Source: Bryobacter aggregatus MPL3
Lineage (GTDB): Bacteria > Acidobacteriota > Terriglobia > Bryobacterales > Bryobacteraceae
Length of the DNA stretch: 64,000 nt
Reading direction: 5' to 3'
Assembly: GCF_000702445.1 (NCBI RefSeq)
Contig: NZ_JNIF01000004.1
Span: forward strand, 1 to 64,000
The notes under the pieces: generated by a model
The model's database searches: none
What the model was told of the DNA's origin: nothing
Seen by the model: only the letters and a program-made list of their open reading frames with translations
Made by a program: the position numbers and the translations under genes
Shown here: positions 1 through 64,000 of the stretch, piece by piece
Numbering within the stretch: the first letter of the stretch is position 1
How the letters are laid out: each line of letters begins with the position of its first letter

Positions 1-47
1 TATGAAGGCCGGGCCCTGGCAGATGCAAGTACTCAAGAGGCCACGGA

Positions 48-485
48 TTGGCAGCAGACGCGATTCGTGAAGAGCTTGCAAAGCAGTTCCCGGACATTGC
101 CGTCATTAACAAGGAGTATTCCTTCTGGAAGAATGTTGATCGCGTCGTTGGGGATACATTACTGCGGCGCGAGGGGCAGGCGAAACCACTTGGGCAGAAA
201 CTTGCTGCTGGCGCTGGCGCAATTGTAGGTGGCGCGAAGGCTGGACCGAAGGGCGCGATTCTTGGCGGCAAAGTTGGCCAACTCTTTGAGGCAACCGTAA
301 GTAGCCCAGGGTGGGCAACAGCCAGCGCAGTCCTGAAAGACAGATTGGCAAAGGCTCTTGGGAGTGGCAGTTCGGCCCAGATTGATTACTACCTTCGTCG
401 GATCGGGAGTGGCGCGCGAGCTACTGCCGTTGCTGGCGCGAAGTCGGATGGAGCCAACTTGAGGACGGAAGGACAAGACAAATGA
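48..485 (+). CDS. Small hypothetical protein of the integrated element (start uncertain)
   Basis: This 145-aa reading frame begins with a TTG and has no good ribosome site. The frame is open from base 6, just after a stop, so the start cannot lie outside the window. The middle is rich in Gly and Ala (about residues 48-80, with repeated GG and GxxxG spacing), like a glycine-zipper or membrane-associated hairpin. I do not recognise a family. Its stop overlaps an ATG at 482 (ATGA), which suggests translational coupling to the degraded gene that follows. It lies within the mobile region that ends at tRNA-Arg. The function is unknown. Confidence 0.4.
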   Translation: MAADAIREELAKQFPDIAVINKEYSFWKNVDRVVGDTLLRREGQAKPLGQKLAAGAGAIVGGAKAGPKGAILGGKVGQLFEATVSSPGWATASAVLKDRLAKALGSGSSAQIDYYLRRIGSGARATAVAGAKSDGANLRTEGQDK

Positions 486-1060
486 GTCGACGATCGATAA
501 TGGCACCGCCAAAAGCGGAGCCGTCTCATCCTGAAGTAGTCCAAGCTGGACGATAACTGTAGACTCAAGAACCGGTGCCAGACGGCGGAAAAGTTGCTCC
601 TCGACATCCCGGAATCATTTGGAATTCGAAATCTGGACGTGGCTCAGTATCTCTATGGACAAACATTCAGTGCGCTTGCAACCGTGGGGCGAAGTGATCC
701 GGCAGACATCGAAGAGCTCGATAAGGTCGCATTGTCGGTTCGACTGTTAGTGGAGATGAAACCCGAAGGCGTGCTGGAGGCGATGCTCTGCATCAAATGA
801 TTGCGACCCATGATGCGGCGATGGCGATGATGCAGGCAGTTCCCCACAGGGATGGCGGGATTCACAGGCAGGAGTCAGGATTGACCAACGGAGCTAAGTT
901 GATGAAGCTCTTCGCGGAGCAAGTCGAGGTCTATCAGAAGTTGAAGGGCCAAGGCACTCAGCAGCGAGTCACCGTCGAGCACGTTCACATCCATGAGGGC
1001 GGTCAGGCAATGGTAGGCAATTTTGAGCAGCCTATCGGGGGCGGGGGAGGGGTGACAAGG
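482..1060 (+). pseudogene. Frameshifted mobile-element hypothetical gene ('GGQAxVGN' family)
   Basis: Three reading frames together spell one protein. An opening piece runs from the ATG at 482. A second piece, readable from about 540 to 800, contains LLLDIPESFG and ends EGVLEAML. A third, in the next frame from about 785, reads HQMIATHDAAMAMMQ and then QRVTVEHVHIHEGGQAMVGN. That order matches a family I know from islands in proteobacteria, in which a 'LEGML..QM.A.H.AAM' block precedes 'QKVTVEHV.V..GGQAIVGN'. The frame changes near 540 and near 785-797, and the natural stop near 1053 is out of frame after a G-rich run. A decayed gene is the simplest reading. Two overlapping short genes is the alternative. 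Confidence 0.5.
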
Positions 1061-1064
1061 AGAA

Positions 1065-1375
1065 ATGAACGAAACACCCTACGAAACCCGGAATGGCTGG
1101 CTCAAGAACGGAAATCGACCCGGTCAGCCAAATCTATCCCCGCGATGCGGCGCGCGGACTCGGGCTGGTCGGTCATGCCGTTCTCCTGCAATGCTCAATG
1201 GCGTTGCCGGATACATGGAGGACTTAGCACGGGCGCGCGGACTGAAGATGGCAAACAGCGGATCCGCCGAGCGGTGACAACGCACGGCCTACGGACGAAA
1301 GAATCGCTTCGGCAGCGGGGAATGGTTCGGCGGCTACTTTCTGAGTGGGCGCACCTACAAAAACTGCTTCAGTGA
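1065..1375 (+). pseudogene. Frameshifted HGGxSTGxRT-motif small protein
   Basis: The frame that starts at the ATG at 1065, just after an AAGGAG, encodes a Pro/Gly-rich start, then RCGARTRAGRSCRSPAMLNG. It then loses similarity. The neighbouring frame continues at exactly that point with CRIHGGLSTGARTEDG and a basic tail to a stop at 1375. The joined product matches the small 'CGA.TR.G..C..PAM.NGRCR.HGG.STGPRT' proteins that travel with mobile DNA. One missing base around 1202 (in NGRCR) explains the shift. The biochemical role of the family is not known to me. A sequencing error would restore the gene. Confidence 0.6.
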
Positions 1376-1399
1376 TGAGTGCTTGCAATGCGGGTCACG

Positions 1400-1648
1400 T
1401 CAGATGTCGAAGCGCCGCTCCAACTCTGCCCAGGAACGCCAGGGTTCACGCCAGTTCTTCTGCTTCGCCAACCAGGCATAGTAGCTCCCTCCGGTATCGG
1501 CGGGTAGATTCATCCACTGGTCGTAGAATGGGCCTTCGGATTTGGCCATTGGTCCAGCCCTTCCGATATCTGGCGCGCTTCCGAATCCATGCCATCCCAG
1601 AACCATTGACGCTACAAGTAGAAAAAGCACGACGAGTTTGCCTAACAC
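1400..1648 (-). CDS. Small membrane-anchored hypothetical protein
   Basis: This 82-aa protein starts with GTG, with GGAG about eight bases upstream. Residues 2-20 (LGKLVVLFLLVASMVLGW) form a hydrophobic helix or signal anchor. The rest is short, polar and rich in Trp and aromatic residues (WMNLP, YYAWL, WREPWRSW). I do not recognise a family. The clear split into a hydrophobic N-terminus and a soluble tail, and the lack of a better frame on the other strand, favour a real gene. It could be an island cargo gene. Confidence 0.42.
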   Translation of the reverse strand: MLGKLVVLFLLVASMVLGWHGFGSAPDIGRAGPMAKSEGPFYDQWMNLPADTGGSYYAWLAKQKNWREPWRSWAELERRFDI

Positions 1649-1711
1649 TGGTGGCTCCAGTCTGATTCAGGCTGTTCTGTCATGGTGCGGTGACCGTACA
1701 GTCGCGTGCTC

Positions 1712-1948
1712 CTAAGAGTTGCCGGTCGCATCGCTCGTTGCCTTCGAGGGCTTCTTTCGGGCGCGGACCTCTCCAGTAGCTTTCTTTTTTGGCGTTGCAG
1801 GACGTTTCGCTTCACGGGCGGCCACGGCGCGTTTCGCGCGCTCGCTTCGCTGCTCTGGGGTCATCGTCTCCAGCGAGCGCTTTCCGCCAATCTTGCCGCC
1901 TCTGGAGCCCATCTCTCGCATCACTGCGGAGATTGTCTTCTCGTCCAT
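1712..1948 (-). CDS. Small basic protein (GGKxGG motif), divergent to the recombinase
   Basis: This 78-aa protein is strongly basic. Its N-terminal half reads MREMGSRGGKIGGKRSLETM followed by a TPEQRSERAKRAVAAREAK helix, and its Lys/Ala-rich tail resembles nucleoid-type DNA-binding tails. Short proteins with 'GSKGGK.GGK.R...MTPEER...A..A' are common in Acidobacteria and their relatives, but I know of no proven function. It is transcribed away from the serine recombinase from a promoter containing one of the two palindromic operators. The start codon lies about six bases after the predicted -10 box, so the message would be leaderless. It could be the regulator of this switch, but that is inference only. 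Confidence 0.62.
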   Translation of the reverse strand: MDEKTISAVMREMGSRGGKIGGKRSLETMTPEQRSERAKRAVAAREAKRPATPKKKATGEVRARKKPSKATSDATGNS

Positions 1949-1954
1949 GACCCC

Positions 1955-1983
1955 AGTCTAAAGCGCTTTTGATTTGAATACAA
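1955..1983 (-). promoter_or_regulatory. Promoter of the small basic protein with operator (site O1)
   Basis: On the minus strand TTGTAT (1983-1978), a 17-bp spacer and TAGACT (1960-1955) form a fair sigma70-like promoter. The -10 box ends six bases before the ATG at 1948, so transcription should begin at or next to the start codon. The imperfect 16-bp palindrome TCTAAAGCGCTTTTGA occupies 1957-1972, covering most of the spacer and part of the -10 box. It has one mismatch from perfect symmetry. A protein bound there would block RNA polymerase. Confidence 0.5.
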
Positions 1984-1992
1984 TTTTTGCCA

Positions 1993-2020
1993 TTGACATC
2001 TAAAGCGCTTTAGATAGAAT
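1993..2020 (+). promoter_or_regulatory. Promoter of the serine recombinase with operator in the spacer (site O2)
   Basis: TTGACA at 1993-1998 and TAGAAT at 2015-2020 are separated by exactly 16 bp. Those 16 bp are the perfect palindrome TCTAAAGCGCTTTAGA (1999-2014). The -10 box ends six bases before the recombinase ATG at 2027 and no Shine-Dalgarno is present, so a leaderless message is predicted. The centres of O1 and O2 are 42 bp apart, four helical turns, which would allow cooperative binding or a small loop. Confidence 0.6.
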
Positions 2021-2026
2021 CTAAGC

Positions 2027-2692
2027 ATGAAAGTGATCGGCTATATCCGGGTGAGTACAGACAAGCAGGCTGACAAGGGCGTGTCGCTAGAGGCACAAGA
2101 AGCCAAGATCCGCGCAATGGCTGCCGTGCAGGATTTGGAAGTCTCAGAGATCATCGTCGACGGCGGTGAATCGGCTAAGAGTCTCAGCCGTCCAGGGATG
2201 GACCGATTGCTTTCAATCGTGGATCGCGGAGAGGTTGATTGCGTGATCATTGCAAAGCTCGATCGGCTAACGCGTTCCGTAAAGGATCTGGCCACGCTTC
2301 TCGAACGTTTTCAAAAGCGAAACGTCGGGCTTGTAAGCGTATCCGAGAGCCTGGATACGAAGAGCGCGGCTGGTCGACTCGTGCTCAACATCATGGTTTC
2401 TGTCAGCCAGTGGGAACGGGAAGTGATTGGAGAGCGAACCCGTGATGCGATGCGTCACAAGAAGTTGAAAGGCGAGAGAATTGGCGCGATTCCGTTTGGC
2501 TCGCGCCTGGCGGCAGATGGCAAACACCTCGAAGAGGATGAACGCGAGCAGGCAATGCTCCAGCGGATCAGGAACCTGAAGGCCGCAGGGCTATCACTTC
2601 GCGCGATCGCCGCTGAGCTTAACTCGCAAGGATTCCGCACTCGCAAGGGTACGGCCTGGCAGCATACCTTCGTTGCGGCGATGGCCGCCTGA
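2027..2692 (+). CDS. Serine recombinase / resolvase family protein
   Basis: This 221-aa protein is a site-specific recombinase of the resolvase-invertase family. The N-terminal catalytic domain (residues 1-145) begins MKVIGYIRVSTDKQ with the nucleophile at Ser10. It continues with VIIAKLDRLTRSVKDL around residues 72-87 and the GRLVLNIMVSVSQWEREVIGERT helix. A recombinase-type winged region follows (GIPFG-like IGAIPFG, then LSLRAIAAELNSQGFRTRKGTAW). It is close to the usual size of a short resolvase and much smaller than large phage serine integrases. It is expressed from the operator-containing divergent promoter. A role in resolution or inversion within the element is likely. No recombination site was identified. 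Confidence 0.92.
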   Translation: MKVIGYIRVSTDKQADKGVSLEAQEAKIRAMAAVQDLEVSEIIVDGGESAKSLSRPGMDRLLSIVDRGEVDCVIIAKLDRLTRSVKDLATLLERFQKRNVGLVSVSESLDTKSAAGRLVLNIMVSVSQWEREVIGERTRDAMRHKKLKGERIGAIPFGSRLAADGKHLEEDEREQAMLQRIRNLKAAGLSLRAIAAELNSQGFRTRKGTAWQHTFVAAMAA

Positions 2693-2817
2693 TGCGTGCC
2701 TTCAACTGAACGACGAAATGCACCCTACTCAAGTTTTCAGTCCTGCCGGGAGTGCATTGCCTACACCGGCAAATATTCACATCCAAATTAAAGACCAACA
2801 AATCCAGAGAGAGACTA

Positions 2818-3909
2818 ATGAGCCAACAGCAAAAGGGCGGACTTTTCCTTCATTTCAATCCCGAGTGTGAAGACTGGGCGACTAACCACCTATCCAAACG
2901 GGAGGCCGATTTCCTCATGGCTGCCTACCAAACCTATGGCCTATGCAAGGAGGACCGCGCAACAGACCGGCATGAGAACCTTATCGTCTCCCTTGTCGAA
3001 GCCTTTCAATCGGGCGAATTGAACGCAACATTTATCAGAAGGAACTTTGCCGAGTTCTGCCAGCTTGAGAAGATCGCGGTCGAACACGAATCAGAGACCC
3101 ATCAGCCAGCACGCGAGAGTGCAGGGCGAGGCGGCGTACTGTGGGAAGTCGGGGGAAGACGGTGGGACCTGAACGACAAGGTATTGCAGCTTTGCTTCGC
3201 CTCAAATTGGGCTTATCTTAGATGCACCAACGAAGCGAGTGCTGAGGAACACTTCATCCTCGATATGCTGACTACTTTTGAAGCACGACGGCTTGACCCG
3301 AACATGGTCGCCTCGCTCTACGGTCAGTACGTCAATCGGTGCAACCTGAGAGATGAAACACAAGATCCAATCCCTCTCTTCCTAGTTCCGGAGGATTCTC
3401 AGCGCGCCACCGGTGCGCTATCCAGCAGTGATATCTCAAATCTCTTTGCCGCGACGGTCGGCTCCGGGGCTGGACAGTTGAAAGAAAGCTCTGGACGCTG
3501 TGAGCAATTGAGTACTGCTGAACTTGTAGTTCTCAGAAATGTGCTTGATACATTGCGTACCGAGGGTTCAGCGGAGTTGAGTGACGAGGGTGACAAGAGC
3601 GACTGGGGATTCTTGATTTCGCGCAGCGGAATTGTTCAGTTGGCGAGTGCTGAGGTCATGGGACATCTGCGCGCTGCATTAGATGCGGTATGCTCCGACC
3701 GCGGATGCTTAACGCCGATGGAGGAGCTCATCAGTAACCTGCTTTCCTTTTATTCTGATGGTCGGCTTGATACAAGGCGCATTGAATGGGCATTCAAGGA
3801 GTACCGTTCTAATGCGAGGCTACAACAGGAAACCCTCCAAACACTCGCGAAGACCTGCCCCCAAATCTTGCGTCAGGCGCTTGCCGAGGTCGATGCGGTG
3901 ACCGTTTGA
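2818..3909 (+). CDS. Unknown 363-aa protein coupled to the integrase
   Basis: I chose the ATG at 2818 because AGAGAGAG lies just upstream and the longer GTG start at 2752 adds an unlikely leader. No family is recognised. The protein is soluble and mostly helical, with no signal or membrane segment. It has an acidic, Ser-rich middle (about 190-270) and a helical C-terminal part (SAEVMGHLRAALDAVCSDRG, ISNLLSFYSDGRLDTRRIEWAFKEY). The stop codon shares one base with the integrase ATG (TGATG), so the two are probably made together. A recombination accessory factor is one possibility and element cargo is another. Confidence 0.7.
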   Translation: MSQQQKGGLFLHFNPECEDWATNHLSKREADFLMAAYQTYGLCKEDRATDRHENLIVSLVEAFQSGELNATFIRRNFAEFCQLEKIAVEHESETHQPARESAGRGGVLWEVGGRRWDLNDKVLQLCFASNWAYLRCTNEASAEEHFILDMLTTFEARRLDPNMVASLYGQYVNRCNLRDETQDPIPLFLVPEDSQRATGALSSSDISNLFAATVGSGAGQLKESSGRCEQLSTAELVVLRNVLDTLRTEGSAELSDEGDKSDWGFLISRSGIVQLASAEVMGHLRAALDAVCSDRGCLTPMEELISNLLSFYSDGRLDTRRIEWAFKEYRSNARLQQETLQTLAKTCPQILRQALAEVDAVTV

Positions 3910-5093
3910 TGAGTGTCTATAAGCGAGGCAACACCCAGTGGTACCGCTTCGTTTGGGAGGGCCGGGAAATCCGGCTCTCCACGAAGCAGGGGAATAAGCG
4001 CATTGCGGAGCAGATGGAGGCTGCGCACCGTACGAGTCTTGCAAAGGGTGAAGTCGGTCTCCGTACCGCCAAAAAATCGCCCGTTCTGCGTGAGTTCGCA
4101 GAAGGCGAGTTCCTCGCCCATATCCGTTCCCACTTTGGGGAGAAGCCTGCCACGATCCAATACTACGAAGCTGGCGTGAAGATGCTGATAGGCTTCAAGC
4201 CGCTTGCAGGACTTCGCTTAGACGAGGTCAGCGCTGAAACCGTGAACAAGTTTGTGCAGCACCTTAAGGGCTTGAATTTTGAGGTGTCGACAATGAACCG
4301 AAAGCTGCAGGTGCTCCGACGTGTGTTCAAGCTTGCACGAGAGTGGGAACGCTCTGCTCGGGCTCTTCCGATCGTGAGGATGCTGCCTGGTGAGAAGCGC
4401 CGGGAACGCGTTCTCTCTTTGGAAGAGGAACAGTCCTACCTGAAAGCGGCCGCAGATCTTGGCGACGGCATGATTTCCGCGCACGAAAGAGCTTGCAAAG
4501 GAATTCGCGCGACGCAGAGAGGGCTGGAGCCGATCAAGCCGCGAGATCCATACCTACTCCATCACTTGGCTGTCGTTCTCGCAGATTGCGCACTGAGGCC
4601 TGAGGAAGCGTATCGATTGAGATGGTCGGAATACCGCGATGGCTCCCTATATGTTGCTCATGGAAAGACTGCAAATGCACGTCGCGTCATTCCTGTGACG
4701 GAGCGAGTGAAAGCAGTACTCGACATGCGCACTCGTTCAGAGACTAGTGAATGGGTGTTTGCCGCGCCGACGAAATCCGGCCACGTCGAACAGTCAACCG
4801 TAAAGAAGCAACACGCCAAGGCTTGCAAGGCCGCGAAGGTCGTTCCGTTTGTCTTGTACACCTTCCGGCACACCCGACTTACGAGGTGGGCTGAAGTGAT
4901 GGACCCCTACACGCTGGCGCACTTGGCGGGGCATTCAGACTTCAGTACAACGCGGCGCTATGTGCATCCGAGGGAAGAAACGGTACGGGAAGCGATGAGA
5001 AAGGCCGAAGAGGTGCAGACTAGGCACAAATCCGGGCACAGTGCCAAGTCGGAGGAGTTTGGGGCTGAGAGGGATGGGGAGCTAATCAACTGA
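3909..5093 (+). CDS. Tyrosine recombinase / phage-type integrase
   Basis: This 394-aa integrase catalyses strand exchange between the element and the chromosome. The N-terminus (MSVYKRGNTQWYRFVWEGREIRLSTKQ) is an arm-type DNA-binding domain. A SAM-like core-binding domain spans about 65-160. The catalytic domain shows Arg in CALRPEEAYRLRW (about residue 228), HTR in YTFRHTRLTRW, His in LAGHSDFSTT and the nucleophile Tyr in RRYVHP (about 350). All expected catalytic residues are present, so it looks active. The start ATG overlaps the previous stop. The gene ends 17 bases from the CCA end of tRNA-Arg, the usual position for an integrase at its attachment site. Confidence 0.95.
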   Translation: MSVYKRGNTQWYRFVWEGREIRLSTKQGNKRIAEQMEAAHRTSLAKGEVGLRTAKKSPVLREFAEGEFLAHIRSHFGEKPATIQYYEAGVKMLIGFKPLAGLRLDEVSAETVNKFVQHLKGLNFEVSTMNRKLQVLRRVFKLAREWERSARALPIVRMLPGEKRRERVLSLEEEQSYLKAAADLGDGMISAHERACKGIRATQRGLEPIKPRDPYLLHHLAVVLADCALRPEEAYRLRWSEYRDGSLYVAHGKTANARRVIPVTERVKAVLDMRTRSETSEWVFAAPTKSGHVEQSTVKKQHAKACKAAKVVPFVLYTFRHTRLTRWAEVMDPYTLAHLAGHSDFSTTRRYVHPREETVREAMRKAEEVQTRHKSGHSAKSEEFGAERDGELIN

Positions 5094-5109
5094 AGGGGAA
5101 GGGGTTGAA

Positions 5110-5186
5110 TGGTGCACCCGGAGAGATTCGAACTCCCGACCCTTTGGTTCGAAGCCAAATGCTCTATCCAACTGAGCTACAGGTGC
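5110..5186 (-). tRNA. tRNA-Arg(TCG), probable attachment site
   Basis: On the minus strand a 74-base cloverleaf runs from 5186 to 5113, followed by an encoded CCA (5112-5110). The acceptor arms GCACCTG and CGGGTGC pair with one G-T wobble. The D-arm reads AGCTCAGTTGGATAGAGC. The anticodon loop CTTCGAA (5154-5148) gives anticodon TCG. The T-arm contains GTTCGAATC. The gene is intact, and its 3' end faces the integrase, as expected when an element has inserted and rebuilt the tRNA end. Confidence 0.95.
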
Positions 5187-5348
5187 ACGTAGATTTAATA
5201 TAGCGAAGTGTTTGGACTTCGGCCAGCGAATCTCCATTGCGTTCGATTTCGCTGTTGCGATCCCAGAAACGGACAACACTTTTGATTGCCTCTCTCCTCC
5301 TTTCAGTGACTTAGCTTGGTGACGAAGGTGCATGTGCAAGCAACCACA

Positions 5349-7790
5349 ATGTTTGCCCAAGAATTTCGCCATTCTCTCCGAGCACTCCAGCGTAGTTTTG
5401 GGTTTGCTTTGACTGCCGTACTGACCCTTGCCATTGGTATTGGGACCAGTACGGCCATGTTCATGATCGTTGATTCCGTACTCCTGCAGCCGCTGCGCTA
5501 TCGGGATAGCGGACGGTTGGTCGCAGTCTGGGAACAGGTTCAGACACTAGCCTTGGGTCCCATTGGTCCGAATCCGCGCCATGTGGATTTCTGGACGAAG
5601 CGTTCGAAAACGATCGAATCCTTTGCCTTGGTGCAGCAGGCTTCCATCGGTCTCTCCATTCCCGGAGCGGATCATCCGCAGTTGGTCGGCGTGGTGAGTG
5701 CTTCTGCCGAACTCTTCAATACCCTGCAGGTGAAGCCCCTGCTCGGACATGGCTTTCTGCCCGAGCAGGGATTGGAGGCCCGGGATTCTGTGGCGGTGTT
5801 GAGCTACTCTCTTTGGCAGAACTCTTTTGGTGGTGATCCTCAGATCATCGGGAAGACCGTCAGGCTTGGCGAGGTTTCGAGGCAGGTGGTGGGCGTGCTT
5901 CCCCCTCAGTTTCACTTCCCAAACCGGAATGCACTCCGCGCCTTCCAATCGAAGCAAACAGCCAGCCACGTGCCGGAGCCGTCCATTTTCGTCCCCGTTG
6001 CTTTTGATTGGAAGGGATTCAGCTGGAACGGCGAATATGGGAACTGGGTGGCGCTGGCCCGGCTGCGGACGGGAGTCCGGATGCAGACCGCACAATCGGA
6101 ACTGGATGCGATCGAGGCACAGTTGGTTGCCTCGATCCCGACGAACGAGAGGGATAGCCGCCCGGGGGCCCTACGGGCTTTCCTGCAACCTTTACAGCAT
6201 GCCGTCGTTGGCGAGGTGAGTATGGGACTGTGGTTGTTGCTAGCTGCTGTTCTTGGTTTGTTGGGAATTGGCTGCGTGAATCTGGCCAACGCGCAGATGG
6301 CAAGAAGTTTGACACGATCGCGCGAAGCCAGTGTCCGCGCTGCACTTGGAGCGACTCGCTGGAGCTTGGTGAGAAGTGTCTTGCTCGAGAATCTGATCCT
6401 GGCGAGTGCGGGAGGACTTCTCGGAGTTTGGTTCGCACAGGAAGCTTTGGCGTTGTTGCGCTTGTCCTCGCCTGTCGATCTACCTCGTCTCGCAGAGGTT
6501 TCACTGAATGGCACGGTGCTCCTGGTGTCGGCGGGTTTGATGATGGGCGCTGCTGTCTTGTTCAGCGTCCTGCCTGCGTTGCGAGTCTTGCGTGGAGATC
6601 TCCAAGTGAGTGCTCGAGCTACGGGGAGCCGGCAGACTGCAGGTCTTCATCGGTGGTTGATTGGCGCCCAGGTTTTCGGTTGCACGGTGTTGCTCCTAGT
6701 GACGGGATTCTTTACGAAAAGCTTGATGCAGGTGATGACGCAGGAAAAGGGGTTTGAAACTGAGCAAGTGGCCGTTGCGCAGATCAATATTTCGGCCCAG
6801 ACTTATGGGAGCCCGAAGAGCCGTGTTGCGCTGATCGATTCGATTGTGGCGAATCTCCGCGAGGTTCCTGGAGTTCAGGTGGCCAGCTTTGTTTCGGCAA
6901 TGCCGCTCGAGGGGGAGTCCTGGATTGAATCGGTGCGCCGTGACGATCGACCGACGGTGCAGCAACCGCTGATGAATTTGCGCTGGGTGGGGCCGGGCTA
7001 TTTTGAGACCATGCGTCACAAGCTGGTCGCCGGACGCTTCTTCGAGGAGCGGGATCGGGACGCGCACAGTGTGATCCTGTCGGAAGCGCAGGCGCGTTCG
7101 CTGTGGCCAGACTCGAGCCCGATCGGCGGGCTGCTGACAACGCAGGGACGGCAGTTCACTGTAATCGGTGTGGTGGCGGATTCGCGGATCTCTTCCTTGA
7201 AGGCTCCGCCCACTAGAACCGCTTATCTCCACTATCGGGACCGCAGTGGGGCGACTTTATACTTTGTCGCGAGAGGAGTCCAGCAGCCGAGTGCACTGGT
7301 TCCAGAAATGCGTGCGGCCATCTGGCGTCACTCGCCTGATTTAACGATTGTCCGGTCGATGACCTTGGAGGAGCAAGTGCGGGAGTCGCTTGCGACCGAG
7401 CGCTTTCAGACCTTTGTTCTGATGAGTTTTGGTGGCTGTGCGCTGCTGCTGGCGATGTTGGGGATTTATGGAATTTTGAGTTACTCGGTGGCGTCGCATC
7501 GGCAGGAGATTGGGATTCGGATGGCGCTCGGTGCGGATCGCCGTCAGATTTATCGGGATACGCTGGGCGAGGTGTTCACGCCGGTCTTCGTTGGACTGGG
7601 GTGCGGGCTGATTGCCAGCCTGGGTCTGGTGATGAGTTTGAAGCGCCTGATCTATGGCGTGAAGCCCTTCGATCCTGCGCTTCTGCTGGCGGTGAGTGCT
7701 CTGTTCCTAGTTGCTGCTGGAGTTGCCGGATACTTGCCGGCGAGACGGGCGGCGTCTGTCGATCCGATGGAGGCGCTGCGGATGGAGTAG
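5349..7790 (+). CDS. MacB/FtsX-like permease of the acidobacterial ADOP type
   Basis: This 813-aa inner-membrane protein has the ABC-permease FtsX/MacB fold twice and no ATPase gene beside it, as in the 'acidobacterial duplicated orphan permease' group. The first unit has a helix at FGFALTAVLTLAIGIGTSTAMFMIVDSVLLQPL (about 17-50), a periplasmic domain (to about 285) and three helices (to about 435). The second repeats the plan with a TM at LIGAQVFGCTVLLLV, another periplasmic domain and the closing helices with GCALLLAMLGIYGILSYSV, ending in LPARRAASVDPMEALR. I prefer the ATG at 5349 over the earlier TTG. The exported substrate is unknown. A bidirectional terminator follows. Confidence 0.9.
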   Translation: MFAQEFRHSLRALQRSFGFALTAVLTLAIGIGTSTAMFMIVDSVLLQPLRYRDSGRLVAVWEQVQTLALGPIGPNPRHVDFWTKRSKTIESFALVQQASIGLSIPGADHPQLVGVVSASAELFNTLQVKPLLGHGFLPEQGLEARDSVAVLSYSLWQNSFGGDPQIIGKTVRLGEVSRQVVGVLPPQFHFPNRNALRAFQSKQTASHVPEPSIFVPVAFDWKGFSWNGEYGNWVALARLRTGVRMQTAQSELDAIEAQLVASIPTNERDSRPGALRAFLQPLQHAVVGEVSMGLWLLLAAVLGLLGIGCVNLANAQMARSLTRSREASVRAALGATRWSLVRSVLLENLILASAGGLLGVWFAQEALALLRLSSPVDLPRLAEVSLNGTVLLVSAGLMMGAAVLFSVLPALRVLRGDLQVSARATGSRQTAGLHRWLIGAQVFGCTVLLLVTGFFTKSLMQVMTQEKGFETEQVAVAQINISAQTYGSPKSRVALIDSIVANLREVPGVQVASFVSAMPLEGESWIESVRRDDRPTVQQPLMNLRWVGPGYFETMRHKLVAGRFFEERDRDAHSVILSEAQARSLWPDSSPIGGLLTTQGRQFTVIGVVADSRISSLKAPPTRTAYLHYRDRSGATLYFVARGVQQPSALVPEMRAAIWRHSPDLTIVRSMTLEEQVRESLATERFQTFVLMSFGGCALLLAMLGIYGILSYSVASHRQEIGIRMALGADRRQIYRDTLGEVFTPVFVGLGCGLIASLGLVMSLKRLIYGVKPFDPALLLAVSALFLVAAGVAGYLPARRAASVDPMEALRME

Positions 7791-7798
7791 GGAAAAGC

Positions 7799-7836
7799 AA
7801 AAGGCCCACCACTCAGCGTGGCGGGCCTTCGTTTTC
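7799..7836. terminator. Bidirectional terminator between ADOP permease and pnp
   Basis: The arms AAGGCCCACCAC and GTGGCGGGCCTT (7801-7828) form a stem of about 11 bp with one mismatch or bulge. It is followed by CGTTTT on the plus strand and by TTTTGCTTTT on the minus strand. It sits between two convergent genes and could stop transcription from both sides. Confidence 0.75.
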
Positions 7837-7853
7837 CAATTTGCGGAAGGTGC

Positions 7854-9974
7854 TTAGATAGCGCCCTTCAGCTTATCGCGCTGTTCCTTCAAGAGAGCTT
7901 TGCGGCTCAGCTTGATCTTGTTGCCTTCGACGGCAAGGACCTTCACCATGATCTGGTCACCCTCGTTCAGTTCGTCGCGTACCTGACGGACGCGGTTCTC
8001 GCTGATTTCGCTGATATGCAGCAAACCATCGGTGCCGGGGATAATCTCAACGAACGCGCCGAAGTCGGCGATGCGCGTGACCGTACCCAGATAGGTCTTG
8101 CCCGGCTCGGCCACCGCACAGATGTTGTTGATCATCGTCAACGCCTTCTGCGCAGCAATGTTGTCGGAAGCAAATACCTTGACCGAACCATCGTCCTCGA
8201 CATCGATCTTCGCGCCCGTCTGTTCGACGATGCCACGAATGACCTTGCCACCGGGTCCGATCAGTTCGCGGATCTTGTCCGTGGAGATCGTCACCATGTA
8301 CATGCGAGGAGCGTGCTGCGACATTTCCTTGCGGGGAGCGCTGAGGCACTTGTCCATCGCATCCAGCAGGAACAGACGTGCCTTGCGGGCCTGTTCGAGA
8401 GCTTCGGTCAGCAGGTCAGCGCTGACGTTGGCAACCTTGAGGTCCATCTGCAGGGCAGTGACGGCAGTACGGCTACCAGTCACCTTAAAGTCCATGTCGC
8501 CGTAGTGATCTTCGGCGCCAGCGATGTCGGTGAGGATGGCGTACTTGTCGCCTTCCTTCACGAGACCCATGGCGATACCGGCCACTGGTTCCTTGATCGG
8601 CACACCGGCGTCCATCAGCGACAGGATGCCGCCGCAAACACTGGCCATCGAGGAGGATCCGTTGGACTCGAGAATGTCCGAGACGCAACGAATGGTGTAG
8701 CCAAATTCTTCGGGGGAGGGCAGCACGGCGGCGATTGCGCGCTCTGCCAGGTTGCCGTGACCGATTTCGCGACGGCCTGCGCCACGCATGAAGCCCACTT
8801 CGCCGACCGAGAAGGGCGGGAAGTTGTAGTGCAGCATCCAGCGCTTGGAGGTCTCGGCGAAGTCGAGCATTTCGATCTTCTGTTCGTCGTCGCTGGTGCC
8901 GAGGGTGGTGGTGACCAGAGCCTGAGTCTCACCGCGGGTGAAGAGGCACGAACCGTGAGTGCGGGGCAGCAAGCCGACCGACATTTCAAGGTTACGGATC
9001 TCGTCAAACGCACGACCATCGGGACGACGGCGCTTGGTCAGCATTTCCTCGCGGAAGATGCTTTCCTTCAGCGTGTCGAAGTACTTGCCGGCGAGGGCCT
9101 GCTTGGCCTTGTCTTCGTCGGTGGTGCCTTCAAAGAGCGCCTTGGCCTTGGCCTTGCACTCGTCGACCTTTGCGTAGGACTCGAGCTTCGAGTACTTCTT
9201 GGTGTCCATTGCATCGGTGAGTTCCACGGTGATCGCAGCAGCGATGGTGTCGTAGATGCTCTTGTCGATTTCAGGGGACTTGAACTCGCGCTTCGGCTTG
9301 CCAGCCTTGGCGACCAGTTCCTTGATGCCCGCGATGATTGTCTTGCAGCAATCGAGACCAAACTCAACGCAGCGGACGACTTCTTCTTCGCTTGCGCCGA
9401 GGCCACCGGCTTCCACCATCACGACACCGGTTTCGGTGCCAGCAACGACGATGGAGATCTCGGCCTTCTTGGCCTGATCGTAGGTGGGCATAGCGATGAG
9501 CTTGCCATCGAGCACCGCGACGCGAACGCCGGCGATGAAGTGATGGAAAGGAATGTCAGAAATGGCGAGAGCTGCACCCGCACCAGAAAGAGCCAGGACG
9601 CCGGGGTCGCGTTCGGGGTCAGCCGAAATCACGTAGCCGACCACCTGGGTGTCGTTCAAATAACCTTCGGGGAAGAGCGGACGGATCGGACGATCCATCA
9701 GGCGGGCATTGAGCGTTTCTTTCTCGCTCATGCGGCCTTCGCGCTTGATATAACCGCCCGGGAATTTTCCGGCGGCGTAGGTGTACTCGCGATAGTCGCA
9801 AGTGAGAGGGAAGAAGGATTGATTTTCCTTCGCCTTGAGATTCGAGCAGGCTGTTGATAACACAACGTTATCCCCGCAACGAATGACTACTGAACCGGCG
9901 GCCTGCTTGGCCATGAGTCCGGTTTCCATGGTGATCTTCAGTCCATGGAGGTCGATTTCGACCGTATGAATCAT
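7854..9974 (-). CDS. pnp: Polyribonucleotide nucleotidyltransferase (PNPase)
   Basis: This 706-aa enzyme degrades RNA 3' to 5' by phosphorolysis and acts in the degradosome. Two RNase PH-like domains (about 10-220 and 310-535) flank the helical PNPase domain. The second core carries FTRGETQALVTTTLGT and the Mg/phosphate-site segment YGDMDFKVTGSRTAVTALQMD. A KH domain (about 555-610, IGPGGKVIRGIVEQTG) and an S1 domain (about 620-690, YLGTVTRIADFGAFVEIIPGTDGLLHISEI) close it. The length is normal for the family. It lies downstream of rpsO, the conserved bacterial order, with a hairpin in the gap. Confidence 0.98.
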   Translation of the reverse strand: MIHTVEIDLHGLKITMETGLMAKQAAGSVVIRCGDNVVLSTACSNLKAKENQSFFPLTCDYREYTYAAGKFPGGYIKREGRMSEKETLNARLMDRPIRPLFPEGYLNDTQVVGYVISADPERDPGVLALSGAGAALAISDIPFHHFIAGVRVAVLDGKLIAMPTYDQAKKAEISIVVAGTETGVVMVEAGGLGASEEEVVRCVEFGLDCCKTIIAGIKELVAKAGKPKREFKSPEIDKSIYDTIAAAITVELTDAMDTKKYSKLESYAKVDECKAKAKALFEGTTDEDKAKQALAGKYFDTLKESIFREEMLTKRRRPDGRAFDEIRNLEMSVGLLPRTHGSCLFTRGETQALVTTTLGTSDDEQKIEMLDFAETSKRWMLHYNFPPFSVGEVGFMRGAGRREIGHGNLAERAIAAVLPSPEEFGYTIRCVSDILESNGSSSMASVCGGILSLMDAGVPIKEPVAGIAMGLVKEGDKYAILTDIAGAEDHYGDMDFKVTGSRTAVTALQMDLKVANVSADLLTEALEQARKARLFLLDAMDKCLSAPRKEMSQHAPRMYMVTISTDKIRELIGPGGKVIRGIVEQTGAKIDVEDDGSVKVFASDNIAAQKALTMINNICAVAEPGKTYLGTVTRIADFGAFVEIIPGTDGLLHISEISENRVRQVRDELNEGDQIMVKVLAVEGNKIKLSRKALLKEQRDKLKGAI

Positions 9975-10099
9975 CTTGTGATTCCTCCTGAGCGCATCCA
10001 GTCATGGAGCGCGTTGATCTGTTTGAATGCAGATCAAGGAGACGATTTGAATACTGTACACATTGCCTCTGTCCTCCGGGACAGAGATCAGGCAATACC

Positions 10100-10137
10100 C
10101 CAAAAAGGGCAACAGCCGGAGAAGCGATTTCCGGCTG
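10100..10137 (-). terminator. Hairpin between rpsO and pnp (terminator or processing site)
   Basis: On the minus strand CAGCCGGA (10137-10130) pairs with TCCGGCTG (10120-10113) across a 9-base loop. TTGCCCTTTTT follows (10112-10102). It is only a moderate terminator. In many bacteria a hairpin at this place attenuates pnp or is an RNase III processing site, so partial read-through into pnp is likely. Confidence 0.6.
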
Positions 10138-10157
10138 CTACTTCAGTTTTGTAATGT

Positions 10158-10427
10158 CTACTTACGAATCCCGAGCTTTGCGATCAGCGCTTGATACTTC
10201 TGAGGTGTTCTCCCCTTCAAGTAATCAAGCAGCTTGCGTCGCTGCGCGACGAGTAGCAACAGACCACGGCGGGAGCTGTGATCTTTCTTATGAGTCTGGA
10301 AGTGCAGGGTCAGCTGCGTAATACGAGCGCTCAATAGCGCAATTTGGACTTCCGTCGAACCAACATCTTTTTTGTGGAGCGCGTGTGCGGCCACAATTTC
10401 TTTTTTCGCTTCTACTGCCAATGCCAT
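10158..10427 (-). CDS. rpsO: 30S ribosomal protein S15
   Basis: This 89-aa protein binds 16S rRNA early in assembly of the small subunit platform. It shows the standard S15 pattern: [64 protein letters not shown], then [12 protein letters not shown]. Its size is exactly that of the family. AGGAG lies about 15 bases ahead of the ATG, farther than usual. It leads the rpsO-pnp unit and is divergent from the cupin gene, with only 75 bp between them holding both promoters. Confidence 0.98.
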
Positions 10428-10502
10428 TTTAAGGGGGGTACTCCTCTTCGTTCCTTAATCAACCTTTTGTTCGACATTCAGGTTAGCATAAACGCAATCG
10501 TT

Positions 10503-10844
10503 ATGGAAAAGCGTACCCTGACTCTCCTGGCGGCCTTCCTGGGTGGATGGGCCGTTCACGCCGCGCTTCCGGTGAAAACTGTCCTCGAAAAACCACGGGC
10601 TCGCGTCGTAGAAACGACATATTTGCCGGGTGTTCCTCGTGAAAAGGGCGTTCGGGAAACGGATCAAGTGATCGTTTTTGTTGAAGATTGTACCTATGAA
10701 CGCAAAGATCCGGTGACAGGTGAGATCACCGTCAGAAAGCGAAAAGCGGGCGAAACCATCTGGCATGACAAGGGCGAAGACGCGCCGCAACTGACCAATG
10801 TCGGCAATCAACCGTATCGCACGATTACCGTCGAGCTGAAGTAG
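10503..10844 (+). CDS. Small secreted cupin-like protein
   Basis: The 113-aa product begins with a signal peptide (MEKRTLTLLAAFLGGWAVHAALP, cleavage near 21). The rest is a single small beta-barrel with cupin-like strands: TDQVIVFVEDCTYERKDPVTGEITVRKRKAGETIWHDKGEDAPQLTNVGNQPYRTITVEL. The second cupin motif is recognisable from GETIWHDKG and the closing NVGNQPYRTITVE, but the metal-binding His set is incomplete. I chose the ATG at 10503 because it begins the signal peptide; the frame is open upstream without another good start. The methyltransferase start codon follows its stop after one base. Confidence 0.7.
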   Translation: MEKRTLTLLAAFLGGWAVHAALPVKTVLEKPRARVVETTYLPGVPREKGVRETDQVIVFVEDCTYERKDPVTGEITVRKRKAGETIWHDKGEDAPQLTNVGNQPYRTITVELK

Positions 10845-10845
10845 G

Positions 10846-11442
10846 GTGCGGGAGCGCTTTTTTGCCTGGCTGATGCGCCTCGCCAGCAAGTATCATGAGC
10901 CGCTGGTTGCGGATCGCAAGCGCGTGCTGCTCGGGCAGCTTTCCGGTCAGGTTATTGAGATTGGCCCTGGCAATGGTGTCAATTTGCAGTATTTGCCGGC
11001 GGGCGTCGCCTGGACGGGCTTTGAGCCCAACGCCATTCTGGCTGCGGAGATTGCGGTGCCACCCGGCGGCAAACTGTGGGCGCAGGAGTTCTGTGGCGGA
11101 GAGGAGCGATTCGATGGCGCGATCTCGACGCTTGTCCTTTGCAGTGTCGCGGATCTCGATGCGACGCTGCGTCAACTCTTTGCGAGCCTGCGTCCTGGTG
11201 GAACTTTTATTTTTCTCGAGCATGTTGCGGCTGCCGCTGCAACGCCGCAACGGCGTAGCCAAGATCGCTGGCAGCCTCTCTGGTCTTGTTGTGCCGGTGG
11301 TTGCCAGCCGAATCGCGACATCGAGCAAAGCATTCGGGCGGCAGGTTTTGTCATCGAACAAATTGATCGCTTCCATTTGAATTTCTCGTTAGCCTCCCCT
11401 CACATTGCAGGTGTGGCCAGACGACCTGCGCTGCTACCTTAA
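10846..11442 (+). CDS. Class I SAM-dependent methyltransferase (TMT1/METTL7-like)
   Basis: This 198-aa protein starts with GTG one base after the cupin gene's stop, so the two are probably co-translated. The Rossmann-fold SAM-binding motif I is VIEIGPGNGVNLQYLP (about 37-52), motif II contains TGFEPNA, and motif IV/post-I reads FDGAISTLVLCSV. The late RPGGTFIFLEHV and the WQPLWSCCAGGCQPNRDIEQSIRAAGF segment match the METTL7/TMT1-type and phospholipid-type small methyltransferases ('W..L..GC...R'). The substrate cannot be read from the sequence; a thiol or lipid acceptor would fit the family. Confidence 0.85.
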   Translation: MRERFFAWLMRLASKYHEPLVADRKRVLLGQLSGQVIEIGPGNGVNLQYLPAGVAWTGFEPNAILAAEIAVPPGGKLWAQEFCGGEERFDGAISTLVLCSVADLDATLRQLFASLRPGGTFIFLEHVAAAAATPQRRSQDRWQPLWSCCAGGCQPNRDIEQSIRAAGFVIEQIDRFHLNFSLASPHIAGVARRPALLP

Positions 11443-11534
11443 AAGAACGCGGCAGTCTTGTCTGCTCCGCGAACCTCGTCTCACCGTCTGAGCGCTCTTT
11501 CCCCAGTCCGGATCCCCTGAGGAGCGCAACCCAA

Positions 11535-12953
11535 ATGGCAGCAATGTTCTGGCCTGTGGTCATTTTTATGGCCATATCTCTCTGTATTGGTCTCTACACC
11601 TATACTCAGGTCCGTGGTTCCAGTGAGCGGTTTACCGTTTGCGGCAAGTCGATGCCTTTCTTCATTGTCGGCACGGCGCTGATCGCGCAGTCTGTGGATG
11701 GCAACGCCACGCTTGGCAATGTTTCACTGGTTTGGTCGACAAATATCTGGGGTGGCATCTTAATTCCCTTGGGCCTTGCCACCAGCTTGATTGTTGTGGG
11801 CCGCTTTCTCGCCGCCCCACTGAACGAGATGGATCTGATGACCTTGCCGGAATTCTTCTACCGCCGCTATGGCAAGAAGACCGAACTGTTGGTCAGCATC
11901 ATCACACTGACCTGTTTCACGATTCTGATTGCCGGAAATCTGAGTGCTGTGGCCTGGATTCTGAGTGTTGTGAGTGGCATGAGCTACGGCACTTCTCTCT
12001 TGATCGCCACTACGGTGATCGTCACTTACACCATGGCCGGTGGCCTTTTTTCTGCCATCTGGACCGACATCTTTCAGGTTCATGTGGCCTTGATCGGATT
12101 CATCGCCGGCGCCGCCTGGCTGGTGTATCACTACGGAACCGCGCCACTCGATGCCGCGATCGCTGCCGGCAAGCTTGACCTCAAGCCGCTGAGCCAGCTT
12201 TCGGGTGGGGCGCTTCCAAACTGGGCGAACTTTATTTCGCTGGCTATTGGGAATACGATGGCGCTTGATTTTATGGAGCGCGTCTTCAGCGCAAAGTCGG
12301 GACGCACGGCGAAGAACGCTTGCTACTATGCCGCGATCTTGACCTTGATCGTTGGTGGCTGCGCTACGCTCATGGGCCTCTACGCTGTCTCGCTGGTTCC
12401 GAATGCCGAGAATCCGCGCATGGTGTTGCCCACTCTTGCCAACGGCATTTTGCCCTTTGGCCTGGGTGTGATGGTGTTCATCGGCGTGCTGGGCGCGTCG
12501 ATGTCGTCCTCGAACGGCGGCATGATTGTGATGAGCGTTGTGGCCGCCCGCAACCTGTTTGAACGCTACCGCGCGGTGCCGGTGACCGACAGCCAGATGC
12601 TGATGTGGTCGCGCTTGATGGCGATTCCGACCGCGATTCTGGCTGGCCTGACCGCTTACTTCAAGCCTGAGCCGGGAATCTTGCTGGTGATCGCATTCGA
12701 CATTGTGTTTGCCGGATGTGTGGTGCCTCTCATTTTTGGCGTTCACTCGAAAAAGGCAACTGCTGAGGCTGCGGTTACCGCAATTGTCACCGGCACTGTC
12801 TCTCGCCTGATCGCTCATTTTGCAACCCCGCCGGAATGGGCGGGGCTCGATACGCTGCTTCCGCCGGTATTGAGCTTGATTGCCTTTGTCACTGTAGTGA
12901 AACTGGCCGCGCCGAAAGAATTGCCGCAGGCCGTAGTCGCACATGGAGATTAA
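11535..12953 (+). CDS. Sodium:solute symporter (SSS family)
   Basis: This 472-aa protein has about 13 membrane helices and is of usual SSS length. Family landmarks are the GKSMPFFIVGTALIAQSVDGNATLGN helix 2 region, TLPEFFYRRYGKKTE after helix 3, VTYTMAGGLFSAIWTDIFQV (helix 6 signature, about 162-180) and MVFIGVLGASMSSSNGGMIVMSVVAARNLFERY, a well-conserved helix 9 motif with the Ser residues thought to bind sodium. The substrate could be a sugar, amino acid or carboxylate and cannot be set from sequence. The last 11 bases overlap the next gene's start, so it is coupled to the secreted beta-propeller. Confidence 0.9.
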   Translation: MAAMFWPVVIFMAISLCIGLYTYTQVRGSSERFTVCGKSMPFFIVGTALIAQSVDGNATLGNVSLVWSTNIWGGILIPLGLATSLIVVGRFLAAPLNEMDLMTLPEFFYRRYGKKTELLVSIITLTCFTILIAGNLSAVAWILSVVSGMSYGTSLLIATTVIVTYTMAGGLFSAIWTDIFQVHVALIGFIAGAAWLVYHYGTAPLDAAIAAGKLDLKPLSQLSGGALPNWANFISLAIGNTMALDFMERVFSAKSGRTAKNACYYAAILTLIVGGCATLMGLYAVSLVPNAENPRMVLPTLANGILPFGLGVMVFIGVLGASMSSSNGGMIVMSVVAARNLFERYRAVPVTDSQMLMWSRLMAIPTAILAGLTAYFKPEPGILLVIAFDIVFAGCVVPLIFGVHSKKATAEAAVTAIVTGTVSRLIAHFATPPEWAGLDTLLPPVLSLIAFVTVVKLAAPKELPQAVVAHGD

Positions 12954-13977
12954 CTTGAAGCTTCGTTCCTTGATTGTGATGAGTCTGGCTGGCGCGACCT
13001 TGTTCGCGCAGGAGACTCCTGCTCCTCCTAAGAAGAAAGGTCCCGGCGGTCCGCGCATCGTTCGGCCCGGTGTCAACACGCCTGGCGTCAAGCGAGGCAT
13101 GGATACGATCAAGCCGGTGGCTGAGGTCAGTATTCCTGGCGTGCCGGACTGGCAGGCGGTGACCCCTGATGCGTTGTGGGTGTCCAATGGCCCCAAGAAC
13201 ACAGTGCATCGCATTGATGCAAAGACGAATGCGGCCATCGCCGTGGAGGTGGGGACGCGGCCCTGTTCCGGCCTCGCTGTTGGATTTGGCAGTCTCTGGG
13301 TGCCGCTCTGTGGTGCGCGTGGCACCGGAGAAGGAAAGGGCCTTGCACGTGTCGATCTGAAGACGAACAAAGTGATTGCGACCATTCCGATCGGTCCGGC
13401 GGACAGTGAAGGCGGCGTGACGGTCAGCAAAGATGCGGTTTGGATTGTCAGTGATGCGAAGGGCGTGCTCACTCGCATTGATCCGAAGACAAACAAGATG
13501 AAGGCCGAAGTCACGGTGCCGGCAGGCAGCGTGGCCGCCTACTACAGCGAAGGCGCTGTCTGGGTGACGGCAAACAAGAGCGGCAAGCTGGTGAAGGTGG
13601 ACGCGAAGAAGAACACGGTTCTGAAGGAGATCGAAGTGGGACCGCAACCGCGCTTCCTCACCGCAGGTGGGGGCAGTGTTTGGACGGTGAATCAGGGGGA
13701 TGGTACGGTTACGCGAGTGGATGCGAAGACCGATGCTGTGATTGCCAAGATCGAAGCTGGGATTCCGGGTGGGGGCGGTGAGGTTGCCTTCGGGGAAGGG
13801 GGTGTCTGGGTGACTGTATTCGATTTGCCGATTACCTTCATCGACGCGAAGACGAACACAGTGACCAAGCAGTGGACAGGCCCTGGCGGCGATGCCATTC
13901 GCGTCGGACACGGGAGTGTCTGGCTCTCGAATCTGCGCCAGCAGAATGTTTGGCGTATCGACACCAAAGGACTCTAG
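12943..13977 (+). CDS. Secreted YncE/Vgb-like beta-propeller protein
   Basis: The 344-aa product begins with a signal peptide ending FAQETPAPP (about residues 1-27), then a Pro/Lys linker. The rest is a seven-bladed-type propeller. Its blades repeat the pattern 'G..W..n...G.v.riD.kTn.v...i.vG..p', seen at DALWVSNGPKNTVHRIDAKTN, GSLWVP, DAVWIVSDAKGVLTRIDPKTN, GAVWVTANKSGKLVKVDAKKN, GSVWTVNQGDGTVTRVDAKTD and GGVWVTVFDLPITFIDAKTN. It lies in the YncE/virginiamycin-B-lyase-like superfamily, but the catalytic residues of Vgb are not evident. The overlap with the symporter gene suggests it captures or processes that transporter's substrate. Confidence 0.82.
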   Translation: MEINLKLRSLIVMSLAGATLFAQETPAPPKKKGPGGPRIVRPGVNTPGVKRGMDTIKPVAEVSIPGVPDWQAVTPDALWVSNGPKNTVHRIDAKTNAAIAVEVGTRPCSGLAVGFGSLWVPLCGARGTGEGKGLARVDLKTNKVIATIPIGPADSEGGVTVSKDAVWIVSDAKGVLTRIDPKTNKMKAEVTVPAGSVAAYYSEGAVWVTANKSGKLVKVDAKKNTVLKEIEVGPQPRFLTAGGGSVWTVNQGDGTVTRVDAKTDAVIAKIEAGIPGGGGEVAFGEGGVWVTVFDLPITFIDAKTNTVTKQWTGPGGDAIRVGHGSVWLSNLRQQNVWRIDTKGL

Positions 13978-13991
13978 CCCACCGTAGGGGA

Positions 13992-14012
13992 CCCCTCGGC
14001 TTGGCCGGGGGG
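13992..14012. terminator. GC-rich hairpin between convergent genes
   Basis: CCCCTCGGC and GCCGGGGGG form a 9-bp stem with a TTG loop between the propeller gene and the convergent metallophosphoesterase gene. No T-run follows on either strand, so it is a structural candidate for a terminator or RNA stabiliser rather than a clear intrinsic terminator. Confidence 0.4.
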
Positions 14013-14073
14013 CAGGTCAAGCCGCTGAGATTCGCCTCGAATCTGCAACGCGAAAACGCCGTCAGTGTTTGGG

Positions 14074-15927
14074 TTAGGCCAGCGGCAACTGTGCCGAGTT
14101 GCTGAGAACTCCATTGGCCACTACATGAAGATCCGCACGTGGGCCGGTCAGGCTCGGTAGCCGGAAGGTGATTTGGTAGATGCCAGCCAAGGATGCGGCG
14201 AGCACCGCTGCGCTCGGCTCGATGAGGACGCCATTGAGGTCCACTTGAATCTTTGCCAGGACTGGGAGATTCGTAGCGGCTACGCCGTTTTCGGCAGGCG
14301 AGCCTTTGACTGCACCCAGGCCTGTGAGCCAGAGAGTGATCTGGTCGTCGGGCTTCGCCGGATTCTGCGAGGTGACCGGTGTGCCATCGGCGTATGTGGC
14401 CACTGCAAGGCCGGGCCGGCTTCTGACGAAGAGGGCGGGCGCGACGCGCACGATCTCGATATCCAGGTTTGCTGCGCCATTGGGGGTGTGCAATGTCAGC
14501 GCCGCCTTGCCCTCAATGTCCAGGGGCAGCAACACGTTGAGCTGCGTCGAGCTGGCATAGAGAATCGAGAGCAAGCGAGTTCCCAGGGTGACAGATGTCT
14601 CTGCCAGGCTCGTGGGTGGGGCGGCATTGCTGGGATCGAGGATGGCCGTGCAAAGGTTGCGTCCAAAGATCGAAACCAAGCCGCCTTTGGCGACCGTGGT
14701 GCTATAGGATGCCGCGTCAACTAAGGGTGCTGTGAGCAGGGGGGCTGGAGCCAGGCGGAGTCGATCGATTTCACGTCCCGTGCGAACCTCCAGCGCGCGC
14801 ACCAGCAACGTTGCGGCATCCACATCGACCCGCAGGTAATGATTGGTCGAAGCGGCCTTGGCAATCAGGGGGCGGGCGGGGATCGGATAGCAAGGCGCAC
14901 CCCCTCCGCCAGAAGTAATGTGGACCACGCCCCCGGTGTCAGGATCAACGCGGGAAGCTTCGAGAATGGGATGCGTGCGTTGGTAGCTGTGTTCGTGTCC
15001 ATTCAGCACCAGATGGACCCCATAACGCTCTAAGAGCGGTACGACATGCTCGCGCAGGAAGATCGCTTCCGGTTCATCCTCGTGGGCGCCTACCGCGAAG
15101 GCCGGGTGATGGAAGAAGGCGATGCGCCAGAAGCGGCGGGTGGCGGCGAGGTCGGCTTCAAGCCACTTCAGCATGGCGGCGTCCGGCGAGATCTGGTTCG
15201 AGTCCAGGCAGACGATATGCGCGTAGCCCCAATCAAAGGAGTAATAACGGCCTGCGTCCTCGGGAGGAATGCCTGCTGTTGGAGTGGAGTGGGCAGCAAG
15301 GAAGTCTTTGCCGGACGCTGCGTAATACTCGTGATTCCCAATCGCAGAGAAGAAGGGAACGCGGGCCATGTGCCCGGCGTAGCGGCCGAAGTAAAGCTGT
15401 TCGAGCGCGTCGATGTTGCCAGTGGGATAGGCGAGATCGCCGTTGGCGAGGAGGAAGTCTACCTCTTCGCTGGCCATTTGCTTGGCCACCGCAGACTGTA
15501 CGGCATCCCCCGTCCCGGAATCTCCAAAGTGCACGAAGCTGAAGGAGCCGCTGCCTGCTGTCTTGAACTGCAGATCGCCTACCGTCGCGGGCACCGGGAG
15601 CGTTGCTCCATCCGCCAGGACGCGGTACTGATACTTCGTGTTTGATTTGAGGTTCAGGAGTGGCGCTTCATATTGGAAGTACCCCTCCATTGCCGTTTGC
15701 TTGGCGCGAACGATGGTTTCGCTTCCCGCTGGATCGATGACGCCGATTGAAGCCTCGCAGCTATTGGGCATGGTCCAGAGAATGGAGGCCTGATCTCGCG
15801 CTACCTTCTGCAAATAAGGGAGCCGCTTGAAGCTTGCACTGGATGCCGCCCTGAGTCCGCTGAGGGCGGCTGTCGTGAGTGCGAGAAATGCGCGTCTGCT
15901 GCTTCGAAAGGGTTCTGCTAACTGCAC
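14074..15927 (-). CDS. Exported purple-acid-phosphatase-like metallophosphoesterase with Solibacter C-terminal domain
   Basis: This 617-aa protein carries a twin-arginine signal (SSRRAFLALTTAALSGL). An FN3-like domain (about 33-125) precedes a calcineurin-like phosphoesterase (about 130-390) with all metal motifs: HFGDSGTGD, NGDLAYP, IGNHEYY, FFHHPAF and NGHEHSYQRTHP. From about 415 a TIGR03437-type domain follows (VDAASYSTTVAKGGLVSIFGRNL ... LLSILYASSTQLNVLLP ... ADLHVVANGVLSNSAQL), which is known in large numbers from Solibacter relatives. It should hydrolyse phosphate esters outside the cytoplasm. It starts seven bases after the CotH gene in the same operon. Confidence 0.9.
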   Translation of the reverse strand: MQLAEPFRSSRRAFLALTTAALSGLRAASSASFKRLPYLQKVARDQASILWTMPNSCEASIGVIDPAGSETIVRAKQTAMEGYFQYEAPLLNLKSNTKYQYRVLADGATLPVPATVGDLQFKTAGSGSFSFVHFGDSGTGDAVQSAVAKQMASEEVDFLLANGDLAYPTGNIDALEQLYFGRYAGHMARVPFFSAIGNHEYYAASGKDFLAAHSTPTAGIPPEDAGRYYSFDWGYAHIVCLDSNQISPDAAMLKWLEADLAATRRFWRIAFFHHPAFAVGAHEDEPEAIFLREHVVPLLERYGVHLVLNGHEHSYQRTHPILEASRVDPDTGGVVHITSGGGGAPCYPIPARPLIAKAASTNHYLRVDVDAATLLVRALEVRTGREIDRLRLAPAPLLTAPLVDAASYSTTVAKGGLVSIFGRNLCTAILDPSNAAPPTSLAETSVTLGTRLLSILYASSTQLNVLLPLDIEGKAALTLHTPNGAANLDIEIVRVAPALFVRSRPGLAVATYADGTPVTSQNPAKPDDQITLWLTGLGAVKGSPAENGVAATNLPVLAKIQVDLNGVLIEPSAAVLAASLAGIYQITFRLPSLTGPRADLHVVANGVLSNSAQLPLA

Positions 15928-15934
15928 CGAAGTC

Positions 15935-17413
15935 CTACGGATTATTGTTGTTGACGTTGCCGAAGATCATGTTGGTTGTTCCGTCCGGAAACCGGATAAT
16001 CACCGGAACTTTTCCAGTGGCCAATTCCCCGGGGACGAACCCATTGATCTGCACAGCAGAAGTGTACAACAGCGCCGCAGAATAACCATTAATGAGAACC
16101 GTAAGGTTCTCGGTGGGCAGGTTGGTGCCGTAGATGGAGAAGTAGCCGTTCGGAGTGAGTACGGGGGAGCCGGTGAGCGCGTCTCCAATCCCACCTTCAT
16201 ACATTAGGGCCGTACTGGGCTGTTGATCTTTGATCTGATCGAGAATCGAGTCCAGCCGCGTGGCGACGAACCATTTTCCGCCAAACACATCGTATTCGAA
16301 CGCCTCATTGGTGCATTCACTCTGGAAACAGATTTTGTTAGGGTCGGCATAGACGGCGGCGCGAATCTGATCGGCATATTCGTCGATCTTGCGGATGGCC
16401 CAGCCGTCTTCATAGCCTGTCGTGGCAGCGACCTCCATCAGGGCGTCGAGATAAATTTTACGGAGTGCGGGATTGTTCATGGCCCGGCGGAGCAGAACGT
16501 TCTGGTCGTAGCGCTCGAAGACGGATTGGTCGGCGTACCCAAAGGTCATGTCTTTGTCTTTCGGGATAAAGAGAAACTTGTTGGTGCCCTTGTACTGGTA
16601 GAGGTAGAAGTTATTGATGCCGCCTACGCCGGCAATGCCGTCGAAGTCAGCGATATAGTTTTCAACGGCGAGTTCTGTGAGCATCTGCTTCCAGTCCAGA
16701 AAGGCGCCCACTGCCGATGCAAAATCCTCGTCGCTGGATTGATTGATGGCTCGAATGAATGAAACCAAGGCCGTGGTGTCGGGAGAATCCGGACTCTCCG
16801 GGGAAAAGTGAATGGGCACATAAAGGCCGGGATCCTCGCCAAGATACTCAAAAAAATAGGAGGGAAGGCCTTCGGCTTCGTATAGATTCCCATTACTCTC
16901 TCCGAGGGTGCGCTTGAGGAAGACCTTGTCGACATCTTCGTCCACTTCAAAGACTCCGAAAAATTCTCCATTCAGGAAGAGCTCGGCAGAGGACTGACGG
17001 GGTGCGTAGATGCCCACCCGCTTGAAGATATCCATGGCGACGCGCTGCCGGAGCTGGGAGGCATCCTGAGTATTTGCTTTGAGACCGAAACCTTTGAGCG
17101 AGAGCAGGGTTTGACCATCTGTAAATTTATCGAATTTGACCTTGATGCTCGGCTTCCGAGGGTCGCGGCTTCCGTGTCCCTTTTGCCTGACGCCTACGGA
17201 CTTCATCACAATGCCGTCAAATACTAAGTCCGCTTGGTAGTAAGTCTTGTCGTCTACATTCGCATTTCGAAGGGCAAGATAATCATTCGGATCTATGGTA
17301 ATTCGAACAGTGTGGAGAACGTTGGGGGCAAATATGGGGTCACTGTCTGATTGGGAAAAGGCTAAGAAAGTGAATGCAAAGCAAGACAAACCCAAGACTC
17401 GGAGGAGTTGCAT
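15935..17413 (-). CDS. Exported CotH-family protein kinase-like protein
   Basis: This 492-aa protein has a signal peptide (MQLLRVLGLSCFAFTFLAFSQS). The CotH domain spans about 35-395. It opens with HTVRITIDPNDYLALRN and has the conserved GVRQKGHGSRDPRKPSIKVKFDKF block, QRVAMDIFKRVGIYAPRQSSAELFLNGEFFGVFEVDEDVDKVFL, ENYIADFDGI and FLFIPKDKDMTFGYADQ, where the DKD resembles the metal-binding site of CotH kinases. The last 75 residues (PNGYFSIYGTNLPTENLTVLINGYSAALLYTSAVQINGFVPGELATGKVPVIIRFPDG) look like a shortened Solibacter-type domain. It leads a two-gene unit with the metallophosphoesterase. The substrate is unknown. Confidence 0.87.
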   Translation of the reverse strand: MQLLRVLGLSCFAFTFLAFSQSDSDPIFAPNVLHTVRITIDPNDYLALRNANVDDKTYYQADLVFDGIVMKSVGVRQKGHGSRDPRKPSIKVKFDKFTDGQTLLSLKGFGLKANTQDASQLRQRVAMDIFKRVGIYAPRQSSAELFLNGEFFGVFEVDEDVDKVFLKRTLGESNGNLYEAEGLPSYFFEYLGEDPGLYVPIHFSPESPDSPDTTALVSFIRAINQSSDEDFASAVGAFLDWKQMLTELAVENYIADFDGIAGVGGINNFYLYQYKGTNKFLFIPKDKDMTFGYADQSVFERYDQNVLLRRAMNNPALRKIYLDALMEVAATTGYEDGWAIRKIDEYADQIRAAVYADPNKICFQSECTNEAFEYDVFGGKWFVATRLDSILDQIKDQQPSTALMYEGGIGDALTGSPVLTPNGYFSIYGTNLPTENLTVLINGYSAALLYTSAVQINGFVPGELATGKVPVIIRFPDGTTNMIFGNVNNNNP

Positions 17414-17445
17414 GCAAAGCTGACGCTTGAAAGTTTAAAAAAGTT

Positions 17446-19194
17446 TCAGCTTGTCTTTTCAGTTAATTCTGCCCACCGAACATATAAGGAGTCCACCTCA
17501 GATTCGAGTAAGTGAAGTTCCGCATAGACTTCTTGTAGTCTGATATGATCGCTTACTACAGTAGGCGAGTCCGCCTCCTCACGCTTGGCTGTCAGGCGCA
17601 TTTCGGCGTCGGCGATTTTCTCTTCAATCTGATCAAATTCACGCTGCTCTGTATAGCTCAGCTTCTTACGGCTGGCATTGGATTGCGTGTTGGTGGTGAC
17701 CTTTTGCTTGGCGGCAGGAGCACGCTTGGCGCTCAGATCCTGCTCATACTGTTCATAGTCGGCAAATAAGGTGGCGCCGCCTTTGCCGTCGAGACCGAGG
17801 ACGTGGGTGGAAATGCGGTCCATCAGATAGCGGTCATGTGTGACCAACACGAGGGCGCCGGCGAATTCCTCGAGCGATTCCTCGAGCACGCCGAGAGTGG
17901 GAATGTCGAGGTCATTCGTGGGTTCGTCGAGGAAAAGTACGTCCGCCTCTTTGAGCATGAGTTGAGCGAGGAGGACACGAGCGCGCTCGCCCCCCGAGAG
18001 ACGGTGGACCGGCTGCTGGAGTTGATCGGGATCGAAGAGGAATTTCTTGGCCCAGGCGTTCACGTGAATCACGCGGCCCTGGAAGATCACCGAATCGCCG
18101 TGTGGCGCCAGCGCGACCTTCAGGGTTGCCTGGGGATCGAGTTGCTCGCGCTGCTGATCGAAGTAGACTAGCTTGAGGTTCTCTGCCCGCCGGATCTCGC
18201 CCGTATCGGCAGGCAGGCTGCCCAGGAGCAGCTTGAGCAGGGTCGATTTGCCGCTGCCGTTGGCGCCAGCAATGCCCAGTTTGATTCCAGGGACGAGGAC
18301 GATGTCGAGATCCTGAAAGAGGAGCTTACCTCCCAGGGACTTGGAGAGTCCGGTTGTCTCGACGAGGCGCTTGGTCTGGCGATAGGACGAGGTGAAATCC
18401 ATCGTCGTGGTGGAAACCTTTTCGCGGTTCTCCATCTCTTTCAACTCGCCGATCAGTGCGTGCGCAGAGTCGATGCGGGCCTGCGATTTGCGGGTACGTG
18501 CCTTGGCCTTCCGGCTGAGCCAGACCAATTCGCGGCGCACGACGGCTTCGAGTCCGGCCTTGCGTTGGCGCTCGGCTTCAAAATATTGCTCGCGGCGTTC
18601 GAGGAACTTGGAGTAGTTTCCTTCGACGCGGAAGAGCCCGTCCGGATAGACCGAGTTCAGCTCGGCAACATGGGTCGCGGTGTTCTCGAGAAACTGACGG
18701 TCGTGGGAGATGATGACACTCGAAAACGGGGCTTGGCGGAGGGAACGCTCTAGCCACAGAATGCCTTCGAGGTCGAGATGATTGGTCGGTTCGTCGAGGA
18801 AGAGAAGATCGGGTGATTGCGAGGCCGCGTGAGCGATAGCCAGCCGCTTTTTCCAGCCGCCGGAGAGTGATTTGGTGAGGACTTCGGCATCGGTAAAGCC
18901 GGCGAGGCCGAACCAGATGTTGTCTGTGGTGAGGTAGTCCGCCACGCGGGCGTCTTCAGGAAAAACGGGGTCCTGGGGGACTGTGGCGATCTTGAGACCC
19001 TTGCGTGGGGCAACGATGCCGGAGTCCGCAGACTCCTGGCCGGACAGGATCTTGAGCATCGTGGACTTGCCCGCGCCGTTGGGCCCAATGAGCCCAAGGC
19101 GCTGGTTGTCCTCGATGGTGAGAGAGACGTTCTGAAACAGGGTGGTGGCGCCGAATTGCTTGGACAGCAATTGCACCGAAAGGAGTAAGGCCAA
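17446..19194 (-). CDS. ABC-F family ATPase (Uup/EttA-like)
   Basis: This 582-aa soluble protein has two ABC domains and no membrane helices. Walker A motifs are GPNGAGKST (about 38-46) and GANGSGKST (about 311-319). Signature motifs are SLSGGWKKR and RLSGGERAR. Walker B segments are LLFLDEPTNHLD and VLFLDEPTNDLD. The inter-domain helical linker is rich in Arg/Lys (RKAKARTRKSQARIDSAHALIGELKEME). The C-terminal coiled coil (about 500-582) is typical of Uup-type members that bind DNA or ribosomes. ABC-F proteins act on ribosomes rather than in transport. The exact subgroup is not certain. Confidence 0.92.
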   Translation of the reverse strand: MALLLSVQLLSKQFGATTLFQNVSLTIEDNQRLGLIGPNGAGKSTMLKILSGQESADSGIVAPRKGLKIATVPQDPVFPEDARVADYLTTDNIWFGLAGFTDAEVLTKSLSGGWKKRLAIAHAASQSPDLLFLDEPTNHLDLEGILWLERSLRQAPFSSVIISHDRQFLENTATHVAELNSVYPDGLFRVEGNYSKFLERREQYFEAERQRKAGLEAVVRRELVWLSRKAKARTRKSQARIDSAHALIGELKEMENREKVSTTTMDFTSSYRQTKRLVETTGLSKSLGGKLLFQDLDIVLVPGIKLGIAGANGSGKSTLLKLLLGSLPADTGEIRRAENLKLVYFDQQREQLDPQATLKVALAPHGDSVIFQGRVIHVNAWAKKFLFDPDQLQQPVHRLSGGERARVLLAQLMLKEADVLFLDEPTNDLDIPTLGVLEESLEEFAGALVLVTHDRYLMDRISTHVLGLDGKGGATLFADYEQYEQDLSAKRAPAAKQKVTTNTQSNASRKKLSYTEQREFDQIEEKIADAEMRLTAKREEADSPTVVSDHIRLQEVYAELHLLESEVDSLYVRWAELTEKTS

Positions 19195-19220
19195 ACTCTA
19201 AAATAGCGCGGCTGGGGAGC

Positions 19221-19973
19221 TCAGGTCAGTTTTAGGGGGCACAAAGGCACGAAGCGGCGCCGGATCAGGACACCGAGTAACGCGGTTCCGGCCAGCAGCC
19301 AAGAGCCCGGCTCCGGCACTTCGGAAGGATTCGAGCTTGCGATTTGGCCTCTCACCCCGTAGGCGTAGTCCGCTTTGGACTGCTCCTCGCTATAGCTTGC
19401 GATGTAGTCGCCGATGTTCTGCATCTGTGGGAAGTTAATTCCCTTCACAAAGGACAGGCCGTCGGTGAGTGCCTGAATGCCGTTTTCCCCATTCGTGCCG
19501 AAGAGATAGGTTTCTCCCTGGCCCGGGGTGACGGGTGAGATGTTGATCCAGTATTCGCCGGGACCGAGCAGGAGGGTAGGGATCGTCACGCTGCCGCGGA
19601 ATGTTGTGCTGGCATCATCGACAACCACCATGTCGGCGACGAGTGCAGCCGTTCCAGACGCCACCAGCGTTCCATCGATTCCCGATCCGATGCCTGTCCG
19701 AATCTCCCAGTCCGCAGTCGTAGGTAGCTCGGTGCTGAAGATGTACAGCCAGGAAGCGAATAGTTCATTCACATTCCAGGATTCACCCACGATAGTGAAG
19801 TTGTCGTAGATGTGAAGACCCGCGGGGGAGCGGCAGAGCGAGCAATCGAGAAAGTTTCCGCCGTTTGGAAGGCTCATTGACGGGGTTCCGTTGTCGAAAA
19901 GGGTTGCGCCCGCGCCAGGGAGAGACGCGAGCATGACGATCAGGGGAAGTAGGTAGGTTTTCTGGGTCTTCAT
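19221..19973 (-). CDS. PEP-CTERM sorting-domain protein
   Basis: The start at 19973 gives MKTQKTYLLPLIVMLASLPGAGATLFDNG, a good signal peptide; the longer frame from 20018 adds an unlikely leader. The 250-aa product is a secreted beta-rich protein with a lectin-like body (YDNFTIVGESWNVNELFASWLYIF, PGEYWINISPVTPGQGE). It ends with the PEP-CTERM signal VPEPGSWLLAGTALLGVLIRRRF, which is recognised and cut by an exosortase. Nine more residues (VPLCPLKLT) follow the basic cluster, longer than usual. The exosortase gene is not in this window. The function is otherwise unknown. Confidence 0.87.
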   Translation of the reverse strand: MKTQKTYLLPLIVMLASLPGAGATLFDNGTPSMSLPNGGNFLDCSLCRSPAGLHIYDNFTIVGESWNVNELFASWLYIFSTELPTTADWEIRTGIGSGIDGTLVASGTAALVADMVVVDDASTTFRGSVTIPTLLLGPGEYWINISPVTPGQGETYLFGTNGENGIQALTDGLSFVKGINFPQMQNIGDYIASYSEEQSKADYAYGVRGQIASSNPSEVPEPGSWLLAGTALLGVLIRRRFVPLCPLKLT

Positions 19974-20042
19974 AAGCGTTTTGCTGTACGTGCGCGGGTG
20001 CGCCACAAAAGCTGTCATTCGACCCAGAATTTAAAATAAGAG

Positions 20043-21272
20043 CTATTTCGCCGCGATCGCCCCGATCACCATCTGCAGGGTTTTGCCGGTTGCATCACCA
20101 ACCGGAGTAGCTTTCCAATCCGCACGGGAGCCATCGTAGCTGTACTTGACAGGCAAGCGCGTGAGCGCCGGATCATACTGGCCTTCCGTGCCGCCCATCT
20201 TGTAGATGACCAGATCGAGGGAAGGGACGACGTAGATGGCATAGCCGCCGGAGCCGCCCTTCCAATACGCGTCCTTGGGAACACCAGCGAGATGGCCGTC
20301 ATCGTTCACATTGAAGTTGAAGCTATGGGTGTAGTGAGGGTTGTACTTTGTGCTGCGGCCGCATTCCTGGACAAAACTGGCGGGGAGAATCTGTTGCTTG
20401 TTCCAGCGGCCTTCCTTGAGCATCAGATACCCAAAGCGCAGCATATCGGTAGAACGGACTGCGATACTTCCGCCGCCAGGAGTATGGAACATGCGGCCAT
20501 TCTCATCAATGCCACCTTTCAGCTTCGGACGGTACATCGCGTAACCCCAAGTGCCGAAGCCAAGCGGGCCGGTGAGACGTTTGCGCATGTAGTCTTCCAT
20601 CTCGATTCCCATGACGTGGCGGACGGTAATGGCGGCGATGTGGCTGGAGGAGGTGGTGTAGGAGTAGCAATCGCCCGGGGCGCACCAGAGGGTCTGCTTC
20701 AGTGCAAAGTCGTCGGTGGTAGACCAGGGACCGTTGTCGATGGTCGGGTTGGGCCATTCCTGCTTGACCCCTTTGATGTACACCGGGTTCGTTCCGCGAT
20801 AGCCCGCAGACATCGAAAGAACTTGCCCCAGTGTGATGTCCGCTTTTCTCGGATCGTCAATCGGGAAAGCACTGGGCGGCAGGAAGGCAGGCGTATAAAT
20901 TTTTTGATCGAGACCTTGGGGGAAAAGCTTGGGCCGGTCCTGCATCATCATTCCCACTGCGACGCTGGTGAAGGCCTTGCCGCAACTGGCGAGTTCGGGC
21001 AGTGCTTCGCGATTGCCGCGGCCGAAGTACTTCTCGTAGACGAGGTAGCCATGCCGAACAACCAGGAGGCCGCCGTGCTGGCTGGTTTGCTCTACATAAC
21101 GAAAGGCTTCGTCTAACTTTGCAACATCAAGACCGGTGGTCTGACGGATCTTTGCCGCATCGCTTAGACTGCGCCATCCACCCTGGTCATCGGGCTTCGG
21201 GAAGTAGTCAGCGGCGAAAGCAAGTGTGGGCAGGAGGACGAGGGAAGAGAGGGTGCGCTGGATCACGCACAC
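20043..21272 (-). CDS. Exported serine beta-lactamase-fold hydrolase
   Basis: This 409-aa protein has a signal peptide (SSLVLLPTLAFAADYF). It belongs to the class C beta-lactamase/esterase family. The nucleophile motif S-x-x-K is SCGK (LPELASCGKAFTSVAVGMMM, about residues 90-93). The Tyr motif appears as YSYTTSSSH, where Y-x-T-S replaces the usual YxN. The C-terminal part with GGSGGYAIYVVPSLDLVIYKMGG matches the closing strands. Family members are mostly carboxylesterases or D-aminopeptidases rather than antibiotic-resistance enzymes. It stands alone between the PEP-CTERM gene and the next unit. Confidence 0.87.
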   Translation of the reverse strand: MCVIQRTLSSLVLLPTLAFAADYFPKPDDQGGWRSLSDAAKIRQTTGLDVAKLDEAFRYVEQTSQHGGLLVVRHGYLVYEKYFGRGNREALPELASCGKAFTSVAVGMMMQDRPKLFPQGLDQKIYTPAFLPPSAFPIDDPRKADITLGQVLSMSAGYRGTNPVYIKGVKQEWPNPTIDNGPWSTTDDFALKQTLWCAPGDCYSYTTSSSHIAAITVRHVMGIEMEDYMRKRLTGPLGFGTWGYAMYRPKLKGGIDENGRMFHTPGGGSIAVRSTDMLRFGYLMLKEGRWNKQQILPASFVQECGRSTKYNPHYTHSFNFNVNDDGHLAGVPKDAYWKGGSGGYAIYVVPSLDLVIYKMGGTEGQYDPALTRLPVKYSYDGSRADWKATPVGDATGKTLQMVIGAIAAK

Positions 21273-21287
21273 ATCATATCGGAGAGA

Positions 21288-21677
21288 TTAATGTGGAGCG
21301 CGCCAGGGCGTTTCTGCAACGGCAGCGACTGGCTTGCGAAAGGCCTTCTTCTTGAGGGCAGCAGCTTCGCGATTCTCGGTGCAGTTCTTTGCGTAGCGGC
21401 TCATTTCCTCTTCCCCGTAGGTGAGGAGGGGCGTCTGAACGCCATTCTCATGCTGCTCCAGCAGGCTGCGGCACAGCAACGGAAGGTCCTGGACCTGGAT
21501 GCCATAGCGGCGCGCCTGCTCCAGGTTGGCGCGCACGGCACATTTCGTACGGATTCGGTCCTCGCCCATTCGCTCGAAAGCAAAGACACGGAAGCCGGCA
21601 ACCTGAGTGAAGCCCGCAAGCATGTACTGGAGTTTGGAGGGCTTGGTTTCTGCGAGAGATTGTTGTGTTTGGGTCAT
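21288..21677 (-). CDS. Hypothetical protein downstream of the GIY-YIG-like gene
   Basis: This 129-aa protein is not recognised. It is soluble, with the segment YMLAGFTQVAGFRVFAFERMGEDRIRTKCAVRANLEQARRYGIQVQDLPLLCRSLLEQHENG in the middle and a basic Ala/Lys tail. The middle pattern suggests a small alpha/beta domain. Its start is five bases after the stop of the GIY-YIG-like gene, so the two form an operon and probably act together. The end overlaps nothing. Confidence 0.65.
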   Translation of the reverse strand: MTQTQQSLAETKPSKLQYMLAGFTQVAGFRVFAFERMGEDRIRTKCAVRANLEQARRYGIQVQDLPLLCRSLLEQHENGVQTPLLTYGEEEMSRYAKNCTENREAAALKKKAFRKPVAAVAETPWRAPH

Positions 21678-21682
21678 AAAGG

Positions 21683-21979
21683 TTACCGGGACGTCCGCCG
21701 GTTTTCTGACGGCTCATATTCAAAAACAAGACGATCCTGACGGGTGAGCCGACGGGCTCCGTCACAGACTTCATAAACGAATCCAGTGGCACGCGGATTG
21801 GTGACAGAGGTATTGGCGTCCTGCAAATGGACCAGCAAGGCACTTTGAATATTTTCAGAGACCCCTATGTAGATCCATTCGTGTGGATTGGAAATGCCGT
21901 AGACACCAGCGAGTTTCGGGGCGTAGCTCTGTATTTCGCCAACGGTGAAATTACGAGGAATACATTGTTCAAATGGCAT
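21683..21979 (-). CDS. Small GIY-YIG-like domain protein
   Basis: The 98-aa product contains YAPKLAGVYGISNPHEWIYIGVSENIQSALLVHLQD, which follows the GIY-YIG pattern: G-V-Y with the second half reading Y-I-G about ten residues later, then an 'S..I...L..H' helix. Key catalytic residues of GIY-YIG nucleases are only partly evident: the Arg that follows the YIG helix is not clear and a Glu appears only near the end (RQDRLVFEYEPSE). It could be a nuclease or an inactive nucleic-acid-binding version. It is divergent from the XRE regulator, and the unknown gene follows it closely. Confidence 0.6.
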   Translation of the reverse strand: MPFEQCIPRNFTVGEIQSYAPKLAGVYGISNPHEWIYIGVSENIQSALLVHLQDANTSVTNPRATGFVYEVCDGARRLTRQDRLVFEYEPSENRRTSR

Positions 21980-22077
21980 GGGAGCCTTTGGGAGCGGAGG
22001 GTCTGGGTGACTAAGAGGAGGGGACGGAAGCTTAGCCTTAGCGCAAATCTTCCGCGAGTGGACCGAAATGTCCAGAC

Positions 22078-22097
22078 GTTAACTAGTATGGGTTAAC
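22078..22097. promoter_or_regulatory. Paired GTTAAC palindromes in the GIY-YIG/XRE intergenic region
   Basis: Two identical 6-bp palindromes (GTTAAC at 22078-22083 and 22092-22097) lie 14 bp apart in the divergent control region between 21979 and 22163. Repeated short palindromes next to an XRE-type gene are often operator half-sites, but no binding data are available and a match this short can occur by chance. Confidence 0.3.
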
Positions 22098-22162
22098 TTT
22101 TCTTGCTTGTCAATTAAAAGCATGTCACAATTGGTCGGTCTGTTTACCGCTTCGAGTTAAGT

Positions 22163-23023
22163 GTGGATGTTTCTCTATTGATACGGCAACGGTTGAACGA
22201 GTTGGGACTTGATCAAAAAGATCTGGCCTCGGCGGCGCAAGTCACGGAGTCCTACATCTCGCAATTGCTAGCGCGCAAGAAGGCGCCTCCTGCGCCAGCG
22301 CGGACGGATATCTACGAAAAAATTGGATTATTTCTGAATGTTCCTAGTGAGGAACTCTCGATGCTGGCCGAGTTGCAGCGCCGTACGGACCTGAAGAAAA
22401 AGGTCGGCGATTGCCCCACCGCATTGTTACAGGATTGCCGTCTCCTGATTCTGCGCAAATGCAATGGGGGACGCAGGGCAGCGGTGCAACGGATCATTGA
22501 AAAAGATTCTTTTGGGGAACTCGAGCGTCTGGTGGCCCAGACGATTGTCGAAGTGGTGCAGAACGTAGCGCGGGAAGAGTTGCGGAACGAAGAGTGGTTG
22601 CGACGGCTTGCGCAGCAGAGTGGCCGGAGCTTTGAGCAAATGCGGGTGGCGATCCTTGAGTTTCTGGATGCCGATATTTTTCAGGTGTCGGCAGAACATT
22701 GTGCTCTTTTTCTTGACCCGATCCTGGAGACATGGGATATCGTGTTGAAAACGTTTGCGATGGAAGTCATCTTAAGTCCGCGTCTGTCCCCCCGTGGAGT
22801 GTTGCGATTTGCATATGTCGAATCGTCTGCCAGGACAGATGCGCCTTTCGAAGAAGCGCTTGAGCAGTTCTTGCGCGATACTTCCCTGAGCGGGGATGTG
22901 ACAAAAGAAGAAGTTGAGTTCCTGCGCTCGCTCCGTTTCCGCGGCAGGAGACCCACGCCACTGTATTATTACCGAGAGCTGCAAAATTTGAGAGACCCTT
23001 TGCATTTCCGGGCCGTGAACTGA
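22163..23023 (+). CDS. XRE-family HTH regulator with large C-terminal domain
   Basis: This 286-aa protein starts with GTG, without a clear ribosome site. Residues 5-60 form a Cro/C1-type helix-turn-helix (LIRQRLNELGLDQKDLASAAQVTESYISQLLARKKAP). The rest (about 75-286) is helical, with an acidic and basic mix and no recognised ligand domain, ending in FRGRRPTPLYYYRELQNLRDPLHFRAV. It is 28 bases upstream of a radical SAM gene on the same strand, so it probably regulates or is co-transcribed with it, and perhaps also controls the divergent GIY-YIG unit. Confidence 0.82.
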   Translation: MDVSLLIRQRLNELGLDQKDLASAAQVTESYISQLLARKKAPPAPARTDIYEKIGLFLNVPSEELSMLAELQRRTDLKKKVGDCPTALLQDCRLLILRKCNGGRRAAVQRIIEKDSFGELERLVAQTIVEVVQNVAREELRNEEWLRRLAQQSGRSFEQMRVAILEFLDADIFQVSAEHCALFLDPILETWDIVLKTFAMEVILSPRLSPRGVLRFAYVESSARTDAPFEEALEQFLRDTSLSGDVTKEEVEFLRSLRFRGRRPTPLYYYRELQNLRDPLHFRAVN

Positions 23024-23051
23024 ACGCGTCCATGTTCGAAAGAGGATTTTC

Positions 23052-24593
23052 ATGCGTATTTACCTGGTGAACCCGAGTGACATTGCCTTTGGTGTCGGTG
23101 TGATTACACCCCGTTGGCTCTATGTCCTGGCTGCCGCAACCCCGAGGGAATATGGCGATCCTGTGATCGTCGACGAGACGCTGGAAGCGCTGGACACGGA
23201 CGGCATTCGGAAAGGCGACATCGTTGGCATTGGGATTCATACGGCAAATACGCTGCGTGGATTTGAAGTCGGACGAATTGCCAGGGAACGTGGCGCCACG
23301 GTTGTATTTGGAGGAATTCATGCAACCTTATATCCCAAAGAAGCACAAGAGCTTGGTGGCGCGCATGCAGTGGTGAAGGGCGACGGAGACGTTGTCTGGG
23401 GACAAGTGATTGCAGATGCCGTTGCGGGAAATCTGAAAGAGCTTTATGACGGCGGACGCGTGAGCGCGGAACGTTTTAAGCCGGCACGCTGGGACTTACT
23501 GCCCGCTGAGAAATATATGTTCGCATCCGTGCAGACGGTGCGTGGATGTCCGAAGCATTGTTCCTTTTGTTCGGTCTGGAGAACGGATGGACAGCAGCCG
23601 CGCCAACGTTCGAGCGATGTGGTGATCGAAGAGATTGTCGAGTTGCGCCGCCTGGGGTATCGCTTTATTACTCTGGCCGATGACAATTTTTATCCTGTTA
23701 CCTTAGAAGACATTCGCCTGGCGGAGAAGCAAGGCAATGTAGAGCGGGTTGCTGAGCTGAAGAACTTGCGCGCCGAACGATTTGAGTTCATGGATCGCTT
23801 GGCTGCTCTGCCGTCAGATACTGTGTTATTTACACAAATCACGATGGAAGCGGCTGAGGATCCGGCATTTCTCAAAGCGATGAGCCGGGCGAGAATTAAG
23901 GGAGCACTTGTCGGAATTGAAGCCGTGACTCCTGAAGGATTGAAGAGTGTATTCAAAGACTTCAATCTGTCTGGCGACAATCTGGCAGCGCGTTTGAAGT
24001 TATTCAAGCATCATGGCGTTCATGTCTTAGGAAGCTTTATTTTCGGCTTGCAGACGGATCGCGCCGAGACTTTTGCCGCAACCGCAGAACTGGCGAAGAA
24101 AGCCGATCTGAGCTTTGCGCAGTTTGTCATGATGACGCCTTTCCCAGGCACTGTTGACTTCGACCGCTGGGAGAAGACCAATCAGAATCCAGAGAAGGTG
24201 GACGGCATTCCGATCACGCGCTATTGGCTGATTCCGGTACATAAGCGCCCCAAGCTTTATATGCCGCATCCGAGCATGAGCGCCAGTGAGATTCGCGAGC
24301 GCACACAAGGTGTCTGGGATAACTACTACACACTGCCGGAGATCTGGAAGCGTGCAGATTGTGTGAAGAGCCTGAAGGCAAAGCTCGCTTTTGTCTTTAT
24401 CTCGAAACTGTATCGTCAGATGTATGCAAATACCGGAATCGCGACAGACAGCGCGCGGCGCAAGAGTGCAAATCGCTGGGCTCGTCTGACGGCTGCGGTT
24501 TGTTTGAAACTATTCAAGGGCAGGAAGATGCCGGAGTTACAGGTGCCGCAACTTGTCGTGCAGCAGCCGATGCTGACGAATATCGCGCAGTAG
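23052..24593 (+). CDS. Radical SAM protein with B12-binding-type N-terminal domain
   Basis: This 513-aa enzyme has an N-terminal cobalamin-binding-like domain (about 1-135, with IVGIGIHTANTLRGFEVGRIARERGATVVFGGIHATLYPKEA), the pattern seen in class B radical SAM methylases and related enzymes. The radical SAM core begins at VRGCPKHCSFC (C166, C170, C173: the CxxxCxxC 4Fe-4S motif) and runs to about 350. It includes ADDNFYP, TQITMEAAEDPAFLKAM and GSFIFGLQTD. The C-terminal 150 residues are helical and basic. The product and substrate are unknown. The XRE regulator lies just upstream and a strong terminator follows. Confidence 0.9.
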   Translation: MRIYLVNPSDIAFGVGVITPRWLYVLAAATPREYGDPVIVDETLEALDTDGIRKGDIVGIGIHTANTLRGFEVGRIARERGATVVFGGIHATLYPKEAQELGGAHAVVKGDGDVVWGQVIADAVAGNLKELYDGGRVSAERFKPARWDLLPAEKYMFASVQTVRGCPKHCSFCSVWRTDGQQPRQRSSDVVIEEIVELRRLGYRFITLADDNFYPVTLEDIRLAEKQGNVERVAELKNLRAERFEFMDRLAALPSDTVLFTQITMEAAEDPAFLKAMSRARIKGALVGIEAVTPEGLKSVFKDFNLSGDNLAARLKLFKHHGVHVLGSFIFGLQTDRAETFAATAELAKKADLSFAQFVMMTPFPGTVDFDRWEKTNQNPEKVDGIPITRYWLIPVHKRPKLYMPHPSMSASEIRERTQGVWDNYYTLPEIWKRADCVKSLKAKLAFVFISKLYRQMYANTGIATDSARRKSANRWARLTAAVCLKLFKGRKMPELQVPQLVVQQPMLTNIAQ

Positions 24594-24613
24594 TTGGTTC
24601 GCCAGGATTGGAG

Positions 24614-24655
24614 TGAGGAGTTTGGACGCAAGGCGTCCGGACTCCTCATTTTTAT
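24614..24655 (+). terminator. Intrinsic terminator after the radical SAM gene
   Basis: TGAGGAGTTTGGACGC and GCGTCCGGACTCCTCA form a stem of about 15 bp around AAG, followed by TTTTTA. It cleanly ends the XRE-radical SAM unit before the acylase gene. Confidence 0.85.
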
Positions 24656-24680
24656 TTCCGGATGGGTAAAATAGCCAAAC

Positions 24681-26840
24681 ATGAAACTCCGATTCTGTTT
24701 GCTCCTGTTTGCCGCTGGGCTCTGTTGTGCTGCAGTTGAGGAGGCGGAGCGCTACGCAAGGCGGGCGGCGGCGGTCACCATCCTGCGCGATGACTGGGGC
24801 ATTGCGCATGTCTATGGCAAAACGGATGCCGATGCTGTGTTTGGAATGATCTATGCACAGGCCGAGGATGACTTCAATCGCATGGAGACAAACTACCTGA
24901 ACGCATTGGGCCGTCTGGCGGAAACGGAAGGCGAAGGGAAGATCTATCAGGATCTGCGGATGAAGCTTTTTATCCGGCCCGCGGAACTGAAGAAGCAATA
25001 TGCGGCAAGTCCTGTGTGGTTGAAGACGCTGATGGATGCGTTTGCCGACGGGCTGAACTATTACTTACTGAAGCATCCCGAAGTGCATCCGCGCGTGATC
25101 CGGCGCTTTGAGCCTTGGATGGCTCTCAGCTTCAGCGAAGGGAGTATCGGCGGCGATATTGAACGGGTGATCAAACTCGAGCAACTGCAGGCCTTCTATG
25201 AGAAAGGGCCGAAGCTGCAGGCTGCCTTCGAGCCGATCGATCCGGAGCCCCGCGGCTCCAATGGGATCGCAATTGCACCTGCAAACACGGTGGACGGCAA
25301 AGCTCTGTTATTGATCAATCCTCACACCTCATTTTTCTTCCGGTCGGAGTTGCAGATGGTGAGCAGCGAAGGACTCAACGCCTATGGTGCGGCAACCTGG
25401 GGGCAGTTCTTTCTCTATCAGGGTTTCAACGAACGCAATGGCTGGATGCACACCTCGAGTGGCGTGGATGCTGTGGATGAGTATCTGGAGACGATCGAGA
25501 AAAAGAACGGCAAATACTTTTATCAGTATGGAAAAACTTTGCGGCCGGTGGTCGCAACCGAGATCACCATCCCCTATCGCAGCGGGCAGGGAATGGCGGA
25601 GCGGAAGTTCACCGTGTATCGGACGCATCATGGTCCGGTCATCCGGGAGGCCGGCGGCAAGTGGGTGACCATTCGTCTGATGCAGGAGCCAGTGAAGGCT
25701 CTGATGCAATCCTATTTGCGAACAAAAACCCGGGACTATGCCGGGTTTCGCAAGACGATGGAGTTGCAAGCAAACTCGTCGAACAACACGATTTATGCCG
25801 ACGCTGACGGGACCATCGCCTATTTCCATGGCAACTATATTCCGAAGCGGGACAGGCGATTTGATTGGACGAAGCCAGTGGATGGGAGCGATCCGGCAAC
25901 AGAATGGCAAGGTTTGCATGCCGTTGCGGAGACGCCGCAGCTCTTGAATCCAGCGAGCGGTTGGCTGTACAACGCGAACAACTGGCCCTGGTCTGCGGCG
26001 GGCACGAGTAGTCCAAAGCGGGAGATGTTTCCGGCCTATGTCGAGAGCGGAACCGAATCGGCGCGCGGCTTGCACGCCATCCGGCTTCTTGCCAACCGGA
26101 AGGATTTTACGCTGCAAGGGCTGATGGACGCGGCTTATGACAGCTATATGCCTTGGTTTGAGAAACCCATCCCGGCGTTGGTGCAGGCCTGGGAATCCTT
26201 GCCTGCTGCCGATCCAGCGAAGGCGAAGTTGTCCGAGCCCATGGGCATACTGCGCGGTTGGGATTTCCGCTGGGATGCCGCCTCAATCCCCACTTCCGTG
26301 GGTGTGTTCTGGGCGGACGAGATGACGAAGCGATTCCGGGGCGCGGCGCGGGAAGCGGGAGTCCCCTTGGAAGAGTATTTGGTGAAGGCGGCGCCGGCGC
26401 CCGTGTTGCTGGAGGGGTTCGCGATGGCCATCCAACGGCTGACGACGGACTTCGGCACCTGGAAAAAGCCTTGGGGGGAGATCAATCGTTTCCAGCGGCT
26501 GACGGGAGACATTGAAGCGCATTTCGACGATGCGGCCGCGAGCCTGCCGGTGGGCTTCCCTTCGGCGGTCTGGGGATCTCTGGCCTCCTTTGGGGCGCGC
26601 CCCTATCCAGGAACGAAGAAGTGGTACGGAACCAGTGGCAATAGTTTTGTCGCGGTGGTCGAGTTTGGGCCCCGAGTGCGCGCCTTTGCGGTTTCGGCTG
26701 GGGGTGAGAGTGGCTCGCCGGGGTCCCCGCATTTTAAGGATCAGGCGAAGCGCTATAGTATCGGGGCTCTCCGCGAGGTTTACTTTTATCGCGAACAATT
26801 AGCGGGGCACACCGAGCGGAAGTATCAACCGGGCGACTAG
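24681..26840 (+). CDS. Exported penicillin-acylase-family (Ntn) hydrolase
   Basis: This 719-aa protein has a signal peptide (MKLRFCLLLFAAGLCCAAVEE). Members are made as a precursor and cut themselves to free a catalytic Ser. Here the cleavage site is RG/SNGIAIAPANT, with the Ser nucleophile near residue 193. The alpha-subunit part (about 20-190) has RDDWGIAHVYGKTDADAVFGMIYAQAEDDFNRME. The beta part has LLLINPHTSFFF, GATWGQFFLYQGFNERNGWMHTSSGVDAVDEY, ANSSNNTIYADADGTIAYFHGNYIPKRD and WGEINRFQRLTG. It should cleave amides such as acyl-homoserine lactones or acyl amino acids, but the actual substrate is unknown. Confidence 0.92.
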   Translation: MKLRFCLLLFAAGLCCAAVEEAERYARRAAAVTILRDDWGIAHVYGKTDADAVFGMIYAQAEDDFNRMETNYLNALGRLAETEGEGKIYQDLRMKLFIRPAELKKQYAASPVWLKTLMDAFADGLNYYLLKHPEVHPRVIRRFEPWMALSFSEGSIGGDIERVIKLEQLQAFYEKGPKLQAAFEPIDPEPRGSNGIAIAPANTVDGKALLLINPHTSFFFRSELQMVSSEGLNAYGAATWGQFFLYQGFNERNGWMHTSSGVDAVDEYLETIEKKNGKYFYQYGKTLRPVVATEITIPYRSGQGMAERKFTVYRTHHGPVIREAGGKWVTIRLMQEPVKALMQSYLRTKTRDYAGFRKTMELQANSSNNTIYADADGTIAYFHGNYIPKRDRRFDWTKPVDGSDPATEWQGLHAVAETPQLLNPASGWLYNANNWPWSAAGTSSPKREMFPAYVESGTESARGLHAIRLLANRKDFTLQGLMDAAYDSYMPWFEKPIPALVQAWESLPAADPAKAKLSEPMGILRGWDFRWDAASIPTSVGVFWADEMTKRFRGAAREAGVPLEEYLVKAAPAPVLLEGFAMAIQRLTTDFGTWKKPWGEINRFQRLTGDIEAHFDDAAASLPVGFPSAVWGSLASFGARPYPGTKKWYGTSGNSFVAVVEFGPRVRAFAVSAGGESGSPGSPHFKDQAKRYSIGALREVYFYREQLAGHTERKYQPGD

Positions 26841-27058
26841 GAGCGCCTTCCTGATGCTACAGATCCTGGAGCCGGTGCCGTAGCGAGTGATTTCGGGTTA
26901 CTCTCTACATCCCCTCTCGACAGGATTGACCTTTATGGGGTGAGGCCGTAACCTGAGATGGGTCGCCATGGCGATCACACTCCAGAACAGCGGCTCTTTC
27001 CTGATTGCCCTGGTGGTGCGCGCAATCCAGGCTTCTGCTGGTTCCTGGGAGAACCCAA
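26841..27058 (+). promoter_or_regulatory. Structured-looking mgtE leader, possible M-box-type element
   Basis: The 218-bp leader of mgtE contains GGGGTGAGGCCGTAACC near 26937-26953 and later CCAGGCTTCTGCTGG close to the gene. The GGTGAGGC element is the strongest consensus piece of the M-box magnesium riboswitch, and the downstream gene is a magnesium transporter, the usual target. The rest of the consensus is not clear to me, so this is a hypothesis. Confidence 0.35.
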
Positions 27059-28369
27059 ATGGCAAAATTGTTAACCGAAGCGGACGAGTTACTGGAACTT
27101 TGGCCGGACCTCGATCCGGCGGAGCGGCTCGATGGATTTCGGAGCTTGCCTCGTGATCAAGCCGACGATTTTTTCCTGGCTCTTGGGGCCCGCAATCAAT
27201 TAGACATCATTCGCCTGCTGCCTCCGGGAGAGCGGCGGATCTGGCTGCGCCTGCTGGCGCCGGACGACACCGCCGATTTGATGCAGATTGCCTCGAAAGA
27301 GGAACAGCCAGAGTTGCTTGGGCAACTGGATGATGTGGCGCGGCGTGAAGTGAATGCGCTGTTGGCCTATCAGGACGATGTTGCGGGCGGCTTGATGAGT
27401 CCGCGCTTCATTCGATTGCGGCCAGGGATGACCACGGACGAGGCGATCAGCTACTTGCGCCGCCAGGCGGGCCAGGTGGAGACGATCTACTATGCCTACG
27501 TGCTCGATGAGTACCAACGATTGCTGGGCGTGGTGAGCTTCCGGGCCTTGTTCTCGGCCGATTCCTCAAAGACGGTACGCGATGTGATGCGGACCAAGTA
27601 TGTGGTGGCGACCGAGGATCTTGATCAAGAGGCGGTGGCGAAACTGGTTTCCCAGAACCATCTGCTAGCGATTCCAGTGGTGGATGCGGAAGGCCGCATG
27701 AAGGGAATCGTGACGGTCGACGACATCGTCGATGTTGTGGTGGAGGAAGCGGGCGAGGACATCCAGAAGATTGGTGGTCTGGAGGCGTTGGACGGCCCCT
27801 ATCTGGAGATCCGGTTCTGGAGCATGTTGAAGAAGCGCGCGGGCTGGCTCGCGGTGCTGTTTCTTGGGGAGATGCTCACCGCAACCGCGATGGGACATTT
27901 TGAAGAGGAGATTGCGCGGGCCGTGGTGCTCGCGCTGTTTGTTCCTCTGATCATCAGTAGTGGCGGCAACTCCGGTTCGCAAGCAACGACGCTGGTCATT
28001 CGCGCGATGGCAGTACAGGAAGTCCGGTTGCGGGATTGGTGGCGTGTCATCCGCCGGGAGATTGGCGCCGGGCTCGCTCTGGGGACTACGCTCGCCCTCA
28101 TCGGCTTAGTCCGAATTCTGGTTTGGCAGGCGATCTGGCATTCCTACGGAGAACATTCGGTTGCCGTTGCATTTACTGTGGCCGTAAGTCTGGTGGGCGT
28201 TGTGTTATTTGGCACCATTGCTGGCTCCATGCTGCCGTTTCTTCTCCGCCGGGCTGGGCTGGATCCGGCCAGTGCTTCCGCGCCTTTTGTCGCCACTTTG
28301 GTAGATGTGACCGGACTTGTTATTTACTTCTCCGTTGCCAGTGTAATTCTGCGAGGCAGGCTACTCTGA
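27059..28369 (+). CDS. mgtE: Magnesium transporter MgtE
   Basis: The ATG at 27059 follows GGAG by seven bases and removes an unlikely leader. The 436-aa protein has the MgtE N-domain (about 15-115, PAERLDGFRSLPRDQADDFF ... LLPPGERRIWLRLLAPDDTADLM), a pair of CBS domains (about 120-240; GGLMSPRFIRLRPGMTTDEAISYL, VRDVMRTKYVVAT, LLAIPVVDAEGRMKGIVTVDDIVDVV), a plug helix and five membrane helices. The pore helix shows IISSGGNSGSQATTLVIRAMA and SAPFVATLVDVTGLVIYF, hallmark sequences with the conserved Asp at the pore. It imports Mg2+, and magnesium bound to the CBS domains closes the gate. Confidence 0.96.
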   Translation: MAKLLTEADELLELWPDLDPAERLDGFRSLPRDQADDFFLALGARNQLDIIRLLPPGERRIWLRLLAPDDTADLMQIASKEEQPELLGQLDDVARREVNALLAYQDDVAGGLMSPRFIRLRPGMTTDEAISYLRRQAGQVETIYYAYVLDEYQRLLGVVSFRALFSADSSKTVRDVMRTKYVVATEDLDQEAVAKLVSQNHLLAIPVVDAEGRMKGIVTVDDIVDVVVEEAGEDIQKIGGLEALDGPYLEIRFWSMLKKRAGWLAVLFLGEMLTATAMGHFEEEIARAVVLALFVPLIISSGGNSGSQATTLVIRAMAVQEVRLRDWWRVIRREIGAGLALGTTLALIGLVRILVWQAIWHSYGEHSVAVAFTVAVSLVGVVLFGTIAGSMLPFLLRRAGLDPASASAPFVATLVDVTGLVIYFSVASVILRGRLL

Positions 28370-28384
28370 GGAGTTCAGATCTGT

Positions 28385-31120
28385 ATGATGGTGGATGTGT
28401 CACGGGCTATAGCCAGCGGGACATCAGAAATACCGTGGGTTGATTTCCGCGCAGTTTTTGATTGCAATCCCAACGCAGTTTTGGTGCTGGCGGCAGACCT
28501 TGGCTTCACGATCCTGGCTGTGAGCAAGGCGTATGAGCGGCTCCTGGGCCTTGCGCAAACAGAGCTGCTTGGCCGCAGCCTTTTCGAGTGCTCTCCTTAT
28601 CGTTCGCCGAATGGTCACAGCCTGAATGAGCAATCGGTCCTTGCTTCCTTACGGCGTGTGATGGCGCACAGCGCGGAAGATCAAGTTCTCCTCGACCTCC
28701 ACGACCGGATGCCCAGCGAGGAATTCCAAAAGCAGACTTGGAGCGCTGTGACCAGACCGGTGCTCGGCGCGAATGGTGAGGTTGTTTATCTCCTGCACAC
28801 CGTGCAGAACTGTACTGACCTGGGCCCGGATTCGTTTCTCGTTCGGCTGGATGACGCCATCCGGCCTTTGGTGGATGCGAAAGAAATCACGCAGACCGTC
28901 GTGAAGCTTGTGGGCGAGCACCTTCAGGTGAATCGTTGTGTCTATGTGGATATCGATGAGGATGAGGAACGGTTCTACGTCATAGGCGTTTACCATCGGG
29001 ACATCCATCGGGTTGTGCGCTACCAGATGAGTCAGTTCGGGGCTGGGATTCGAGAGCGAATGCGCCAGGGCCAACCCTGTGTTGTGTATGATTCCGAAGC
29101 GGATCCCCAGACTGCGGAGGTGCTGGATACCTATCGGGAGACGGGGATTCGTGCCGTCATTGCCGCGCCCGTTCGCAAGGCAGGCAAATTGGTGGGCACC
29201 TTTGCGGTGCACCATCGGTCGCCCAGGTTGTGGCGGCCTGACGAAGTGGAGTTGGTGCAGCGGGTGGCGAGCCGCTGTTGGGAATCGATTGAGCGCGCGC
29301 GGGTGGTGGCAGAGTTACGGCAACAGTGGGACACCTTCGATCTGGCTCTCTCGCAGCTTCCTGATTTCACATATGTCCTTGATGTTGAGGGAGGCGTCCG
29401 CTATGCAAATCGCGCCTTGCTGGCATATTGGCAGACAACGCTCCAAGAGGTGATTGGGAGGGGGTTCTTCGATTGTTATCCCGGGCCTCTCGCAGAGCGG
29501 CTGAAGCAACAGTTCCAAGAAGTGGTGGCAACGAAGAAGCCGCTACGCGATCAGGTGTTTGCGAGCAGTGCGAGCGGTACAGCGCAGGAGTATGAGTACA
29601 CCTTTGTTCCGGTGATTGCGGAAGACGGGCACGTGGAAGGCGTTGCAGGCTCCGCGCGGGATATCACTGAAAGAAAGAGAAATGAGGAGCGGCTCAGCTT
29701 TGCGCTCGAAGCGGGCAGTGGCGTAGGGACCTGGGACTGGGAGATCGCCGCTGATCAGGTGTACTGCGATTCGAGATTTGCAGAGTTGTTCTCGGTGGAT
29801 CCGGAGAAGTGCGTCGGCGGGATCTCTGTTACTGACTTCCTGGGTGGCGTTCATCCAGAAGACCGCGCGCACGTACGGGAATCGATTCGCCAGATCCTGG
29901 CGACGGGGCAGGATTTTGCGGAAGAGTACCGGGTGCTGAAGAAGGATGGTTCGGTCCGGTGGATCTTTGCGCGAGGCCGTTGCCGCCTCGATCATGAGGG
30001 CAAGCCGACTCGCTTTCCAGGAGTTGTGGTTGACATCACCGAGCGCAAGAAAACGGAGGAGGCGCTGCAGGAGAGTGGCGCACGCTTCCGCTTTCTGGCC
30101 GAGTCGATTCCACAGATGGTTTGGACTGCGAACTCGGATGGAATGATCGACTACGTGAGCCGCCAGGGATGCGCCTATTTTGATGCGGTGGAATCTGCGT
30201 TGCATGGCGTTGGCTGGCTCAGCCTGGTGCATCCGGACGACCGGGCTGCGACCGTCGAGCGATGGACGAGGTCGATTGCGACCGGGGACGCGTATGAGAC
30301 GGAGTTCCGGCTACTCCGCGGAATCGATGGAAGTTGGCGCTGGCATCTGGCGCGTGCGCTGCCGTTGCTCGGAGAGGCGGGAGATGTCTTGCAGTGGTTT
30401 GGAACCTGCACTGATATCGAGAATCAGAAGTTGACGGAGTCGGAACTCACACGTGCCAACCGGGAGCTGGAAGAGTTTGCCTATGTGGCGAGTCACGATC
30501 TGCAGGAGCCGCTCAGGATGGTGAGTATCTTCACCGAACTGCTGCTGAAGAACGGACCGAAAGATAGAGCCTTGGATCAATATGCTGCTTATGTCCAGCA
30601 GGGTGTGGAACGGATGGAGGCCTTAATTCGCGATCTGCTCACGTTCTCAAGCACAGTCCATAGCGACTTGACGATTGTGGATTCGGCGAATCTGGCCACG
30701 GCCTTTCACGAGGCGATGGTTGTATTGAAGAATCGCATCGAGGAGACCCGGGCCATCATCGAGACCGATTCGTTGCCCATTATTCTTGGCGACACGACCC
30801 AGATGTCGCATGTATTCCAGAACCTGCTCTCGAATGCGCTGAAGTACAGGCGGGCTGATGTGCCACCGCAGATCAAGGTGCGGGTTCGGGAACGTGGGAG
30901 TGAATGGGTGGTGTCGGTGGAGGATAACGGAATTGGCTTCGATCAACAATATGCTGAGCGGATCTTCGGATTATTCAAGCGGCTGCACAAGAATGAATAT
31001 CCGGGTACGGGATTGGGCTTAGCAATCTGCCAACGGATTGTGGAACGGCATCGGGGATGTATGTGGGCGGAAGGAACGGCGGGACACGGAGCGACGTTCT
31101 ACTTTTCGGTTCCGCGTTGA
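28385..31120 (+). CDS. Multi-PAS/GAF sensor histidine kinase
   Basis: This 911-aa cytoplasmic kinase has no membrane helix. The order is PAS (about 20-130), GAF (about 160-310, with RQGQPCVVYDSEADPQTAEVLDTYRETGIRAVIAAPVRKAGKLVGTFAVHHRSPRLW), PAS (about 320-435), PAS (about 440-560) and PAS (about 565-690). HisKA is next (ELEEFAYVASHDLQEPLRMVSIF, phospho-accepting His near 703), then HATPase (about 795-911; NLLSNALKYR, VEDNGIGFDQQYAERIF, GTGLGLAICQRIVERHRG). The 'SHDLQEPLR' form is typical of phytochrome-like kinases. No response regulator is adjacent. It starts 15 bases after mgtE, so the two may be co-transcribed. Confidence 0.93.
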   Translation: MMVDVSRAIASGTSEIPWVDFRAVFDCNPNAVLVLAADLGFTILAVSKAYERLLGLAQTELLGRSLFECSPYRSPNGHSLNEQSVLASLRRVMAHSAEDQVLLDLHDRMPSEEFQKQTWSAVTRPVLGANGEVVYLLHTVQNCTDLGPDSFLVRLDDAIRPLVDAKEITQTVVKLVGEHLQVNRCVYVDIDEDEERFYVIGVYHRDIHRVVRYQMSQFGAGIRERMRQGQPCVVYDSEADPQTAEVLDTYRETGIRAVIAAPVRKAGKLVGTFAVHHRSPRLWRPDEVELVQRVASRCWESIERARVVAELRQQWDTFDLALSQLPDFTYVLDVEGGVRYANRALLAYWQTTLQEVIGRGFFDCYPGPLAERLKQQFQEVVATKKPLRDQVFASSASGTAQEYEYTFVPVIAEDGHVEGVAGSARDITERKRNEERLSFALEAGSGVGTWDWEIAADQVYCDSRFAELFSVDPEKCVGGISVTDFLGGVHPEDRAHVRESIRQILATGQDFAEEYRVLKKDGSVRWIFARGRCRLDHEGKPTRFPGVVVDITERKKTEEALQESGARFRFLAESIPQMVWTANSDGMIDYVSRQGCAYFDAVESALHGVGWLSLVHPDDRAATVERWTRSIATGDAYETEFRLLRGIDGSWRWHLARALPLLGEAGDVLQWFGTCTDIENQKLTESELTRANRELEEFAYVASHDLQEPLRMVSIFTELLLKNGPKDRALDQYAAYVQQGVERMEALIRDLLTFSSTVHSDLTIVDSANLATAFHEAMVVLKNRIEETRAIIETDSLPIILGDTTQMSHVFQNLLSNALKYRRADVPPQIKVRVRERGSEWVVSVEDNGIGFDQQYAERIFGLFKRLHKNEYPGTGLGLAICQRIVERHRGCMWAEGTAGHGATFYFSVPR

Positions 31121-31126
31121 GAAGAG

Positions 31127-31158
31127 AAAGAGGAGGAGCCGGGGCTCCTCCTCTTTTC
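31127..31158. terminator. Bidirectional terminator after the multi-PAS kinase
   Basis: AAAGAGGAGGAGCC and GGCTCCTCCTCTTT form a nearly perfect stem with a very short loop. It has TTTT at its plus-strand end and a matching T-rich side on the minus strand. It separates the convergent histidine kinase and molybdenum hydroxylase genes. Confidence 0.85.
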
Positions 31159-31163
31159 GAGTA

Positions 31164-33383
31164 CTAGGCCCAGCTAAAACCGCTCTTGGAAAGCGGAAGC
31201 GTCCGGAGCCTCTTTCCTGTTGCTGCAAAGATGGCATTGCAAACAGCAGGGAGGATGGGCGGGAGCGCAGGTTCGCCCAAGCCGGTGGGGGGATTGTTGG
31301 ACTTGTTCCAGTGGACTTCAATCTCAAGCGGCGCGTTCTTCATGCGAACCAGCTCGTGCTGGTTGTAATTCTTCTGCATGACGCGACCGTTCTCGAGTGT
31401 GATCTCCTGGTGCATCAGTTCGCTCAGGCCGTCGACGACGGAGCCTTGCACCATGCTCTCTGCGGCGCGAGGATTGATGATCTGGCTGCCGATATCGCCG
31501 GCAACCCACACCTTCTTCACCTTGACTGCGTTTGCTTCGCTGACGCTCACTTCGGCCACATGAGCGAAGTAGCCGCGATGGCTAAAGTGGAAGCCGACGC
31601 CCATCGCCGTGCCTTTCGGGAATTTGCGCTTGCCCCAGCCGGACTTCTCCGCAGCAAGCGCAAGTACGCCCTTCATGCGAGTGGCATCGAAACCAGCCTG
31701 CGGTCCGGCCGGCAGTGGCAACGGAGCTGTATTCAGCAGTTCCATGCGGAAGGCGATCGGGTCCTTGCCGGCTGCTGTAGCGAGTTCATCGAGAAAGCTC
31801 TGGATGACGAAGGCATACACATTGCTTCCGGGGGCACGCAGCGCTCCTGTCCTCAATCGCAATGGCATGGTGGATACCTGCAATGCGAAGTTTGGAACAA
31901 AGCGGGCAGGGAACTCGCCGGGCTGCATAGCTGCTGAAGGCGCAAAGCGCTCTCCGTCTCCGTAGGTGATGAAGTGGTCCTGCCAGGCAACGATCTTGCC
32001 CGAAGCGTCGAGGCCTGCCTTGAGCTTCTGGAAGCCGCCGGGGCGATAGTAATCCTGTGTGAGATCGTCTTCGCGAGACCACAGAACCTTCACCGGGGCT
32101 CCAACTTGCTTGGAGATGTAGCAGGCTTCGGCTACGTAGTCATTGGTGAGACGGCGTCCAAAGCCGCCACCCGCGCGCAGCATGTGCATCGTGATATCGG
32201 CGTCCGTGATGCCGAGCGTCCGTGCGGCAATTGCCCGGCCGGCCGCGGGCGTTTGGCTATTGGTCCAAAGCTCCACCTTGCCGTCCTTGAAGTGCGCGGT
32301 AGTCCCTGGAGGTTCGAGCGGGGCGTGCGAGATGAAGGGGTAGACGTAGGAGGATTCAATCACCTTCGCCGCGCTGCTGAGCGCTTTCTCCACTTCTCCG
32401 TCATTGCGCAAGGTGCGCGCAGGGGGCTGCGCAAAGAGCTCTTCGGCTTGTTTGGCAAAGCCAGCGCTGCTTTGTTGCGCGGCAATGCCCTCATCCCATT
32501 CGATCTTCAGCTTGCTGCGTGCAGACTGGGCCTGCCACCAGTTGTCGGCAACGATGGCCACGCCAGGAGCAACACCGGGATCCCCCTGCATCACAGGCCC
32601 GGGAGGCGCAAAGCCCTCGACCACAAAGACATGCTTGATGCCGGGGAGCGCTTTGATTTCGTCGATATTGGCGCTTTTGACCTTGCCTCCAAAGACCGGG
32701 CACTTGTGGAGAACCGCGCAAAGCATGCCGGGAACCGTAAAGTCGATGCTGAACATCGGCTTGCCGGTGACGATATTCGCGTTCTCCCAGCCGGGAGTGC
32801 TCTGCCCAATGATCTTGTAATCCTTGGGGTCTTTCATCTGCAGCTTGCTTTGATCGGGCAGCGGCAGGGTGGCCGCTTTGCCGGCGATCTCGCCATAGCC
32901 AATCGATTTATTGGTTGCCTTATGGAATACGCGGCCGCTTGCCGTCGTGCACTCCGATTCGGGAACTCCCCAGCTTTGTGCGGCCGCACTCACCAGCATC
33001 TGGCGGCCTGCGGCGCCAACGCGGCGCAGCGGTTCCCAGCCGATTGGTGTCGACGAGCTGCCGCCCGCAAACTGCGAGCCATAGCGCTTCTCATCGGAGT
33101 CTGCCTGCTCAATGCGAACGGACTTCCAATCGACGTCGAGCTCCTCGGCGATCATCATGGGCAACATGTTTTTGGCACCCTGGCCCATCTCTGGCGCCTT
33201 GGCCATAAGGGTGACAATGCCATTCTGGGCAATGCTGATAAAGGCGCTGGGCGCGAGCGGAGGAGGAGCCGCCGGGCCTCCGCGGCCTTGGGCCACTGCC
33301 TTGGGTGCATCGTAGAGTCCGAGCAGGATGCCGCCACCGGCAATCGAGCTGACTTGGAAAAAGGAACGTCGGCTGAGATTCAT
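31164..33383 (-). CDS. Molybdopterin-binding subunit of an IorB-like aldehyde/xanthine oxidoreductase
   Basis: This 739-aa catalytic subunit binds the molybdenum cofactor. A twin-arginine signal ([25 protein letters not shown]) targets it to the periplasm. Features of the isoquinoline-1-oxidoreductase-like group are [82 protein letters not shown] and [22 protein letters not shown]. The C-terminal [20 protein letters not shown] and [27 protein letters not shown] carry the conserved active-site Glu. It follows the 2Fe-2S subunit after 15 bases. The electron acceptor, often a cytochrome, is not in the cluster. Confidence 0.93.
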
Positions 33384-33398
33384 GGATGTTTCCCTTTC

Positions 33399-33899
33399 CT
33401 ATTCCTGGTTCCCACTGGACGTGTTGCCGGCCGCACCAGGCTTGGCGAGGCTAGCCGCGGCCTGATGGATCGCCGAGCGAATGCGGATGTAGGTGCCGCA
33501 ACGGCAGGCATTGCCGCTCATGGCGGTATCGATGTCTGCGTCGGTCGGTTTGGGCGTCTTGGTCAGCAGGGCTGCGGCGGACATGATCTGTCCGGCCTGG
33601 CAATAGCCGCACTGAGGAACGTCGATTGCCTGCCATGCCACTTGCAACGCATGGGTGCCGGTTGCGGAGAGGCCTTCGATGGTGGTGATGGGTTGGCGTG
33701 CGGCAACAGAGACTGGGGTGATGCAAGAGCGAACGGCATTGCTCCCCATCAGTACCGTGCAAGCACCGCATTGTCCGGCGCCACAGCCGTACTTGGCGCC
33801 TTTCAGATTCAATACATCCCGCAATACCCATAACAAGGGCATGTCGGAGGGGACGTCAACCGTGTTGACCTTCCCGTTTACCGTCAGCTTCAGAGCCAT
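33399..33899 (-). CDS. 2Fe-2S subunit of the IorA-like molybdenum hydroxylase
   Basis: This 166-aa protein carries two 2Fe-2S clusters. The N-terminal plant-type ferredoxin fold has [21 protein letters not shown] (about 40-60). The C-terminal helical domain has [13 protein letters not shown] and [15 protein letters not shown]. All eight Cys ligands are visible. It has no signal peptide and would be co-exported with the Tat-tagged large subunit. The C-terminal tail ([19 protein letters not shown]) is longer than the core requires. It is the first gene of the pair. The substrate cannot be read from sequence. Confidence 0.94.
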
Positions 33900-34005
33900 C
33901 GATGGAACCTCGTGCGTAGTAACGCGATTTCAACAAACGGGGAAATCGTCTGTGTCTAGTCTATCGCTTCAAGCTGCGTGCGGGGAGGGGACGGAACCGG
34001 TCGTT

Positions 34006-34194
34006 TTAGGCCGTTCCCGCCAGCGGCGCTCTCCAGCGAAAGAGGAAGAAATGATGGCCGCAAAGTTCGCATCGATAGGGCTGGAGGAGCCAGAGAAAGG
34101 CTTGTTCCCAAGCATTCCGGGCTCCGACCCCGCGGAACTCGATCGACTTGCAATAGGGACAGTGAGAAGAGGACGTGGACTTAAGGTTGGACAT
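34006..34194 (-). CDS. Small zinc-ribbon protein
   Basis: The 62-aa product starting at the ATG at 34194 has CPYC (about residues 12-15) and CELC (about 43-46) as two knuckles, separated by a hydrophobic helix with Trp and Phe, and ends in a basic, aromatic tail (HHFFLFRWRAP). Short zinc-ribbon proteins of this kind are common in Acidobacteria and have no assigned role. It is transcribed in the same direction as the redox operon, about 50 bases past the DsbA gene. Confidence 0.65.
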   Translation of the reverse strand: MSNLKSTSSSHCPYCKSIEFRGVGARNAWEQAFLWLLQPYRCELCGHHFFLFRWRAPLAGTA

Positions 34195-34242
34195 GGGTGT
34201 CACTGGATGACTTTCGGTTTGGTTGATTCTGGATTGGTTGGG

Positions 34243-34776
34243 TCATGGCCTGCCTGCTTGTGATGCTGCTTCGATGGCCTCGGAAAGCCCTTCGAAGCTG
34301 ATCGGGCCGGTGTATCTGGAACCATTGATAAAAAATGTCGGAGTACCGTTGACCCCGCTGTGGACCCCGCTCATGAAGTCGTGTTTGACCCGGGCCCGGA
34401 AGCTGCCGTCTTGCAGCGCTTCAGAAAGAGCATCGGTGTTGATCTCATACTTGGACGCAAGGCTGAGAAGCAGATCGAGCGAGAGCCGCGACTGGTTCTC
34501 GAAGATCGCATCGTGGATCTTCCAGTACTTGCCCACCGTGGCGGCAAATTCGGCGGTTTCTGCCGCCGTTTCGGCATGGGGGTGAATCTGGGTGAGCGGA
34601 AAGTTCCGAAAGACGAATCGCAGCATCCCGCCAAACTGCTTCTGGAGCAGTTTCACCACCGGGTAGGCCGCACCGCAGTGCGGACACTCGAAATCCCCAT
34701 ACTCGATCAGCGTCACAGGCGCATCGTCGGCGCCCTGAGTGTGGTCTTGCGCTGTCACTGCTTCGATGAGTGGCAT
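34243..34776 (-). CDS. DsbA-family thioredoxin-like protein
   Basis: I chose the ATG at 34776, which gives a 177-aa protein; the longer frame reads the peroxiredoxin gene out of phase. The core is VTLIEYGDFECPHCGAAYPVVKLLQ with the CxxC site CPHC (about residues 29-32), followed by the alpha-helical insertion and the cis-Pro loop VNGTPTFFINGSRYTGPISFEGL. The protein lacks a signal peptide, so it would act in the cytoplasm, unlike classical periplasmic DsbA. It resembles the DSBA-like proteins of the 'DsbA family' that process disulfides or reduce substrates for peroxiredoxins. It begins four bases after the peroxiredoxin gene's stop. Confidence 0.88.
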   Translation of the reverse strand: MPLIEAVTAQDHTQGADDAPVTLIEYGDFECPHCGAAYPVVKLLQKQFGGMLRFVFRNFPLTQIHPHAETAAETAEFAATVGKYWKIHDAIFENQSRLSLDLLLSLASKYEINTDALSEALQDGSFRARVKHDFMSGVHSGVNGTPTFFINGSRYTGPISFEGLSEAIEAASQAGRP

Positions 34777-34780
34777 GAAT

Positions 34781-35251
34781 CTATTGCTCCAAGGCTTCCA
34801 GCGCTGTGAGAATGCCATCTGCGCCAGGATTGACGGCCACCGGGGAGCAGTAGCTCCAGCGAATGATTCCGTCCTTGTCAATGACAAAGAGCGCCCGCTC
34901 GGCGACCCCTTCCGGACGATAGGCGCCGTAGAGCTTTGCCACTGCTCCCTTCGGTTCAAAATCCGCCAGGAGCGGAAAATGCAGTTGCCGCGACTTGGCG
35001 AAGGCCGAATGGCACCATACCCCATCGACAGAGATGCCGAGGAGTTCCGCGTGATGCTTCTCAAACTCAGGGAGGATTTCGTTATAGAGGGCCATTTGAT
35101 CAGAACAGACTGCACTCCAGTCGGCTGGATAGAAGGCCAGGACGACGGGACGCCCTTTGAGATCGGAAAGGGAAATGCTCTGATCCGGTGTCGCGTGGAG
35201 GGTAAAGTCGGGAGCCTTGGTGCCGACACCGAGAATCGTGGAATGACTCAT
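34781..35251 (-). CDS. Peroxiredoxin (AhpC/TSA family)
   Basis: This 156-aa enzyme reduces peroxides. The fold starts KAPDFTLHATPDQSISLSDLKGRPVVLAFYPADWSAVCSDQMAL, with the peroxidatic Cys near residue 49 in an 'ADWSxVC' form. LLGISVDGVWCHSAFAKSRQLHFPLLADFEPKGAVAKLYGAYRPEGVAERALFVIDKDGIIRW continues the family pattern. Two further Cys (in GVWCHSAF and SYCSPVAV) could act in resolving the disulfide, but which one does cannot be told. It stands between the unknown 121-aa gene and the DsbA gene. Confidence 0.92.
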   Translation of the reverse strand: MSHSTILGVGTKAPDFTLHATPDQSISLSDLKGRPVVLAFYPADWSAVCSDQMALYNEILPEFEKHHAELLGISVDGVWCHSAFAKSRQLHFPLLADFEPKGAVAKLYGAYRPEGVAERALFVIDKDGIIRWSYCSPVAVNPGADGILTALEALEQ

Positions 35252-35257
35252 ATGTTC

Positions 35258-35623
35258 CTAGGATGTTCCGGCGCGCGAGGCGTTTCTGTTGCGCTGGATG
35301 CTTTGGTAGCGCGGGTCGGCGAGGAGCAGGCTCCGGACCTGATCGCTGATCTCCTGCCAGTCGTGGATGAAGTAGTACGCCTCTTGCTGGCTTAAGACTT
35401 CGGTGCGCTTGTCCTCGAGAATCGCGAGGATGGCTTCCGTGGTGGCACGTTTACGAGGGTCCTGTTGCGCCGCAAGTGTGCGCAATGCATTCGCAACCCG
35501 AATGAACTCCGCGTCTACCAGCCGGAGAATGATCTCGGCACGAGCCACCTGGTTGGGCGTGCCACGCAAGGCTGGAGCGGCCGCACCTCCGTCGTCTTCC
35601 CAAACTGCAAGGTTGCGGGACAT
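35258..35623 (-). CDS. Hypothetical protein in the redox operon
   Basis: This 121-aa protein is mostly helical and soluble, with no signal or membrane segment. It contains RAEIILRLVDAEFIRVANALRTLAAQQDPRKRATTEAILAILEDKRTEVLSQQEAYYFIHDWQEISDQVRSLLL, which looks like an extended helical bundle. No Cys is present, so it is unlikely to be redox-active itself. Its stop is six bases before the peroxiredoxin start. A partner or regulator in the operon is an inference. Confidence 0.6.
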   Translation of the reverse strand: MSRNLAVWEDDGGAAAPALRGTPNQVARAEIILRLVDAEFIRVANALRTLAAQQDPRKRATTEAILAILEDKRTEVLSQQEAYYFIHDWQEISDQVRSLLLADPRYQSIQRNRNASRAGTS

Positions 35624-35662
35624 CGAGTCATCGGAGATGCGGAAGCTTTTAATATGTGACTT

Positions 35663-36325
35663 CTAGTCGTGCAAAACGACATTGAGCAACGAACTGTGGA
35701 TTTGCAAGGTTCCGTTGTACTCGATAAAGCCGAGACGGCGAAACTTATTCATAAAAAAACTGACCCGCGAGCGGGTGGTTCCGATCATCTCAGCCAGCGT
35801 CTCCTGACTGATCTTAGGGATGACTGTTTCCGGCTTGCCTTCCTTTCCGAAGTTCGCCAACAACAGGAGCGCACGCGCCAGACGTTTTTCGCTGGAGTTG
35901 AACAGTTGGTCCACCAGATCTTCTTCAATCCGCATGGTGCGCGTCAACATATAGGAGAGTAGCAGTTCTGAGAAAGAAGCCTCCGCCTGCAAGGTCTCGA
36001 CCACCGTCGCCTTATCGATGCGTGTGATGATGCTGGCGGCCATGCAAGTTGCTGTCGACATCCGTTGTTTCTGCGCGGCAAGACAGCCTTCTCCAAAAAA
36101 GTTGCCGTCTCCAAGAACGGCAATGACCGCCTCTTTCCCGCTTTTGGAAACAACCGTAAGCTTTACCTTCCCCTTCTGAATGTAATAAAGCGAACTCGCA
36201 GGATCGCCTTGAGCAAAGAGAACGGTATGAATGTCCAGCGCATCAACCTTACGGCCTTTTCCTGGTTCACTCAAGAATCTGAGCACGCTGAACTTCGTTT
36301 GTTTCTTCGGTTTTTCTTGTTTCAT
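35663..36325 (-). CDS. Crp/Fnr-family transcription regulator
   Basis: The start at 36325 gives a 220-aa protein that begins MKQEKPKKQTKF. The cyclic-nucleotide-binding-like domain (about 25-135) has FAQGDPASSLYYIQKGKVKLTVVSKSGKEAVIAVLGDGNFFGEGCLA. The HTH winged domain contains ISQETLAEMIGTTRSRVSFFMNKFRRLGFIEYNG, a good Crp-type recognition helix. The N-terminal Cys cluster of FNR is absent, so oxygen sensing by an Fe-S cluster is unlikely. It follows the histidine kinase by 25 bases and precedes the unknown gene by 39, so it sits in the middle of the redox operon. Confidence 0.93.
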   Translation of the reverse strand: MKQEKPKKQTKFSVLRFLSEPGKGRKVDALDIHTVLFAQGDPASSLYYIQKGKVKLTVVSKSGKEAVIAVLGDGNFFGEGCLAAQKQRMSTATCMAASIITRIDKATVVETLQAEASFSELLLSYMLTRTMRIEEDLVDQLFNSSEKRLARALLLLANFGKEGKPETVIPKISQETLAEMIGTTRSRVSFFMNKFRRLGFIEYNGTLQIHSSLLNVVLHD

Positions 36326-36350
36326 GTTGTCGAATTGCTGCACAGTGTTT

Positions 36351-37490
36351 CTACCCGTTGCCCGATGGGAGAGTGCACTCCTTATGCTCACTCTCTGCCG
36401 CGATTGTGAAGCAGAAGCTTGAGCCCTTTCCGAACTCAGACTCCACCCAGATCGTGCCTCCCAACGCTTCGATGATCTTCTTGCAAATGGCAAGTCCAAT
36501 CCCGGCGCCTGCGGTCTCTTCTCCATGGAGGCGTTTGAGGAGAGAGAAGATTTGTTCATGGTGCTCCGGTGCGATTCCGATCCCGTTGTCCTGGATCCGG
36601 ATGATCCAGTCCGTTTGCTGCCGCTGAGCCGAAATATGAATTCTGACTGGAGCCGTGCTCCGGTATTTGATCGCATTGCTGATCAGATTCTGGAAGACTC
36701 GCAGCAACTGCCGTTCGTTTCCCTGTACCCGCGGCATGGCATCTATTGTGATCGTCGCGTTGCTGGTAGAGATGGCGTAGGCCAGATTCTCGAGAACTTC
36801 GGCAAGGACAGAATCGAGATGCATCGGACGGGGGACTCCATCAAAGCCCCTGAGGGCAAAAGCGTGCAGTCCTTCGAGTAAGGCAATCATGCGTGCTACC
36901 CCATCCACGATAAATTTCGCGCGCATCTTACTGTAGCTGTCTAATGTCGATCCCTGCATGAGTAACTCGGTGAACATGGAGATCGATCGCAGTGGTTCCT
37001 GCAAGTCATGGGCGACGGCATAGGCAAAGTCTTCGAGATCAGAATTCGAGCGCGCCAGATCGTCACTCTGGTTCTGTTTCTGCACCCGTGCCTCACGCCG
37101 GGCGCCAATTTCTCGAAAGTTGATGACGACCGCTGCAACTTTGGGTTCTGCCAGCAGGTTGGAGAGCGTCGTTTCTGCCCAGCACCATTTCCCGGCCTTC
37201 TGGTGTACACGTGCTTCTAGCTGGTGGGAACCTGGAGGATTCGCAAGCGAATCGCCCAGTACCTTGCGGAGTGGCTCCCGATCTTCAGAATGAATGAGAT
37301 CGAATGCATTTCTTCCGACGAGTTCTTCAGGAGAATAGCCGAGCACCTTGGCCGTGGAGGCAGACGAATAGAGGATCTCACCGGTCGTGGTGACAAGCGT
37401 GATCACGTCGGAACAGTTCTCAACCAATGCCCTAAAAGATGGCACGCTAAAACCTCCGGGATTGTCTCCGCCGGGAGATCTTAATGTCAT
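36351..37490 (-). CDS. PAS-containing sensor histidine kinase
   Basis: This 379-aa soluble kinase has one PAS domain (about 15-130, FRALVENCSDVITLVTTTGEILYSSASTAKVLGYSPEELVGRNAFDLIHSEDR). HisKA is DLEDFAYAVAHDLQEPLRSISMF, with the phospho-accepting His near 162. The HATPase domain has NLISNAIKYR, IQDNGIGIAPEHHEQIFSLLKRLHG and GAGIGLAICKKIIEALGG. It shares the 'HDLQEPLR' signature with the larger kinase at 28.4 kb. It is the first gene of a set of five in one direction and lies 25 bases before the Crp gene. No receiver domain is near. Confidence 0.92.
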   Translation of the reverse strand: MTLRSPGGDNPGGFSVPSFRALVENCSDVITLVTTTGEILYSSASTAKVLGYSPEELVGRNAFDLIHSEDREPLRKVLGDSLANPPGSHQLEARVHQKAGKWCWAETTLSNLLAEPKVAAVVINFREIGARREARVQKQNQSDDLARSNSDLEDFAYAVAHDLQEPLRSISMFTELLMQGSTLDSYSKMRAKFIVDGVARMIALLEGLHAFALRGFDGVPRPMHLDSVLAEVLENLAYAISTSNATITIDAMPRVQGNERQLLRVFQNLISNAIKYRSTAPVRIHISAQRQQTDWIIRIQDNGIGIAPEHHEQIFSLLKRLHGEETAGAGIGLAICKKIIEALGGTIWVESEFGKGSSFCFTIAAESEHKECTLPSGNG

Positions 37491-37626
37491 AGAGATGTTA
37501 ATTGCAAGGAGAGCTGGCAGCTCGATTGCATCCCACCCCGTCGCTAACTTCGGGGCGTGCTCTAACGTAGCATTTCCAATAAAAAACGGCTGTATAAAAA
37601 AGCTCAGTGAGACGTATTGTTAAAAG

Positions 37627-38286
37627 ATGATCAATCGTCGGGCGTTCTATCTTTTGTACGCGTTCAATTTATTCCTTGCTTTTACCTACGCGATGACCGC
37701 AATTTTGGGTGTGGGCGGTGAAACCGCTCACCGCATCTTCAATCTGGACGGCGAGTCCACTATTCCCTCCTGGTATTCTTCGAGTCTGCTGCTGGCATCG
37801 GGCTTGTGCTGGGCAGTTCAGTGGCATTTCGCACATCGCCTGATGGAGCGCCTGGCTGTGTTGGGGATGACGGGAATGTTGGTGGCCTTTTCGATGGATG
37901 AAGGCGTGGCGATTCACGAAGCGGTCTCCCGGAAGATGCAGACGGCAACAGGTAGTCCATTTGACTGGACGGGTCCGCTCTTTTTCGCGGCGATTCCGGT
38001 GCTGATTGGCTTCTACTTCGTGTGGCGTTTCTGGTGGCCTTGGAAGGGGCGTGCTGCCAACATCCTCTTTGGTGGACTTGCACTGATGATTCTCAGCGCT
38101 TGTGTTCCGGAGGGTTTTGCGAATTTCCTGCACCCGGAATCGACACTTTACAAGATGGAAGTCCTCATCGAGGAGACCGGAGAGATGACGGGTATGGTGA
38201 CGATTCTGATTGGATCTTTCGATCATTGGATGGAGCGGATGTATCCTGTTTCCTCGCCCTCCGGCGCAGTGCTGACGCAAGTGTAG
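37627..38286 (+). CDS. Six-helix membrane protein with 'MDEGVAIHE' motif
   Basis: The 219-aa protein has about six membrane helices (LLYAFNLFLAFTYAMTAILG, YSSSLLLASGLCWAVQW, LAVLGMTGMLVAFSMDEG, FAAIPVLIGFYFVWRFWW, ILFGGLALMILSACVP and a last helix near 195). After helix 3 an acidic motif SMDEGVAIHEAVS sits at the membrane edge. The 'MDE...IHE' arrangement recurs in multi-helix membrane proteins of cyanobacteria and other groups and may bind metal. I cannot assign a function. It is divergent from the redox operon, with 135 bp of control region between them. Confidence 0.72.
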   Translation: MINRRAFYLLYAFNLFLAFTYAMTAILGVGGETAHRIFNLDGESTIPSWYSSSLLLASGLCWAVQWHFAHRLMERLAVLGMTGMLVAFSMDEGVAIHEAVSRKMQTATGSPFDWTGPLFFAAIPVLIGFYFVWRFWWPWKGRAANILFGGLALMILSACVPEGFANFLHPESTLYKMEVLIEETGEMTGMVTILIGSFDHWMERMYPVSSPSGAVLTQV

Positions 38287-38433
38287 TCCGTTCTGCCATT
38301 GCTATGATGGGCATGGTGTGTCCGTCGCGGCCCCCGTCGGTCTCCTTCTGCACGAACTCACTCTTCTCGAATCACGTTTTAGTTTTGCGGTTCCGTGCGG
38401 GCTTTCGTCCTGGCATCGGGACAGGGAGATGCA

Positions 38434-39813
38434 ATGAAAAACATCAAGCGAAAGCTGATAGTTGCCGGTCTGACGGCTTCCTCGATGGGGCTGTTGTTCC
38501 AAATCACGGCCAGGACCAGTCCCGCGCAAGCAAGCGATGCGGCGCTGCTCACCAAAGCCAAAGGCATTCACAGCCGCGTGCTGAAGCTCGATACGCACAA
38601 CGATATTGACACGGCGAACTTCACGCCGGACTGCAACTACACCATGCGCCTCACCACGCAGGTGAATCTGCCGAAGATGATCGAAGGCGGCATGGATGTC
38701 TCGTTCATGATTGCCTATGTCGGCCAGGGCCCGCTCACGCCTGATGGTTACGCCAATGCCTACCGGCAGGCCGTCGACAAGTTCGATGCCGTGCATCGCT
38801 TGACGGAAAAGATCGCGCCCGACAAGATCGGCCTGGCCTTGACGCCAGCCGACGTTCTCGCATTGCATCAGAAGAAGCTGCGCATTGCCGTCATCGGTGT
38901 CGAGAACGGATATCCGATTGGAACCGATCTCAAAAAGGTGAAGGAGTTCTACGACCGGGGCGGACGGTACATGTCGCTGGCCCACAATGGCAACAGCCAA
39001 CTGGCAGATTCGAATACGGGCGAAACCCAGGGCTATCTCTACAACAATGGACTGTCCCCGCTGGGCCGGCAAGTCATTGCCGAGATGAACCGTCTGGGCA
39101 TGATGGTCGATCTGTCGCATCCCTCGAAGGGCGCCAACATGGAAGCGATGCGGATTTCGCAGGCTCCCGTGATTGCGTCGCATTCGGGAGTGCGTGCGCT
39201 CACCAACGTCAGCCGGAACATGGATGACGAGCAGTTGCTGGCGCTGAAGAAGAATGGTGGCGTCATTCAGGTGGTGGGTTTCTCCTCGTATCTCAGAACC
39301 GATTCGAAGGAACGCCTCGATGCTCTTGCCAAGCTGCGTGAAGAGTTCGGCCTGGCCCGGCCGGGCGGTGGACGCGGCGGCGCGATAGCAAATACGGCTC
39401 GTGTCTGTCCGGTTGAGGGTGCCAGCGGCGTTGCTCCGCAGAGCCGGGGACGGGCGAGTTTCGGTCTTGATACTCTCTCCGCTGAACGGCGTGGCGAGTA
39501 TGACAAGCGGCTGGCGGAGATCGATGCCAAGTTTCCGTCCGCGGGCCGGGCCAACGTGAAGGACCTGGTGAATCACATCGACTATGCCGTCAAGCTCATC
39601 GGTCTGGAGCATGTTGGAATCTCTTCGGACTTTGATGGGGGTGGCGGCATTGACGGCTGGAACAGCGCCGCAGAATCCTTCAACGTCACGCTGGAACTCG
39701 CCCGCCGGGGTTATACCGAAGAACAGATCGGCAAGCTGTGGAGTGGCAATCTGCTTCGCGTTTGGGGCGAGATCGACAAGGCCGCTCAAAAGCTACAGAA
39801 GAAAAAGAGCTAG
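38434..39813 (+). CDS. Exported membrane-dipeptidase-family zinc hydrolase
   Basis: The ATG at 38434 follows GGGAG and starts a signal peptide (MKNIKRKLIVAGLTASSMGLLFQITARTSPAQAS). The 459-aa protein has the renal-dipeptidase fold with zinc ligands in LDTHNDID (HxD), VIGVENGYPIG, VDLSHPS and ASHSGVRALTNV. The second half has HVGISSDFDGGGGIDGW. It should cleave dipeptides or beta-lactam-like amides. An extra segment (about 305-340, RPGGGRGGAIANTARVCPVEGASGVAPQSRGRASFG) looks like a loop insertion. Its last four bases overlap the end of the convergent gene. Confidence 0.92.
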   Translation: MKNIKRKLIVAGLTASSMGLLFQITARTSPAQASDAALLTKAKGIHSRVLKLDTHNDIDTANFTPDCNYTMRLTTQVNLPKMIEGGMDVSFMIAYVGQGPLTPDGYANAYRQAVDKFDAVHRLTEKIAPDKIGLALTPADVLALHQKKLRIAVIGVENGYPIGTDLKKVKEFYDRGGRYMSLAHNGNSQLADSNTGETQGYLYNNGLSPLGRQVIAEMNRLGMMVDLSHPSKGANMEAMRISQAPVIASHSGVRALTNVSRNMDDEQLLALKKNGGVIQVVGFSSYLRTDSKERLDALAKLREEFGLARPGGGRGGAIANTARVCPVEGASGVAPQSRGRASFGLDTLSAERRGEYDKRLAEIDAKFPSAGRANVKDLVNHIDYAVKLIGLEHVGISSDFDGGGGIDGWNSAAESFNVTLELARRGYTEEQIGKLWSGNLLRVWGEIDKAAQKLQKKKS

Positions 39814-41279
39814 GCAGCCATCGCTTTTGGCTTCGTTCGGCTGAACCACATCAGGTACGCCCCGATCGCTACGCAAAGCCAACCGAGACAGTTTCCGATC
39901 CTCGTATAGAGTTTCGGCAGTTGTGGGTCCACAGGAACGCTCATCCACAAGCGCTGCCCCGGCAGCGCTTTGCTGTCTGCTTCCGCAACGATGCGGCCAT
40001 AGGCATCCGTCACCGTGAGCAGGCCCTCCCGGGCGGCACGCACGACAGTGAAACCATTCTCGATCCCGCGGAGCGCTGTCATCCTGGCGCCCATCCAGCC
40101 GTCGAGGGAGAAATCCCAGGCCGGCACAAGCATGGCCGCAGGATGGAGTTCGCCATAGGTCCGGCCGAGCGTAGCGAAGTGCATGTCTTTGCAGATTGCA
40201 ATGCCAAAGCGAGTGCCTTCGATGTCGCGCGCGATGGACTTGTGACCAGCGAGGTAGCCGGCGCGCTCCGGCGGCGCGAGGATCTGCTTCTGATAGACCG
40301 CGTCCAGGCTGCCGTCTGGTGAAAACAACCAGGCGTCGTTTGCGATCCCGTCTTTGTGCTGCACGCCGATCCCAACCAGGATCGAGATGCGATGGCGCAA
40401 CGCGCTTGCGGCGAATCGCTCGCGCCACGCTGGAGCGTCCGCTGCGCTGACGACTGCAATCTTTTCGGGCAACAGCACAAGCCGCGCGCCGGCGCTGGCT
40501 AAGGCCGCAAGCTGCGCGTCGTAGGCCGCCTGAATCCTGGCAATGTAGGGAGCCTGCGCCTGGAGTCCGATCGCATCGTCGATCGACGCAATACCGATTG
40601 GAATCCGCTTTGCCGCTGGCGGACTTTGCAGACGAATGGTTCCGAAGACCAGCGCAGCGGCAATCAGAACCATCGTGCCTGCCAGCATGATGCGATTCTC
40701 CCTGCCGCGCAGACCCAGCACCAGGCTAACCGCGATTGCCGAAGAAGCGAGGCAAAGCAGAAACAAGACGCCGGACACGCCGAAGAGCGATGCCGTTTGG
40801 ATAAGAGGCAGGAAGTCCGCCTGTGTATAGGCCAAGCTGGCCCAATTGCCGTCAGGCGCGAAGTTGGCCAGGAGCGTATCTACGGCTACCCAGAAGACGG
40901 GATAGGCCAGCATGGTCCAGGGACGGCGTACCCGCAGAACGACTCGCCGGGTTTCGGCGAGGACAAACAGCCACAACAAAGATTGCCCGGCCACCACGGT
41001 GCAGGCAATCGCCATCGGCATGACGCGGAGGTAGTAGACAGCATTTGCTTGGTAGCCGATCAGGCAAGTTGCGATCACGAGCAGGCGCCAGGGGATTCCT
41101 TCTGCCTGGAGGACACCCCAAAGCAGCAGCGCCGGCACCACCCAGGCCAGGTACGGTACTGGCTCCAGACCGACGACAAAGCGCAGCAGAATGCCGGTCG
41201 CCAACGCGAAGAGCACGGGGACAATTCTGGAACGGAGCCTCAAGCGGACCGCGGGCTCAGGAGAGCACGTTTCACTCAC
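39810..41279 (-). CDS. Lnt-like integral membrane nitrilase (possible N-acyltransferase)
   Basis: This 489-aa protein starts with GTG. About six to seven N-terminal membrane helices (residues 15-215) and one C-terminal helix (near 465) enclose a nitrilase domain (about 235-445). The triad is Glu in [10 protein letters not shown], Lys in [13 protein letters not shown] and Cys in IAICKDMHF. The plan is that of apolipoprotein N-acyltransferase, which adds the third acyl chain to lipoproteins. The Cys motif reads C-K-D rather than the usual C-Y-E, and the expected HLVPFGEY loop is altered. A diverged acyltransferase or another membrane nitrilase is therefore possible. Confidence 0.78.
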
Positions 41280-41518
41280 AACCCGCTCGTTTGTTTGATA
41301 GGAGCACGTGGTGCGAGCGAGATTTCCTGTCCAGGCTGGAAAGGCGAACGATTATGGATCTCCCTCTAAATCTAGAATATGGTGTTGAAAAACTACGAAG
41401 TGAATCGCTTCCTTTGTATGTGAGCGAGCATCATGAGGAGGAGCGCCTGCGTTGGCGGCGAGCGAGCGGGCGGATCCATGCCCTGCGTGCGCCCGATAAA
41501 CCAAGCATACTGAGAGTG

Positions 41519-44500
41519 ATGAGAGTTCGCCGCTTCGGCCTGCCATACGCTTGGACGCTCCCGCTGGCTTCCCTGGCCATGATCGCCACAACTGCCCACT
41601 TCCTGACCGCTCAGGCCCCTCCGCCGGACCCCGACTACCGTGCCTTCCTGAAGTCCAATTGTCTCAGTTGCCACAATGCTGACAACAGCATCGCTGGCAT
41701 TCGCGTCGATAATCTTGACGAGAAATTCAGCGACGAAACGGTCAAGAAATGGGAAGCGGTCCACCACCGCATCGCTGCCGGCACAATGCCACCCAAGGGT
41801 GTGCATCAGCCCAGCCCCGAGGATCGCAAGGCAATGGCGGACTGGATTGCCAGAAACCTTGAGGTGGCGAAGCTACGCCCCTCGCCGAAGAACGGAACCG
41901 TCCGCCGTTTGACAGTTGCCCAATACCGCAATACGCTCCGCGAACTCCTCGGCATTGAGAACGACCTCGCGTCTATCTTGCCGGCCGATGGGGTATCCAA
42001 AGACGGGTTCCTCAATAACGCGAGTACGCTGCAACTCTCTCCGCTGCTCATGGAAACCTACTTCGAGATCGCTGAAAAAGCTCTCGACCACGCCATCGTA
42101 GACCCGGCCAAGAAGCCTGAGATCCAGAATTTCCGTGTGGACCTCGGCGACGGCGTAAACCCCACCCCGCTTGCTGAAAAACTGATCCTCGGCGCAGGGA
42201 GCGCGTTGCTTGAAACCTCGGACGTGCTGGTGACCCAACTCACTCCGAAGAAGCCCTTCCCGTTTGAGCCGTTCTTCATGCGCACAAAGTATCGCTTCAT
42301 CGAAGGCTACCGGGGCAATGACACGGTGCGCGGTTGGAGAGACTTTGACAGCATTTACCACTCCGTCTTTGCCGACATGCGCGGTAGTGGCGGTTATCCA
42401 AAAGGTGAAGCCTGGAGCACCGTTCCCGAGGGGCTTCTGCTCCGGCCCGCGATTCCGACCGAAGAGATGTTTGACGACGATGGAACCTACGGTCCCAAGG
42501 CAAACTTCAAGATCTCACTTCGAGAGCTCCCCGATAGCGGCCGCTTCCGCGTGACTGTGATGGCGGCGAAGTATGACGACGGTCTCCTCCTTGATGGAGA
42601 CACCAAGGCCCAAGCTGCTGGCGCCGGACTCGTGATGAAGCCTGCCGACAAGACCGTAACGATTGCCAAGGCAGGGATCTATCAGGTGGACATCTTCCCG
42701 GTGGAACCGAAGCCTGTTGCTCCAGATGCCACTCGTCTGAAAGACAGTCTTACTGGTGCGTGGCCAACACAGGCCCTCGATTCCCCGGCGACTCAACCCA
42801 TCACCGCTCCGCTGGTGATTCCAAGAAGCGCTCTTCCCACAGACGACGAGCATCATGTTGGAGAAGGGGACTTCACTATCTCTGCCTGGATTAAGCCCAA
42901 ACAGCCGGGCCGCCAGTCCCTCGTCAGCCTCGGCAATGCGGACCATACACGCGGCTGGTATCTCGAGATCCCGAACAACCAGGCCTCGCTGCGCTTCCAA
43001 ACGGTAGGCGATGCGGCAGGCGCTACGGCCACAGTCTCCACTCGTCCCGGCGCTGCCCGTCCGAATCAGTGGAGCCACGTCGCCGTTGTGGTCCGCCGGG
43101 GGCACAACGAGACTCTGCTGTACGTCAACGGTTCCCTGGCTGCGAAAGCAAGTATGGGCAGCGCCCAGTTTGATGCCGACCAGTCCGATCTCAAAATCGC
43201 CCAATCTTTCGCGGGCGAGATGGGCGCTGTCCGCTTGTATCGCCGGCCGCTGGAACAATCGGAGATCGTCGCCCTCATCGAGCCTGGAAAGAGTCTCCTG
43301 CAGCCTCTTTCTGCGGGTCGCAAGGCTGGGGCGCCGGAAGATGGCACTACCGTTCGCCGCCGCCGTACACCAGATTTCACTTTGAACCTGGGTGAGCGTG
43401 AATTCACTGGGACGCTGGATCAGCCAGCCTTCCTGGTGGTCCGTCTGCAACCCGGTACGCTCAAAATCAGCGCGAAGTATGACAACGTGAAGGAACTGGA
43501 CCGGATCGTTCTCAGTCCGCTGGCTCCCGGCGATCCTTTAGCCAAACGCTTTGTCACTTTTGAAAAGCGTCAGCCCCGATTGGGTGTTCACCTCGGACTG
43601 CGCCGCGACTGCGGCAGCACCCTCGCACCAGTCGGCTCGCCACAGCCTGTCCCCGGAACGAACCTGACCAAGCATGTCTTTGAAGGCACGATTGACAACT
43701 ATCCTGCTCCGGTGGTGGAGAAGGATAATGTGAACTACCTCGCAGGCATCCACGAAATCGGAATTCGCAGTGAGTACACCGATGGCCGCGACATGCCACG
43801 TTTGCTGGTCCGCTCCGTTGAGTTTGAAGGACCCTATCTCGAACAATGGCCCCCAAAATCGCATAAGGACATCTTCCTCAGCCGAAGCACCGGCACAAGC
43901 GACCAGGCTTACGCAAAGCAAGTGATCACGAACTTTGCGGCCAAAGCCTTCCGCCGGCCGATCACTCCGGCAGAAGAGCAGTCCTTGCTGGCCGTCTACA
44001 CAAAAGCCCAGCAGAGTGGCCGCAACTTCCAGGACTCCATCAAGGACACCCTGCAAGTGGTCCTGACCTCTCCACAGTTTCTCTTCCTGATCGAAACCAG
44101 CGCGAGCCCGGCGGCCGAGCCACTGGACAATTGGGAGCTCTCCTCCAAGCTCTCTTACTTCCTGTGGAACGGTCCTCCAGATGCCCGTACCCGGCAGTTG
44201 GCCGCGAGCGGCCTGCTGGAGAAGCAGCTCGACACTGAAATCGACCGCATGATCGCGGACGCGCGCTTTGCGCGCTTCGCCTCGGAGTTTGTCTCCCAGT
44301 GGCTGACTCTTGATAAGTTTCAGGTTCTGGAGGCCGACCGTAAGCGCTTCCCGAAGCTCACCCGGGACACACGCAAAGCGCTCGAGCAGGAACCCGTCGA
44401 GTTCGTGAAGTACTTAGTCCGGAACAACCTCCCGGCGAAGAACCTGATCTCCTCGGACTTCATCCTCGCCAACGAAGCTGTCGCCAACTATTACGACCTG

Positions 44501-45109
44501 GCGGACAAGACTGAGAGCGGCTTCAACTACGTCACGATTCCGCACGGCCGTCCTGATCTTGGAGGCGTCCTGAGCCAGGCCGCGATTCTGGCTGGTCTTT
44601 CTGATGGACGCGAATCGAACCCAGTCAAGCGCGGTGCCTGGCTGGCCCGGAAGATCGTAGCGGAGCCGCCAGCGGACCCGCCACCGAATGTTCCAGTCTT
44701 GAAAGACACGGCTGGCCTGACCTTGCGCCAGCGCCTGGAGCAGCATCGGAACGTTCCGGCCTGCATGCAGTGCCATTTGAAGATCGATCCGTGGGGTGTC
44801 CCCTTTGAGGATTACGACGCCGGTGGTCGCCGCAAGAAGGAGAAGGTGGACGCGAAATCCACGCTGCCGGACAAGACCGAAGTGGACGGCGTCGATGGTC
44901 TCAAGCATTATCTTGCCGAAGAGCGCTTGGATCAGGTCTCCTTCAGCGTTCTGAAGCACTTGGCGACCTATGCAGTCGGCCGCTCACTCACGTACAATGA
45001 ACTTCACGAGCTCCGCACGAACGGAGTCAAGGATCTGAAAGCAAACGGCTACCGGATGAAGGACATGGTCCGGTATGTTGTCAAGAGCCCTAGCTTCCTG
45101 CAGAAGTAG
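41519..45109 (+). CDS. DUF1587/1592/1588/1585 c-type cytochrome-like protein with LamG insert
   Basis: The ATG at 41519 gives the best signal peptide ([32 protein letters not shown]). The 1196-aa protein has a heme-binding CLSCHN (about residue 48), with the MPP segment around 85-90 as the possible axial Met. DUF1587 follows ([23 protein letters not shown]). About residues 444-590 form an LamG-type lectin domain ([13 protein letters not shown] ... [10 protein letters not shown] ... LLYVNG ... [10 protein letters not shown]). DUF1595/1592/1588/1585 are further on ([77 protein letters not shown]). Such proteins are paired with DUF1552 proteins. The function is unknown. Confidence 0.9.
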
Positions 45110-45151
45110 CAACAACGGACTGAATCTGATATCAACTGACGGAGTCTTACG

Positions 45152-46492
45152 ATGAAGCGCCTGAATCAAATGGATCGCCGAGCATTCCTGAGAGGGGTTG
45201 GAGGGGTAGCTCTTGCCCTTCCGGTCCTGGAAGCGATGGGCGCGGAAGTCGCCGATCGGATTCCTCGCCGTTTCTGCGCGATTTACACGGCCAATGGTAT
45301 GTCGCTGCCGAAAACGGAGCACGGCATCGACGAGTGGAGCTGGTTTCCGGCCCATGGCAGCGGTGCCGATTTCCAATTTGGAAAGTCCACAGAACCATTT
45401 CATCCGTTCCGCAAACAGGTGAGTTTCATGGGAGGGCTGGAGCATGCGAATGGTCCCAAGGCCGATCCGCATATTTGCTCGGACATGTGGCTCACCGGCG
45501 CTCCGCTGCACAATCCAAAGCCTGGCACCTTTAACGCCGTTGGTCTCGATCAGGTGATCGCGCAGAACACCAAGCAGTACTGCCGTCAACCCTCACTCGT
45601 GTTGTCCATCGATGCGGGGACGGGCTTCCTCTCGCGCACCGGGACGATCTCTTACAATGTTGACGGACGGCCTGTCCCCGCAGAGAACAATCCACGCCGC
45701 ATTTTTGACCGTGTATTCCGCGGCGACAATCCGAACGAAGCGTCCGCCCGTGAAAATTTGCAGCGTCGCATCAAGCTGGTGGATGCCGTATCGGCCAGTG
45801 CAAAATCGCTCGACGCCAGTCTCGGCAAGACGGACCGTGAGCGGATGGACCAGTATCTGAGCACGCTCAACGAGATGGAATCGCGTCTGGTGGCGTCCGA
45901 GCGCTGGATCGACATTCCGCTGAAGAAACAGGATTACTCGCATCTGAATCTTGAGGCTACGAACGCAGGCGATCCGGCGGAGTACTACCGCAACATGTTC
46001 GATCTGATCGCGTTAGCTTTTGACGCGGACATTACCCGTTCGATCGCCTTCATGCTGAACCGCGAGGATGGCATGGGCATCAGCGATACCTTCCCGCTCA
46101 AGCTTGGGCTCTCAAAGACGCACCACAATCTCTCGCACGCGACGGACAAGGAAGGGCAGCTCGACTTCGCCAAGTATGACTTGTTCCTGGCGAAGCAGGT
46201 GGCTCATTTCCTCGATCGCCTGAATCAATACAAGGATAAGAACGGCCCGATTCTGGACAACACAATCGTGCTGTTCGGCAGCGGCGCGAGCACAACGCAC
46301 AACTCACACAATCTCCCGACACTGCTGGCCGGTGGGGCCAATATGGGGCTCAAGCACGGGATGTATTGGCGTCAGGACAATGCGCGGATGTCGAACATGT
46401 ACCTGAGCATTCTCCGGTCAATGGGAATCGAGCAGGAGTCCTTCTCCGACAGCACCAGCACGCTGACCAGCCCGGTGTTTACGAAGTCGTAG
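45152..46492 (+). CDS. DUF1552-family Tat-exported protein
   Basis: This 446-aa protein has a twin-arginine signal ([26 protein letters not shown]). The body is the DUF1552 fold, which resembles alkaline-phosphatase-like enzymes. Landmarks are [98 protein letters not shown], and [29 protein letters not shown] near the end. It is directly downstream of the DUF1592-type gene, a pairing conserved in Acidobacteria and Planctomycetes. The substrate of the pair is unknown; a large carbohydrate or polymer is a common guess. Confidence 0.93.
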
Positions 46493-46533
46493 GGCGGGGG
46501 ACCGCCAGCGGGGGCGTCGGGGGCGGAACTCCC

Positions 46534-46896
46534 TCAGCCCGCGACCTTGCGCACAATGGCGGAGAGCTTGGCCTCGGTGGCATCATCCAGTGCGGTGAAG
46601 TACCACGCGGATTCGATGAGCTGATGTGACGCGCCTTCCTCGCGGGTGAGGTTCGCCTCCTGAGTGAATCCGAACGTCATGTATTTCTTGTCCGCGCGGA
46701 AGAAGCAGATGGTCTTGCCCTCCTTCGCGTATCCCGGCATGCCGTACCATACGGTTGGCTGGAGTACCGGCGCACTGCGTAAGATGAGCGCATGGAGACA
46801 CTCGCCCATCTTGCCGTAGGGCGCTGGCATCGCGGTGATCTTTGCGAGTACCGCAGCCTCGCCAGTGACCTTCTTCGTCGCTTTCTTCTCAGGCAT
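46534..46896 (-). CDS. DUF1801-like small protein
   Basis: The start at 46896 follows GGGGAG and begins MPEKKATKKVTGEAAVLAK. The 120-aa product has the pattern VWYGMPGYAKEGKTICFFRADKKYMTFGFTQEANL, then SAWYFTALDDATEAKLSAIVRKVAG, as in small DUF1801/YdhG-type proteins. The longer frame to 47013 is unlikely. The family is a small alpha-beta fold with no well-proven role; iron-handling has been proposed for some members. It is convergent with the DUF1552 gene. Confidence 0.8.
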   Translation of the reverse strand: MPEKKATKKVTGEAAVLAKITAMPAPYGKMGECLHALILRSAPVLQPTVWYGMPGYAKEGKTICFFRADKKYMTFGFTQEANLTREEGASHQLIESAWYFTALDDATEAKLSAIVRKVAG

Positions 46897-47114
46897 AGAG
46901 ACTCCCCACAGCAGCGTACCGCTGAAACAGGTCCGTCGGCGCGTGCCCATGGAGGTGAGGGAGGAGGGGAGGTGCACCTTCCTTTCGCAGCTTTGCCCCG
47001 CTGGTGGGGACAAGTCTGTACTGCCCGTGATCGATCATCTTCATCTTCCTTCATGGATTCTACAAAGACTGCCTCCCGCAGATTGGCTGCGGTTGTTTCT
47101 CTTTGCTGGCAAGC
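46897..47114. other. Intergenic region with no gene seen
   Basis: No convincing reading frame or RNA element was found between the DUF1801-like gene and the SMR transporter gene. It probably holds the promoter of the DUF1801-like gene. Confidence 0.5.
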
Positions 47115-47444
47115 TCAGTGAGCAACCGGCTTCGAAAACGCGTTCATGATTACTACTCCGGAAACGATGAGCCCCATTCCGATGATGGTGGGACGGTCAA
47201 GCGATTGTCCAAAGGCAAACCATCCGATCAGGGAGATGAGCACAATCCCGACGCCGGACCAGATGGCATAGGCGATGCCCACTGGAATTGTTCGGAGGGT
47301 GAGCGATAGACAGTAGAAGGATACTAAGTAGCCCACGCCGACAACAATAGAGGGCAGCAGTCGCGTGAACCCCTCTGAGGCTTTTAACGCTGATGTGGCG
47401 GTCGTCTCAGCGACGATGGCGATGCCCAAATAGAACCAGTTCAT
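47115..47444 (-). CDS. Small multidrug resistance (SMR) transporter, EmrE/QacE type
   Basis: The start at 47444 follows AAGGAG and gives a 109-aa protein with four membrane helices, the normal SMR size. The critical Glu is in helix 1 ([23 protein letters not shown], about E13). Helix 2/3 contains [58 protein letters not shown], which matches EmrE-like exporters of lipophilic cations. It differs from Gdx guanidinium exporters in the helix 3 pattern, but that cannot be settled by eye. A longer reading frame to 47573 adds an unlikely leader. Confidence 0.9.
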
Positions 47445-47752
47445 CTTCGGCGGTGCTCCTTCATAGGGATCGGAGAGGTATCCGCTCTCGAGACTCCTGC
47501 TGTCATTGTGATTGATATCCCAGTTCAATACCGCAGTTGCCGTCGGACCTCTCAAGGCGTTTTTCATCGACATCCTCGAAGATGCTGGGGAAGAACCTTG
47601 GTGGATGAAGGGGTGGCTTCGGCCTAGGCAATCCCCTCCCGCGGTCGTAGAGGATTTCGCCCCTCATTGACGCCCGTCAGTCACGCCGGGTCTTCATCCA
47701 TCGCCAGCAGGCGCTGTCGTCGGCGACCAACCACCTCGCGGTACTTTTACAT
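47445..47752. other. Intergenic region upstream of the SMR gene
   Basis: About 308 bp lie between the SMR start and the end of the SpoIIAA-like gene. The minus strand carries a frame that continues into the SMR gene from 47573 but has no family match. I looked for guanidine riboswitch features and found no convincing one. No other gene was seen. Confidence 0.4.
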
Positions 47753-48127
47753 TCATTTGGGGGCGCTCCATTCCTCCAGCCACCTCCGCGCCTCACCGGC
47801 GTCGGTGTGATCGAAGTATCGGATCGTCGCTTTCGTGAACGGCTTGCAGAATATCGCCATGCCGTGTTGCCATTTCGCGTCCCCGACCATGGCGATCCGT
47901 TCGATGTCGGCGAAGTGCCGAATGTCGAACTTGATGTCTTCCCATATTGCGGCAGCGTCCCAGCCATGGAAACCGGTCATATCGAACAACACACGTAGTT
48001 TTCCATGCTGCCGGAGGAGCCGCTCGAACTCAGGCACAAAGTGATCGTAATCTGCTTTTACCAACTTCCCGCTGAGGTGAACCGCGAGCAGCTTCCCGCC
48101 GTTGTCTTCATGCAGTTGAATGGGCAT
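47753..48127 (-). CDS. SpoIIAA-like STAS-fold protein
   Basis: This 124-aa protein has the SpoIIAA-like/STAS-fold pattern: LLAVHLSGKLVKADYDHFVPEFERLLRQHGKLRVLFDMTGFHGWDAAAIWEDIKFDIRHFADIERIAMVGDAKWQHGMAIFCKPFTKATIRYFDHTDAGEARRWLEEW. The conserved DMTGFHGW and FDHTDAGEARRWL segments place it well. It lacks an obvious anti-sigma partner nearby. Such proteins often occur with stress and dormancy genes, and the next large gene set is of that kind. Confidence 0.85.
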   Translation of the reverse strand: MPIQLHEDNGGKLLAVHLSGKLVKADYDHFVPEFERLLRQHGKLRVLFDMTGFHGWDAAAIWEDIKFDIRHFADIERIAMVGDAKWQHGMAIFCKPFTKATIRYFDHTDAGEARRWLEEWSAPK

Positions 48128-48770
48128 TGGGTCTCCTTGTGGGCGTTTTTACCGCAAGTTGTTGTCCATGTGGACTCCGCTGATCTGCTCATTTCTGCAA
48201 GCCGTTTTCCCTTCTAGGATTCGGCTTGACTCCACTTCCAATTCTGGATTTCCGTCAGGTCTGAGTGTTTTCTGCACCATCTGTTTCAGGTAGCCGCTCT
48301 GAGACCCTAAGTTCGGCCGGCGATCGATCAAGTTAAATCCTCGCCTGTGCGGATTCGCATATTGCTGTGGAATCGGACGCATCCTCCTCACACTCCTGCG
48401 GCCGCACCCGCACAATGCCACCAAGATTGAGGGAGTGAGAGTGGTTGGGTGTGCATTGGCAAGCTGTGTGAGCTTGGACACTTGGAACTCGAATACAGGA
48501 CTTGAAATATGCCCAATCTGAAGCCTTGGATGCTGCACTTGGCGACAAGCTCCCACGACATTCTGATGCCGTTCCCAGGAAACGGCAAGCTGGACACCTC
48601 AGGATGCCCGCCTGGATGGCCCCCATGCAGATTGAGGCGAGGATCAATCAGAACGCAAAGATGGCGCGCCCAGCGCACTTGGGAAATGAATCTCAGCGTT
48701 GGTTTCTGCGTCCCGATTCGCAACACTTTGTGCGTGTAGATGCTCAGCACTGTGTAGTGGAGAGAACTAT
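48128..48770. other. Long intergenic stretch without a recognisable gene
   Basis: About 640 bp between the SpoIIAA-like gene and the stress-protein gene. Only overlapping, unmatched frames were seen on both strands. It probably contains a decayed sequence plus the promoters of both neighbours. No hairpin or repeat stood out. Confidence 0.45.
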
Positions 48771-49232
48771 ATGCCCAAAACGGTTGTCGGATTGTTTGAG
48801 AAACCTGATCTGGTTGACGGCGTCGTCCGCGAGATCGAAGCCCTTGGTTTTCCCCGGATAGAGGTTCACACGCTGACGGAGCCGGCGACCTTCGAGGTCA
48901 CAGGGGTGATGAGCTTCCCTCGCATCGAGTTCGAAGTCGAGGTGGGCCGGGCACTCGCCAGGATTGGAGCGACCAACGCCGAATCACAAGTTTACTTGGA
49001 CGGCCTGGGGCGGGGAGGAGCTTTGGTTTTCGCGACGGGGAGCGACGAGCAGGTGGATGCCGCGGCGAAGATCATGAACCAGCACGGCGCAGTGGGGATA
49101 GAAGAAAACATCGGCTCAGAACCGCAGATGCCCGGTATCGTTCGCGAGAATATCACTCCGATTCGAGACCGTCCGGTGCAGGCCGGCCGCATACAGGTGT
49201 CCGGCAGTGGCGCGGTTTTCTTTGTGTGGTGA
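48771..49232 (+). CDS. YflT-like (general stress protein 17M) domain protein
   Basis: The start at 48771 follows TGGAGAG and gives a 153-aa protein. It begins [27 protein letters not shown], which matches the start of the YflT-type 'general stress' domain ('k.vvglf......a..av..L...G'). The rest repeats a similar alpha/beta unit ([56 protein letters not shown]). The C-terminus ([19 protein letters not shown]) is unusual. It is 92 bases upstream of the transketolase and probably belongs to the same expression unit. Confidence 0.72.
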
Positions 49233-49324
49233 GGCGGCGCTACTTTCGAAAAGACGCCACCGCGATCGGATCAAGACGAAAGAGCCGAGGTCGCGCCCTC
49301 GCGGCTTCGAAGAAAACAGGGACC

Positions 49325-51397
49325 ATGGCTACTCTGAATGCGGCGCAATTAGATCAACTGTCGATCAACACGATCCGTTTCCTGTCCGTTGACGCAGTGC
49401 AAAAGGCTGACAGCGGGCACCCAGGCTTGCCGTTGGGTGCCGCACCCATGGCCTACGCATTGTGGACCCGCTTTCTCCGGCACAATCCCACTCATCCCCA
49501 ATGGTCAAATCGGGACCGCTTCGTCCTGTCGGCCGGCCACGGCTCAATGCTGCTCTACAGCCTCTTGTATCTCACCGGCTATGATCTGTCTCTCGATCAA
49601 ATCAAGCAATTCCGCCAATGGCGCAGCCTTACGCCGGGTCATCCTGAGCGCGGTCTCACTCCTGGTGTCGAAACTACCACTGGCCCGCTTGGTCAGGGTT
49701 TTGGCAACGGCGTTGGCTTGGCGATTGCGGAAGCGCATCTGGCGGCGCGCTACAACCGGCCAGGTTTCGAGATCGTTGATCATTTCACCTACGCGTTAGT
49801 CAGCGACGGCGACCTGATGGAAGGCGTGGCCTCCGAATCCGCTTCCCTGGCAGGGCAATTGGAACTTGGCAAGCTGATCTACCTTTTCGACAACAACCAT
49901 GTGACGCTCTCGGCCGGCACGAACATGACCTGCAATGACGATCACGCGCGGCGGTTCGAGGCCTATGGTTGGCACACGCAATCGGTGGAGGATGGTAACG
50001 ACGTGGAGGCGATCGACCTGGCTCTACAAGCGGCGCGGAGCGAGACGCGGCGCCCGTCGTTGATCCTTGTCCGCACTCATCTGGGCTTTGGTTCTCCGGA
50101 CAAGCAGGACAGTTTTGAGGCTCACGGTTCGCCGCTAGGGGCGGAAGAGGTCAAGCGAACCAAGGAGAACCTGGGTTGGCCGGTCACTCCTCTCTTCGAT
50201 GTTCCATCGGAAGCGCTCGCCCATTTTCGCGAAGCCCTGCCGCGAGGGCTGCAGGCGGAGTCTGCGTGGCAGGAACGATTCTCCCAGTACGCTGCGGCGT
50301 ACCCCGACTTGGCTAGGGAATTTGAACAGAGGATGCGCGGTGAATTGCCCGCCGGTTGGGACGCGGATATTCCAGTCTTCCCAGCAGACCCAAAGGGGAT
50401 GAAGACCCGAGTGGCATCCGGAAAGGTGATGAACGCGATCGCGCCCAAACTTCCGGCGCTGATGGGCGGTTCTGCCGATCTGGATCCTTCGACGTTCACC
50501 GCCCTTGAAGGCGCGGGTGATTTTGAATCTCCCGATAGAGCCTGGGGCGACACCCAAGGTTCGAGCGGTGGCGGCTGGAGTTACGCTGGACGCAACCTGC
50601 ACTTTGGCATTCGGGAACACGGGATGGGCGTCATTCTGAATGGCATGGCCGTACATGGAGGCTTCATTCCGTACGGGGCGACGTTTCTGATCTTCTCCGA
50701 TTACATGCGCCCGGCCATCCGGTTGGCGGCCATCATGGAGCAGCGGGTGGTCTACGTTTTCACCCACGACAGCATTGCGCTCGGCGAAGACGGGACAACG
50801 CATCAGCCCGTGGAACAACTTGCGAATCTGCGTGCAATTCCGCACCTGGTGGTGATCCGGCCCTGCGATGCCAACGAGACCGCGTACGCCTGGCGCCATG
50901 CAATCGAGACGCGAGGCCGTCCGGTCGCCCTGATCCTGACGCGCCAGGATGTGCCGACTCTGGACCGTAACCGCTACGCTTCCGCCGAGGGCCTCCAACG
51001 CGGAGCCTATATTCTGTCCGAAGCAGCGAACGGTCAGCCTCAGATGATTTTGATCGCAACCGGCTCAGAAGTGAGTCTGGCCATTGAGGCGCAACGGGAC
51101 TTGGAAAAGCAAAACGTTCAGGCGCGTGTGGTGTCCATGCCCAGTTGGGAATTGTTTGATGCGCAGACGGAGGAATATCGTTGCTCCGTATTGCCTCCCC
51201 TGATTCGCACGCGTTTGGCCGTGGAAGCAGGAGCCACACAGGGATGGCATCGCTACGTCGGCGATCTGGGTCAAGTGATTGGTCTTGATCATTTCGGCGC
51301 CTCCGCGCCCGCTCCGGTGCTGCTGCGCGAATACGGCTTTACTGTGGACAACGTCTGCAAGCGAGCCTTGGCCTTGCTGGAAAAGAACCATGCCTGA
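49325..51397 (+). CDS. tkt: Transketolase
   Basis: This 690-aa enzyme transfers two-carbon units between sugar phosphates with thiamine diphosphate (TPP). The TPP domain has the [58 protein letters not shown] and [32 protein letters not shown] blocks. The Pyr domain has [61 protein letters not shown] and [18 protein letters not shown]. The C-terminal domain starts near 545. It is about the usual 660-690 residues. The ATG at 49325 is preceded by GGGAC. It overlaps the next small gene by eight bases. Confidence 0.96.
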
Positions 51398-51590
51398 TTC
51401 TCCAAAAAATCAGGAAGGCTTTGAATCGAAGCAAGATCTCGATGAAGCCGCCGCCTTTGGAGACACGCACTGGAAGCAGGGTGACGACGATCCCGAATTT
51501 GTTGTGCCGCTGGCCCCAGCCGTTGCCGCGTCACCGGCGTCAAGTCGCAAGCCTGGAACACAGGGACTCAAAATGACGAGGGAGTTGTGA
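51390..51590 (+). CDS. 66-aa protein between transketolase and phosphoglucomutase
   Basis: This small protein starts inside the end of the transketolase gene (ATG at 51390, 8-base overlap) and stops at 51590, inside the phosphoglucomutase start (GTGA overlap). It is acidic and low in order: [56 protein letters not shown]. No family is recognised. Overlap on both sides means the ribosome probably passes from gene to gene. It may be a small regulatory peptide or simply a coupling device. Confidence 0.55.
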
Positions 51591-53254
51591 ACCTAGGTCC
51601 ACTTGCGGGAAAGCCGGCCGAAGCATCGATGCTGGTAAACGTACCCAGACTCGTGTCGGCTTACTATACGGAGGTTCCCGACGCTTCCCGGCCAGAGCAA
51701 CGCGTGGCATTCGGCACCTCGGGTCATCGTGGTTCCTCATTCGACACGGCGTTTAACGAGAGGCATATCCTCGCCATCAGTCAGGCCATTTGCCTGTACC
51801 GGAAGCGGGAGCAGATCGAGGGGCCTCTGTTTCTTGGCATGGATACGCATGCGCTCTCTGTGCCGGCTCTTGCGAGCACCCTTGAAGTGCTGGCAGCCAA
51901 CGGAGTTGACGTCCTGCTGGCGGAGGGAGATGAATACACTCCGACGCCTGCTGTTTCTCACGCGATTCTCACTTACAACCGCGGGCGCAAGACCGGATTC
52001 GCCGACGGCATTGTCATCACGCCGTCGCACAACCCGCCTCATGACGGAGGATTCAAATACAATCCGCCGAATGGAGGGCCAGCCGAATCGGCCATTACCG
52101 ACGGGATTGGAGCCAAGGCAAACGCGTTTCTGGAGGACGGGCTGCGTGGGGTGCAGCGAGTTCCTTTCGAAAAGGCCCTTCACGCAGCCACGACACACAG
52201 GCACGACTATCTGAATGCCTACGTCGCCGATCTGGCCAATGTGATCGACATGGATGCGATTCGTGGCGCGAAGATCAGCATGGGAGTTGATCCGCTTGGC
52301 GGCGCAGGAGTCCATTACTGGGAACCGATTGCAGAGCGCTACGGGTTGAAGCTCACAGTCGTGAACAAGGCCGTCGATCCCACCTTCCGTTTTATGACTG
52401 TTGATTGGGACGGCCAGATTCGTATGGACCCATCTTCACCGTATGCGATGCAGCGGCTCATCGGCCTCAAGGATCGCTTCGAGATTGCTTTTGCCTGCGA
52501 CACGGACCACGACCGTCACGGGATTGTCGCCAGGAGTTCCGGGTTGCTGCCACCCAATCACTATCTTTCGGTCGCAATCCACTACCTCTTCCAACATCGG
52601 CCACAGTGGAGTAGTGAGGCAGCCATCGGCAAGACGGTGGTGAGCAGCCAGATGATCGATCGCGTCACGGCGAAGCTTGGCCGGAAGCTCGATGAAGTGC
52701 CGGTGGGTTTTAAGTGGTTTGTGGATGGTTTCCTCGACGGCTCGCTTGGCTTCGGTGGAGAGGAAAGCGCGGGCGCATCCTTTCTTCGTAGGGATGGCAG
52801 CGTTTGGACGACAGACAAAGATGGCATTGTCCCCGCTTTGCTCGCAGCGGAGATCACTGCGCGGATGGGTCGCGATCCTGGTGAGATCTACGGAGACCTC
52901 ACGCACGAGTTCGGCGAGGCGGCTTACGACCGCGTGGAGGCTCCAGCGACTCGTGCGCAAAAAGAAATGCTGGGCAAACTCTCGCCGGAGCAGGTCCATT
53001 CCAAGGAACTGGCCGGGGAGAAGATCCAGATGATCCTCACTCACGCTCCGGGCAACAAGGCTCCCATCGGTGGATTGAAGGTGATGGCAGAGAACGGATG
53101 GTTTGCGGCGCGCCCTTCAGGAACCGAGGATATCTATAAGATTTACGCGGAGAGCTTCCAGGGAACCGATCATCTGCATCGCATCCTCACGGAAGCGCAG
53201 GCAATCGTTAACGAAACTTTGGGCGTCAAGCCCGATCGGAATGGCAAATTATGA
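51587..53254 (+). CDS. pgm: Phosphoglucomutase (alpha-D-glucose phosphate-specific)
   Basis: This 555-aa enzyme interconverts glucose-1-phosphate and glucose-6-phosphate. It starts with GTG overlapping the stop of the small gene. Blocks are [30 protein letters not shown], the phosphoserine loop [27 protein letters not shown] (Ser near residue 147), the metal loop [12 protein letters not shown], the sugar-binding [12 protein letters not shown] and the phosphate-binding [18 protein letters not shown]. The length is normal for this phosphoglucomutase type. It overlaps glgP by four bases. With the next gene it links glycogen breakdown to central metabolism. Confidence 0.96.
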
Positions 53255-55797
53255 GCGAAAAAATCCGTGCCAGTCACCCCATCTACAAGCTACTCCCCAT
53301 CGAAATTGAGGGGCTCGACTCCCTGGCGGAACTCGCCTTGGACATGCGCTGGTCGTGGAATCATGCGACTGACGAAGTGTGGCGGCAGTTGGATCCTGAA
53401 CTGTGGAGGATCACACATAACCCCTGGGTTGTTCTACAGACGGTTTCGCGCGACCAGATCGAGCGCGTGCTGGCAGATCCTGTTTTCCGGAAGAACGTCG
53501 ATGGCTTGGTCGAAGCCAGCCGGCAAGCGGCGAAGACGCCCGCTTGGTTTCAAAAGAATCATGCGGGCTCTCCCCTGACATGCGCGGCCTACTTCAGCAT
53601 GGAATTCATGCTCAGTGAAGCGCTGCCGATCTATTCGGGTGGGCTTGGTAATGTGGCCGGCGATCAACTGAAAGCGGCTAGTGACCTGGGCGTTCCGGTC
53701 GTCGGAGTGGGGTTGCTCTACCAACAGGGCTACTTTCGCCAAGTGATCGATAAAGATGGAGCGCAGCAAGCTCTCTTCCCTTACAACGATCCTGGACAGT
53801 TGCCAATCACGCCGCTGCGCCAACCGAACGGAGAGTGGCTGCGGTTGGAGATCGCGTTGCCTGGCTACTCGGTCTGGTTGCGCGCCTGGCAGGTGCAGGT
53901 TGGCAGAGTCAAGCTCTACCTGTTGGACAGTAACGACGCAGCAAACTTCCCGGTACATCGTGGGATTACGAGCGAACTCTATGGCGGCGGGCCGGAACTG
54001 CGCCTCAAACAAGAAATGCTGTTGGGAATTGGCGGATGGCGCCTGCTCCACGCACTCGGAGTCCAGCCGGAAGTCTGTCACTTAAATGAAGGGCACGCGG
54101 CCTTCGCCGTGTTGGAGCGCGCCCGAGATTTCATGGAAGAGACTGGGCAACCCTTCGAAGTGGCACTCGCTGCAACTCGAGTTGGCAATCTCTTCACCAC
54201 GCACACTGCCGTAGCGGCTGGCTTTGACCGCTTCGCACCGTCTCTCATTGAGCAATACCTCGGCGGCTATGTCCAGCAAAAGCTCAAGATCACCTCCCAT
54301 GATTTGCTGGCTCTTGGCCGCCTAGATCCTGACGACTCGTCGGAGCCCTTCAATATGGCGTATCTGGCAATTCGAGGGAGCGGGCAGGTCAATGGCGTAA
54401 GCCGCCTGCACGGTAAGGTGAGCCGGCACATCTTTCTGCCACTCTTCCCGCATTGGCCGGAGGACGAGATCCCCGTCGGCCACGTGACCAACGGAGTCCA
54501 CATGCCCACTTGGGACTCTGCTCCAGCCGACTCTCTATGGACAGATGCCTGTAGCAAGGCGCGTTGGCTGGGGACGACAGAAGCCCTGGACCAGGACATT
54601 CGCTGCGTCCCGGACGCCAAGATATGGCAACTTCGCACCGCCAATAGAATGTCGCTTGTTGAATACGCGCGCGAACGACTCTCCCGCCAACTTGCCGCTT
54701 CGGGCGCATCGGCGGAGGCGGTTGATAAAGCAAAGCATCTTTTTGATCCCAACACTCTCACGCTCGGATTTGCACGCCGCTTTGCGACCTACAAGCGACC
54801 GAATCTATTGCTGCACGACCCGCCCCGGCTGCTTCGCTTGTTGACCAATCCACAGCGTCCAGTACAACTCATCATTGCTGGAAAAGCACATCCGGCAGAC
54901 CAAGCAGGGCAAGCCCTGATTCAGGAATGGATTCATTTCATCCGGCAGCCGGTCCCGCGTCCTCATGTGATCTTTCTGAGCGATTACGACATGCTTCTGA
55001 CGGAGCATTTGGTGCAAGGCGTGGATGTGTGGATCAATACACCGAGTCGGCCCTGGGAAGCTTGTGGGACAAGCGGTATGAAAGTGCTGGTGAACGGCGG
55101 GCTCAATCTGTCCGAGTTGGATGGCTGGTGGGCAGAGGCTTACGCACCTGAAGTTGGATGGGCCTTAGGGGACGGTCAGGAGCATGGTGACGATCCGGCC
55201 TGGGACGCGATCGAGGCCAACGGGCTCTACGAATTGCTCGAGGATCAGGTGATCCCAGAGTTCTATCGCCGGGACGCGAGCGGCGTCCCCACTGCATGGA
55301 TCAAGCGGATGCGGGAGAGCATGGCGCACTTGACTCCGCGTTTTTCCGCTGGCCGTGCCGTGCGCGAGTATTCGGAGCAGCACTATCTCCCTGCTGCGGC
55401 TGCCTACCGGGAGCGCGCGGCGAATCAGGGTGCGATCGCCAAGCAAGTGGTGGATTGGAAGCGGGCGTTAGATTGGGGCTGGGGCTCGTTACGCTTCGGA
55501 GATTTGCACGTCGAAACCACTGCGGATCAGCACAGGTTCGAGGTCGAAATCTTCCTGCACGATCTCGACCCCAATGGGGTGCGCGTGGAACTTTATGCGG
55601 ACGGAATCAACGGAGGCGAACCCGTTCGTATCGAAATGAAATGCGAAAGACCAGCAGCTCACGTATCCACAGGCTGCCGGTATCACGCAACCACACCCCT
55701 CACACGCGCAGCAAACGACTATACGGCGCGAGTGATCCCGCAGCGTGCCGGGGTCGCAGTTCCGCTCGAGTCGGCTCGAATCCTATGGCAACGATGA
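53251..55797 (+). CDS. glgP: Alpha-glucan phosphorylase (GT35, DUF3417-containing type)
   Basis: This 848-aa enzyme releases glucose-1-phosphate from glycogen. The N-terminal DUF3417 domain (about 15-110) has [31 protein letters not shown]. The phosphorylase core has [92 protein letters not shown] and [15 protein letters not shown]. The PLP-binding Lys is in [29 protein letters not shown]. It is the short-N-terminus bacterial/archaeal type, not the E. coli type. It overlaps pgm by ATGA, so their output is matched. Confidence 0.96.
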
Positions 55798-56197
55798 ACA
55801 TTCGCAGCAACCAGTGCAGGTAGTTAATGAAACCGAAGCAACATCTCCACGCTGGATGTATTGAGAGTTTTGGCAGCTCCGCATCCGATGTTCTCGAACT
55901 CGCGAACTATCTTAGGGTTAACAGTCTGCTCTCGTTTCAGGGCTGCCCGTCGAAAATCGGTCAGCCAGCTTGTACAGCGCCGACCGTCCGGCGGGGCGCT
56001 GACGAACAACTTTCCACAAGCCGGCTTCTCGCCCGCTTGGCGCATGGTAAGTCTGGGGGACGGGATTGACAACAGCGGGTGATTCCTGCGCAATGCCGCC
56101 GCCACATCTTCTACCAGTCTGAGCGCCCTCCCGCCGATTGGATCGCAAAAAACTTCTGGCTGCCGCGCCGCAGATGCCATAGCCTACACTAAACTAC
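55798..56197. other. Intergenic stretch with no clear gene
   Basis: About 400 bp. A minus-strand frame (55824-56180) has a helical piece TVNPKIVREFENIGCGAAKTLNTSSVEMLLRFH that faintly recalls helix-hairpin-helix sequences, but the rest is without pattern. I do not call a gene. It may be a decayed one. Confidence 0.4.
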
Positions 56198-57094
56198 GTG
56201 CTCAACCGGGGCTATGCCTACACCACAATCATCAGCAGCAAGTTCCATGGGCAAACCCTGCTTTCCCACTTAGCCAGCCTTTACCCCCACTCCACTCCAC
56301 AAGCCTGGCAACAGAAACTGAGTAACGGCGAAATCACCCTCAACGGCGTCACCGCCACCGGAAGCGAATCGGTCACTTTAGGCCAAACCCTTGTCTGGAA
56401 CCGTCCACCCTGGATCGAACCCGACGCCCCTCAGCACTTCGAGGTTCTGTTTGAAGACCTCCATCTGTTGGCCGTTAACAAGCCTAACGGGCTGCCCACC
56501 CTCCCCGGCGGGGGCTTCCTGGAAAACACTCTCCTGCGCATGGTGCAAAAGCAAAGCCCCAACGCAAAGCCTGTCCATCGGTTGGGCCGAGCCACTACTG
56601 GCATCGTCCTCTTCGCCAAAACGCCGCAGGTGGCCTCTCATCTATCGGCAAACTGGAACACACCCAAAATGCAAAAAATCTACCGGGCGCTAGCGCAAAA
56701 CGTTGCGCAGCACGACGCCTACGAGATCCTCACACCTATCGGCCTCGTACCGCACCCGCGCATCGGCTCCGTGTGGGCCGCAAGCCCAAGTGGCAAACCG
56801 TCAAAGTCATTGGCAAAGGTGATCTCACGCAACAGCAGCACAACAACATTTGAGGTAAGCCTCAGCTCGGGTCGTCCTCATCAGATCAGAATCCATCTGG
56901 CATCCATCGGCCATCCTCTGGTTGGTGATCCTCTGTACGGCTCGACCGGCCAGCCTCTTGAAAACCTCCCGGGCCTCCCCGGAGATGGAGGATATTTCCT
57001 GCACGCCCAGTATCTGAGATTCCACCACCCCATCACCGGAGAGCAAATCAATCTCGAAGCAGCTCTGCCGTCCGGATTCTCATTGCATCAGTAG
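56198..57094 (+). CDS. RluA-like pseudouridine synthase with altered catalytic motif
   Basis: The 298-aa protein has an S4-like N-terminus (WQQKLSNGEITLNGVTATGSESVTLGQTLVWNRP, about 35-70) and an RluA-type catalytic domain (about 85-270) with VLFEDLHLLAVNKPNGLPTLPGG, the HRLGRATTGIVLFAKT segment, VSLSSGRPHQIRIHLASIGHPLVGDPLYG and FLHAQYLRFHHPITGE. In classical members the motif reads HRLDxxTSG and its Asp is the catalytic residue; here it is Gly. Some subfamilies, as I recall them, share 'HRLGRGTSG', so the change may define a group. The RNA target is unknown. Confidence 0.85.
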   Translation: MLNRGYAYTTIISSKFHGQTLLSHLASLYPHSTPQAWQQKLSNGEITLNGVTATGSESVTLGQTLVWNRPPWIEPDAPQHFEVLFEDLHLLAVNKPNGLPTLPGGGFLENTLLRMVQKQSPNAKPVHRLGRATTGIVLFAKTPQVASHLSANWNTPKMQKIYRALAQNVAQHDAYEILTPIGLVPHPRIGSVWAASPSGKPSKSLAKVISRNSSTTTFEVSLSSGRPHQIRIHLASIGHPLVGDPLYGSTGQPLENLPGLPGDGGYFLHAQYLRFHHPITGEQINLEAALPSGFSLHQ

Positions 57095-57655
57095 GTGCAC
57101 GGCGGAATCAGAACAAGATGGCCGTCGAAACCTGCGCGATCTTGCCTTCGGGTCTAATGCCGGAACGGCCTATTAGGAAGGCCTCGGTCTTGACGAGTGA
57201 TTCACAACTTCCCAGAACTCGACTTGAGGACGCCCAGGACAGCGAGTGGATTGCGAACGGCGCAATACTCATTCGGAGCCGGGCTGACAACGAACGATCA
57301 GATGCGGAGTGAAAAGAAAGCTCAGGCACTCCGGCTGATGGCGTGCCGCTCAAAAACGAGAGGGAAATGGCATTCGCAGAGAATGATATCCTCATTTCTC
57401 CGATCGGACGTAGTGCTCTCCAGCTTCCGGATGGCGCGTTCTCACCCGCAGAGGAGACGGTTCGAGAGCGCTGCTCCCTGATGCGATATGGCAGACTACA
57501 GTCCACGGTCGAACAGAACCGTTTGAGGCCCAGCGGCCCCTAGATTCCGGGATGCTTGACACTCGTCAAATCCTTAAAAGGGATGGGCCGTTTTCCGCCG
57601 CCCAGTGCCCCACCGAAATCCGCAGAGCACTTCCATTCTGTTACACTCCACTCCT
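57095..57655. other. Intergenic stretch without a recognisable gene
   Basis: About 560 bp. The plus strand has one long frame with a single TGA at 57310 (pieces 57118-57312 and 57343-57543). The minus strand also has a 132-aa frame. Neither shows a family match. A decayed gene is possible. Confidence 0.35.
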
Positions 57656-58510
57656 ATGACATTCCGAGTTGTCATTGCAGTTCTTATCGCTTTCGCCCCG
57701 CAACTGAGGGCACAGAGCGACTTCAAGACCGGAGACCGGGTTGAGTACCGGGATAGCCCTTCCTCTCAAAAGTGGTGGTCTGGCACGATTGTCAAATTGC
57801 TGCCTGAGTACAAGCAGGTCGTGGTTCGTTGGGATCCCCGCGCGGACTATCCGGCTTACACCCACAACGGCGTGAGTACGTACGAGCAGGGCTATAACGT
57901 CAGCGAAGTACGCCATCCAGGCGCTCATTCAGGAAATCAGCCGGCTCCCGCTGCAGCGGGAGCCAAGACGGTGAAGTCAGCCTCAACTCAAGCCGCGACA
58001 GAAGTGAAACCCTGTCCGTTCAAGGTTGGTGACATGGTCGAGGGGTGGAACGTCGATTGGTACAACGCGACCGTCACGCAGATCGGCATCGGCCAATATG
58101 CTGGCTACTGCTATCTGAAACCGGACAAGGGATCGACCGGACAGTGGATCAGCGCAAAGAACATCCGCCCCCTCCAGGCCTCGTCCGCCCAAGCCGGAGG
58201 AGCGCGATCTCCAGCGCCGCCCACGACGAAATATGTGTGCGGGGTCTACCTCAACAACAATTTCACCTATACGCAGGCAGTGGTTCTGAAGACCGACGGC
58301 ACTTACCAGCCTTCCACTGGGCCTGCAGGCCGCTACCATTTTGACCCTGGGACAAAACGCATCGATTTTGAGGGCGGTTCCTTCCAGAGTCTCTTCGGAC
58401 TCTACGAGCCCGAAAACCATGAAATCTTCCGCCTGACCATGAGGGAAGACCGCGCGAAGAGCCCGGAGGCTCAAAACTGGCGCAGCCAGGTTTGCAGTCC
58501 GCAAAAGTAA
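57656..58510 (+). CDS. Secreted protein with two Tudor/SH3-like repeats
   Basis: The start at 57656 gives a signal peptide (MTFRVVIAVLIAFAPQLRAQ) and a 284-aa protein. Repeat one (about 22-80) reads FKTGDRVEYRDSPSSQKWWSGTIVKLLPEYKQVVVRWDPRADYPAYTHNG. Repeat two (about 118-178) reads PFKVGDMVEGWNVDWYNATVTQIGIGQYAGYCYLKPDKGSTGQWISAKNIRPL. Both follow the agenet/Tudor pattern 'GD.VE.....W..a.V..i....y.V......'. Between them is an Ala/Pro-rich linker. The third part (about 190-284; VCGVYLNNNFTYTQAVVLKTDGTYQ) is a beta-rich domain. Tudor-like folds usually read proteins or nucleic acids inside cells; an exported pair is unusual. The function is unknown. Confidence 0.72.
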   Translation: MTFRVVIAVLIAFAPQLRAQSDFKTGDRVEYRDSPSSQKWWSGTIVKLLPEYKQVVVRWDPRADYPAYTHNGVSTYEQGYNVSEVRHPGAHSGNQPAPAAAGAKTVKSASTQAATEVKPCPFKVGDMVEGWNVDWYNATVTQIGIGQYAGYCYLKPDKGSTGQWISAKNIRPLQASSAQAGGARSPAPPTTKYVCGVYLNNNFTYTQAVVLKTDGTYQPSTGPAGRYHFDPGTKRIDFEGGSFQSLFGLYEPENHEIFRLTMREDRAKSPEAQNWRSQVCSPQK

Positions 58511-58615
58511 CTGATTCAGTTTCTGGCGACTCAAGCGCTGCGAGACAAGTGCCGCGCAGGAGCATTTCCTAAACGCGGCGGGGTGAGTACGCGGGCGTTC
58601 TAGCGGTTGCTCACC

Positions 58616-58771
58616 ATGGTTCAATGTTTCTTTCGCGACCTCACCGAAATCCGTCTCCGCCAAGGCGTCTTCTGTAGAGTCCCCGAACTCGTCTGGACCG
58701 CAAGCTCCAAAGATATCCTCGCCAAAGTCATGAGGGGAAAGGTGATTCTCAATAGTCGCTATTCTGTGTGA
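58616..58771 (+). pseudogene. IS630-type transposase remnant with internal deletion
   Basis: The frame reads MVQCFFRDLTEIRLRQGVFCRVPEL, then directly VWTASSKDILAKVMRGKVILNS. The first part matches the FFRDLTE.RLRRGVF...EL piece and the second the WT..A.DIL.KV.RA..VL piece of IS630-family transposases, but about 20 residues that should lie between them are missing. The upstream two-thirds, including two catalytic Asp, are absent. No inverted repeats were found. It marks past insertion activity near a run of unknown genes. Confidence 0.75.
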
Positions 58772-58822
58772 AGTACCACGCTAGATTGCGGCGTCGCCCC
58801 TCAGAACTGCGACGAGATGGCG

Positions 58823-60142
58823 CTAGGGTGTGGGGGCGTTCTCCGCCGCGCCGGAGATCTGCATGGGGACGATGCCCCCCTGCTCATCACCGCCGAGTTC
58901 CAGCACTTCGCGGAAAGATTCTTCAATGGTATGGACCGCGTTGTTCATCTGGTGGAGCCATCCGCCCCAGAACTGAGGGATGGCGGGCACCTGACGGGTC
59001 TCGCGGATTTCACGCAGGACATCCTTCTTGTGCGAGGCCATGTCGAAGCCACGCAACATAGCGGCCCCGACATCGGTGAGGTTGATGCGGTCGTTCAGAT
59101 CGAAACGGGCGATGTCGCGGCGGATGTTGCGCTCGGCTCCGCTCTTGGTCGTAATGGTGATGCTTTCCTGCATGGTGATGGCGCCGGTGACGACGCCGGC
59201 GGCCTCGGTCAAATTGAGTAGTGTGGTGGCCATAGTGGGGCTGCTGACGGCGATTGGAGGGGCTGCGTCGTGGATCCGGATGCGCGAGGGGCCGGAGATC
59301 CCTGCCCAGATGCCACTGGACAACTCCGTCATGGAAAAGAACTTGGAGACGATGGCCTCCATCTCCCGGTCTTCCAGCTTTTCGATTTCCTTCTCCTTGA
59401 ATCGCATGGCCTCTTCGGCACGCTTCTTGAATTCGTCGCGGAACTGTGTGCCTTCGTAGAGCCGGTTCAGGATGGCTTCCGTCCAGTTATGCGCCGGGTA
59501 GTTCCAGGCGACGGGGACGATCTGCGCGCCAAGGCGGTTCAGGCTGACGATCACCGAGTAAATCTGCTTACTGTTGGTGCTTTCGATATAGACGCGACCC
59601 AAGTGGAAGTCAAGAAGGACGGGGACCTGAGTGCGGGAGACGGCGGTGGCGTCGAGAGTTTGGTCGTCGACAGTGCGCTTATCGGTGGGCTGAAGGAACT
59701 TGTAGGGGCGCTCCAGCATGACGTAGGATCGCTGCTCCTTCATGGAGGGCAGATCACTGGCATTTTTCTGCTCGTTGTAGACGGCCCAGAGGCCGAACCA
59801 GGGGAGTTGGGAGTGGATCTGGAATGCTGCGACGGTGCGGCCATAGCCGGAGCCTGCAAGGATTTCCTCCGGCAGGGGGGTGGCGGTGCCGTCCACCTGT
59901 TCGGCGACGGCGTAGCGGGCCAGTTCGGTCTGTTGGTCGAGGTTGAGTTCCTGCTTCTCGTCCAGGCGGGGGGCATCGTAGGGATTGATGCCTGTGGCGT
60001 CACCGCCGTAGAGGCTCGCGACCGCCGCGGCAGCGAGTTGAGAGGCGGCTGCCATGCGGACGGGATCCGCGAGGTTGATCGAGAAGTCCTCGAGCGACTC
60101 TTTTACAAGACCGACGATCGCCCAATTACCACGTCCAAACAT
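58823..60142 (-). CDS. Unknown 439-aa protein
   Basis: A GGAG lies a few bases ahead of the ATG at 60142. No family is recognised. It is soluble, with no signal or membrane segments. The middle (about 180-230) is a compact alpha/beta piece (VPVLLDFHLGRVYIESTNSKQIYSVIVSLNRLGAQIVPVAWNYPAHNWTEAILNRLY). A charged helix follows (QFRDEFKKRAEEAMRFKEKEIEKLEDREMEAIVSKFFSMTEL) that could form a coiled coil. Then comes a beta-rich region (about 300-360) and a helical end (SHKKDVLREIRETRQVPAIPQFWGGWLHQMNNAVHTIEESFREVLELGG). It stands alone between an IS remnant and a Tat-exported enzyme. Confidence 0.7.
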   Translation of the reverse strand: MFGRGNWAIVGLVKESLEDFSINLADPVRMAAASQLAAAAVASLYGGDATGINPYDAPRLDEKQELNLDQQTELARYAVAEQVDGTATPLPEEILAGSGYGRTVAAFQIHSQLPWFGLWAVYNEQKNASDLPSMKEQRSYVMLERPYKFLQPTDKRTVDDQTLDATAVSRTQVPVLLDFHLGRVYIESTNSKQIYSVIVSLNRLGAQIVPVAWNYPAHNWTEAILNRLYEGTQFRDEFKKRAEEAMRFKEKEIEKLEDREMEAIVSKFFSMTELSSGIWAGISGPSRIRIHDAAPPIAVSSPTMATTLLNLTEAAGVVTGAITMQESITITTKSGAERNIRRDIARFDLNDRINLTDVGAAMLRGFDMASHKKDVLREIRETRQVPAIPQFWGGWLHQMNNAVHTIEESFREVLELGGDEQGGIVPMQISGAAENAPTP

Positions 60143-60931
60143 TCTTTACTCCTGCTTTCTGACTTCGAGATTTGATCCGGCGCCGGGGCACAAGGGAGGC
60201 TGTGTCCGGGAAGGGATCTGGTGCTCATGTGCGGGGGATTCCGCTTGCGGGTGGCTCCCGGTGTCGGGAATCCAACGGACTGCGTCCGTTCGCCGATGAG
60301 CGGCTTAGGGAACAGAACCTCTATGATACCGTTCCCGGTTGATCCCGTCCCACCTGGCTGTGCCACGAAAATGGGCCGTTTTGTGCATTGTGTCGCTGAA
60401 GTTTGCCTTGCCGCCCGTCGACTCAGCTATCACGAAAACATTCGATGAGGAAAAACCGGAAACCCATGAGTTGCCTCTAGATCCCGCACATCGCTATTCC
60501 TTCAGGGAACGCTCTTCTGGAATGAGATCAGGCGCGGTAACGGACAGGCTCGCTCGGCCTAGTTGCTGCGGCCGCTTAAGTATCCTCATCGTCAACTTGG
60601 CGAAGACTGTGGTGGGGGATCGCGGTCGGAGTTGGACTGTATAGTCTCTGGGCATTGCTGGCGCCCATCTGCCTCCGTGGGAGATAATTTTTCCACGGGC
60701 TCTCTATCGAAATCGATGTGCGAATACACGCGATACGAAACTTGGTCAGATGCAGCGCATTAGTCGGAGTCACCCCAGGCAGGACTCAAAAATGACTTGT
60801 CGATTGTCCCCCATGGTGGATATATTTAGAGCCGTTTCGTATAAGTTCAGTCCTTAGCGTCGCAGTGACAGGAGTAGCATTGCCCGCTGAAGCTGTGGCA
60901 TTGCATCGTGACATATAATGACCGCACCTCT
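60143..60931. other. Long intergenic region without a recognisable gene
   Basis: Nearly 790 bp. It contains the likely promoters of the unknown minus-strand gene and of the enolase-superfamily gene. Near the right end TATAAT (60914-60919) lies 12 bases ahead of the ATG at 60932, so the latter's leader would be only about six bases. Short frames on both strands show no family. Confidence 0.4.
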
Positions 60932-62197
60932 ATGATCCGTAACCTTCCCGCCTCTCCTCAATACCCGTCACGGCGCAATCTTCTGCGTGGCCTCGCTGCC
61001 ACTGGGGCGGGATTGCTGGGCGAACTGCCAGCTTTCGCTTTGCCAGAAGACAAGATCAAATCTGTCCGCTACTTTACGAATTCGGGTGATGCCAACGGCA
61101 GGCAAGGCCAACCGATGGTCAACCAGTCGACCAATGTCGTCATGATCGAAACGCAACGTGGACTCATCGGTATCGGCGAGGGCGGTGAGCCCAGAACGAT
61201 GGAAGAGTGCGCCAGCATGTTGATCGGACTCGACCCTTTCCGCATCGAATCTCACTGGCAGCGCATGATGCGGGGCTATTTCTATCCTGCGGGCCGCGAA
61301 AAGCTGCATTCTTTAGGAGCGCTTGATCTTGCGCTGTGGGATCTGAAGGGCAAAGCGCTCGATGTGCCCGTTTGGCAACTATTGGGAGGTAAGGCCCGGG
61401 ACCATGTGGAACTGTATTCAACGGTGTTCCCGAATCCCGGAGGCGGCACCTTGGAAGATGCTGCACGAGCCTGTAGGGATGCGGGGTTCCGCACATACCG
61501 CCATGCAACGGATAACCCGCGTCAACGTGTTGTCGATCGCTTCAAGTTGGTTCGAAAGATGTATGACGATTGCGTTCTACTGCACAAGGGAGCCGGAGAC
61601 GGTGGATGGGCGATTGATTTCCACACGGAGTTGGATCTTCCGGATGCCATTAATCTTGCCACGCTGCTTGAACCCCTCCATCCCTACTTCTGCGAAGATC
61701 TGATCCGCAGTGAAAATGTGCTTGCTTACGAGACCGTTCGTCAGCGCACTAAGGTTCCGATCGCGGTTGGGGAACAGTTCGGCTACAAGTGGGACGTCAG
61801 CGCGCTGATCGAGAAGCAACTGATCGACTATACGCGAGTCACGCTGCCGAACGTCGGCGGCATCACGGAGTTCATGAAGATTGTCGCGCTCGCCGAAACC
61901 CACTATATCGGGATGATTCCGCATTTCACCGGTCCGATTGCGGAAGCGGCATTGGTCCACTGTCTTGTGGCGACATCGGTAATTGCGCTCATGGAAATGC
62001 TAGGCAACGGCACGCGGACTTGGCCTTATCTGCCGAAAGCCTACGATTTCAAAGACGGCAAGCTGTGGCCAAACGACCGGCCCGGACTGGGTGTTCAGGT
62101 GGACGTGAGCAAGATGTCTAGAATCGGGGAGTACACCACGTATCGCGCCGGGATGTTGCTCAACCAGCGTCCGGACGGATCGTTCACCAACTGGTAG
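60932..62197 (+). CDS. Tat-exported enolase-superfamily (mandelate-racemase-like) protein
   Basis: The ATG at 60932 starts a twin-arginine signal (YPSRRNLLRGLAATGAGLLGELPAFA) and gives a 421-aa protein. The barrel has metal ligands Asp in WAIDFHTELD, Glu in FCEDLIR and Glu in AVGEQFG. The C-terminal catalytic block is IPHFTGPIAEAALVHCLVA. The usual KxK on the second strand is replaced (GFRTYRHATD). A His follows the first Asp ligand (DFH), a layout close to galactonate or mannonate dehydratases. Most members are cytoplasmic; export through Tat is unusual. It is likely a sugar-acid dehydratase or isomerase of unknown substrate. Confidence 0.87.
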   Translation: MIRNLPASPQYPSRRNLLRGLAATGAGLLGELPAFALPEDKIKSVRYFTNSGDANGRQGQPMVNQSTNVVMIETQRGLIGIGEGGEPRTMEECASMLIGLDPFRIESHWQRMMRGYFYPAGREKLHSLGALDLALWDLKGKALDVPVWQLLGGKARDHVELYSTVFPNPGGGTLEDAARACRDAGFRTYRHATDNPRQRVVDRFKLVRKMYDDCVLLHKGAGDGGWAIDFHTELDLPDAINLATLLEPLHPYFCEDLIRSENVLAYETVRQRTKVPIAVGEQFGYKWDVSALIEKQLIDYTRVTLPNVGGITEFMKIVALAETHYIGMIPHFTGPIAEAALVHCLVATSVIALMEMLGNGTRTWPYLPKAYDFKDGKLWPNDRPGLGVQVDVSKMSRIGEYTTYRAGMLLNQRPDGSFTNW

Positions 62198-62217
62198 CCG
62201 CTCAGCGCAAACTTGTG

Positions 62218-62246
62218 TGGCTCCCCGACATGGATTCGAACCACGA
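62218..62246 (-). other. tRNA 3'-end fragment (Asn-like), likely attachment site
   Basis: On the minus strand CGTGG-TTCGAAT-CCATG makes a complete T-arm (one G-T pair), followed by TCGGGGA, the discriminator G and CCA (62220-62218). The TCGGGGAGCCA end fits the tRNA-Asn acceptor, whose 5' strand would read TCCCCGA. No 5' half is present nearby, so it is a partial copy. Such fragments mark the far end of an element integrated into a tRNA. Orientation puts the element to the right. Confidence 0.6.
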
Positions 62247-62304
62247 ACTTGACAGGATTTTGAAGGCTCAGAAGTTGTTGATTCTACAAAGTCACTGAAG
62301 TCGT

Positions 62305-62347
62305 CAAAAGCAGCAAAAGCAGTGTCTCGGTACAAAATCGGTACAAA
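62305..62347. repeat. Tandem and spaced direct repeats next to the tRNA fragment
   Basis: CAAAAGCAG occurs twice in tandem (62305-62313, 62314-62322), and CGGTACAAA occurs twice 11 bp apart (62328-62336, 62339-62347). Short same-direction repeats near an attachment site are typical of integrase or excisionase arm-type binding sites. They end 16 bp before the stop codon of the following gene. Confidence 0.55.
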
Positions 62348-62362
62348 TCTTTGGAGCCTGCG

Positions 62363-63328
62363 CTAGTACGACATGTACGGTTTCATCACGTCACCGAAAG
62401 ATGCTGCCCCGGATTCGAGTTCCTGCATTGACTGGTCAATCTGTGCCGCATCGGGCAACCCGGAGACGGTGATCTTCGCGGAAAAACTCAGCCGCTTCCC
62501 GACGGTTCGCAGCATTTCGTTCAGTTGCGACACAAGGGACTCGCGAATCTCGAGCTTGAACCTCTCGAAGCGCAAAAACCGCTGAACGAAATAGAACTCC
62601 GTCATTTCGTTCGGAAAAGAGTTGCGAGCATTCCAACCTGCCTCTCGCGTCGCTTGCGCGATGGCGATGTTGTGCCATTTTTTCCATTCCTGAAACTCAA
62701 AGCCGATATCGCGGACAGGGTTGCCCGGCACCGGCATCCCGAATTTGGGATACATGTCGCGCCCAAGGTTTTCCAAATCCGCCATCATCGGCACGAAATA
62801 CCGTTCGATCGTCGGCGGCAGCCGAAGCTGCAAGACCGCGTCCGCCGGCAGATGAATTTGAGACTGCCCTTTGATTCGCTCCGCATACGCGGGCGGAACG
62901 GTCTGGACCCAACCGTCGCGCTGGCGCTTCAGGGTCCAGGGGAGGATGAAGGACAGGCCGAATGTCACGAGCTTTTCCGTCTCGGGATCGCTGAAATAGA
63001 CGATCTCGTAAGTCGCTTCGCGGCAAGCGAGGACAGTTTGCGTAGCCTCGCGCAGGAAATTCCGAACAGAGTCCGAGAGGTCTGGCCGGTATCCCTCACG
63101 GTCAAGTCCTTCACCGATCAAGTATTCAAGTTCGGGGTTTTCGGGTTCAAGCGTAATCGCGAACTTCGAGCTGTCTCCGTAGGGCACCAGGCCGTTTGCG
63201 GCATCTTCGACGAGCATGCGGCTGTAGTGCGTGTCGCCGTACTCCTTCGGTGGCCGCGTTCCCGCGATATCCGAGAACATATGAACCGAATGCTGTAGCC
63301 GCTTTAATTCCCGCTTGTGTCTGTTCAT
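62363..63328 (-). CDS. Unknown 321-aa protein, possibly portal-like
   Basis: No family is recognised with confidence. The soluble 321-aa protein has a basic start (MNRHKRELKRLQHS), a segment ATYEIVYFSDPETEKLVTFGLSFILPWTLKRQRDGWVQTVPP and LPADAVLQLRLPPTIERYFVPMMADLENLG, which faintly recall phage portal proteins. A helical second half (EFQEWKKWHNIAIAQATREAGWNARNSFPNEMTEFYFVQRFLRFERFKLEIRES) and LSFSAKITVSGLPDAAQIDQSMQELESG complete it. The portal link is weak. It overlaps the previous gene by four bases and lies inside the second predicted element. Confidence 0.65.
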   Translation of the reverse strand: MNRHKRELKRLQHSVHMFSDIAGTRPPKEYGDTHYSRMLVEDAANGLVPYGDSSKFAITLEPENPELEYLIGEGLDREGYRPDLSDSVRNFLREATQTVLACREATYEIVYFSDPETEKLVTFGLSFILPWTLKRQRDGWVQTVPPAYAERIKGQSQIHLPADAVLQLRLPPTIERYFVPMMADLENLGRDMYPKFGMPVPGNPVRDIGFEFQEWKKWHNIAIAQATREAGWNARNSFPNEMTEFYFVQRFLRFERFKLEIRESLVSQLNEMLRTVGKRLSFSAKITVSGLPDAAQIDQSMQELESGAASFGDVMKPYMSY

Positions 63329-64000
63329 TCATCCGCCTCGCCGCCGGTTTGGCCGCCGCGCTTTTGCTCGCGCTCGTAGGAATCGGCAAAGCTTTCTGTC
63401 CGCCTCGGCAATACCGGGTCTTTCGTGAAGGGCTGCTTGAGGAGATACACGGTCAGAAACACGTCGGACAGATCGGAAAACATGCCGCCGCGAAGCAAGG
63501 ACCGGACAATTGGGCTCTTGTGCTGATTCTGAGGGCGGCCGTTCCAGGGCAGTCCGCCATACCAGTCTTCACGCAAGCCGCGCCGGCGCATATCGTGCTC
63601 AAAATGCTGTTTCCAGCTTGTTCTCTGTATCGCTCCCGGATTGAGCCCGAGACTCTCGGTCCTAAACTTCATGACGGTGAGCAGCCATGTCACAACATCC
63701 TGGGGATCTTTCACATTCGCAAAGTAGGTGTCCCAAGCCGCTTTGACCGTTTTCCAGGTGTCCTTCGGACCCAGCTCGGAATAGATGATTGCGTAGCCTG
63801 AAAGTTCCATCAGGTTTTCAATCGGCTCGGTGCTGAAGATGATGTTGGTACGCACCGGTTGTTCCTTGAGCTCGTCTCTCAGGCGGTCATAGGCCGCAAG
63901 GCTGGCCTGAAAAAGCGACGGAAACATCTTTGCGACCTGCTCGTCGCGGTCGAATGCGATCGCATCGAAACATGCCTTCGTCGATGCGCCCAGCGCGTGC
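63325..64000 (-). CDS. Unknown protein, 5' end beyond the window
   Basis: The frame is open to the window edge and adds ALGASTKACFDAIAFDRDEQVAK before the first in-window Met at 63927, so the gene is truncated by the window. At least 224 residues are visible. They include NIIFSTEPIENLMELSGYAIIYSELGPKDTWKTVKAAWDTYFANVKDPQDVVTWLLTVMKF and TSWKQHFEHDMRRRGLREDWYGGLPWNGRPQNQHKSPIVRSLLRGGMFSDLSDVFLTVYLL. It ends in a basic, Gly-rich tail. No domain is recognised. It overlaps the next gene (ATGA) and would be co-expressed with it. Confidence 0.6.
   Translation of the reverse strand, partial: HALGASTKACFDAIAFDRDEQVAKMFPSLFQASLAAYDRLRDELKEQPVRTNIIFSTEPIENLMELSGYAIIYSELGPKDTWKTVKAAWDTYFANVKDPQDVVTWLLTVMKFRTESLGLNPGAIQRTSWKQHFEHDMRRRGLREDWYGGLPWNGRPQNQHKSPIVRSLLRGGMFSDLSDVFLTVYLLKQPFTKDPVLPRRTESFADSYEREQKRGGQTGGEADE

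Follow-up and report, generated by a model that had tools for sequence, protein, structure and literature searches.

In the resolvase/res regions of the Tn3 family, divergent promoters are overlapped by paired symmetric sites beside the recombinase gene, and TnpR-type resolvases repress their own promoter at res. The window analysed here, a stretch of 64,000 nucleotides at the start of contig C4 of Bryobacter aggregatus MPL3, likewise holds divergent promoters, paired symmetric sites and an adjoining recombinase gene. Unlike those of the Tn3 family, its sites follow a small protein, denoted as the KGG type, and such sites also occur beside integrase and ArdC genes.

Arc, CopG and omega are small autorepressors. 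RelB, a ribbon-helix-helix protein, is described as a further one in the accessible text of PMC2812701. The KGG protein resembles all of these in its small size, in the inverted-repeat operators over its own promoter and in the dimer that is expected, whereas it differs from them in having no Pfam, NCBIfam or PDB match and in a half-site spacing that varies with protein length. The ribbon-helix-helix arrangement, a strand at the N-terminus and then two helices, was not found in it either, as the model of the 78-aa protein is a two-helix hairpin with no strand.

Leaderless genes average 13.3% in three acidobacterial genomes, where the bacterial signal lies about 12 bp upstream (PMC3160421, accessible text). 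The genes described below also carry TANNNT about 12 bp upstream of the start; whereas the accessible text of PMC3160421 gives a genome-wide statistic, the motif is here a conserved feature of the KGG family and its target.

The proposed shared control region

The control region and the two genes that it separates consist of the following features.

1712 to 1948, minus strand: 78-aa KGG-type protein, the proposed operator-binding autorepressor (open reading frame, relatives and structure model)
1955 to 1960, minus strand: -10 box TAGACT of the 78-aa gene, followed by six bases and the ATG at 1948-1946
1957 to 1972, no strand: candidate left operator, TCTAAAGCGCTTTTGA, with one mismatch, over the -10 box of the 78-aa gene
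1978 to 1983, minus strand: weak -35-like TTGTAT of the 78-aa gene, found by eye, with 17 bp to its -10 box
1993 to 1998, plus strand: -35 box TTGACA of the recombinase promoter (direct reading and promoter scan)
1999 to 2014, no strand: candidate right operator, TCTAAAGCGCTTTAGA, an exact fill of the recombinase -35/-10 spacer
2015 to 2020, plus strand: -10 box TAGAAT of the recombinase promoter, followed by six bases and the ATG at 2027
2027 to 2692, plus strand: serine recombinase of 221 aa, with a Resolvase N-terminal domain and the start of a Recombinase domain; the proposed target of the switch

The palindrome TCTAAAGCGCTTTAGA is perfect over 1999-2014 and reaches 18 bp (1998-2015) when the A/T at 1998 and 2015 are counted. 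Direct reading agrees with the first-pass annotation of this DNA that the palindrome fills the recombinase spacer between TTGACA and TAGAAT, and it confirmed three further observations made there, namely a one-mismatch copy over the opposite -10 region, a distance of 42 bp between the two centres, and -10 boxes that lie six bases from the ATG on both strands. In the promoter scan, the recombinase promoter agreed with the consensus at 11 of 12 positions and had a spacer of 16 bp. The minus-strand promoter (TTGTAT-17-TAGACT) is weak, with TTGTAT agreeing at 3 of 6 consensus positions, and it was absent from the output of the same scan. With up to three mismatches allowed, the palindrome has two matches in the 64 kb, where 0.13 are expected, and two matches were reached in none of 100 shuffles.

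Based on this arrangement and on the comparison of loci below, it is likely that the divergent pair shares one control region, in which the 78-aa KGG protein would bind both operators and repress the recombinase as well as itself. The statement of the first-pass annotation that the window has no obvious matching repressor gene is wrong or incomplete: the best candidate for the repressor is the 78-aa protein itself. The protein, probably as a dimer, would bind both inverted repeats. At the right operator, the strong leaderless promoter of the recombinase would be blocked from within its -35/-10 spacer. At the left operator, the protein would block its own leaderless promoter at the -10 box, and it is this position over its own -10 box that makes it a proposed autorepressor. 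The recombinase would thereby be kept low once the element has settled, while entry into a cell without the KGG protein would allow a burst of recombinase that is then shut off. We infer the direct binding, the dimer, repression rather than activation and the burst: binding from the comparison, and repression from where the operators lie.

Distribution of the sites among relatives

Relatives of the recombinase came from 6 of 151 genomes at E <= 1e-40 (own genome included) and from 13 viral-contig loci, with a further 60 genome-contig loci and, from a separate search, 80 relatives kept out of 239; upstream regions were compared for 62 entries of at least 46% recombinase identity. The named relatives near the window type are mostly Acidobacteriota, with L051 labelled Hydrogenedentota. 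At ten loci (the window, L016, L017, L018, L019, L024, L051, L054, L057 and L058, with near-duplicate upstream DNA in L024 and L057), the recombinase start is separated by 77-81 bp from a divergent small gene, and both operators occur at the same places as in the window. On the left, the operator lies over the -10 box of the small gene, and the one on the right occupies the whole -35/-10 spacer, which is 17 bp in the relatives as read by eye versus 16 bp in the window; the -35 hexamers were also assigned by eye, and some are far from the consensus. Between the -10 box and the recombinase start, L017 and L019 have seven bases and the other eight loci have six. A compact variant occurs in L029 and in both genes of L030/L110, where the genes are 42 bp apart and share one operator. 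The first-pass annotation had proposed a compact switch tying the recombinase to the small basic protein through twin operators, and the ten loci together with the single-operator variant back this proposal.

The right operator of the relatives is an imperfect palindrome that reads, with some variation, CTAAA-GGGGG-TTTAG over 15 bp or CTAANA-GGGGG-TNTTAG over 17 bp, and their left operators have CCGG/CCCG-type cores. The window site, CTAAA-GCGC-TTTAG (14 bp), belongs to the same series. Judging by these sequences, the candidate operator need not be a perfect palindrome, as the sites of the relatives, built on CTAA..TTAG, differ from it in length and have G-rich cores.

The distribution of the sites also bears on whether the twin palindromes are a res-type site, which the serine recombinase binds for recombination and through which it represses its own promoter. 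Their place just upstream of a serine recombinase and their distance of 42 bp, which is 4.0 turns at 10.5 bp, would suit such a site. However, the site was not kept with the recombinase whatever its neighbours. Recombinase identity was at least 60%, and the upstream DNA long enough, at 26 loci (related loci counted singly, the near-duplicates L024 and L057 included). The site is present in 11 of the 12 with a KGG neighbour versus 2 of the 14 without, the other 12 having none (Fisher p=2e-4). L027, where the small protein has a different N-terminus, is the sole KGG-neighbour locus without a site; L033 was scored as without a KGG neighbour, though a KGG gene lies elsewhere in its locus. The recombinases of L019 and L057 are identical over 223/223 aa (641/669 nt), yet the two loci carry operators of 15 bp and 17 bp that differ in sequence, and their KGG proteins differ by one four-residue unit and substitutions. 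L024, which shares genome G076 with L019, encodes a recombinase that matches that of L019 at 116/116 residues up to the end of the L024 contig, and its operator is of the 17-bp type. In L055, around position 6000, a 70%-identical recombinase stands beside an unrelated 88-aa divergent gene, with an unrelated palindrome, TTTGTGATATCACAAA, in the promoter region; from its sequence, this is an apparent regulator swap. A by-eye guess that the 88-aa protein is ribbon-helix-helix was dropped, as Pfam found no match. Considering the L019/L057 pair, the counts by neighbour and the contrast with L055, the operator goes with the small protein. Moreover, KGG genes with twin sites are divergent to a tyrosine integrase (L198) and to an ArdC gene (L204). 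As such, a res-type site is quite unlikely.

The identical TCTAAAGCGCTTTAGA is found in L206, beside a window-type protein from another genus. The neighbours of KGG genes include serine recombinases, tyrosine integrases, transposase-like genes and ArdC genes. Among the divergent ones, Pfam supports Phage_integrase in L198, ArdcN in L204 and Resolvase with HTH_7 in L253; the transposase-like neighbour of L212 is a DDE match below the Pfam cut-off, and the remaining neighbours were named by eye. The sites of L212 have CGT..ACG arms (by eye). With a ten-member KGG profile, 49 of 300 related genomes had matches; a 19-member profile hit 67 of 237 genomes within the family and 26 of the 396 sampled across the phylum (own genome included).

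Paired sites were tested across the KGG family in 81 loci, which are 87 minus two of low profile score, one with short upstream DNA and three near-duplicates. The left site is much closer to the right site of its own locus than to the right sites found elsewhere (z=10.8, n=81, 0/5000 permutations); in the controls, the same similarity test gave z=0.24 for far-upstream DNA and z=-1.17 for the start of the coding sequence. In the same set, 29 of 81 KGG genes have a TANNNT that ends precisely six bases ahead of the start, and no other distance is found in more than four. The baseline is 5 of 152 ORFs with TANNNT at 6 nt, a figure that is probably too low because first-ATG starts were used. The position in KGG genes agrees with the leaderless signal given in the accessible text of PMC3160421. 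A -10 box about 6 nt from the start codon is thus found in the window and in relatives, and the recurring architecture strengthens the earlier reading of both promoters as leaderless; these sequence comparisons support leaderless expression of the KGG genes and the recombinase, which would begin at or near the start codon.

The promoter spacers also speak to an alternative, MerR-like role for the small protein, that of an activator bound in the spacer of the recombinase promoter. In its favour, the operator fills the spacer in relatives (by eye). MerR-type promoter spacers are 19-20 bp, whereas an operator-filled spacer of that length was not found, the spacers being of normal length (16 bp here and 17 bp by eye in relatives). 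Because the spacers are normal and the window promoter is near consensus, activation is not needed; furthermore, the other operator covers a -10 box. MerR-like activation is therefore very unlikely.

Other KGG genes, many of them with an MPKRTR-like N-terminus, are preceded by a different conserved motif, GGTAGTGGGTCNNTTTGAA. It is exact in 18 of 334 loci, some of which are overlapping duplicates. The motif was noted in L217, L218, L221 (1098 on the plus and 2259 on the minus strand), L232, L233, L291, L318 (826 plus, 1320 minus) and others. In L221, with the exact sequence, and in L318, where each copy has two mismatches, it forms an inverted pair whose members are separated by 0.5-1.2 kb, which resembles the terminal repeats of a small mobile element.

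Protein length and operator spacing

The model of the 78-aa protein was built with AlphaFold2 from 37 sequences hand-chosen from 55. It reached a pLDDT of at least 90 in 42 of 78 residues, with helices at 3-28 and 31-48, and is good for about residues 1-48; the tail had a pLDDT of 57-59, and an earlier model from 10 sequences was poor (pLDDT 67). The Gly-Gly stretch is modelled inside helix 1. Using this model, Foldseek gave no PDB match and nothing better than E 2.7 among viral models, and the searches by sequence and model recognised no known DNA-binding fold in the KGG protein.

To describe protein length, we counted residues starting at the Gly that opens the Gly-rich stretch and ending at the Thr/Ser of an MTPE-like motif. 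This parsed 120 of 128 proteins, with lengths of 12 (14 proteins), 16 (93) and 20 (6) and seven others; by eye, four of the seven were mis-parsed, L048 was unclear, and L236 (28) and L324 (17) were real. Operators were located by a strict scan that was blind to the protein and sought pairs of CTWA..TWAG sites whose spacers are of the same length and which together have no more than one mismatch. Such a pair was present in 19 of 128 loci, against 0.25 expected from base shuffles, and absent in the other 109. The spacers were 4, 4 and 5 bp for 12 residues; 6 bp (six loci) and 7 bp (four) for 16 residues, together with one of 12 bp (L202), which was judged false and became 7 in a relaxed scan; and 9 bp in 5/5 loci for 20 residues. 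With exceptions, each added four-residue Gly-Gly unit therefore corresponds to about 2 bp more between the half-sites, or 1 bp per half. In a few loci (L057, L325), the strict scan picks one site off the expected place with the same spacer; in L057, the right site at the expected place has one mismatch.

The relaxed scan found 31 loci, of which 27 were kept (L194, L191, L330 and L057 fell to similarity or ambiguity limits), and gave a Spearman correlation of 0.76 with the outliers included and p=5e-6. As the loci are of common descent, the p-values given here overstate independence and this one is only indicative; all 20-residue loci may stem from a single KGG lineage. Single sites with up to one mismatch turned up about as often as chance predicts (72 loci of 128 versus 63.6 in shuffles), and that scan was given no weight as evidence. 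The strongest single case is L019 against L057, and L017 against L051, whose recombinases are sister with 98/94 support, repeats it.

When the proteins are split into two types, a division drawn after the data were seen, those with F/Y..G before the Gly stretch mostly have spacers of 5, 7 and 9 bp, with exceptions at 6 (L253, L226, L229) and 8 (L272, whose right site also fits 7), whereas the VM..MG-like proteins, including that of the window, have 4 and 6 bp, apart from 3-bp sites in L258 and L319 that are probably false. Two loci do not fit the ruler, namely L250 (16 residues, an 8-bp single site) and L326 (7 by eye despite a window-type protein). In the case of L236 (28 residues, extra Gly-Gly units), no site of the predicted length was found in its upstream DNA. 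Arm sequence (CTWA versus CGY) and the residue before the first Gly did not separate into classes in a very permissive test. As a lead seen by eye, FVKMG-type proteins go with CGT..ACG arms.

Across the family, the four-residue Gly-Gly unit in helix 1 thus appears to behave like a ruler, in which each four-residue helical turn would shift each half-site outwards by 1 bp. We infer that the recognition face would stay nearly in phase, because four helical residues turn by about 40 degrees beyond a full turn and one base pair by about 34. An insert of four residues amounts to slightly more than one helical turn, and this hints at a way for spacing to shift by small increments. Mobile elements would swap protein-plus-operator cassettes in front of mobility genes that are unrelated, thereby altering regulatory specificity. 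We put the chances at about even for the wider proposal that KGG is a new DNA-binding family of Gly-Gly-faced helical hairpins, in which length encodes operator length and cassettes are exchanged while the recombinase is kept.

In the databases, the nearest relations are partial. In PHROGs, phrog_2384 was weakly matched by 11 of 19 KGG members (best E 1.4e-7) and phrog_12127 by 4 of 19 (1.1e-6). The match takes in a short part of the profile rather than its whole length, positions 7-43 of 338 for the one KGG member whose range on phrog_2384 was given, whereas these profiles of 338 and 414 positions represent longer proteins with no function, operator or regulation given. The KGG repeat of Pfam (PF10685, a stress-induced bacterial acidophilic repeat motif) is also Gly-Gly-Lys-rich, but it was matched by 1 of 19 members at E 0.044, below the curated cut-off and far from significant, and by none of 10 members in another Pfam search. 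In titles and abstract openings of the open-access papers listed, no description of the KGG family or of a link between protein length and operator length was found.

Another idea is that the small protein is an antitoxin with a small downstream ORF as its partner and that the operators serve ordinary toxin-antitoxin autoregulation. A small, basic, autoregulated protein would fit, and on contig C3 the gene is followed by an 83-aa ORF (11392-11643) whose N-terminus looks hydrophobic by eye; however, the match to BrnA antitoxin is weak (3 of 10 members, best E 0.14), the 83-aa ORF has no Pfam match and the divergent target here is a recombinase, which makes the antitoxin reading highly improbable.

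The integrated element and wider meaning

With up to two mismatches, the palindrome occurs at six distinct places in 5.75 Mb, all within three pairs. Three genomic copies of the pair were considered and rejected: C3:1-6810 is a 97.3% inverted copy of C3:6987-13714, a noisy fold-back at the start of contig C3, and window positions 1-6208 equal C3:13045-6837 at 99.4%, so the three pairs are one locus. The genome search for further copies that the first-pass annotation had proposed thus returned this locus alone, and the random genome-wide occurrence that it had named as contrary evidence was not seen, all matches being the promoter pair of one locus. At up to one mismatch, no copy was found in 7 other genomes of the genus. 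The early window also shows frameshifts relative to the cleaner C3 copy, for example in ORF 1400-1648, and because of these the ORFs of this part are unreliable.

The locus belongs to an integrated element of about 13.5 kb (C3:7853-21457), the remainder of which lies on C3. Two features of the window give its context.

3906 to 5093, plus strand: tyrosine integrase of the element
5110 to 5186, minus strand: tRNA-Arg(TCG), the probable attachment site

A 62-bp copy (92%) of part of the tRNA-Arg region at C3:21396-21457 is, by sequence, the probable other end. Beside this far repeat, the 3' remnant of a second integrase (75% identity, C3:21451-21594) suggests an older or tandem insertion. Among the other proteins of the element, Pfam identified a DnaB-type helicase and a Bro-N protein (223 aa); two proteins of about 500 aa have no convincing family. 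A Pfam search of 17 element proteins (the 83-aa ORF at C3:19890-20141 left out) found no classical repressor among them; an HTH_17-like protein of 92 aa fell just below the cut-off (26.5 vs 27.0 bits), and it and the Bro-N protein are possible further regulators. Elsewhere in the window, a 30-bp near-perfect inverted repeat lies at 31127-31156 (93% self-match).

LacI-like operators often have a AAAGCGCTTT core. Control by a LacI-like host regulator or another regulator of the element, which the resemblance that we take the AAAGCGCTTT core of the window site to have and the Bro-N and HTH_17-like proteins might suggest, is hardly tenable, given that the sites belong to one locus at up to two mismatches in 5.75 Mb, that the 12-bp core at up to one mismatch has 13 matches versus 14 for a reversed-pattern control, and that site length and arms change with the linked protein.

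Taken together, small autorepressors that act at paired operators, including those of recombinase genes, are a known kind of regulator, while the KGG family proposed for this role has no Pfam, NCBIfam or PDB entry and no function in PHROGs. The family seems to be used before several unrelated genes in mobile elements of Acidobacteriota. Its natural series of protein and operator lengths raises the question of whether adding helix turns can set the spacing of a binding site. The loci offer candidates for the control of mobile elements in a phylum where such control is little known, as well as strong candidates for leaderless transcripts.
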